A DNA stretch of 33,180 nt from an uncultured Nitratifractor sp. (GTDB lineage Bacteria; Campylobacterota; Campylobacteria; Campylobacterales; Sulfurovaceae): NCBI GenBank assembly GCA_913054475.1, contig CAJXJF010000012.1, forward strand, positions 1 to 33,180, in the 5' to 3' direction. Shown piece after piece: positions 1 to 33,180 of this stretch. Within the stretch, counting starts at the first letter, position 1. Every line of letters starts with the position of its first letter. The notes below the pieces were generated by a model that did no database searches, was not told the origin of the DNA, and saw only the letters and a list, made by a program, of their open reading frames with translations. A program made the position numbers and the translations under genes.

Positions 1-1
1 A

Positions 2-445
2 GATCTGGAAGCCATACGCAAAGCCCTGGACGAGATAGCCGCCCTCGAAGAGGAGCTTGTGGAGATATTCAACGATACCATCATCAAAAACAGAAGTCGG
101 ATACTCTTCGATACACATCTGAAGGCTTCGAAAGAGAGCCACATACATATAGAACTACTATACAAAGGTGAAGCTCTCAAAGGCAACGCTGTTTCGGCAG
201 TGATATCTCTGCTCTCGAGACTCGACAGGCTTTTCGACGGCAATTTCGATTTGCGACTCGAAAAAGAAGTAGCCCGGAGACTCTATCCGGAACTCTCCCT
301 CATTCTCGACTCCATGGTGGACAAGGGTCTGGCCAAGGTGCGGGAGGGACTCTATATACTCAAAGGCTCCTTACATGACGGGAGGATACTCATAGAGGGC
401 AGAAGTTTCACTCCCCAGGAGTTGATATTTTTCGTACTCACATAG
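2..445 (+). CDS. 3' end of an unrecognised gene, cut by the window edge
   Basis: The reading frame is open from the left edge (position 2) to a TAG at 443-445, so the gene starts outside the window and 147 residues are visible. The GTG at 59 is an in-frame codon and probably not the start, because the frame continues upstream as a charged, coiled-coil-like stretch (AIRKALDEIAALEEELVEIF). The rest alternates helix-rich and basic segments; ILDSMVDKGLAKVREGLYIL could be the recognition end of a winged-helix fold. I do not recognise the family. The stop lies 12 bases before asnB with a strong ribosome binding site between, so the two are probably co-transcribed. Coding status is supported by codon use like that of the neighbours. 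Confidence 0.7.
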   Translation, partial: DLEAIRKALDEIAALEEELVEIFNDTIIKNRSRILFDTHLKASKESHIHIELLYKGEALKGNAVSAVISLLSRLDRLFDGNFDLRLEKEVARRLYPELSLILDSMVDKGLAKVREGLYILKGSLHDGRILIEGRSFTPQELIFFVLT

Positions 446-457
446 GAGGGGGAGGCG

Positions 458-2257
458 ATGTGCGCGATATTCGGCATTGTAGGAGAGTATGAAACGAAGA
501 GAGCTATAGAAGCTTTCAGACTCCTCGCTCATCGGGGGCCGGACGCCGAAACGCTCATCTGCGACGAATCACTCTTCGCAGCCTCTGCGAGACTCTCCAT
601 CACGGATGTCGCAGAGAGTTCTCTCAGGTGCCGTTACGGAGAGGATATTGTGCTCTTCAACGGAGAGATCTACAACTACAAAGAGCTGGCCGAAGAGTTC
701 GGCTCGAGCGAAATGAGCGAGACGGATGTAATCTATGAAGCTTTCAGAAGATGGGACAGGGAGTTCATATCCCACCTGAGAGGGATGTTCGCCATAGCGA
801 TAGTCACTCCCGAAAGAGTCCTCCTCGCCAGAGACCTCTTCGGCAAAAAACCCCTATACTACGCCCGCTTCGGGGAGAGGCTGATTTTTTCGAGCGAAGT
901 TCGTGCCATAGTGCATCTATATCCCGAAATCGGCTTCGAGAGGAGAGTTCTTTCTCATCTTCTCTTTTTTCAGACAACGATTGCTCCCATGAGTTTCTAC
1001 CCCGCCATAAGACAGCTCTCACCTTCCGAAGTAGTGGAGATAGGCAGGGGTGCCGAAGAGAGCTCCACCTTCCCATACTCCCCCTTCTCCGGCGCCGGGA
1101 TGATAAAGAAAAGGCAAGAGGCGGTAGAAGAGATAGAGCGAAGAGTGCTCGAGGCCGTAGCTATACGAATACCGAAAGAGGTGAAGTGGGGAGCACTGCT
1201 CTCGGGAGGACTCGACTCATCGACCATAGCGGCCATGGCGGCCGGTATAAGAGGAGAGCCCATAGATACTTTCTGCATAGGATACGAGGGTTACGAGAAG
1301 TACGACGAGAGAAGATATGCGGCCATGGCGGCCCAGCACATATCCTCCAATCACCATGAGTTCACGATGGATATGGAAGATTTTCTCATAGCTCTCGACG
1401 AGCTCTGCCTACATCTCGACGAGCCTCTGCTCGACCCCGCGGCCGTTCCACTTTGGTTTATGATGAAAAAGATCTCGGCCGGAGGGTTCAAGGTGGTGCT
1501 CAGCGGCGACGGCAGTGATGAAATCTTCCTGGGATACAGACTATACAGGGAGTATCACGACATATCCAAAGCCTCCGGGCTGAAATATAGAAACTGGCTT
1601 CGAAACTACTTCAGAGCCAACTTCTCCATGAACAAGGAGTGGGAGAGATACAAGAGGGTCTTCGACCAGAGCATACTCTTTCGCTCGATGAGCGAGCTCT
1701 TCACCGATTTGCAGCTCAACAGAATACTGAAGCTCAATGTCAAAGACGACAGCTCTTTACAGAGTATAGAGCCTCTCTATAGACGCTTCGAAGCCATGGG
1801 TGGTACAGATGAGACGCAGTGGTACAGCTATTGCGATATAAATACACTTCTTGCCGAACTCTTTTTGAAAAAACTCGACAGGGTCAGCATGGCTCACTCC
1901 ATAGAAGCCCGCAGCCCCTTCCTCGACAAAAGAGTGGTAGAGTATCTCCTGGGAGTGGATTCTTCGCTGAAGCTCGATGCCGAGGGCAAAGGACTGCTCA
2001 AGAGTGTCGCTCGCAGCTATCTTCCTCCGGAGATTGTATATAGAAAAAAGAAGGGATTCAGCTACCCCTTCATGGAGTGGCTTTCCGAAAGCGGTGAGCT
2101 CGAAAGAGTACGCAGAGTACAGGAGAAAACGGCTATTTTCAGAGAGGACGCTCTTTCGGACTTGCTCGAGCGCGGGAAGAGACGCAGCAGATTCAAACAG
2201 CACATCTACGCCATCTACTTCCTCTGTAGATGGCTGGAAAAGAGATACGATATATAA
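458..2257 (+). CDS. asnB: Asparagine synthase (glutamine-hydrolysing), AsnB type
   Basis: Cytosolic enzyme that makes asparagine from aspartate using ATP and ammonia released from glutamine. The N-terminal glutamine amidotransferase domain (about 1-190) begins MCAIFGIVG, leaving Cys2 as the nucleophile after Met removal, and shows LAHRGPDA and the NGEIYNY motif. The synthetase domain (about 215-590) carries the ATP-pyrophosphatase loop SGGLDSS at 249-255 and the downstream SGDGSDEIFLGY and EARSPFLD motifs. At 599 residues it is a normal AsnB length. The start is well supported by AGGAGGGGGAGG just before the ATG. It sits in a forward run with ispE and smpB. An AsnB homologue acting on another amide acceptor cannot be excluded. 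Confidence 0.95.
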   Translation: MCAIFGIVGEYETKRAIEAFRLLAHRGPDAETLICDESLFAASARLSITDVAESSLRCRYGEDIVLFNGEIYNYKELAEEFGSSEMSETDVIYEAFRRWDREFISHLRGMFAIAIVTPERVLLARDLFGKKPLYYARFGERLIFSSEVRAIVHLYPEIGFERRVLSHLLFFQTTIAPMSFYPAIRQLSPSEVVEIGRGAEESSTFPYSPFSGAGMIKKRQEAVEEIERRVLEAVAIRIPKEVKWGALLSGGLDSSTIAAMAAGIRGEPIDTFCIGYEGYEKYDERRYAAMAAQHISSNHHEFTMDMEDFLIALDELCLHLDEPLLDPAAVPLWFMMKKISAGGFKVVLSGDGSDEIFLGYRLYREYHDISKASGLKYRNWLRNYFRANFSMNKEWERYKRVFDQSILFRSMSELFTDLQLNRILKLNVKDDSSLQSIEPLYRRFEAMGGTDETQWYSYCDINTLLAELFLKKLDRVSMAHSIEARSPFLDKRVVEYLLGVDSSLKLDAEGKGLLKSVARSYLPPEIVYRKKKGFSYPFMEWLSESGELERVRRVQEKTAIFREDALSDLLERGKRRSRFKQHIYAIYFLCRWLEKRYDI

Positions 2258-2348
2258 CCGCTCTCTATGCGGCTATGCGCTATACTCCATTGCGAAAGTG
2301 CGGAAGAAGAGGAGCGAAGGGCTCTTTCTATAAAAAGGGGGATTCGGA

Positions 2349-3134
2349 GTGCAGAGAAGAGCATATGCCAAAGTGAATATCTTTCTCAAAATAACGGGTT
2401 ATAAAAACGGCTACCATACACTACTCTCCCGTTTCATGCTGGTCAAGAGTCTATACGATACGATATCTTTCGTTCCGGCAGATTCGAAATCTTTCACAAT
2501 CGATGGCTGCGACGGCATAGAGATTCGCTCCAACACGATATACAGGGCCTATGAAGCCCTGCTTCGGCAAAAGCCCCCGAAAAGGCTAAGAGAGTTCTTC
2601 CGCTCCCACAAAGTGAGAGTGGAGAAAAATATCCCCTCTCAGGCAGGTCTGGGGGGCGGCAGTTCGGATGCGGCGGCATTCCTCCTACTCGCCAACGAAG
2701 TATGCTCTCTGGGACTCGAAGCGGATACTCTCTCGGCTATCGGAGCATCGGTCGGTGCCGATGTGCCATTTTTCGTCCACGGTTTCGAAAGTGCGAATGT
2801 TTCGGGTTTCGGAGAGGTGGTGGAGCCCTTCGAGGAGGATTCGCTACAGCTGGAGATCTTCACTCCCGATATAGCATGCGATACGGCGGAGGTCTATCGA
2901 TACTACAATAGAGAGCTTCTCGGTACTGTGGGGAGCGACAGGCCCGAAAGGTATCTGAGCATGAAATCCCGCGATATCCTCGAGATGACGCACAAGCCCG
3001 CCACCCTGAACGATCTATACCCTGCGGCTCTGGCCGTATGCGACAGACTTAAGCAGGCAGCTCCCGAGGGGTGGTTTTTCAGCGGCAGCGGAAGCAGTTT
3101 TTTCAGAATGAAAAGAGAAGAGCAGGAGAGATGA
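2349..3134 (+). CDS. ispE: 4-diphosphocytidyl-2-C-methyl-D-erythritol kinase
   Basis: GHMP-family kinase that phosphorylates CDP-methylerythritol in the MEP isoprenoid pathway. The start is GTG at 2349, with GGGGG seven bases upstream. Visible hallmarks are YAKVNIFL (Lys8), the glycine-rich ATP loop PSQAGLGGGSSDAA at about 96-109, GADVPFF with the catalytic-base Asp at 138, and the C-terminal FSGSGSSFF segment. The protein has 261 residues, normal for Campylobacterota. The 91-base gap after asnB contains a small GGAGC/GCTCT hairpin followed by TTTC at about 2311-2328, possibly a weak attenuator. Thirteen bases separate the stop from smpB. Confidence 0.95.
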   Translation: MQRRAYAKVNIFLKITGYKNGYHTLLSRFMLVKSLYDTISFVPADSKSFTIDGCDGIEIRSNTIYRAYEALLRQKPPKRLREFFRSHKVRVEKNIPSQAGLGGGSSDAAAFLLLANEVCSLGLEADTLSAIGASVGADVPFFVHGFESANVSGFGEVVEPFEEDSLQLEIFTPDIACDTAEVYRYYNRELLGTVGSDRPERYLSMKSRDILEMTHKPATLNDLYPAALAVCDRLKQAAPEGWFFSGSGSSFFRMKREEQER

Positions 3135-3147
3135 AAGAGGTGAAAAT

Positions 3148-3606
3148 ATGATAAAGGTGATCTCCAAAAACAGAAAAGCCAGACACGACTACGAAATACT
3201 GGAGAAGTTCGAAGCCGGTATAGTGCTCAAAGGTGATGAGGTCAAAGCGCTCAGAGCGTCGAGAGTCAATCTCAACGACGCCTACTGCAGATTCATAAAA
3301 GGGGAGTTGTGGCTGCTCAATGCCCATATCTCCCATCTCGACACAGCCAACAGGCACTTCTCGAGAGACGAAAGGGCTCCGAGGAAACTCCTGCTCCACA
3401 AAAGAGAGCTCGAAAAACTCTTCGGTAAAATCTCCAAAGAGGGATTGACCATCGTACCGCTGATGCTATATTTCAATGAAAGAAACAGAGCGAAAGTCTC
3501 AATCGCTCTTGCAAGAGGCAAAAAACTTCACGACAAAAGAGAGACTCTCAAGAAAAGAACACTGGAGAGAGAGGCGGCACAGGCGATGAAAAACCGCTCC
3601 TATTGA
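3148..3606 (+). CDS. smpB: SsrA (tmRNA)-binding protein SmpB
   Basis: Binds tmRNA and delivers it to stalled ribosomes for trans-translation. The 152-residue protein has the family N-terminus (ISKNRKARHDYEILEKFEAGIVLKG-type sequence with KGDEVKALR) and the oligonucleotide-binding barrel. It ends in the basic tail GKKLHDKRETLKKRTLERE, which in this family is unstructured and enters the mRNA channel. It follows ispE at 13 bases, so co-transcription is likely. No tmRNA gene is visible in the window. Confidence 0.97.
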   Translation: MIKVISKNRKARHDYEILEKFEAGIVLKGDEVKALRASRVNLNDAYCRFIKGELWLLNAHISHLDTANRHFSRDERAPRKLLLHKRELEKLFGKISKEGLTIVPLMLYFNERNRAKVSIALARGKKLHDKRETLKKRTLEREAAQAMKNRSY

Positions 3607-3611
3607 AAAGA

Positions 3612-3634
3612 CTTTTGTCAAAAAAGGACAAAAG
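3612..3634 (+). terminator. Perfect 8-bp hairpin after smpB, possible terminator
   Basis: CTTTTGTC (3612-3619) pairs exactly with GACAAAAG (3627-3634) around a seven-base loop, six bases after the smpB stop. The stem is A/T-rich and the sequence after it is ATAAATTTATC rather than a run of T, so termination would be weak. It lies in the 138-base gap before the FIST gene, where the operon probably ends. Confidence 0.35.
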
Positions 3635-3744
3635 CATAAATTTATCTATAAGTATAAAAGTGGTAAAAATATCGGACAATGAAATTTCTATTAGAAACGA
3701 TATAAGTAGCTTAATAGTTTGAAATCAAGCTTGGAAGAGTCGAT

Positions 3745-6700
3745 ATGTTTACCGTAGTGTTCAAAGCCTATAAAGGGAAGTTGGAAAAAGATATAGAGAC
3801 AAGTATGCCGGAGTGGTCTTCGGCCCGTTCCGGCATACTGGTCCAGATATTTTGCGGAGAGGACAAAAAGTATCTTCAGGAGTATTCGAGAATTGTAAAA
3901 GAATCCTTGCCCGATGCAAAAGTTATCGGAGCAACTACCGACGGCGAAATAGCGGGCAAGGAGGTTACAGCCAAAAGAAGCGTCGTATCGATAACGATCT
4001 TCGAACATACGGAGGTGCGCACGACTTTCAGTGAAAGTGGAGATTCATACACCGACGGCAGGCGACTGTCGTCGATTTGCGACAAAAACACCAAGCTTTT
4101 GTTGATATTGAGTGACGGAACCTACAGTAACGGTGAGGATATACTCTACGGTGTCCACTCGCTGGCCCCCGAAGTGATGATTGGCGGGGGTATGGCTGGT
4201 GACAACTCCACATTCACCCAGACATGGGTCCTGCATGAGGATAGATTGATATCGCATGGAGCCGTTGGCGCATCTTTGAATTCCGATCTTCTCAAAGTCC
4301 GAAACTTTTACTATTTCGACTGGCTTCCCGTAGATAGAAAGTTCAAAATAACCAAAGCTGTCGGGAACAGGGTCTATACTATAGATCATATCCCTGCCGT
4401 AGAGCTCTACAGGAGATATTTCGGAGACAAGACCGCAGAGAGATTGCCGAAGGTCGGTATAGAGTTTCCGCTTATGGTACAAAGAGGCTCTATGCAGGTT
4501 GCTAGGGCGGTGCTCGGCAAGAAAGATGACGGCTCGTTGATACTTGCCGGCAATGTGAGAGAGGGAGAGGAGGCGAGATTTGGCTTCGGAAACTCGGTAG
4601 GAATCATAAAAAACATATCCAATGCCCTGGAGCCGGTAAGCGATATGGTTGTACAGACATTCTTCATATACTCATGTATGGCCAGAAAGAGATTCATATC
4701 CTACGATATCCATCCCGAAATACTACCATATGCCTCTATGGCTCCTACCGCCGGCTTCTTTACATACGGAGAGTTCTATCATCTCGAGGATAGAAACGAA
4801 CTGCTCAACGAGACGATTACCGGTATAGCTCTTTCGGAGCCGGGAAGAGATGTGATGATGCAGGGTGCTTGCAATATAAGTGCGCATATGGTGCTTCATA
4901 ACAATCTGGAAACATTCGAGGCACTCTCTCATATAGTGGAGAAGAATTCGGAAGATCTCGACACTATGCTCAAACTTTTCTCTCAGAGTCATATAGTTCT
5001 ATTTCAGTGGAAACTTGACGAAAAGAGAAGTGTAGAGTATGTATCTCCGAATGTAATCGATCTTTGTGGATATGAAAGTACCGTATTTTATAAGCGGGAA
5101 AAATCCTATTTCGACTTGATACATCCGGAAGACAAAGAGCGGATAACGGCAGATATAGAGCTTGCCTTGCGCAAGGAGCAAGAGGAGATATATCACGAGC
5201 CCTACAGGATTGTGGATGCTTCTGGTACGGATGTATGGGTCGAAGATAGAGCCAGGATATTGAAAAACGATGAGGGAGATCCGGTATTTCTCGTCTCCTA
5301 TATCAACGATATAACTTCTAAGATCGAAAACGAGATGAAGCTCAGGCTTCATGCCTCGATATTCGACAATGCTTCCGAAGCGATATTGATAACGGATAAT
5401 AGACACAAAATAATCTCCGTAAATCCGGCATTTACGAAGATGACCGGCTATAGTGCGGATGAGGTGATCGGAAAGACACCGGCAATTTTGAAATCGGGAT
5501 ACCACGACGACACATTTTATGCCATAATGCACAAAAGTCTGGAAGAGAGAGGCGAGTGGCAGGGAGAGGTGCACAATATCGATAAATACGGGACGGAATA
5601 TATCGTATGGCTTTCCATAAAAGGGATAAGAGATACCCACAGAAAGATAAGAAATTATATAGCGTTGCAAACCGACATGACCGACATCTACCGCACGAGG
5701 CAGAAACTCACGCAATTGGCGCACTACGATATTCTCACCAAACTTCCCAACAGGCTCTTTTTCGAAGAGTATGTAAAGCATGAGATTAGAAGAGCCAAAC
5801 AGAGAGGGAGGAAGCTGGCACTTCTCTATCTCGATCTGGACAATTTCAAGACAGTGAACGATTCTCTGGGGCATCTGATTGGCGATACACTCCTGCAGGA
5901 GGTTGCACAGAGATTGAGAGAAGCCGTAGGTGAGCCGGAGAATATAAGCAGACAGGGGGGAGACGAGTTTCTGGTGCTTGTGGAAGATATAGAAGATCAA
6001 CGACAAATTACCCAGAAGGTCGAGTGTATATTGTCGGAAATAGAGCGTCCGTATAAAATAGGTACGCATCTTTTGCACACATCCTTCAGTATAGGTATCG
6101 CAATCTATCCTGACGACGGAAACAATTTCCAAGACCTTTTGCAATATTCGGATCTGGCTATGTACGAAGCCAAAAAGAGGGGTAAAAACAGATTCCACTT
6201 CTTCGACGATTCCATGCTGAGCGAGATTAGAAACAAACATGAGATTCAGACGCAACTAAGATATGCCCTATCAAACGATGAACTCTCCTTGTACTATCAA
6301 CCTCAAGTCTGTTGCGACAAAAAAAAGCTACGCGGCTTCGAGGCCCTATTGCGTTGGAAAAGCAAAGTTTTAGGCGAACTTCTGCCAAATCAATATATTC
6401 ATACCGCAGAGGAGAGCGGTTTGATAATAGAGATAGGAAAATGGGTGCTGGAGAAGGTGTGTAAAAAGATTGTCGATTTCGATTTCAGATATCGAATCTC
6501 TGCAAATATTTCGGCATTGCAGTTTGCGGAGGATAATTTTGTAGAAGATATATATCGACTCGTCGTGAAGTATGGGATACCGAAGGGGGTTTTGGAACTG
6601 GAGTTGACCGAATCGGTACTCATGAGTGATATGGCAGGAAGTATCGAAAAGATGCAGAGACTCAAAAGTTTCGGTATCATGATAAGTATAGATGATTTCG

Positions 6701-7014
6701 GGACCGGATATTCCTCTCTTTCCTATCTCAAGCAGTTTCCAGCCGATACATTGAAAATAGATAGAAGCTTTATCAAAGAGCTCCCGTATGATAAAGATGC
6801 GGCCGCAATTGTAGATGCCATAATTCAGATGGGCCATATTTTCGGGATTAGAATTATCGCCGAAGGCGTGGAGACATCCGAGCAGGCAAAATTCATACAC
6901 GAACATAGTTGCGATACCATTCAGGGTTATTTCTATGGCAGACCTATGCCAGAAGAGATGCTCGAAGATTATATCGCGAGCAATTTCCCAGATTCTGGTT
7001 GTAGAGACGGGTAG
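3745..7014 (+). CDS. FIST-PAS-PAS-GGDEF-EAL cyclic-di-GMP signalling protein
   Basis: Large 1089-residue predicted cytosolic sensor; no membrane segment is visible. The order is FIST_N and FIST_C (about 25-365), two PAS domains (about 425-535 and 540-660, the second with the NPAFTKMTGYSADEVIGKTP pattern), GGDEF (about 670-830) and EAL (about 845-1080). FIST domains are predicted small-ligand sensors. The cyclase signature GGDEF is intact at 738-742. The phosphodiesterase domain keeps EALLRW (866-871), ELTESVLM, IDDFGTGYSSLSYL, DTLKIDRSF and AEGVET, so both activities look possible. The inhibitory RxxD site before GGDEF is replaced by GEPE. GGAAGAG six bases before the ATG supports the start. 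It is monocistronic, with 138 bases upstream. The ligand is unknown. Confidence 0.92.
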   Translation: MFTVVFKAYKGKLEKDIETSMPEWSSARSGILVQIFCGEDKKYLQEYSRIVKESLPDAKVIGATTDGEIAGKEVTAKRSVVSITIFEHTEVRTTFSESGDSYTDGRRLSSICDKNTKLLLILSDGTYSNGEDILYGVHSLAPEVMIGGGMAGDNSTFTQTWVLHEDRLISHGAVGASLNSDLLKVRNFYYFDWLPVDRKFKITKAVGNRVYTIDHIPAVELYRRYFGDKTAERLPKVGIEFPLMVQRGSMQVARAVLGKKDDGSLILAGNVREGEEARFGFGNSVGIIKNISNALEPVSDMVVQTFFIYSCMARKRFISYDIHPEILPYASMAPTAGFFTYGEFYHLEDRNELLNETITGIALSEPGRDVMMQGACNISAHMVLHNNLETFEALSHIVEKNSEDLDTMLKLFSQSHIVLFQWKLDEKRSVEYVSPNVIDLCGYESTVFYKREKSYFDLIHPEDKERITADIELALRKEQEEIYHEPYRIVDASGTDVWVEDRARILKNDEGDPVFLVSYINDITSKIENEMKLRLHASIFDNASEAILITDNRHKIISVNPAFTKMTGYSADEVIGKTPAILKSGYHDDTFYAIMHKSLEERGEWQGEVHNIDKYGTEYIVWLSIKGIRDTHRKIRNYIALQTDMTDIYRTRQKLTQLAHYDILTKLPNRLFFEEYVKHEIRRAKQRGRKLALLYLDLDNFKTVNDSLGHLIGDTLLQEVAQRLREAVGEPENISRQGGDEFLVLVEDIEDQRQITQKVECILSEIERPYKIGTHLLHTSFSIGIAIYPDDGNNFQDLLQYSDLAMYEAKKRGKNRFHFFDDSMLSEIRNKHEIQTQLRYALSNDELSLYYQPQVCCDKKKLRGFEALLRWKSKVLGELLPNQYIHTAEESGLIIEIGKWVLEKVCKKIVDFDFRYRISANISALQFAEDNFVEDIYRLVVKYGIPKGVLELELTESVLMSDMAGSIEKMQRLKSFGIMISIDDFGTGYSSLSYLKQFPADTLKIDRSFIKELPYDKDAAAIVDAIIQMGHIFGIRIIAEGVETSEQAKFIHEHSCDTIQGYFYGRPMPEEMLEDYIASNFPDSGCRDG

Positions 7015-7023
7015 GTGAGGGGA

Positions 7024-7340
7024 GTGTTAAAATTTTTGTATCACCCGAAGTGGAATAATGCAGAAAAAAGAGAGGCGATAAAAGAGTTCAATTTCGATGA
7101 AGCATAGGGAGAGTCCGAAAATCTCCCAATAGCAACATCAGTAAGGTACCTGTAGCTTCAACGAGGTCATGCTTTTGCAAAAAAGCATCGAGTCGATAGT
7201 ATCGAACATTATCTTTAGAGTATTTTCTGTGTATGATTGATTGGAAAACTTTGGAGAGCAAGAAGAGTGAAATTCTGAAATTATTTAGGGCGGAGAGAGG
7301 GGATGGGCTCCGCTCCTTCGAGGATATTATTTTCTCCTGA
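7024..7340 (+). pseudogene. Possible decayed small gene between the FIST gene and rplS
   Basis: This 312-base gap has no long ORF but reads like broken coding sequence on the plus strand. A GTG at 7024, preceded by GAGGGGA, opens a 27-codon frame containing LYHPKWNNAEKREAIKEFNF that ends at TAG 7105. The same frame continues as IATSVRYL, TAG 7153, then LQRGHAFAKKHRVDSIEHYL, then TAG 7216. After a frame change, the ATG at 7233 opens a 35-codon frame with WKTLESKKSEILKLF and SFEDIIFS ending at TGA 7338, which overlaps the rplS stop. Joined, these would make a soluble helical protein of about 100 residues. I do not recognise the family. It could also be two small genes or chance. Confidence 0.35.
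7290..7313 (-). terminator. Weak terminator-like hairpin downstream of rplS
   Basis: Read on the minus strand, GCGGAG (7313-7308) pairs with CTCCGC (7295-7290), followed by CCTAAATAATTT. It begins 14 bases beyond the rplS stop, the expected place for the end of the ribosomal-protein operon. The tail is A/T-rich but not a clean U tract. Confidence 0.3.
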
Positions 7341-7686
7341 GCTCTTTGATACGAGCCGCTTTTCCTTTTCTCTCTCTGAGATAGAAGAGCTTCGCTCGCC
7401 TTACGCGACCTCTTCTGACAAGCTCGATGCTCTCTATGCTTTCGGAGTAGAGGGGGAAGATTCTCTCGACACCAATATTGTTGGCGCCTATCTTTCTTAC
7501 ATTGAAAGTTTTGCCGGTACCTTCTCCTCTTATGGAGATACACACACCCTCATAGTTCTGGACACGCTCTTTGTTCCCCTCTTTGATTCTGACCGCTACA
7601 CGAACTGTGTCACCAGCTTTGAAGTCGGGGATATTTTTGGATTCTATCTGAGCCTTCTCGAAGCTCTCGATATATCTGTTTTTCAT
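7327..7686 (-). CDS. rplS: 50S ribosomal protein L19
   Basis: Structural protein at the 30S-50S interface. The 119-residue sequence shows the family core [28 protein letters not shown] and [17 protein letters not shown], then the basic tail [22 protein letters not shown]. Its ATG overlaps the trmD stop by four bases (ATGA), so the two are translationally coupled. It is the last gene of the rpsP-khpA-rimM-trmD-rplS operon. Confidence 0.98.
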
Positions 7687-8375
7687 TTTTCTACCTTTGC
7701 TTTTCGATATAGATCAGGTCGGAAATACTTTGTGCGAGACAAAGCCATCTGCTTTTTAATAGCCGCGATTTTACTATGATTTCCCTTTAAATACTCTGAA
7801 ACGACTCTTTTTCCCATGAAGAGATCCGGTTTGCTAAAAGATGGCGCCTCGAGCAGATTCTCTTCGAAACTCTCTTCGAGCAGGGAAGAGGAGTTGCCGA
7901 GTACCCCCTCTATGTTTCTGCTTACCGCATCGCAGATGCAGAGTGCCGGAAGTTCACCTCCGGTAAGGATGAAATCGCCGGTGCTGAAGAGTTCGTCGGC
8001 GTGTAGTTCGAGTATCCTCTCGTCGATACCTTCGTATCTGCCGGCTACGAGCACTATATGCCGCATAGAAGAGAGTCTCTTTGCATCGTGCTGTCTGAAA
8101 GGCTTCCCCGCAGGTGTGAGAAATATGACATGTGCATTTGGAGAGTCTCTTTTGATACTTTTGAGGGCATCGTCGAGAGGTTGGGGAGACATCAACATAC
8201 CCGCTCCGCCTCCTATCATACTCTCATCGACCTTTTTGTATCGACTCAGGGTGTAATCTCTGGGATTGACGAAATCGAGCTCTATCAGGGAGTTCTCTAC
8301 AGCCCTTTTGAGTATGGAGGCGCTGAAGTATCCCTCTACAATTTCCGGGAAAATCGTAACGAAGGTAAAGCGCAT
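7683..8375 (-). CDS. trmD: tRNA (guanine-37-N1)-methyltransferase
   Basis: SAM-dependent SPOUT methyltransferase that makes m1G37 next to the anticodon and so prevents frameshifting. The protein (230 residues) has the N-terminal [31 protein letters not shown], and the trefoil-knot SAM site with [12 protein letters not shown] and [12 protein letters not shown]. The start codon touches the rimM stop and the stop overlaps rplS by four bases. The size fits the family (about 230-255). Confidence 0.97.
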
Positions 8376-8902
8376 CAGCTCGCTTCCAGTATATCGAAGG
8401 TGTCGGTAGTGTGGATTTTGCCCGCCTCGGTATCTACGGAGAGGATATATCTCGGGATGTAGGGGACGAGAAAGCTTTTGGGTAGAGATTGCGCCACGAG
8501 TTGCGTCTGCGTCTCGATATGGAGATAGTCGCTCTCCTGAAGTCTCTGAATCTCGCAGACCTTTCCTAAGAGTCTCTCGCCATCGTAGAGCTCCATACCT
8601 ATGAGGTCGAACCAGAAATACTCTCCATCAGCAAGTTTGCACTTGCGCCTACTCTCTCTCTCGCTGCTGTAGAGTTTGCAGTTGGTCAGCCTTTTGGCTT
8701 CTTCGAGACTCTCGTATCCTCTGAAACGCACGAGATTTCTGGAGGGATTGTAGGAGATAATTTCGAGCTCGCCTCTGTCGCTGCGAAAGAGGGCACCTTT
8801 TTCGAACTGTTCGGGGAAATCTGTAAGAAGATTGAGTTTCAGGTCGCCGTGAAGGCCTACAGTCCGCCCTATACGGGCTATGACGAAACTTTTTTCAGCC
8901 AT
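8375..8902 (-). CDS. rimM: Ribosome maturation factor RimM
   Basis: Assists assembly of the 30S head through binding S19. The N-terminal domain shows ARIGRTVGLHGDLKLNLLTDFPEQF and the C-terminal PRC-barrel shows YFWFDLIGMELYDGERLLGKV. Its 175 residues are normal. The start overlaps the end of khpA by eight bases and its last base is shared with the trmD start, the coupling expected for this operon. Confidence 0.95.
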   Translation of the reverse strand: MAEKSFVIARIGRTVGLHGDLKLNLLTDFPEQFEKGALFRSDRGELEIISYNPSRNLVRFRGYESLEEAKRLTNCKLYSSERESRRKCKLADGEYFWFDLIGMELYDGERLLGKVCEIQRLQESDYLHIETQTQLVAQSLPKSFLVPYIPRYILSVDTEAGKIHTTDTFDILEAS

Positions 8903-9143
8903 TGCTATCTGGTTGGATGTTGATTCTGTAGCTTTTACCGCCTTTTGCCTTGCATCCGCTAATCACGATTTTGATGGCATTTATCATTCTGCCCTCTTTG
9001 CCTATCAGTTTACCCACATCTTCCGGGTCGGCGTAGAGAGTTATCTCATCATAACCTTCGTCTATTTCGAATGTCTCCATACGCAGACTCTCCGGATGGT
9101 TCACTATCAGAGAGGCGTAGTTTAGAATGAAGTCGTGAACCAT
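8895..9143 (-). CDS. khpA: KH-domain RNA-binding protein KhpA
   Basis: Small (82-residue) single KH-domain protein. In other bacteria KhpA pairs with KhpB/Jag to bind mRNA and sRNA; that partner is not in the window. The sequence has the short N-terminal helix MVHDFILNYASLIVNHPE and the KH signature GKLIGKEGRMINAI with the GxxG loop (GKEG). It lies between rpsP (nine-base gap) and rimM (eight-base overlap), its standard place. Confidence 0.93.
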   Translation of the reverse strand: MVHDFILNYASLIVNHPESLRMETFEIDEGYDEITLYADPEDVGKLIGKEGRMINAIKIVISGCKAKGGKSYRINIQPDSNG

Positions 9144-9152
9144 CTCGAGGGC

Positions 9153-9380
9153 TTATCTCTTGGAGATTCTTTTGACAGCGGGGCTCATCTGCGCACCGAC
9201 GCTCAACCAGTAGTTGAGTCTCTCTTCGTCTATGGAGATCACCTTCTCTTTGCTGATTGGGTTGTAGTATCCTATCGACTCTATCCAGCCGCCGTCTCTT
9301 CTTTTGCGGCTATCTGTCACTACGATACGATAAAAAGGCTTTTTCTTTCTTCCCATGCGGGTCATACGAATCATTGTCAT
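9153..9380 (-). CDS. rpsP: 30S ribosomal protein S16
   Basis: Small-subunit assembly protein. I take the start as the ATG at 9380 ([20 protein letters not shown], 75 residues), because AAGGA lies at the right distance upstream and the family begins there. An in-frame ATG ten codons further upstream (9410) gives an extension not seen in S16. The protein shows [19 protein letters not shown] and ends in a basic tail. It is the first gene of the operon, about 73 bases after the predicted transcription start. Confidence 0.96.
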
Positions 9381-9460
9381 TTTCTTTTCCTTAATATATT
9401 GATTTTTCAAGTGCTGACAACTCTCTTTGACGGCAAAAGACTCATCAGAACTTAGGAGGC

Positions 9461-9469
9461 GTATTATAG
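9461..9469 (-). promoter_or_regulatory. Extended -10 promoter (TGCTATAAT) of the rpsP operon
   Basis: On the minus strand TGCTATAAT (9469-9461) is a perfect -10 hexamer with the TG extension. No clear -35 box lies 16-18 bases upstream, which is usual for Campylobacterota sigma-70 promoters. Transcription would start near 9453 and give a 5' leader of about 73 bases before rpsP. Confidence 0.65.
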
Positions 9470-9542
9470 CAGAATCGACTTGAAGACTATTTTAAATTTT
9501 CGGCAACGGAAGGGAAATAGAGTCCCGACTGCCAGTTTCCAT

Positions 9543-10895
9543 CTATCGCGCTCTGGGGAAGCCTCCGCCGCCTTGCATCTGCTTCATAATCTCCTGCATC
9601 TGTTTCATGCCGCCTTTGCCGGAGAGCCTTTTCGCCATCTTGGCGGCACCTTTGAACTGCTTGAGTATTCGATTTACCTGCGCTTGGCTCAACCCCGAGC
9701 CCTTCGCGATTCGTCTTCTGCGGCTACTGTTCATCAACTCCGGATGCTCTCTCTCCTTGGGTGTCATCGAGGATATGAGGGCCTTTATCTGCTTCACCTC
9801 TTGCGAGTTTTCGAGGTCTATGTCGCCAAGCTGTTTGGCGATATTGTTCATCCCTGGAATCATTTCCATGATCGATTTCATAGAGCCGAGCTTTTTCATC
9901 TGCTCCATCTGCTCCAGAAAATCGTTGAAGTTGAACTCTCCCTTCTTGATCTTTCTGCTCATCTTTTTGGCGGTTTTCTCGTCGATAACTGCCGCAGTCT
10001 TCTCGGCCAGCCCCTCTATGTCTCCGGCCCCCATCAGTCTGCCCACGACCCTTTCGGGGATGAAGGGATCTAGATCGGGCATCTTCTCTCCGCTACCTAT
10101 GAAGCGTAGAGGCACGCCTACCTGATGTGCGATACCAAGGGCCACTCCGCCTTTGCTGTCGGCGTCGAATTTACTGAGTACGACACCCGTTATACCGATC
10201 TTCTCGTTGAAGGTGGCGGCCGTTCTGACAGCATCCATACCCGTCATGGCATCGGCTACATAGAATATTTCGTCGGCTTGTGCGATATCTTTTATTCCGG
10301 CGAGCTCATCCATGAGCTCTTCATCGATGGCCAGACGCCCTGCGGTATCTATGATAAGTACATCGTACAGCTCCTTTTGCGCCTTTTTCAGCGCCCTGCG
10401 GACTATCTCTTCGGGAGCTGCCTCTTCATCGGCCACGAGATCCACATCTATCTGCTGACAGATCTGTCTAAGCTGTTCTACCGCCGCGAGTCTCTGAAGG
10501 TCCGCGGCCGCTACGAGAACCTTTTTCTTCTTCTGCTCCTTGAGCATATAGGCGAGTTTGCCCGTAGTGGTGGTTTTACCAGAGCCCTGCAGACCGGTCA
10601 TCAGAACCACCGTAGGCGGTCTGGAGGCGAAAACGAAGCCCTGATTGCCTTTTGCCGTCAATATCCTCTCGAGCTCATTGCGTAGAGCCTTGAGGAAGTT
10701 CTCTTTTCCTATACCCTCTTTTTTGGTATCTCTCTCGACGGTGGATATGAGCTCTTTGACCACTTTGTGGTGCACATCGGCCTTGAGAAGAGACTTTTTG
10801 AGCTCTGTGAGAGCCTTCTTTAGAGCCTTTTCGTCGTCGTGAAAACGAATTTTACCTATTGCATTTTTGAAACTATCTGTCAATGTATCGAACAT
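9543..10895 (-). CDS. ffh: Signal recognition particle GTPase Ffh (SRP54)
   Basis: Binds signal sequences and 4.5S RNA and delivers ribosomes to FtsY at the membrane. The order is an N-terminal helical bundle (about 1-90), the GTPase G domain with P-loop GLQGSGKTTTTGKLA, DTAGRL and SKFDADSKGG, then the methionine-rich M domain with GSGLSQAQVNRILKQF and runs of MKQM near the C-terminus. The 450-residue length is normal. It lies 14 bases downstream of the histidine kinase gene and 162 bases upstream of rpsP, which has its own promoter. Confidence 0.97.
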   Translation of the reverse strand: MFDTLTDSFKNAIGKIRFHDDEKALKKALTELKKSLLKADVHHKVVKELISTVERDTKKEGIGKENFLKALRNELERILTAKGNQGFVFASRPPTVVLMTGLQGSGKTTTTGKLAYMLKEQKKKKVLVAAADLQRLAAVEQLRQICQQIDVDLVADEEAAPEEIVRRALKKAQKELYDVLIIDTAGRLAIDEELMDELAGIKDIAQADEIFYVADAMTGMDAVRTAATFNEKIGITGVVLSKFDADSKGGVALGIAHQVGVPLRFIGSGEKMPDLDPFIPERVVGRLMGAGDIEGLAEKTAAVIDEKTAKKMSRKIKKGEFNFNDFLEQMEQMKKLGSMKSIMEMIPGMNNIAKQLGDIDLENSQEVKQIKALISSMTPKEREHPELMNSSRRRRIAKGSGLSQAQVNRILKQFKGAAKMAKRLSGKGGMKQMQEIMKQMQGGGGFPRAR

Positions 10896-10909
10896 AACCG
10901 AACAATCCT

Positions 10910-12928
10910 TTATCGAAACTCTCTGACGATTTTTTGTATCAGTTTCCTACTGAAGGGTTTTGCTATATGCATATCGTATATATCGTGGGGGTTCTCCTCG
11001 CTATTCGGATCTCCCGTCATCGATATTATAACTGTATCTTTCCATCTTTTCTTTATGAGGTGGGCTATATCGTCACCATCTCCATCGGGCAGATACTTAT
11101 CCAAAAAGACCAGATCGTATCCTTTGCCGTCTCTTTCGGATAGCCCCAAAAGTCTGCGAGCCTCCGTAAGAGATGTCGCTGAATGAGTGTTGACATGCTC
11201 ATTCTCCAAAATCGCTTCAAGTAGCGCTATATTGATTTTGTTGTCATCCATTATGAGGATATTTACGGGCGGTTTGAAATATGTCTCGTCGAAGAGTTTT
11301 TGTCCGTAATATGTACCCTTGGAGATAATGGGATACTTTTCATCACTCTCGAGAGATAGAAAATTCTCTTCGAATAGAATCACCTTGATACCACTTCGCT
11401 GTGCTCTGTGCAAAAGCTCTTTATCGATACTGTTCTCGAAGCATATCAGATGTGTCGAATCTTTCGAAAAATCTTTTCCGACTTCTATTCGTGACGGGGG
11501 CAGACCGAATTGCGTCATATATTTTTTGAGCCATCTGACATCGAGGCTATTCTCTCTTTCGGTGATTATGGATATCTTCTTCTCGAAATGCTCGTATCGT
11601 GGAATATTTCTCTCTTCGTTGACAATCTCTGGAGACAGATTGAATCTAAAGACACTACCGATATCCGCTTTGCTTTTCAGGCTAAGCTCTCCACCCATGG
11701 AGCGAACATACTTTTGGACGATAGCGAGCCCCAAGCCGCTTCCTTCCACCTCCGCCTCCACACCGTCGATCTGTTTGAACGCCTCGAAAATCTCCCTCTG
11801 TTTTTCCGCCTCTATGCCAAGTCCGGTATCTATCACTGATATCAAGAACTCTTTTTTGTCGCTCGAATATCTTACATCGAAAGTGACACTTTTGTTTCTG
11901 GGAGTAAACTTCCAGGCGTTACCAAGGAGATTCATGAGTACTCTTTTGAGCTTGAGTTCGTCTATTCGTATCTCTTTTGGTAGAGAGGGATCGATATAGA
12001 TGTAGTAATCGATACTCTTATTGAACATGCCAGCTGTATAACCCTCGGCAATCGAGGCGAAAAATCTGTTGGTATAGACGGTTTTCATTTCGCTTTTGTC
12101 GGCTTTGGAGCCGTACTTTACGCTATTGAGCACCGATGTCGTCAGCCTATCTATCAATATGGCACTCTCTCTCGCATTTTTTATATATTCGAGAAGCCTT
12201 TCATCCTCTATATGCTCCTCCAGCAACTCCAGAAATCCGCCAAGCGTATTTGCCGGAGTTCTGATATCGTGCACCATGGAGGATATATCCATGACAAGAT
12301 TGTCGAAATCCGTTTCGCTTCGCTTCTCTCTCTCTTCGTCTATTCTCTTTTTTACCTCCCGGGCCTCTTTGCCAAGCTCCGCACTCTCTTCACTCTCCGC
12401 GAAACCTTTTTCTATTACCCGTATCACTTTTTTGAGAAACGGAATCAGAGACTTCGCCACCCTGATATCTTCATCCGTGAACATTCTACTATTGCTTACA
12501 TATTTGAACAGTCTCAAAATGGCAAGTAGCTCTTCACCCTCATTGTCATAGACGGGAATGAACATCAAAGATCGTATCTTTGCACCCTCGGGTTTGTCGA
12601 TTTTTCTATCGAACTCCTTTTCGCTAAGTGCGTAGTTGTAATATATGGGTTCGCATTCGACAAGAACACTGCCCATGAGGCCCGACGGCCGGGCCATATC
12701 GAACTTCATTCCTTCCGTTTCATCTGGAAGATAGAGTTGCTGTCTCTTTTTATCATGAAGAAAGAGCTCCGTACCGTCCGTTTCGAAAATGCCATTGACC
12801 ATCTCTCTCAAAAGTGAGTAGATACGGGATATGGACTCTGTTTTCGATATCTCGTCCATTGTTCTGACGAGTACCTCTATATTGTCACCGGCTCTGTCGT
12901 AATTGAGTCTTCTATCTCTTCTTGCCAT
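10910..12928 (-). CDS. Hybrid histidine kinase: GAF, HisKA, HATPase, degenerate receiver, receiver
   Basis: Predicted cytosolic sensor kinase of 672 residues with no membrane segment. The order is a GAF-like domain (about 20-165), a charged coiled coil (about 170-207), a HisKA domain with the phospho-accepting His220 in MVHDIRTP, and a HATPase domain with the N-box NLLGNAWKF (Asn336), DTGLGI and GSGLGLAI (397-404). A receiver-sized segment without the usual acids follows (about 450-530). The C-terminal receiver (about 555-670) has the acidic pair Asp561-562, phospho-acceptor Asp610 and Lys657. It has no separate regulator beside it, so output may pass to other proteins. It shares a strand with ffh, 14 bases apart, and is divergent from the Roadblock-like gene. 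The signal is unknown. Confidence 0.9.
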   Translation of the reverse strand: MARRDRRLNYDRAGDNIEVLVRTMDEISKTESISRIYSLLREMVNGIFETDGTELFLHDKKRQQLYLPDETEGMKFDMARPSGLMGSVLVECEPIYYNYALSEKEFDRKIDKPEGAKIRSLMFIPVYDNEGEELLAILRLFKYVSNSRMFTDEDIRVAKSLIPFLKKVIRVIEKGFAESEESAELGKEAREVKKRIDEEREKRSETDFDNLVMDISSMVHDIRTPANTLGGFLELLEEHIEDERLLEYIKNARESAILIDRLTTSVLNSVKYGSKADKSEMKTVYTNRFFASIAEGYTAGMFNKSIDYYIYIDPSLPKEIRIDELKLKRVLMNLLGNAWKFTPRNKSVTFDVRYSSDKKEFLISVIDTGLGIEAEKQREIFEAFKQIDGVEAEVEGSGLGLAIVQKYVRSMGGELSLKSKADIGSVFRFNLSPEIVNEERNIPRYEHFEKKISIITERENSLDVRWLKKYMTQFGLPPSRIEVGKDFSKDSTHLICFENSIDKELLHRAQRSGIKVILFEENFLSLESDEKYPIISKGTYYGQKLFDETYFKPPVNILIMDDNKINIALLEAILENEHVNTHSATSLTEARRLLGLSERDGKGYDLVFLDKYLPDGDGDDIAHLIKKRWKDTVIISMTGDPNSEENPHDIYDMHIAKPFSRKLIQKIVREFR

Positions 12929-13054
12929 TGTCTTTCATTTGTCTGGAATCTACCTTTATCTGCTTTGAGTATCCGCAATTGGCTGTTATTCTATCCAAAA
13001 AATCATAATTCCTATCGTTTTAGCGTAGGCTATATACGATAGAGAGGAGAATAT

Positions 13055-13141
13055 TTGGATAAAATAGGGGATATTTTCTCTCATGGTGAAAGAGAGAGGT
13101 TCGAGCATATCGCACAATTTGTACAGCTCGGCTTAGATTGA
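13055..13141 (+). CDS. Possible 28-residue peptide with TTG start
   Basis: In the 342-base gap between the kinase and the Roadblock-like gene, a TTG at 13055 follows AGGAGA by a few bases and opens a 28-codon frame ending at TGA 13139. It encodes a charged amphipathic peptide (LDKIGDIFSHGERERFEHIA and eight more residues). It could be a leader peptide for the structured region downstream, or chance. No family is recognised. Confidence 0.3.
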   Translation: MDKIGDIFSHGERERFEHIAQFVQLGLD

Positions 13142-13146
13142 CAAAA

Positions 13147-13228
13147 GGGGGATTGTTCATTCGCCCCACAATCGCGGGAGGGCACAAAAAGATTGACTTC
13201 GCCTTTTGCAATTTCGACGAAGTCAATC
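13147..13228 (+). promoter_or_regulatory. Two consecutive inverted repeats in the leader of the Roadblock-like gene
   Basis: GATTGT (13151-13156) pairs with ACAATC (13168-13173), flanked by G-rich and GC-rich bases. It is followed by a perfect 11-bp repeat: GATTGACTTCG (13191-13201) with CGAAGTCAATC (13218-13228) around a 16-base loop. The second ends 42 bases before the ATG at 13271. Neither is followed by a T run, so a leader RNA structure or an operator fits better than a terminator. Confidence 0.45.
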
Positions 13229-13270
13229 GAATAGTTGCGAAACATAGAATCATGAAGAGGAGTCGATAGT

Positions 13271-13660
13271 ATGATAGATTTCGAAACACCAATGCACAAA
13301 TTGGCAGCAGTGAGCGGGTATATAGGTTCTGCCGTATTGAACTATATGGGTGAAACACTATATCTCGACGAAGACAATACAGGAGTCGATGTCGCATATT
13401 GCGCTACCATCTTTAGTGACGCCTTCAAGATGATTTCCGAATCCTCTTTGGATATCGGTTTCAGTGAAGCTGACTTCGTAGAGACCAGAACAGCCGATGG
13501 GCACATATTTCTAATCAGCTCTACGGCATATCGTAGTAGTGAGAGCCACGACAAACTAAATATCTTCGCCATCTTCAGAGATGACGGCAATATAGCTCTT
13601 GCCAAAATGCTAATGAGCCGTCTTGCAGACTCATTTATGGATGAGATGAGCAAACTTTGA
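13271..13660 (+). CDS. Small Roadblock/LC7-like protein, function unknown
   Basis: 129-residue soluble protein. The pattern is an N-terminal helix (MHKLAAVSGYIGSAVLNY), a short strand with GETLYL, a central helix, paired strands containing GHIFLISS and LNIFAIFRDDGN, and a long C-terminal helix (IALAKMLMSRLADSFMDEM). This matches the profilin-like Roadblock/LC7 layout found in bacterial partners of small GTPases and signalling complexes; the assignment rests on pattern only. AGGAG eight bases before the ATG supports the start. It is alone on its strand, divergent from the hybrid kinase, and no GTPase partner is nearby. Confidence 0.6.
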   Translation: MIDFETPMHKLAAVSGYIGSAVLNYMGETLYLDEDNTGVDVAYCATIFSDAFKMISESSLDIGFSEADFVETRTADGHIFLISSTAYRSSESHDKLNIFAIFRDDGNIALAKMLMSRLADSFMDEMSKL

Positions 13661-13746
13661 CAAGCGCTACATATGAAAGAGGCGATATCCGAACTATCTC
13701 ATATCGATAAAGAGTCGCAAGCGGGTACGGATATCTCCGATCGAAT

Positions 13747-14484
13747 CTATTTGTAGCGAAGTATCTCTTTGGGTTCCGGCGCTTCGAAACTCATTCCGAG
13801 CAACTCTATTCTCTTGGCGTGCAGAAGTATCCTTTTGCTCTGTGTCGTACTCCCATATTTCTCGTCTCCGACGATGGGATATCCCAGATGTGCCAGGTGT
13901 ACTCTTATCTGATGTGTACGACCCGTATCTATCTCGATACGAATTTTGCTCTTTTTCCCCTGTACTTCGTCGGGATATATTCTGCTTATCGCCTCTTTGC
14001 CCCTCTTTCTATCCACTCTGGAGAAAGCGGAGCCTCTTCTCCTGTCCGTACTTATCGGAAGGTCCACACTCAACTCTTCGTATAGAACCCCCTCGACCCA
14101 GGCCACATAGACCTTTTTGACCTCTCTCCTTCTAAAGGCGTTTATCGCTTTGCGGCTGAACTCCTCGTTTCTGGAGAGAAGAAGTACTCCGCTCGTCTCC
14201 CTGTCGAGCCTATGAAGAAGTCTCGCCCCCTCTATCGCCTTTTCTATATCGGAGCTCTCTATGAAGGCGGGTTTGTCTATCACCACCATGTCGTCGTCCT
14301 GATAGATGATTTCGATATCACGAGGCTCTTCGACTCTGAATCTGCTATCTTCCGGCATCTGAGCCCTGGCTATTTTGATCTTTTTGTCGCCGGAATAGAC
14401 GAGCCCTCTGTCTATGAGCTCTTTGGCCCTTTTGTTGGATATATTCTCCTGAGCGGCCAGTAGTTTGTAAGCCTTCTGCATCAT
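13747..14484 (-). CDS. RluA-family 23S rRNA pseudouridine synthase
   Basis: Converts uridine to pseudouridine in RNA. I take the ATG at 14484 (245 residues): it overlaps the preceding DUF167 stop by four bases, and the frame upstream only shadows that gene. The N-terminal region (YKLLAAQENISNKRAKELI) is S4-like. The catalytic motif is LLHRLDRETSGVLLL with the nucleophilic Asp, followed by the RTHQIRVHLAHLGYPIVGDEKYG-type segment typical of the family. It is RluC/RluD-like, but the target uridines cannot be told from sequence. It is last in the ligA-to-rlu run. Confidence 0.92.
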   Translation of the reverse strand: MMQKAYKLLAAQENISNKRAKELIDRGLVYSGDKKIKIARAQMPEDSRFRVEEPRDIEIIYQDDDMVVIDKPAFIESSDIEKAIEGARLLHRLDRETSGVLLLSRNEEFSRKAINAFRRREVKKVYVAWVEGVLYEELSVDLPISTDRRRGSAFSRVDRKRGKEAISRIYPDEVQGKKSKIRIEIDTGRTHQIRVHLAHLGYPIVGDEKYGSTTQSKRILLHAKRIELLGMSFEAPEPKEILRYK

Positions 14485-14777
14485 TCTCTCTCTTTCATCT
14501 TTTCTATGAACTCCATGAACTTTTCCGTTTTGGGAAACTCCACTCTCTTTATCTTGCTGTTTTGACCGCTGAGGAGCTCTATCGAGCTTTTGGGTACCTT
14601 GAATGTTTTGGAGATGATTTTGATCAACTCTTTGTTGGCCGCCCCATCGACAGCGGCTGCGGCTATACGCACCTTGAGCATATCTTCCGTATAGAGACCG
14701 CAAAACTCGCTTCTGCCGGCCCCTGGTTGAGCTTTGAGCCTGAGTCTGACTCTATCTTCATCCATTTCGTAGAACAT
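14481..14777 (-). CDS. DUF167 (YggU-family) protein
   Basis: Small 98-residue protein of the DUF167/UPF0235 family, whose function is unknown. Family features are LRLKAQPGAGRSEF, LKVRIAAAAVDGAANKELI and the helix-strand SGQNSKIKRVEF. The ATG at 14777 is favoured because AGGAG lies seven bases upstream; another ATG at 14765 is four codons downstream and less well placed. It overlaps the waaA end by 20 bases and the pseudouridine synthase start by four, so coupling is strong. Confidence 0.85.
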   Translation of the reverse strand: MFYEMDEDRVRLRLKAQPGAGRSEFCGLYTEDMLKVRIAAAAVDGAANKELIKIISKTFKVPKSSIELLSGQNSKIKRVEFPKTEKFMEFIEKMKERE

Positions 14778-15930
14778 CGAGCAACTCCTGTATGATCTTT
14801 TCCGTCTCTCCCATGCCGCCGACAATCGAGGTCCTGGGCAGCTTCTCCCATTCCATCAGGATTTCGGCGAGCTCGTCCGCCTTCGCTATCTTCAGACCGG
14901 AGATTCCTCTGAAAAGCTCTCTCTGGTTGAAATAGTGTTCGCCAGAGATTATGGGTATATTGAACTGGGCCGCTTCGGCGGCGTTGTGCCCCCCGACCGC
15001 TACGAAAGAGCCTCCTATGAGTGCAATATCGCAGATGGCGTAACAGTTGACGAGCTCTCCCATACGGTCCATCAGAGTCAGGTCTCTTTCGAAGTTTTCA
15101 TTAGCCGAAAAGTTGGCGAACTCCATGGAGTTTTCATCTGCGAAACTCTCCATGAGCTTTGCGACTTTGGCGAAGCGCTCGGGATGTCTCGGGACGATAA
15201 CCATTTTGGCTTGCGGATACTTCATCTTCATCGCTCCGAAAGCCTCGAGAATCATCTCCTCCTCCCCTTCGTGCGTACTGGCCGCACAGAGTAGAACCCC
15301 CTGCGGTTTAAGAAGAGCTCTCTGTGCGGATGCCAGCGAGGAGAATTTTATGTTTCCCGTAACCGTGATATTTCTGGCACCGAGGATTTCGAGCCTCTGC
15401 CTGTCCGCCTCGCTCTGGGCATATACTCTGTCTATATTGGCGAAAATTCTTCTATACAGAAAGGAGAAGCGCCTGTATCTGGGGAACGAGCGCTCGCTTA
15501 TACGGGCATTTACGAGAAAGTTCTTCGCACCTCTCCTTTTGTATAGGGCAAAGAGCAGATACCACAGTTCGGCCTCCAGAACCACGAGCGCCTTTTGCGG
15601 AACTATCCAGCCATGGAGCAGAATCTCGAAGGGGAGATATCTGCTGTTTTTCGAGAGAGCCGAGACTGCTTCGAATCCCGTTTGGGTGGTGGTGCTTATG
15701 CGACGACTCTCCTCCGGTATGGAGAGGATGAGCTTTTCTGCGGCTTTGGCCTCTCCGTAGCTACATACATGAAAATGTATCCCATCCGGTGGCAAGGGAG
15801 GATTCTTTCTGAGTAGAAACCTAGCAGGGATAGACTCTCTATATTTTTTTTTCAGTGAAAGTAGCGCTACGAGCGGCAGTGCAAGCAGGTAGAGCAGTGC
15901 CGACATCAGATTGTAGAGAAGATAGAACAA
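14758..15930 (-). CDS. waaA: 3-deoxy-D-manno-octulosonic acid (Kdo) transferase
   Basis: Adds Kdo to the lipid A precursor at the inner face of the cytoplasmic membrane. The 390-residue protein has an N-terminal membrane anchor (about 1-24, LMSALLYLLALPLVALLSL) and then the two Rossmann lobes of a GT-B glycosyltransferase. These show HVCSYGEAKAAEKL, ITVTGNIKF, CAASTHEGEEE, VPRHPERF and GGSFVAVGGHNAAEAAQFN, a close match to WaaA/KdtA. The start is a TTG at 15930, eight bases after the zinc-ribbon gene stop; its ribosome binding site is mediocre, so the start is less certain than the function. Confidence 0.93.
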   Translation of the reverse strand: MFYLLYNLMSALLYLLALPLVALLSLKKKYRESIPARFLLRKNPPLPPDGIHFHVCSYGEAKAAEKLILSIPEESRRISTTTQTGFEAVSALSKNSRYLPFEILLHGWIVPQKALVVLEAELWYLLFALYKRRGAKNFLVNARISERSFPRYRRFSFLYRRIFANIDRVYAQSEADRQRLEILGARNITVTGNIKFSSLASAQRALLKPQGVLLCAASTHEGEEEMILEAFGAMKMKYPQAKMVIVPRHPERFAKVAKLMESFADENSMEFANFSANENFERDLTLMDRMGELVNCYAICDIALIGGSFVAVGGHNAAEAAQFNIPIISGEHYFNQRELFRGISGLKIAKADELAEILMEWEKLPRTSIVGGMGETEKIIQELLDVLRNG

Positions 15931-15938
15931 AACGCTAT

Positions 15939-16664
15939 CTACCCCTCCGTGGGACTATCCTCTTCTTCGAGATAGAGTATTCTCCCGCAGTGTGGACAGT
16001 TGATTATCTCCTCACCTCTTATCAGGTCGGAATAGGTCTTGTCGCTGATTTTGAGAAAACATCCGTAGCATGCCTGTTTCCGTACGGGGACTATGGCCGT
16101 ATTGCCTGCCCACTTTCTTATCTTTTCGTAGAAGGCGAGAATCTTCTGGTCGATATCGTGAACGATCTTTTCTCTCTCGGCGTAGAGTTCGGCTTTTTGC
16201 TTCTCTATTCCGGCGAGTTCGGCTTTGGCCTCTCTCTCCACACTCTCGAGATTTTCGAGAAGCTCCGCTCTTCCCGCATCCTTCTCTTCGAGTTGCGCTT
16301 TTTTGTTCTCTATAACCTTGGCCAGGCGCTCTATCTCGTCGTTGGCGAAGGCTATCTTCTCACGGGCTATCTCCTCCTCCATCTCGAGAGCCTTTATCTC
16401 TTTTTCGGTAGAGACTTCGGCACTCTTCTTCTTTATCGAAGAGAGCTGTTCGGAGGTTGTGGCTATCTGCTCTTCATAGCTTGCCATCTTGGCTTCGTTG
16501 TCTTCTATCTGCTGTTTGAGAGTCGATATGCCGCTGTCGAGCTCATCGAGCTTTTTACGCTCCTTTTCGACTCTTTTCTCTATCTTTTTCACAGTGGGAG
16601 CGAAGCTGTCAACTCTTTTGTCTATCTGGGAAAGAGCCACCAGCTCTTTGATGTAGTTACTCAA
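15939..16664 (-). CDS. Coiled-coil zinc-ribbon protein (HP0958/FlgZ-like)
   Basis: A 241-residue protein with a long coiled coil (about 10-170, rich in E, K and A heptads) and a C-terminal zinc ribbon with two cysteine pairs, ACYGC and NCPHC. This is the architecture of Helicobacter pylori HP0958, which stabilises RpoN and affects flagellin mRNA; that role here is inference. The start is unusual: no ATG or GTG fits, and the TTG at 16664 has AAAGGA at six bases, while the earlier in-frame TTG at 16670 sits right on that site. It is 10 bases downstream of the Nif3-like gene and 8 bases upstream of waaA. Confidence 0.88.
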   Translation of the reverse strand: MSNYIKELVALSQIDKRVDSFAPTVKKIEKRVEKERKKLDELDSGISTLKQQIEDNEAKMASYEEQIATTSEQLSSIKKKSAEVSTEKEIKALEMEEEIAREKIAFANDEIERLAKVIENKKAQLEEKDAGRAELLENLESVEREAKAELAGIEKQKAELYAEREKIVHDIDQKILAFYEKIRKWAGNTAIVPVRKQACYGCFLKISDKTYSDLIRGEEIINCPHCGRILYLEEEDSPTEG

Positions 16665-16674
16665 TTTCAATCCT

Positions 16675-17427
16675 TTATTGTGTGGGAGCTACCCGTTGGA
16701 TGTTACGATAGGTAACGAATGGATTTTTCGATTGGGCGATTATAACCGAAATCGGCAATTTTTTCAACTCCTTCCCGATAATTTCGGCAAAGAATCTCTC
16801 ACTCTCCCAGTGTCCGATATCCACCATCATAAGGTTTATGCTTTCGGCTTTCATGGCGTCGTGATATTTTATGTCGCCCGTCAAAAAACAGTCCGCTTCG
16901 ACACTCTCCATCAAAGATGCGCCCGCACCCGTGGTGAGCGCCAGACTCTCTATCCTCTCTTTGGGATTGACGACTCTGAAACTCTCGCAGCCGAAAGCCT
17001 GCGTCAATCTCCCGAGCAACTCCTCCAGACTCCAGTCAACTCCGGCTTCCAGTACGAAATCCTTCTCCTTCTCCCACTGCAGGCCCAGAATATCGCGAAA
17101 GACATATCTGTTTAGATGTGTCTTGTCGAAGTTGGTATGCATGGCTATGAGGGAGTCCCTTTTCAAAATCAGCTTCTCTACGATATTGGCCGGATAGTTC
17201 TCCATAGAGATACTCTTCAGGGGGGAGAAGATAAGCGGATGGTGCAGGAGAAAAAGAGTCTCTTCTTCATAACTCTCTATCATCTCCTCATCTATATCGA
17301 GTGCTACGACGATGCGCCGGACCTCTCTATCCATAGCTCCCACGAGCAGTCCGCTGTTGTCCCAGCCCTCCTGTAGTTCGAATGGACTTATGGAGTCGAG
17401 CAGGGCATATATTTCTGCTGTTTTCAT
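16675..17427 (-). CDS. Nif3-like dinuclear metal-centre protein
   Basis: Member of the NIF3/YbgI family: hexameric cytosolic proteins with a two-metal centre and no settled biochemical role (some are called GTP cyclohydrolase type 2). The 250-residue sequence shows ELQEGWDNSGLLVG, LLHHPLIFSPLK, AMHTNFD and, near the end, LTGDIKYHDAM and VDIGHWESE, which carry the metal-binding His, Asp and Glu. The ATG at 17427 overlaps the ligA stop by four bases and follows GGGGGAAG. A further upstream ATG would lie inside ligA and is rejected. Confidence 0.92.
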   Translation of the reverse strand: MKTAEIYALLDSISPFELQEGWDNSGLLVGAMDREVRRIVVALDIDEEMIESYEEETLFLLHHPLIFSPLKSISMENYPANIVEKLILKRDSLIAMHTNFDKTHLNRYVFRDILGLQWEKEKDFVLEAGVDWSLEELLGRLTQAFGCESFRVVNPKERIESLALTTGAGASLMESVEADCFLTGDIKYHDAMKAESINLMMVDIGHWESERFFAEIIGKELKKLPISVIIAQSKNPFVTYRNIQRVAPTQ

Positions 17428-19391
17428 ATCTTCCCCCTCTCTATTCTTTCCCACAGCTCATCTTCGCTCAGAGTCTCCACTCCGAGCGAGATGGCTTTGT
17501 CGTATTTGCTTCCGGCATCTTCACCGTATATCAGATAGTCGGTTTTGGACGATACCGAAGAGCTCACTTTCGCTCCGTAACTCTCGAGAATCTTTTTTAT
17601 TTCGCTTCTGGCTCTGCTCATCCTGCCGGTGAGCACTACGCTCTTTCCGCTGAATACGGAGCTTATACTCTGCGTCGCTTCGGGAGCTTTGGGTTCGACT
17701 ATCTCCATCAGCCTCAGTACCTTTTGCATATTCACACGCATAAACTCCGTGAAACTCAGAGCCATTTCCATTCCGAATCCGTCTATCGCGGTAAGAGATT
17801 GCATATCGGCCCTGGGGAAGTCGAGTCCGAACTCTTCGCATATTTTGCCGCTTGCCACCTCTCCGATATGCTCTATACCCAGAGCGTTTACGAAGCGCCT
17901 GCACTCGGCACCTTTACTCCTCTTTATAGCCTCTATCAGATTGCGGGCCCTCTTCTCTCTGAAGCCTTCGAGTTTCAGCAAATCTCCTGTCTCCAGCCTG
18001 TAGAGATCCTCTATCTCTCGTACCAGGCCGGCATCGTATAGCTGTTTTACCATCTTTTCGCCGAGCCCCTCTATATTCATACAGGCTTTGGAGGCGTAGT
18101 ATATTATCGAGTTGAGCACTCTGGCCGGACAGGATAGATTCTGACACTTTATCAACGCTCCCTCGTCGAGTAGTTCACTCCCGCATACGGGGCAGTGGGT
18201 GGGGCGCTCTACGGCTATCTCGTCACCGTCTCTGAAACTTTCGAGTACTCTGATGATTTTCGGTATCACATCTCCACTTCTTATGATGCTTACCATATCA
18301 CCAATGCGTATATCCTTGCGCTCTATCTCATCGTAGTTGTGCAGTGTCGCCCTCTCGACCCTGACCCCCTCTATCTCCACAGGCTCCACAATCGCCACCG
18401 GCGTGACGACACCGGTTCTTCCCACCTGTTGGACGATATCGACTATGCGTGTCTGCTTCTCCAGAGCGGGAAATTTATAGGCCACCATCCAGCGTGGATT
18501 TTTCACCGTATATCCGAGGGCCTCCTCCACGGAGATGCTGTCGATCTTCACCACCATCCCATCGAGCATCAGAGGCAGAGAGCTTCTCATAGCCATCAAC
18601 TTCTCATAGACCTTCTCTATCTCCTCTATGCTGTGACAGATTTCTCTAAGAGGCGGTTTTCTGAATCCCAGCGAGTAGATGAATTCCATCTTCCGACTCA
18701 GATGCTCCATCTGCAGAGAGTTCACACCTACTCCCCACGGCTGGAAGAGCAGCCCTCTCTTCGCGGTGACGGCGGGGTCGAGCTGTCTCAGACTGCCGGC
18801 GGCGGCGTTTCTCGGATTGGCGAAGGGTGGGGCGGAGGCTTCGAGCCTCTCCCGATTGACTCTCTCGAACTCATCCATACTCATCAGCACTTCGCCTCTA
18901 ATCTCTATGAACTCCTCATAGTCGATGCGCAGCGGAATCGAACGGATTGTGCGGGCGTTGTTCGTGACATCCTCTCCGACACTGCCGTCTCCTCTCGTGG
19001 CGGCTCTGACGAGACGCCCCTTTTCATAAACAAGGTCGAGGCTGGCACCGTCGAATTTGGGCTCTATATAGTATTGTTGAGAAGGAAACTCCTTCTCTAT
19101 CCTCATATACCATCTTCTGAACTCCTGCGCATCGAAGACATCCTCCATGCTCCACATTCTGCTTGGATGTTTCACTTTGGTAAAACCCTCTTTGAGGGGA
19201 GCTCCGACTCTGCGGGTGACAGAGGAGGGCTCTATTTCGTCGGGATGACTCTTTTCGTACTCCTCCACTTCACGATAGAGTCTGTCGTAAACTTCGTCGC
19301 TTACGAGCGGATTGTCATATATATAGTAGGCGTCGGACCATTTCGAGAGTTTCGATACAGCCTTTATGTATTGTGCTCTTGTTTCGAGCAT
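17424..19391 (-). CDS. ligA: NAD-dependent DNA ligase LigA
   Basis: Seals nicks in DNA using NAD+. The domain order is Ia (about 1-65, with the SDEVYDRLYRE helix), adenylation domain with KFDG and catalytic Lys112, OB fold, a Cys4 zinc finger (CPVC ... CQNLSCPA), helix-hairpin-helix repeats, and a C-terminal BRCT domain (GKSVVLTGRMSRARSEIKK to the end). With the ATG at 19391 the protein has 655 residues, normal for the family. AGGAG before that ATG favours it over the in-frame ATG 11 codons upstream. It heads the minus-strand run down to the pseudouridine synthase, whose joints overlap or sit within ten bases. Confidence 0.97.
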   Translation of the reverse strand: MLETRAQYIKAVSKLSKWSDAYYIYDNPLVSDEVYDRLYREVEEYEKSHPDEIEPSSVTRRVGAPLKEGFTKVKHPSRMWSMEDVFDAQEFRRWYMRIEKEFPSQQYYIEPKFDGASLDLVYEKGRLVRAATRGDGSVGEDVTNNARTIRSIPLRIDYEEFIEIRGEVLMSMDEFERVNRERLEASAPPFANPRNAAAGSLRQLDPAVTAKRGLLFQPWGVGVNSLQMEHLSRKMEFIYSLGFRKPPLREICHSIEEIEKVYEKLMAMRSSLPLMLDGMVVKIDSISVEEALGYTVKNPRWMVAYKFPALEKQTRIVDIVQQVGRTGVVTPVAIVEPVEIEGVRVERATLHNYDEIERKDIRIGDMVSIIRSGDVIPKIIRVLESFRDGDEIAVERPTHCPVCGSELLDEGALIKCQNLSCPARVLNSIIYYASKACMNIEGLGEKMVKQLYDAGLVREIEDLYRLETGDLLKLEGFREKRARNLIEAIKRSKGAECRRFVNALGIEHIGEVASGKICEEFGLDFPRADMQSLTAIDGFGMEMALSFTEFMRVNMQKVLRLMEIVEPKAPEATQSISSVFSGKSVVLTGRMSRARSEIKKILESYGAKVSSSVSSKTDYLIYGEDAGSKYDKAISLGVETLSEDELWERIERGKI

Positions 19392-19592
19392 ATATTTCTC
19401 CTCGCTTTTGCCGGTATAAAACACAAAATTATCAATCTCGATACTATCTAAAAGTGCACACCTATAGCTTATCGACGATTTCTCTCGCTATTTTAGCGTT
19501 ACTCTACTGCATACTCTTCAAGGATTTGCAAAATTCGGGTAGTTTTCGTAATATTTTTCGATAGTGAAATTTTTCACAAAATGACAGATTGA

Positions 19593-19677
19593 TGGTGCGG
19601 ATGAGAGGAGTCGAACCTCCACACCATACGGCACCAGATCCTAAATCTGGCGTGTCTACCAATTCCACCACATCCGC
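19593..19677 (-). tRNA. tRNA-Leu (anticodon TAG)
   Basis: The minus strand folds as a type II tRNA: acceptor GCGGATG/CATCCGC, anticodon stem CCAGA/TCTGG around TTTAGGA (anticodon TAG, reads CUA/CUN), a variable arm, and T loop GGTTCGACTCC. Discriminator A and an encoded CCA (19595-19593) complete it. It is the last gene of the five-tRNA cluster. Confidence 0.96.
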
Positions 19678-19694
19678 ATAAATTTAAAATAGGG

Positions 19695-19771
19695 TGGTAC
19701 GCCCGTCAGGATTCGAACCTGAGACCGCTCGCTTAGAAGGCGAGTGCTCTATCCAGCTGAGCTACGAGCGC
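19695..19771 (-). tRNA. tRNA-Arg (anticodon TCT)
   Basis: Cloverleaf on the minus strand: acceptor GCGCTCG with CGGGCGT (two G-U pairs), D arm AGCTCAGCTGGATAGAGC, anticodon loop CTTCTAA giving TCT for AGA/AGG, T arm CAGGTTCGAATCCTG, and an encoded CCA. This tRNA reads the AGA codon that dominates arginine positions in the surrounding genes. Confidence 0.96.
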
Positions 19772-19795
19772 ACAAAAAAATCAGGGTAAGGGGTG

Positions 19796-19872
19796 TGGTA
19801 CGCCAGAGAGGAGTCGAACCCCTAACCCTCAGATCCGAAGTCTGATGCTCTATCCAATTGAGCTACTGGCGC
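19796..19872 (-). tRNA. tRNA-Arg (anticodon TCG)
   Basis: Cloverleaf on the minus strand with acceptor GCGCCAG/CTGGCGT, anticodon stem TCAGA/TCTGA around CTTCGGA (anticodon TCG, codon CGA), T arm GGGGTTCGACTCCTC, and an encoded CCA. It is separated from tRNA-Arg(TCT) by 24 bases. Confidence 0.96.
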
Positions 19873-19881
19873 ACTGAACAA

Positions 19882-19959
19882 TGGGGTGGATAATGGGATT
19901 CGAACCCACGGCCCCCAGAGCCACAATCTGGTGCTCTAACCAACTGAGCTATATCCACC
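19882..19959 (-). tRNA. tRNA-His (anticodon GTG)
   Basis: Cloverleaf on the minus strand with anticodon loop TTGTGGC (GTG), acceptor GTGGATA/TATCCAC, discriminator C and an encoded CCA. The G at 19959 just before position 1 is opposite C73, the G-1 histidine identity element, and is included. Confidence 0.96.
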
Positions 19960-19978
19960 GCCCTTACGCAACGAGTCG

Positions 19979-20055
19979 TGGTCGGAGTGAAAGGACTCGA
20001 ACCTTCGACCCCCTGCTCCCAAAGCAGGTGCGCTACCAGGCTGCGCTACACTCCG
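19979..20055 (-). tRNA. tRNA-Pro (anticodon TGG)
   Basis: Cloverleaf on the minus strand: acceptor CGGAGTG/CACTCCG, D arm AGCGCAGCCTGGTAGCGC, anticodon stem CCTGC/GCAGG around TTTGGGA (TGG), T arm AAGGTTCGAGTCCTT, and an encoded CCA. It is the first gene of the cluster, about 14 bases after the predicted transcription start. Confidence 0.96.
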
Positions 20056-20075
20056 CCCCCGAAATTCGAATTGCA

Positions 20076-20104
20076 ATTATAGGCGAAAGATGATCAAATG
20101 TCAA
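20076..20104 (-). promoter_or_regulatory. Consensus sigma-70 promoter of the tRNA cluster
   Basis: On the minus strand, TTGACA (20104-20099) and TATAAT (20081-20076) are both perfect hexamers with an ideal 17-base spacer. It faces the tRNA cluster, with predicted transcription start near 20069. A full -35 box stands out here, because other promoters in the window lack one. Confidence 0.85.
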
Positions 20105-20123
20105 TAGCCGAGAGCTATTTTTT
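20103..20123. repeat. Palindrome AATAGC-CGAGA-GCTATT overlapping the tRNA -35 box
   Basis: AATAGC (20103-20108) and GCTATT (20114-20119) form a perfect six-base inverted repeat, followed on the plus strand by TTTT. Two of its bases belong to the TTGACA box of the tRNA promoter. It could be an operator or a small terminator-like stem; no upstream plus-strand transcript is obvious. Confidence 0.4.
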
Positions 20124-20181
20124 CGATATTTTTCACTTTCGAGTATTTTTCAATATAGATTAAGTGCTACTTCAGTATTAT
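20117..20181 (+). promoter_or_regulatory. Probable rpmI-rplT promoter with periodic T tracts
   Basis: TATTAT at 20176-20181 (within TATTATACCCC) is a plausible -10 box, 61 bases before the rpmI ATG. Upstream, T runs recur roughly each helical turn (TTTTTT, TTTTT, TTT, TTTTT between 20117 and 20153), the pattern described for Campylobacter jejuni sigma-70 promoters in place of a -35 box. Confidence 0.45.
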
Positions 20182-20242
20182 ACCCCTCCCAATTTTCAAT
20201 ACGATATCAGGTATGAAAAAATCCAGAAAAGAAGGAAGTCCG

Positions 20243-20434
20243 ATGCCAAAGATGAAGAGTGTCAAAGGTGCCGTGAAACGCTTCAAGATCAAAAAGAGCG
20301 GAAAAATCAAGCGCGGCACAGCCTACAGAAGTCATATTTTGACCAAGGTGGATGGGAAGCACCATCGCAAGATGAGAACTCCCAAATATATTGACAAAGC
20401 CGATGCGGCGAATATCAAAGAGATGATAGCCTAA
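20243..20434 (+). CDS. rpmI: 50S ribosomal protein L35
   Basis: Small basic ribosomal protein of 63 residues with the family start MPKMKSVKGAVKRFKIKKSG and the KHHRKMRTPKYIDKAD segment. The ATG at 20243 follows AAGGAAG by a few bases. An in-frame ATG ten codons upstream gives a tail not seen in L35 and is rejected. It is followed 110 bases later by rplT. Confidence 0.96.
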   Translation: MPKMKSVKGAVKRFKIKKSGKIKRGTAYRSHILTKVDGKHHRKMRTPKYIDKADAANIKEMIA

Positions 20435-20466
20435 GAGGCTTCGTAGTCCATAAATTAAAAAGCTCC

Positions 20467-20505
20467 CCCCGATCAGGGGCAAGTTCGGACAGAGAGAATG
20501 TCCGA
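20467..20505 (+). promoter_or_regulatory. Two hairpins between rpmI and rplT
   Basis: CCCC/GGGG (20467-20470 with 20476-20479, loop GATCA) is followed by TCGGACA/TGTCCGA (20485-20491 with 20499-20505, seven-base loop). They lie in the 110-base spacer, about 40 bases before the rplT ATG, with no T run. They could be RNA processing or L20-binding structures; L20 autoregulation is known in other bacteria but acts at different sites. Confidence 0.4.
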
Positions 20506-20544
20506 CACCTGAATTTGAATCGAAATTTGAGGTAAAGGAAAGAG

Positions 20545-20901
20545 ATGAGAGTAAAAAACGGAATGGTTCGTCACAGACGACATAAAAAACTGATGAAGCA
20601 GGCCCGCGGGTTCTATAGCGGGAGAAGAAAACATTTCAGAAAGGCCAAAGAGCAGCTGGAGCGCTCACTGGTCTATTCATATAGAGACAGAAGACAGAGA
20701 AAGAGAGATTTCAGAAAACTCTGGATTATCAGAATAAACGCGGCGGCCAGACTGAACGATATGAACTATTCGAGATTTATGCACGGGCTCAAACTCGCCG
20801 GTATAGAGCTCGACAGAAAGATACTTGCCGATATGGCCATGAACGAGCCCGAGAGTTTCGCCGCAGTGGCTGAAGCCTCCAAAGCCGCACTCGCCAAATA
20901 G
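20545..20901 (+). CDS. rplT: 50S ribosomal protein L20
   Basis: Early-assembly protein of the large subunit that binds 23S rRNA directly. The 118-residue sequence starts [20 protein letters not shown] and has the basic helix [20 protein letters not shown], then [29 protein letters not shown] precedes the ATG. It forms the rpmI-rplT pair; infC and thrS are not adjacent here. Confidence 0.98.
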
Positions 20902-20919
20902 AACACCCCCCCACTTATA

Positions 20920-20936
20920 CCCGCCCCTAGGGCGGG
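20920..20936 (+). terminator. GC-rich hairpin after rplT, likely terminator
   Basis: CCCGCCC (20920-20926) and GGGCGGG (20930-20936) form a perfect seven-base GC stem with a CTA loop, 18 bases after the rplT stop, followed by ATTTC. The stem is strong and the T run short, so termination may be partial. Confidence 0.6.
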
Positions 20937-20961
20937 ATTTCAAGCCTCCCCGAAACAGACT

Positions 20962-20989
20962 TTGCCATCTTCCCGAAAACGGGTAGAAT
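20962..20989 (+). promoter_or_regulatory. Putative sigma-70 promoter of the S1-domain gene
   Basis: TTGCCA (20962-20967) and TAGAAT (20984-20989) are each one base from consensus, with a 16-base spacer. The predicted start would be about 30 bases upstream of the ATG at 21027. It sits just after the rplT terminator, which fits a new transcription unit. Confidence 0.4.
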
Positions 20990-21026
20990 TGAAAAGAACA
21001 AAACAATCCGCCGCTATGGAGTGAGA

Positions 21027-21917
21027 ATGCAAAAGAAAAAGAGTAAAGAACGAATATCGCAAAGCATCGAAGCGGGAGTGCTCAACAGACTGAAGGTATC
21101 CAGAAGAAGCGAAAACGGCATATATCTCGCCTCCGAAGACGCGACGGAGGTGCTGCTTCCCAACCGTTATCTGCCACAGAGGGTGGAGGAGGGTGAGATT
21201 ATGGAGCTCTTCGTATACCACGACTCCGAGGATAGGCTGGTAGCCACCACACTGCGCCCGTCGGCGATGCTGGGAGAGTTCGGGCTCTTCGAAGTGGTGG
21301 CTGTGGAGAGTTACGGCGCTTTTGTCGACTGGAATCTTCCAAAAGACCTCTTCGTCCCTCTCTCCCAGCAGAAGAGTCACTTCCGTGTAGGTGAGAAAAA
21401 GGTGCTCGTCGTGGCTTTGGATGCCAGAAGCGGCAGAGTCTATGCCAGTGAGCGTCTCGGGAAGTTTTATGAAAAGAGTATGAAGGGGCTTGGACCCGGT
21501 ATGAAGCTGGAGTATATGGTCATAGCCAGGACTCCGATGGGGTGGAAGGTCGTCGCCGACAACAGATATGAAGGGATGCTCTACGACAACGAGCTATTCG
21601 AAGAGATGAGTGTCGGCAAGAGGGGATATGCCTATATCCGCAAGGTGAGAAAGGATAGAAAACTCGACCTCACACTCAATCCGCCTTCGGCCGACGAGAA
21701 GATAGCCGAGGATGCGGGGAGAATCAGAGCGTACCTCGAAGCTGTGCATGAGCCTCTCTATGGAGGCTACAAACTTTCGCCTGAAGATATAGCCGAACAC
21801 TTCCATATAAGCAGAAAGGCCTACAAGCGGGCACTTACGAAACTTATCGAAGATTCCGAGATAGAGTTGAGAGAAGATGACAAAGGAGTCTATCCCGCTC
21901 TGCTGAAGGAGCAATGA
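21027..21917 (+). CDS. S1-domain RNA-binding protein, CvfB/YitL type
   Basis: 296-residue soluble protein resembling CvfB: S1-like barrels (GIYLASEDATEVLLPNRYL; FGLFEVVAVESYGAFVDWNLPKDLFVPLSQQ; and a third S1-like part with WKVVADNRYEGMLYDNELF) followed by a C-terminal winged helix (LSPEDIAEHFHISRKAYKRAL). In Staphylococcus CvfB affects virulence gene expression; the role here is unknown. The ATG at 21027 is preferred over the GTG two codons upstream because GGAG lies at the right spacing before it. folE follows 68 bases downstream. Confidence 0.87.
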   Translation: MQKKKSKERISQSIEAGVLNRLKVSRRSENGIYLASEDATEVLLPNRYLPQRVEEGEIMELFVYHDSEDRLVATTLRPSAMLGEFGLFEVVAVESYGAFVDWNLPKDLFVPLSQQKSHFRVGEKKVLVVALDARSGRVYASERLGKFYEKSMKGLGPGMKLEYMVIARTPMGWKVVADNRYEGMLYDNELFEEMSVGKRGYAYIRKVRKDRKLDLTLNPPSADEKIAEDAGRIRAYLEAVHEPLYGGYKLSPEDIAEHFHISRKAYKRALTKLIEDSEIELREDDKGVYPALLKEQ

Positions 21918-21985
21918 ATCGTCGGCTAATAGGCAATATGCTAAAATCGGCGAAGCGAAAGAAAACAATCTGAATGGATGCGAGA

Positions 21986-22567
21986 ATGAAGTCTGATAAC
22001 AAGGAGATAGAAAGAGCGGTGGAGACTATCCTAAGAAGTCTGGGAGAGGACCCGGAGAGAGAGGGTTTGAAGAAGACTCCCCAGAGAGTGGCGAGGGCGT
22101 TGAAGTTTCTCACCGAAGGATACGGGATGGACCCCGACGAGATACTCAACTCCGCTCTTTTTAGTAGTAGCAACGACGAGATGGTGCTTGTGAGAGATAT
22201 CGAGTTCTACTCGATGTGCGAGCACCATATCCTCCCCATCGTAGGCAGAGCGCATGTGGCCTATATTCCAGATGGCAAGGTGGTGGGTCTCTCCAAGATA
22301 CCGAGAGTGGTGAATCTCTTCGCGAGAAGATTGCAGATACAGGAGCAGATGACGGAGCAGATAGCCGATGCCATCAGCAGGGCTATAGAGCCAAAAGGTG
22401 TGGCTGTGGTGATACAGGCGCGTCATATGTGTATGGAGATGAGAGGGGTGCAGAAGATAAACTCCACTACCGTCACCTCCGCCTTGCGGGGCCTCTTCAA
22501 GAGCGATATGCGAACGAGAAACGAATTTTACGATCTCATAAACGCCCATAGTCCTTCGAATTTCTGA
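21986..22567 (+). CDS. folE: GTP cyclohydrolase I
   Basis: Converts GTP to 7,8-dihydroneopterin triphosphate, the first step of folate (and often queuosine) synthesis; forms a cytosolic zinc-containing decamer. Visible motifs are [19 protein letters not shown], the zinc-ligand region [43 protein letters not shown] and the second zinc cysteine in [11 protein letters not shown]. The start is uncertain: the ATG at 21986 gives 193 residues with a weak GGA-type binding site, while an ATG four codons upstream (21974) has none. Both zinc cysteines are present, so it should be active. Confidence 0.95.
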
Positions 22568-22646
22568 TATGCTGCCAAGAAGTCCGTGCAAATACCGAGC
22601 TCTCTGTGGGAGTTTAAGCCGTAATTAAGTGTTATCGAAGTAGTAT

Positions 22647-22685
22647 CCCCCAAATTTCAGAGAAATTATCTCTTAATTTGAGGGG
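22647..22685 (+). promoter_or_regulatory. Long hairpin that buries the ribosome binding site of the NifS-like gene
   Basis: CCCC plus CAAATT (22647-22656) pair with AATTTG and GGGG (22675-22685, one bulged A). An inner stem AGAGA/TCTCT (22659-22663 with 22669-22673) closes on an AATTA loop, giving about 15 base pairs in all. The 3' arm holds GAGGGG, the only Shine-Dalgarno-like sequence before the ATG at 22696, so the fold would hide it. There is no T run after it, arguing against a folE terminator. Confidence 0.55.
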
Positions 22686-22695
22686 TTGATATACA

Positions 22696-23868
22696 ATGCA
22701 AAGAATCTATCTGGACAACAATCGCACTACGGCGGTGGACCCGCAGGTCTTGGCCGCGATGAAGCCTTTTCTCGAAGGCAGCTATGCAGACCTGCACGCT
22801 CTGCATTCGGATGGTGCCAGAAGTAGAAAAGCCTACAATGAAGCGCTGGAGAAAATCTACGCCACACTGCACGCGGGTGAGAAGGATAGTGTCTTTTTCT
22901 GCTCCGGGGCGGCAGAAGCCAACAGTACCGTCTTCTACTCCACCTATATCAATTTCATTCTCAGCGGCAGAAAGAACAGTATCATCATCGGAGAGAGGGA
23001 GCCTCTTTCGATTTTGCAGATTGCGGAGTTTCTGGAGTCTCAGGGGGTCAGGGTGCATAGAATCCCCATAAACGGTGATGGAGTGATAGAGCACGAGAGG
23101 CTTCTTGACTATATCACTCCCCGTACCGCTCTGGTCTCCGTCTCGATGGTGGATGGAGAGAGCGGCGCGATAGAGCCCATAGATGAGATAGCCGCCATAT
23201 GCAGGCGCTTCGAAGTCCCTCTCCACTGCGACGCTACACATGCCGTCGGCAAAATCGCTCTGGATTTGCAGAGTACGGAGTTGGACTATCTGACCTTCTC
23301 TTCGGAGACTCTGCACGCTCCCGCGGGGACGGGAGTGCTCTATATGAGAAAGGATAGCGAACTCCTTCCTCTGGTCTGGGGAGGCAGAAGCGAAGCCGAA
23401 GCCTACAGAGGAGGTCCACTCAACATAGCCGGAATCGCGGCACTGGGCAAGGCGGTGGAGCTCGCCGTTGACTCTCTTGAGTTCGAGATGGAGGATGTCA
23501 GAGATATGAGAGACATGCTCGAAGAGAGACTCAAAGAGATAGAGGGAGTGCATACACTCGTACCGTGGGCACTGCGTGTACCCAATACTCTGCTGGTAGC
23601 CATAGAGGGTGTGGAGAGTGAGGCGCTGCTGTACGAACTGGACAAGGAGGGGGTATCGGCCTATTCCTATACGGTCTATCCCTATGGAGAGTGGATACGC
23701 ACAGCTCTTCCCGAAGCTATGGGGCTGCAAAGGAGTCTGAACCATACTACCGTAGGTTTCGCCCTCAGTCGCTACAACAGCGAAGAGGAGATGGAGCGAA
23801 CCGCCGAAGCCGTAAAGAGAGCGGTGGAGTATCTCAGAAGCTTCATGCCATCCAAGGAGAGTCTATGA
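22696..23868 (+). CDS. NifS-like cysteine desulfurase homologue lacking catalytic residues (predicted pseudoenzyme)
   Basis: The 390-residue fold-type I protein aligns along its length with NifS: YLDNNRTT at the start, AVGKIALDLQ, LHAPAGTGVLYM, RVPNTLLVAI and GFALSRYNSEEEME at the end. The expected catalytic residues are missing. Where NifS has GHKLHAPKG, with the lysine that binds PLP, this has SETLHAPAG (Glu204-Thr205 for His-Lys). The PLP-stacking His is Arg101, and the NNETG motif is DGESG. The catalytic-cysteine loop (SSGSACTSG in NifS) is AYSYTVYPYG at 322-331 with no Cys. Asp179 is kept. Desulfurase activity is therefore not expected, although the ORF is intact. The stop overlaps the NifU-like start by four bases. 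A structural or regulatory role is inferred. Confidence 0.88.
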   Translation: MQRIYLDNNRTTAVDPQVLAAMKPFLEGSYADLHALHSDGARSRKAYNEALEKIYATLHAGEKDSVFFCSGAAEANSTVFYSTYINFILSGRKNSIIIGEREPLSILQIAEFLESQGVRVHRIPINGDGVIEHERLLDYITPRTALVSVSMVDGESGAIEPIDEIAAICRRFEVPLHCDATHAVGKIALDLQSTELDYLTFSSETLHAPAGTGVLYMRKDSELLPLVWGGRSEAEAYRGGPLNIAGIAALGKAVELAVDSLEFEMEDVRDMRDMLEERLKEIEGVHTLVPWALRVPNTLLVAIEGVESEALLYELDKEGVSAYSYTVYPYGEWIRTALPEAMGLQRSLNHTTVGFALSRYNSEEEMERTAEAVKRAVEYLRSFMPSKESL

Positions 23869-24824
23869 GCAAGAGTGAAATGTTGATGAATGGCTGTTGG
23901 GAGAGCTATCCTTTCAAGATAGAGATGTTGGCGAGAAAGCCGAAAAACCAGGGCGAGTTGAGAGCCGAAGATGCCGAAAAGCTCGAAGGAGAGCTTGTGA
24001 GTGTCGAGTATGGCTCCGTGGAGAGCGGAGAGTGGATACGCCTCTACTGTATAGTAGATAGCGACAAGAGAGTGGCGGCGTGCCGCTATCAGCTCTTCGG
24101 CCCGCCGGTGCTGAGGGCGGCGGCAGATATGGCGGCACTTTTGTGTCGAAACAAAACGGCAGCGGAGATAGAGAAGATAGATTACAGAAATCTGGAGTAT
24201 TTCCTCAGAGATCATCCCTCCAACCCGGCACTGCCCTCGAACAGAAACTATATAGTCAATTTCGTGGTCAACGCCCTGGAAAGGATGGTGGATAAGCTCG
24301 AGGGGAGAGAGAGGGAAGAGTCGGTACAGGTGTGCAAGTGCGCGGGTGTCGATCTCCTGACGATAGAGAAGGCGATTCGGGATTACGATATAGATTCGAT
24401 AGGGGGAATAGGGGACTATACGAAAGCGGGAGTGCTTTGCGGCAGATGTATATCCCACAGCTCGAATGCACCTGCGAGAGAGCACTATCTCGAAGATATA
24501 CTCAAAAAGGTCAGAAAGGAACTGCTCGAAGAGGGGAAAGCCAAATCCGATATTCCGGACAAACCGTTTTCGCAGATGAACCTCGAAGAGAAGAGGGCTG
24601 CCATCGAGGCGACGATAGACGAGTATATACGAGCAATGCTGGTGATGGATGGAGGCGATATGGAGATTATAGATATCAAGGAGAACGGTGTCAATACGGA
24701 CCTCTACATTCGCTATCTCGGAGCCTGTAGTGGCTGTGCGAGTGCATCTACCGGAACGCTATTCGCCATAGAGGGGATACTCAAACAGAAACTCGACCCC
24801 AATCTGAGGGTACTGCCTCTGTAG
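23865..24824 (+). CDS. NifU-like protein: degenerate scaffold domain, [2Fe-2S] domain, Nfu domain
   Basis: A 319-residue protein with the three-part NifU layout. The N-terminal IscU-like domain (about 10-145) follows the family pattern but lacks its cluster-ligand cysteines: FGCGTAIASS becomes FGPPVLRAAA (78-87) and the PPxKxHCS region becomes PSNRNYI (124-130). The BFD-like [2Fe-2S] domain keeps Cys157, Cys159, Cys192 and Cys195. The C-terminal Nfu domain keeps MDGGDMEIIDI and Cys288/Cys291 in GACSGCASAS. The ATG overlaps the NifS-like stop (ATGA), so the two are made together. It may carry or transfer clusters through the two intact domains without assembling them on the first. The start fits this protein type; the longer upstream frame only shadows the previous gene. 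Confidence 0.9.
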   Translation: MSKSEMLMNGCWESYPFKIEMLARKPKNQGELRAEDAEKLEGELVSVEYGSVESGEWIRLYCIVDSDKRVAACRYQLFGPPVLRAAADMAALLCRNKTAAEIEKIDYRNLEYFLRDHPSNPALPSNRNYIVNFVVNALERMVDKLEGREREESVQVCKCAGVDLLTIEKAIRDYDIDSIGGIGDYTKAGVLCGRCISHSSNAPAREHYLEDILKKVRKELLEEGKAKSDIPDKPFSQMNLEEKRAAIEATIDEYIRAMLVMDGGDMEIIDIKENGVNTDLYIRYLGACSGCASASTGTLFAIEGILKQKLDPNLRVLPL

Positions 24825-24843
24825 AGTGGCCCTTTTCTTCTAT

Positions 24844-24916
24844 GTCGCCATAGAGTCGTTGTTGCGGACTCGTACTGAATCCGATTCTATGGGGCGGCGA
24901 CTTCGGTCACCGGAAG
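24844..24916. repeat. Long imperfect inverted repeat and small hairpin after the NifU-like gene
   Basis: GTCGCCATAGAGTCG (24844-24858) can pair with the segment CGATTCTATGG...GCGAC (24882-24901), with a three- to four-base bulge and one G-U pair. CTTCGGT/ACCGGAAG (24901-24916) adds a small stem. They lie in the 284-base convergent gap between the NifU-like gene and tcdA, which has no supported ORF. No T run follows, so simple termination is not clear; a small RNA or mRNA 3'-end structure is possible. Confidence 0.4.
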
Positions 24917-25057
24917 AATTTTGCACAGAAGAGTGTTCGACTTTGGTTATTGCAGGATTGAGTCCGAAACTTGAATGAATCGGAATTGAGGTAGCATTTG
25001 CCACTACTTCTTTTTCTTGCTATGTCAAACTCTATTCCAGATGGCGGTATCGCCTTG

Positions 25058-25082
25058 AAAATCCATCACAATTTTGGATTTT
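25058..25082. terminator. Bidirectional terminator between the NifU-like gene and tcdA
   Basis: AAAATCCA (25058-25065) and TGGATTTT (25075-25082) form a perfect eight-base stem with a nine-base loop. Each strand ends in a short T run inside the stem. It lies 26 bases beyond the tcdA stop on the minus strand and suits a shared terminator for converging transcripts. Confidence 0.5.
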
Positions 25083-25108
25083 GATAGTCATAGTAGCAAG
25101 AGAAGGGA

Positions 25109-25744
25109 CTACTGAACGACTCTTTTGATAGCTTCGCTGCAGAGAAAGAGGCCGAAGGTGCCGGTGACTGCGGCGAACGATCCGCTCCCCTTGCAGTATG
25201 GGGTCTCCGGAGAAAAGACTACGGTGAAATTTCTCTCGAAGCGTCGTTTTTTCAGCTCGTTTCTGATTTTGCGGGCGAATGGATCTCCGTGACTCTTCCA
25301 TATGGACGCACTCTGCACTTTGGAGGCATCGATCCTTTTTGCAGACCCCATAGACATGAGGAGTTTTCTCCAGCACTTGAGAGCCAGCTCCACCTTTACC
25401 GCCCTGCTGTCGCAGGCGTCTATCACCAAGTCGTAGGCGTCGAAGTCGAAATTGGCGACCCACTCCGTATCTACCCGCAGCTTTATCGTCTCTATTCCGG
25501 GGTAGAGTTTCGAGAGGGTGCTCACCTTGCACTTGCCGATGGCATTGTCCGAACCAATCTGCCTGTTGAGGTTGCTCGTCTCGTAACTGTCGTAATCCAC
25601 TATCGTTATATGTCCGACACCGCTTCTATAGAGGCAGTCGAGAGCATAGCTTCCCACTCCTCCCACACCGATTATCAAAATTCTGGCCTTCGTGACTCTT
25701 TCGAACTTTTCGTCGAAGAGTTCACGGCATCTGGCGAATCTCAC
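25109..25744 (-). CDS. tcdA: tRNA threonylcarbamoyladenosine dehydratase (TcdA/CsdL type, ThiF/E1 fold)
   Basis: ATP-dependent enzyme that cyclises the t6A modification at tRNA position 37. The 211-residue sequence has the nucleotide site ARILIIGVGGVGSYALDCLYRSG, VDYDSYETSNLNRQ, DACDSRAVKVEL and the C-terminal GSGSFAAVTGTFGL. It lacks a ubiquitin-like or rhodanese extension, consistent with TcdA rather than ThiF or MoeB. The start is taken as GTG at 25744, overlapping the surE stop (GTGA), with GGGAAG five bases before; the longer upstream frame runs inside surE. In E. coli TcdA works with the cysteine desulfurase CsdA; no active desulfurase is seen here. Confidence 0.87.
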   Translation of the reverse strand: MRFARCRELFDEKFERVTKARILIIGVGGVGSYALDCLYRSGVGHITIVDYDSYETSNLNRQIGSDNAIGKCKVSTLSKLYPGIETIKLRVDTEWVANFDFDAYDLVIDACDSRAVKVELALKCWRKLLMSMGSAKRIDASKVQSASIWKSHGDPFARKIRNELKKRRFERNFTVVFSPETPYCKGSGSFAAVTGTFGLFLCSEAIKRVVQ

Positions 25745-26568
25745 AGCCACTTCCCGAGTGTCGGAATATCTTCGTAGGAGGTCATGTCGAGCTGTACGGG
25801 GGTTATAGAGACATAACCCTCTTTGACAGCTTCGAAATCGCTCTTGCGGCTCTCCTTTTTCGGATTCGCTGACCACTGCATCAGAGGGAGGCCTATCCAG
25901 TAATACTCCACCCCTCTGGGGTTGTAGTGGACCTGAGCATCGTTGCCGTAGGCTCTGTGTCCGGCATGTGTGATTCTGAAACCGCGATACTTGCCGTGCG
26001 ACACAGGAGGAACATTTATGTTGAGCAGCCTCCTCCCTTCGAGGGGGAAGCCATCTTCGAGTATCTTCTTTACGAGAGTGACGGTGGCATCCACGGCATT
26101 GCTGTAGTCTCCCGCATCCGGTTCGCTGCAGTCTCTCTCGCAGACCTGTGAGACGGCGATGGAGGAGATACCCTGCAAGACCCCCTCCATCGCCGCCGCA
26201 ACCGTTCCGGAATATGTGATATCCTCTCCCATGTTGGCTCCCCTGTTTATCCCCGAAACCAGCAAATCGGGTCTCTCTCCTTCACCATATATCTTTTTCA
26301 GAGCGAGGAATACGCAGTCCGAAGGGGTACCGTCGTCGAGTTTGTAGAAATCTTTCTCCACCTCTATGAAGCGTAGAGGTCGTGTAAGGGTCAGAGAGTG
26401 ACCTGAAGCCGATTTCTCTATAGTTGGAGCCACCGTTACGATATCTCCTATTTCGGAAAGGGCCTCTCTGAGCATGAGTAGTCCTGGAGCTTCGAAACCG
26501 TCGTCGTTGGTGAGCAGAATTCTGACTCTTTTTTTCTCCTGTGTATCGCCACTCTCTCTTTTGGCCAT
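25741..26568 (-). CDS. surE: 5'-nucleotidase SurE
   Basis: Metal-dependent nucleoside-monophosphate phosphatase of stationary-phase survival. The N-terminal motif LLTNDDGFEAPGL gives the metal-binding Asp pair, followed by PTIEKSASGHSLT and VSGINRGANMGEDITYSGTVAAAMEG, all standard. The ATG at 26568 (MAKRESGDTQEKKRVRIL) has GGGGTGGAG upstream and yields 275 residues; the open frame above it runs back through rsmD in antisense and is not part of the gene. It is divergent from rsmD with a 69-base spacer and coupled to tcdA. Confidence 0.96.
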   Translation of the reverse strand: MAKRESGDTQEKKRVRILLTNDDGFEAPGLLMLREALSEIGDIVTVAPTIEKSASGHSLTLTRPLRFIEVEKDFYKLDDGTPSDCVFLALKKIYGEGERPDLLVSGINRGANMGEDITYSGTVAAAMEGVLQGISSIAVSQVCERDCSEPDAGDYSNAVDATVTLVKKILEDGFPLEGRRLLNINVPPVSHGKYRGFRITHAGHRAYGNDAQVHYNPRGVEYYWIGLPLMQWSANPKKESRKSDFEAVKEGYVSITPVQLDMTSYEDIPTLGKWL

Positions 26569-26637
26569 CTCCACCCCTTTTTGCAGACAGTAGTGAAATT
26601 CTACTGTATAATCCGAAATAAAAAGATGGAATGGAAT

Positions 26638-27273
26638 ATGAAAAGAGCGAAAAATGGTCGAAGAGGAGGCGCGAAGGCGCTGAAACTGTACAGGAGCGCT
26701 GTAATAGGTGGTGCTTTGAAGGGAAAATATATAGATATTCCAGCCCTGAGTACGACGAGGAGCTCCAAAAGCATACTCAGGGAGTCTCTCTTCAACACGC
26801 TTCAGTACGATATCGTCGGCAGATATTTCGTGGAGGTCTTTGCGGGTAGCGGCTCCATAGCGATAGAGGCTGTAAGCAGGGGTGCCGCAAAGGCTTGGTG
26901 TATCGAAAAGAATCCGGAAGTCTATGAAGTCCTCTCCCACAATGTCCGCAGATTGGCCGATGGGAAGATAGTGACTCTCCGGGGTGACAGTTTCGAGCTT
27001 CTTCCGGGTATTCTGAAGGAGTTGGAAAATTGCGAGCAGAAGGCATATTTCTATTTCGACCCCCCTTTCTCCATCAGAGAGAGTATGGAAGATATCTACG
27101 ACAGAACCGTAGCGGCCATAGGTTCTATCGAGGCGCGAATCTCGCAGGCTGTCATAGTGGAGCATATGAGCCGTATCGAATTGCCACAGAAGATAGGAGT
27201 ATTTACCCTAGAGAAAAAGAGGCGCTTCGGTAAAAGTTCGCTCAGTTACTATACGGTGCAGAGCGATGAGTAG
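26638..27273 (+). CDS. rsmD: 16S rRNA (guanine-966-N2)-methyltransferase
   Basis: SAM-dependent methyltransferase acting on the small subunit. It shows the RsmD pattern: VIGGALKGKYIDIP, TRSSKSILRESLFNTL, the SAM site FVEVFAGSGSIAIEAVSRGA and the catalytic motif FDPPF. I favour the ATG at 26638 (211 residues), preceded by GGAATGGA; an ATG four codons upstream is possible. The long frame to 26581 adds a hydrophobic tail not typical of the family. It overlaps the permease gene by eight bases. Confidence 0.9.
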   Translation: MKRAKNGRRGGAKALKLYRSAVIGGALKGKYIDIPALSTTRSSKSILRESLFNTLQYDIVGRYFVEVFAGSGSIAIEAVSRGAAKAWCIEKNPEVYEVLSHNVRRLADGKIVTLRGDSFELLPGILKELENCEQKAYFYFDPPFSIRESMEDIYDRTVAAIGSIEARISQAVIVEHMSRIELPQKIGVFTLEKKRRFGKSSLSYYTVQSDE

Positions 27274-28078
27274 AGAGATACCCTGGTTCAGTATCACAAT
27301 CGTAATACTGCTCTTTTGCATATCTTTCGTCGGTTCGTATATATATCAGGTTTCACCATACGAATTTCACAGCGATTCCATCCTTTTGCCCCCCTCCCTC
27401 CAGCACCCTCTGGGCACGGATAGACTTGGCAGGGATATGCTCGCCAGAGTGATGCAGGGGGGCAGAGTTTCGCTCACCATCGGAGTCGGTTCCGCGCTCA
27501 TCGCTTCGCTGGTAGGCCTTGCGATGGGTGCGGCTGCAGGCTATGCGAAAGGTTTGTGGGACAGGAGTTTCGTAATAATAGTCGATCTCTTTCTGACTTT
27601 TCCGACCTTTTTTCTGCTTCTATCTATGGTGAGCTATATGGAGGCCTCCTCTGCCATCTTGATAGTCGTCATAGCCTTTACAGGCTGGATGGGTACGGCA
27701 AGGCTCATAAGGTCCGAGAGTTATCGTATAGCCTCCCAGCCCTATATCAAGGTGCTTAAAATCGCGTCCGTTCCTACATATAGAATCATCTTCCGATACT
27801 TTCTGCCGCTGCTTGCACCGATATTTTATGTAAGCTTCACTTTCGGAGTCAGCGGTGCCATATTGGCGGAGAGCGGTTTGAGCTATCTCGGGCTTGGAGT
27901 GACCCCTCCAGATATGAGCTGGGGGAGTATCCTGAGTGACGGAAAAGCGGTTATGGAGATAGCCTGGTGGGTCAGTTTTTTCCCAGGTCTGGCCATATTT
28001 CTCATAACCTTCTCTCTCGTTCAGATATCGGACTGGCTGCAGGGCAGAAGAGGAAGAAAGCTCGCGGAGATTCGCTGA
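27266..28078 (+). CDS. ABC transporter permease, DppC/OppC type
   Basis: Inner-membrane permease of a peptide or nickel ABC importer. The 270-residue protein has an N-terminal membrane segment (about 9-29), a periplasmic part with HPLGTDRLGRDMLARVMQGG, which is the family signature, then about five more membrane segments. The EAA loop is present as ESYRIASQPYIKVLKIA. No DppB permease, ATPase or binding protein is next to it, which is unusual. Its ATG overlaps the end of rsmD by eight bases, so it is probably translated from the rsmD transcript. The substrate is unknown. Confidence 0.9.
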   Translation: MSREIPWFSITIVILLFCISFVGSYIYQVSPYEFHSDSILLPPSLQHPLGTDRLGRDMLARVMQGGRVSLTIGVGSALIASLVGLAMGAAAGYAKGLWDRSFVIIVDLFLTFPTFFLLLSMVSYMEASSAILIVVIAFTGWMGTARLIRSESYRIASQPYIKVLKIASVPTYRIIFRYFLPLLAPIFYVSFTFGVSGAILAESGLSYLGLGVTPPDMSWGSILSDGKAVMEIAWWVSFFPGLAIFLITFSLVQISDWLQGRRGRKLAEIR

Positions 28079-28125
28079 TTTACGCAAGAGTGGCGAAGGA
28101 GGAGCGTTCCCTTTCGATGAGAGCT

Positions 28126-28830
28126 TCAGCGGAATATCCCGTTCTCTCTCTCCTGTATATCTATGATCTCCTGCATCTTTTTGGCTGTCTTCTCATACCA
28201 CCGCTCGTCGCTGCCATCGACATCGAAAGCGGGTAGATATATCACTTTGACGCTGCCTGAGTGTGCGCTTTTCTCGTGCTCGTTGAGTATCCATTTGCTC
28301 CCCACTATCACTATGGGCTGCACTCTGAGATTCAGCTTTTGGGCTATGAATTTGGGGCCAGATTTAAAGCGTAGCAGTTTTTGGGCTTTCGCTCTGGTTC
28401 CTTCTGGGAAAATCGCCACCGCTCTGCCCTTGCTCTCTATGCTCTCTTTCGCATCTTTGAAGAGTTTGACCAGACCGGCCTTGTTCTCCCTGTCCACCGA
28501 TATCATATCGCCCCGCTTCAGAAGTCTTCCGAACCAAGGCACCTCGAATAGCTCCTTTTTGGCTACCCAACTCATATGTGTGTTCTCTATCGCTTCGAGT
28601 GTTATTATGTCTATAATACTCTGATGGTTTATCAAAAAGAGTTTAGCCTTCGGATCTCTCTCCCCCTCTTTGTCTATTTTTGCCCCGACGAGAAAGAGAA
28701 TCATGCTATTGAGCTTGTGTATTATAGTTCCCTTGCGGGAGGGGGTGAGGTAGATCAGGGGAATCATCCCGAGCGCCACTACGGCGGATATAACGAAAGC
28801 ATCCCAGAAAAATCTAATTTTTGCAAACAT
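28126..28830 (-). CDS. plsC: 1-acyl-sn-glycerol-3-phosphate acyltransferase
   Basis: Membrane-bound enzyme that acylates lysophosphatidic acid to phosphatidic acid. The 234-residue protein has an N-terminal hydrophobic segment (about 8-30) and the acyltransferase blocks NHQSIIDI (the HX4D motif), a middle block with RGDMISVDR, and FPEGTRAKAQKL. The start lies inside the end of the SH3-domain gene (17-base overlap), so the genes are coupled. It is the last gene of the ctpA-purCSQ-SH3-plsC run and converges on the permease with 47 bases between. Confidence 0.93.
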   Translation of the reverse strand: MFAKIRFFWDAFVISAVVALGMIPLIYLTPSRKGTIIHKLNSMILFLVGAKIDKEGERDPKAKLFLINHQSIIDIITLEAIENTHMSWVAKKELFEVPWFGRLLKRGDMISVDRENKAGLVKLFKDAKESIESKGRAVAIFPEGTRAKAQKLLRFKSGPKFIAQKLNLRVQPIVIVGSKWILNEHEKSAHSGSVKVIYLPAFDVDGSDERWYEKTAKKMQEIIDIQERENGIFR

Positions 28831-29866
28831 CCGTATCCTTTATCCATCCTGTTACACCGGGTCTATACTCGACCTTGTAGTAGTCTCCGTATCTGTTGAT
28901 GACCGAGAGTTCGCTCCGACTTTCTATGATGGAGCCGACGGTACTGTTTTCGATAGGCAATATGAAGAGTTTCGCTCCCTCTCCTACACAGATTTTTTCA
29001 TGCGGCATAAAAAAAGTTATGAGAGTATATAACATAACGAGAAAGAGAACAAGATAGAAGAGATCTCTCTTGAGTAGAAATATCAGAAAGAAAAAGATTG
29101 AGAGAAAGGAGAATGTATATTTTTTCACTTTGGTGAAACTGCTGTCTTTGGGGTTTAGGTCACTCTCCTGCGCGGCTGTCGTGCTCACTCTATATCTTGT
29201 GGATACATTTACGCTGACGAGTTGCTCTTTGATGCTGTCATAGTAGGTAAAATTCACATCGTTTAGCTCAGATGGTATCACGAAATAGTATTCAGCATAC
29301 ACATTGGCATATTTTCTATCCAATTTTTCAAGCCCCTGCTCCTCTATTTCGGGTATCGACATATCTTCAAGATTCGCTTCGTTGGCTTCGACAAGCATAT
29401 ATACCAGATTGTTTTTTTCGTCGAAGTTCGATACCTGGGAGGTCTTTATCCTGAAACCGGAGGCTATTACCGAGCACCATCTTTTTTCGGGAGGGAAGTC
29501 GAGTTCCGCCACAGGAATATAGACCCCTTTGATAACTCCTTTTCTCTTGCCGTCGTCGATGTATAGATTTGGAAGGGTGAAATCCTCGGTCCCAGCTTTG
29601 AAATAGAAGGTGTAGAATCTGTTGTCTTTGCCACTTTTTTCGACGAGAGGAGAGCTCTGCATGGGCTGTATCTCGCTTTTGGGATCGAAAAAGATAGTGA
29701 CTTTCCGCCCTCTCTCTAGGCCGGCGGCCAATATCGTAACCGGAAAAACCTGATGTGCATATACCTGCCTAGGTATATAGCTATAGCTATATTTTGCTCC
29801 GGCTGCAAGAAAAAGTGTAGAGAGCACGAGAGCAAACACTATTCTCCATGCCAAAAGAGCCCTCAT
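28814..29866 (-). CDS. Membrane protein with signal peptide and C-terminal SH3-like domain, function unknown
   Basis: 350 residues. A signal-peptide-like N-terminus (about 1-24, LAWRIVFALVLSTLFLAAGA) is followed by a beta-rich extracytoplasmic region (about 30-240) and two adjacent membrane segments (about 250-292). The last 60 residues resemble a bacterial SH3 domain (GAKLFILPIENSTVGSI and YYKVEYRPGVTGWIKD). Such layouts occur in BatD/aerotolerance-like and cell-wall-associated proteins, but I cannot name the family. The start overlaps the purQ stop by four bases and plsC begins within its last codons. Confidence 0.72.
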   Translation of the reverse strand: MRALLAWRIVFALVLSTLFLAAGAKYSYSYIPRQVYAHQVFPVTILAAGLERGRKVTIFFDPKSEIQPMQSSPLVEKSGKDNRFYTFYFKAGTEDFTLPNLYIDDGKRKGVIKGVYIPVAELDFPPEKRWCSVIASGFRIKTSQVSNFDEKNNLVYMLVEANEANLEDMSIPEIEEQGLEKLDRKYANVYAEYYFVIPSELNDVNFTYYDSIKEQLVSVNVSTRYRVSTTAAQESDLNPKDSSFTKVKKYTFSFLSIFFFLIFLLKRDLFYLVLFLVMLYTLITFFMPHEKICVGEGAKLFILPIENSTVGSIIESRSELSVINRYGDYYKVEYRPGVTGWIKDTDVCKN

Positions 29867-30546
29867 TCGTATCGGAAACCTTCCAACATACGCTCTCCGT
29901 CACTCGAGCCGAGAATCGACTCCATCGCCCTCTCTGGATGGGGCATAAGTCCATAGACATTTTTTTCTCTGTTGCATATACCGGCTATGTGTCGGACTGA
30001 ACCGTTCACATTCATCTCTTTCCCATCCTCGTCACAATAGCGCAGGAGTATCTGGGCGTTTTGCTCCATATCCGAGAGAGTTTCCTCATCCACATAGTAG
30101 TTGCCGTCATGATGGGCTATAGGAATATTGATTATATCCCCCTCTTTGAAACGGTTTAGAAATGCATTTTTGCAGGATACAACCTTGAGATGTTGATGTC
30201 TGGAGATGAAGTGGAGCTTGTCATTGCGCTTGAGCGCTCCTGGCAACAGTCCTGCTTCCGTAAGAATCTGAAAACCGTTGCAGATACCCAGTACCATTCC
30301 CCCATTTTCGGCATACTCTCTGAGGACCTTCATTATGGGAGAAAATCTGGCGATTGCGCCGCAGCGCAGGTAGTCACCGTAGCTAAAACCGCCGGGTACC
30401 ACGACCAGTTCGGTATTTTCGGGCAGACTCTCTTCTTTGTGCCACACTATCGATGTGTTGTGGCCGAGTCTCGAAAAGGCGTAAACGGTATCGTAGTCGC
30501 AGTTGGTGCCTGGAAACTGCAATATGGAGACATTGAGCTTTTTCAT
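29863..30546 (-). CDS. purQ: Phosphoribosylformylglycinamidine synthase, glutaminase subunit
   Basis: Supplies ammonia from glutamine to PurL in the fourth step of purine synthesis. The 227-residue class I amidotransferase has VVPGGFSYGDYLRCGAIAR, the nucleophile elbow GICNGFQILTEAGLLPGAL and the His/Glu pair in LMPHPERA. It overlaps purS by four bases and the SH3-domain gene by four. The split PurQ/PurS arrangement implies a small-type PurL elsewhere in the genome. Confidence 0.96.
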   Translation of the reverse strand: MKKLNVSILQFPGTNCDYDTVYAFSRLGHNTSIVWHKEESLPENTELVVVPGGFSYGDYLRCGAIARFSPIMKVLREYAENGGMVLGICNGFQILTEAGLLPGALKRNDKLHFISRHQHLKVVSCKNAFLNRFKEGDIINIPIAHHDGNYYVDEETLSDMEQNAQILLRYCDEDGKEMNVNGSVRHIAGICNREKNVYGLMPHPERAMESILGSSDGERMLEGFRYE

Positions 30547-30785
30547 TCTTCTATCTCTATATTGTAATCTTCTATGACTGTATTTGCCAGAAGTGCTTCA
30601 CTCATCTCTTCGAGCTCCCTCATGGCACTCTCCCTGTCGGCTGCCTTCAACTCTATGACAATCTGCTTACCGACTCTGACGCTCTGCACACCGGAAAAGC
30701 CGAGAGAATCCAAGGCATGATGAACCGCCTTGCCTTGGGGGTCCAGAACGCCATCTTTCAGATAAATATTTACTATAGCTCTCAT
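30543..30785 (-). CDS. purS: Phosphoribosylformylglycinamidine synthase subunit PurS
   Basis: Small (80-residue) subunit that bridges PurL and PurQ. The sequence has the ferredoxin-like PurS pattern: [36 protein letters not shown] and a C-terminal [17 protein letters not shown]. It overlaps purC and purQ by four bases each. Confidence 0.94.
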
Positions 30786-31519
30786 CTCTCTTCTCCTTCT
30801 CTGTTTTTGATACGATCGAGTACCTCTCTATAGGCTTCCGTGACACCTCCGATTCCCTCCCTGAAGCGATCCTTATCCATCTTTTCGTTGGTCTTGGCAT
30901 CCCAAAGTCTGAAATTGTCAGGGGAGAGCTCGTCTATGAGGATGATATTGTCATATTCGTCTCTGCCGAATTCCAGCTTGAAATCGACCAGCTTCAGAGC
31001 GAGCTCACTGTAGAATCGCTGTAAAAGCGTATTGATTCTGCGAGCCATATAGCGGATATATTCGAGCTCATCCCTGCCTTTTACCAGCCCCAGTATCAGA
31101 CAGTGCTGATCATTTAGCTTGGGGTCGCCAAGCTCATCGTTTTTGTAGTCGAACTCCACAAGTGCGAAGGGTAGGACCTTGCCGTTTTCTATACCCAGAT
31201 TTCTGCTCAGGCTGCCAGTCGCGATATTTCGCACTATCACCTCTATCGGTATGACTTCAGCCCTTTTATGGAGCATATGCTTCTCATCTATCATCTTCAC
31301 GAAATGGGTGGGTACACCTCTTTTTTGCAGATATTCGAAAAGAGCCGAAGAGATCATATTGTTTAGAGCGCCTTTTCCCTCTTCACTCGATCTCTTTTCT
31401 CCGTTGAAAGCAGTCAGGGAGTCTTTGAATTCCGATATGAGCAGCTCCGGTTTGTCGGTCTCCCATATCTTTTTGGCTTTTCCTTCATAGAGAAGTCTGG
31501 TTTTGGGGAACTCTTTCAC
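30782..31519 (-). CDS. purC: SAICAR synthetase
   Basis: Joins aspartate to CAIR in purine synthesis. The protein (245 residues) shows [47 protein letters not shown] and [12 protein letters not shown], all family blocks. The start codon is GTG at 31519, sharing one base with the ctpA stop (TAGTG). AGGA lies at good distance upstream, so the start is firm. It opens the purC-purS-purQ cluster. Confidence 0.96.
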
Positions 31520-32916
31520 TACTTCTTCCTTTTTGTTTCACTTTCGAGAATCAATACTTTCAGGATATCTATCGCACTTTTGAGCTGCATATCGGAAAAT
31601 ATTTTCTTTTTGTCCAAAGTGGCGCCTTTTTTCTTTTTTTCGGCTGTCGAATTGTTATCATCACTCGTATTCGGGATAGTCGTGTTTCCTTCTGTACTCA
31701 CATTGTTCTCGCTGTCGAGTTTTTTCAACTCATCTTCGAGATGCTTCTTAAGATCCTTCTCCTTTATGGAGATGCTGTCATTGTTCTCCCGTGGAACTTC
31801 GCCTGGATAGACTACGATATCGGGAGTGACCCCTTTATTCTGAATAGTCCTTCCGCTTGGCAGATAGTAGCGTGCGACAGTGAGCTTGAGACCGCCATCA
31901 TTCTCGTTTTTCCCCAGAGGAATCACTATCTGTACGCTCCCCTTGCCAAATGTCTTTTCACCTATGATGATGGCTCGTCTGTCATCCTGCATGGCACCGC
32001 TTACTATTTCGCTTGCGCTCGCACTGCCTCCGTTTACGAGAATGACAATCGGGGTTTGATTGTCTGTATCTTTTTTATGCGCCTTGTACTCCACATTCTC
32101 TTCGGAGTTGCGCCCTCTCTGGCTGACGAGCACCCCTTTGTCTATAAACATATCGAGGAGCCCGACAGCTTGGTCGAGCAGACCTCCTGGATTGTTTCTA
32201 AGATCGATTATATATCCTTTGGCGGAGGGGTTGCTTTTTATCGCCGACTTCACCTCCTCTACGACATGGGAGTCGAAGGAGCTGATATGCAGGTAGAGCA
32301 ACTCCGTACCGTCATCGAGCTTCACGAGTTTGGGTTTGACCGATTTTATCTTGATGATATCCCTGATTATTTTCACTCTGATTGGTTTGGTTATGCCTTT
32401 CCTTATGAGGGTCAGCACAATAGGAGTTTTCGGTTTGCCTCTCATTACGGCGACAGCGTCGTCTATGCTCATTCCCAAAGTCGCCTTGTCGTCGATTTTG
32501 AGGATGATGTCACCTGCTTTCACTCCGGCACGGTCGGCAGGTGTGTCGTCTATCGGGGCAATTACCGTCAGAGCACCGTTTCTCATGCCAACCACTATTC
32601 CCAGACCTCCGAATTCACCCTGTGTCTGAATGGTCAAATCTTTGTACTCTTTCTTATCGAGATATACCGAATGTGCATCGAGATTGCCCATGAGGCCTTT
32701 GAGAGCCTTGTCGATGAGTGTGGTGGTGTTTATCTCATCCACATATTGATTCTCTATCAGATTGAGTATCTGTGTAAATTTGATATATGCCTCCAGTTTG
32801 CTTTCCTGCATCCTCGGTGAACTCTCTTCGGCGTTTAGCAGAGGTGTCTGTAGTAACGCTCCGGTAAGTGTGAGTCCGAAGGCTACGGCTATTATCCTCT
32901 TTTTCTTTTGAAACAT
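31519..32916 (-). CDS. C-terminal processing peptidase (CtpA/Prc family, S41)
   Basis: Secreted or membrane-attached serine protease with a PDZ domain. With the ATG at 32916 (AGGGAGT just before it) it has 465 residues. A signal peptide or anchor (about 6-30, [20 protein letters not shown]) precedes the PDZ part ([15 protein letters not shown] to about 190). The catalytic region shows [12 protein letters not shown]-type sequence, the nucleophile Ser in [16 protein letters not shown] and the catalytic Lys in [12 protein letters not shown] charged, Asn/Ser-rich low-complexity tail follows. It overlaps purC by one base and is the first gene of the run. Confidence 0.94.
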
Positions 32917-32940
32917 AGGTACTCCCTGCTTTGATTTGGA

Positions 32941-32979
32941 TAAACGGAAAATCACGAAGTTATAGATATGTACCGTTTA
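32941..32979. repeat. Inverted repeat upstream of the ctpA-type gene
   Basis: TAAACGG (32941-32947) and CCGTTTA (32973-32979) form a seven-base inverted repeat with a 25-base centre. It begins 24 bases upstream of the ATG at 32916, in an A/T-rich area with several -10-like hexamers on the minus strand (for example within CCTATATAAACGG). It could be an operator or part of the promoter; which -10 is used is unclear. Confidence 0.3.
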
Positions 32980-33119
32980 TATAGGACTATAATTCTATTT
33001 AATTGTCTCTTAAAGTTGCATTATCGGGATGTAGGCTGATAATTAGAAGCTAAATAGGGCTTTGAAAAGAGAATAATGAGACAAATAATTAATATATAAT
33101 GTAAGTATCTTTAAAAAGT

Positions 33120-33168
33120 ATCTATTTTTTTGCAATTTTTCAAACTTTTTTCCAAAAAACCCTTGACA
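33120..33168 (+). promoter_or_regulatory. A/T-rich tract plus TTGACA: upstream half of a strong promoter
   Basis: TTGACA at 33163-33168 is preceded by T and A runs over about 40 bases (TTTTTTT, TTTTT, TTTTTT, AAAAAA), like an UP element. The -10 box would fall just past the window edge. Position and quality suggest a stable RNA operon or another strongly expressed unit starting to the right. Confidence 0.5.
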
Positions 33169-33180
33169 AGAGGGTGGAGT

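Follow-up and report, generated by a model that had tools for sequence, protein, structure and literature searches.

The window analysed here, the whole 33,180-nucleotide stretch of an uncultured Nitratifractor genome, carries on its plus strand folE (21974..22567), a nifS homologue designated nifS* (22696..23868), and nifU* (23865..24824), whose start overlaps the nifS* stop codon through a shared ATGA (23865-23868). The product of nifS*, referred to as pseudo-NifS, is a protein of 390 aa that has an intact frame and a NifS fold from which the catalytic residues are gone. NifU*, a degenerate NifU of 319 aa, comprises an IscU-like domain (23901..24302), a BFD-like [2Fe-2S] domain (24330..24458), and an Nfu domain (24603..24812). 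Convergent to nifU*, a ThiF/MoeB-like gene (TcdA/CsdL-type by eye) occupies positions 25109-25876 on the minus strand. In several other Nitratifractor species, the position just 3′ of nifU* is taken by a convergent gene whose rhodanese-like product apparently bears a signal peptide (L130:6020-6631, L026:8476-9084, L024:3017-3613), which is absent from the window.

Judged by sequence, the NifS-family homology of the 22696-23868 reading frame is beyond doubt, and the intact frame of 390 codons reported in the initial annotation is confirmed. The best curated family is NCBIfam TIGR03403 (nifS_epsilon, the Campylobacterota NifS), matched with 332.9 bits (E 2e-99), which falls far short of the 587.7-bit equivalog threshold. 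Among proteins of known structure, the nearest are the NifS of Hydrogenimonas (E 6e-86) and Helicobacter pylori (E 1e-78). An AlphaFold2 model built from 13 congeners (pLDDT 80.9) has the fold-type I class-V architecture and superposes nearly full-length on the structures of the NifS from H. pylori and the IscS from Archaeoglobus fulgidus.

In NifS chemistry, a lysine forms the aldimine with PLP and a cysteine carries the persulfide. Alignment of pseudo-NifS to H. pylori NifS and 70 canonical Campylobacterales NifS places neither a lysine nor a cysteine at these positions, as the initial annotation had claimed. Thr205 (23308..23310, plus strand) occupies the position of the aldimine Lys206, which is T, A, or P within Nitratifractor, while Glu204 replaces the neighboring histidine and Ala210 the lysine of the PKG motif. 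The catalytic-cysteine loop (residues 318-336; 23647..23703, plus strand) is rewritten from STGSACAS to YSYTVYPY, with Tyr328 in place of Cys328, and follows the consensus G(I/V)xAYSxTVxP(F/Y)GxW across Nitratifractor. The change of NNETG to DGESG noted earlier is likewise borne out by the alignment. The identification of Arg101 as the successor of the PLP-stacking histidine is wrong: His104 aligns with Pro103 (23002..23004, plus strand; SEVEHPS to SEREPLS), and Arg101 (22996..22998, plus strand) is a new residue at a canonical valine position. All 16 pseudo-NifS from Nitratifractor and from g2, its sister genus, carry this arginine; the copy in genome G078 does not. The arginine of the HTxxR motif (HTAIR), which we take to be the substrate-carboxylate ligand, is replaced by Gly354 (23755..23757, plus strand). 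Further replacements include Ala73 for the threonine of CATES and His182 for the glutamine of DAVQ; D179, the aspartate of the PLP pyridine nitrogen, is retained.

Canonical NifS have 137 positions with an invariance of 93% or more; at 42 of them the canonical residue is lost in every Nitratifractor sequence, and at 64 it is kept. The new residues R101, D153, S308, Y313, E314, T326, P329, G331, and G354 are invariant in the genus, and R10, E204, Y323, and W333 nearly so; in g2, position 10 is Ile and positions 326, 329, and 331 vary. A displaced loop cysteine (ACTVQ) was considered and rejected, as it occurs in only three close relatives, is shifted by three residues, and is not conserved. Sequencing error or chance as the source of the losses is excluded because the same losses recur in 13 species, and misassembly of the window genome is excluded by the complete 2,101,285-bp Nitratifractor genome G001 and by other congeners. 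It is thus well supported by these comparisons that pseudo-NifS is a conserved pseudo-desulfurase, a NifS fold devoid of the residues of PLP and persulfide chemistry, for which an automatic "cysteine desulfurase" label would be wrong.

In a survey of 150 genomes of the order Campylobacterales, exactly one orthologue of pseudo-NifS per genome is present in 13 of 13 Nitratifractor species, and all have lost both the lysine and the cysteine. The NifS sequences extracted from the survey are canonical throughout, with the exception of those from Nitratifractor, those from g2 (G051, G116, locus L033), and one of two copies in G078. All of these exceptions form one clade (support 100/99), nested within Sulfurovaceae-type NifS among otherwise canonical Campylobacterales NifS, and the g1+g2 clade is supported at 100/100. 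Because the tree carries a long-branch warning for L140 and L135, there is less certainty about a single origin that includes L140, the G078 copy, than about the clade of Nitratifractor (g1) and g2. A canonical nifS locus within the family (L201) shares the folE-nifS-nifU order; therefore, nifS* degenerated in place, and pseudo-NifS was inherited directly from canonical Campylobacterales NifS at an ancestral folE-nifS-nifU locus. The active-site loss is old and common to all Nitratifractor sequences examined. In G078, the degenerate NifS/NifU pair (L140, C3), whose BFD domain is deleted, is found beside a canonical pair of another NifS clade (L139, C35).

In close pairs, dN/dS (NG86) runs from about 0.04 to 0.095 for pseudo-NifS versus about 0.03-0.04 to 0.072 for canonical NifS, and pseudo-NifS is therefore maintained under purifying selection; wider pairs are near saturation and reach values up to 0.2. 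The hallmarks of a pseudogene are lacking in nifS*, as the frames are intact and the pattern in close pairs is not neutral. The shared losses, the single clade, the intact frames, and these ratios lend good support to the conserved pseudoenzyme that the initial annotation had proposed, and they answer the orthologue and selection checks it had suggested. When divergence is matched on SufB, the evolutionary rate of pseudo-NifS is nevertheless several times that of canonical NifS (61% identity at SufB 93%, compared with 87% at SufB 88%), so it is constrained less tightly than the enzyme, with the constraint partly relaxed. A single-contig genome, G050, harbors stop-ridden nifS and nifU pseudogenes (C1:53391-55071), with mostly intact copies in its congeners, and serves as an example of decay in the absence of selection.

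The neighboring NifU* is degenerate as well, a feature that the initial annotation overlooked. The IscU-like domain keeps its fold and has lost all three cluster-ligand cysteines (SCGDA to ESGEW, FGCG to FGPP, and HCSVM to YIVNF). The BFD-like domain retains its CxC…CxxC cysteines in Nitratifractor; they are lost in g2, and the G078 copy lacks the whole domain through a deletion. The Nfu domain preserves its CxxC, within GACSGCASASTGTLFAIEG, and is nearly identical to that of canonical NifU in the Nitratifractor, g2, and G078 copies. Both NIF catalytic centers were lost in parallel, with the Nfu carrier domain being the best preserved part. A nifU* gene adjoins pseudo-nifS at every locus whose neighborhood was read.

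A true NifS, the target of regulation in another early suggestion, was not found in any of the Nitratifractor genomes searched. Four independent queries (PF00266, TIGR01979, P0001, and alignment A1) retrieve no canonical class-V cysteine desulfurase, be it NifS, SufS, or CsdA, from the window genome (99.94% complete), from complete genome G001 (taken as N. salsuginis), or from the other Nitratifractor congeners and g2 genomes searched, and this absence contradicts the idea that pseudo-NifS regulates such an enzyme encoded elsewhere. The other matches to these queries, among those read, are AGXT-like, DegT-like, and AspC-like proteins, O-acetylhomoserine sulfhydrylase, and SerC (G033). Enzymes outside class V could still desulfurize cysteine in Nitratifractor.

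Other parts of the sulfur machinery persist. The suf operon reads sufB-sufC-sufD, with a DUF59-type gene added in G001 and G029, and the sufS expected in this operon is absent from the window genome, G001, and G029. A separate IscU-like protein has three conserved cysteines and is also found in relatives with canonical NifS; most of the genomes contain both it and SufBCD alongside pseudo-NifS. MnmA persists with a CxxC…C arrangement, and tRNA thiolation genes are therefore retained without a desulfurase. N. salsuginis takes S0 as a sulfur source (PMC3156401). In some related lineages, NifS has been lost altogether. Three genomes of family f18, genus g22 (G029, G046, G137), have SufBCD and the IscU-like protein with no NifS match, and further searches of G029 and G046 with TIGR01979 and PF00266 yield no evident cysteine desulfurase; g22 is apparently a second lineage without one. 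Six other genomes (G091, G023, G040, G098, G123, and G135; 90-99% complete) have no match to NifS, NifU_N, or SufB/D and encode one to three Nfu domains.

An account to which we give about an even chance combines these observations: a pseudo-desulfurase inherited in place, SufBCD clusters built from sulfide or S0, and a pseudo-NifS that docks NifU*. Nitratifractor, a group of deep-sea vent bacteria, would have given up cysteine as a source of sulfur. SufBCD, possibly helped by the separate IscU-like protein, would assemble its Fe-S clusters with sulfur that comes from sulfide or S0. By elimination, such a sulfide-driven SufBCD route is the most economical inference, given the lack of a desulfurase, the use of S0, and the precedent of sulfide-fed archaeal SufBC and SMS scaffolds. 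Pseudo-NifS would persist as a non-catalytic docking dimer to which NifU* binds through its IscU-like domain, and the [2Fe-2S] and Nfu domains held in this way would carry clusters or transfer electrons. The early proposal of a structural partnership with the NifU-like protein fits this account: the partnership is plausible in light of the fold, the ATGA overlap and adjacency of the genes, the purifying selection on the pair, and the parallel loss of the scaffold cysteines, with the binding itself being presumed. A bolder version, in which the genus has no cysteine desulfurase of any kind, runs SufBCD on inorganic sulfur, and has turned the dead NIF pair into a conserved, non-catalytic complex that has acquired a new pocket and a new loop and either carries clusters or senses sulfide/Fe-S, is tentative, and we consider it somewhat less probable than its opposite.

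The conserved new residues R101, D153, and Y323 and the PxG loop could form a new ligand site rather than serve docking alone. This leads to the main rival explanation, in which the former PLP cavity has been neofunctionalized to bind another ligand (e.g., a phosphate-bearing metabolite or a nucleotide), making pseudo-NifS a new enzyme or sensor. Its standing derives from the many switched positions that hold a single new residue genus-wide, among the 42 formerly invariant ones replaced, and the combination of long branches at the stem with low dN/dS afterwards also speaks for it. However, several of the new residues are not common to g2, no known ligand motif is recognized, and the parallel loss in NifU* suggests a cause shared by both proteins; a new pocket is possible yet rather unlikely. 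More doubtful is the idea that pseudo-NifS serves SufBCD or the separate IscU-like scaffold, rather than NifU*, as a regulator or an allosteric partner. The coexistence of these proteins with pseudo-NifS speaks for such a role, but their genes are not linked to pseudo-nifS in the genome, and genus g22 has both systems with no NifS at all.

The remaining explanations fare worse. Pseudo-NifS might be the decaying relic of an unneeded NIF system heading for loss, as its faster evolution, the complete loss of NifS in related lineages, and the stop-ridden G050 genes would allow; this explanation is already disfavored and quite improbable, since no stop or frameshift occurs across 13 species of large divergence, close-pair dN/dS is low, 64 of the 137 invariant positions are kept, and the new motifs are conserved. 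Least credible of all is a pseudo-NifS still active in sulfur transfer, either without PLP or through substitute residues, for although D179 is kept, the loop has no conserved cysteine, the pocket has no lysine, and the HTxxR arginine is lost.

Cysteine desulfurase is, to our knowledge, generally taken as indispensable in bacteria. Literature searches for Nitratifractor or Nitratiruptor together with cysteine desulfurase gave no match, those that paired cysteine desulfurase with "pseudoenzyme" turned up nothing of relevance, and the literature searched contains no NIF pair dead at both centers from bacteria in which no cysteine desulfurase can be detected. With its sole NifS and the scaffold both dead, the cultured type strain N. 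salsuginis makes it directly testable whether sulfide alone is enough for a bacterium to build Fe-S clusters and thiolate its tRNA.

Within the Campylobacterota, the NifS-NifU pairs of H. pylori and Hydrogenimonas share an orthologous fold, the gene order, and the NifU domain plan with the Nitratifractor pair, but they possess an active desulfurase and a three-cysteine scaffold. The nearest precedent is the IscS of A. fulgidus in complex with its partner IscU (PDB 4eb5, 4eb7, 4hvk; D199K mutant 4r5f). This IscS has lost the PLP lysine, has no desulfurase activity, and keeps its loop cysteine as a cluster ligand (PMC7585200). As in Nitratifractor, a NifS/IscS fold with a strong structural match has lost the PLP lysine (there replaced by Asp) and is found beside a scaffold partner, in this case in a sulfide-rich anaerobe. 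The two systems differ in that the A. fulgidus loop cysteine ligates the IscU cluster, whereas pseudo-NifS has no such cysteine for a role of this type and has lost the histidine and arginine too; likewise, A. fulgidus IscU binds a cluster and NifU* has lost all three of its ligand cysteines. The IscS1 of Methanosarcina acetivorans also lacks the catalytic lysine (PMC7585200); unlike pseudo-NifS, it keeps the STGSAC loop and is accompanied by an intact IscU1 and by true IscS2/3 in the same genome. Archaeal SufBC and SMS scaffolds are fed by sulfide and operate without a desulfurase (PMC12192291, PMC7585200). Nitratifractor resembles these SMS and methanogen SufBC systems in having a Suf-type scaffold and no cysteine desulfurase of class V that could be found, although sulfide is the sulfur source there and a presumed one here, and it differs from them in having SufB, SufC, and SufD along with a retained dead NifS-NifU pair. 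A sulfide-only Nitratifractor would be the bacterial counterpart of these sulfide-fed archaeal systems.
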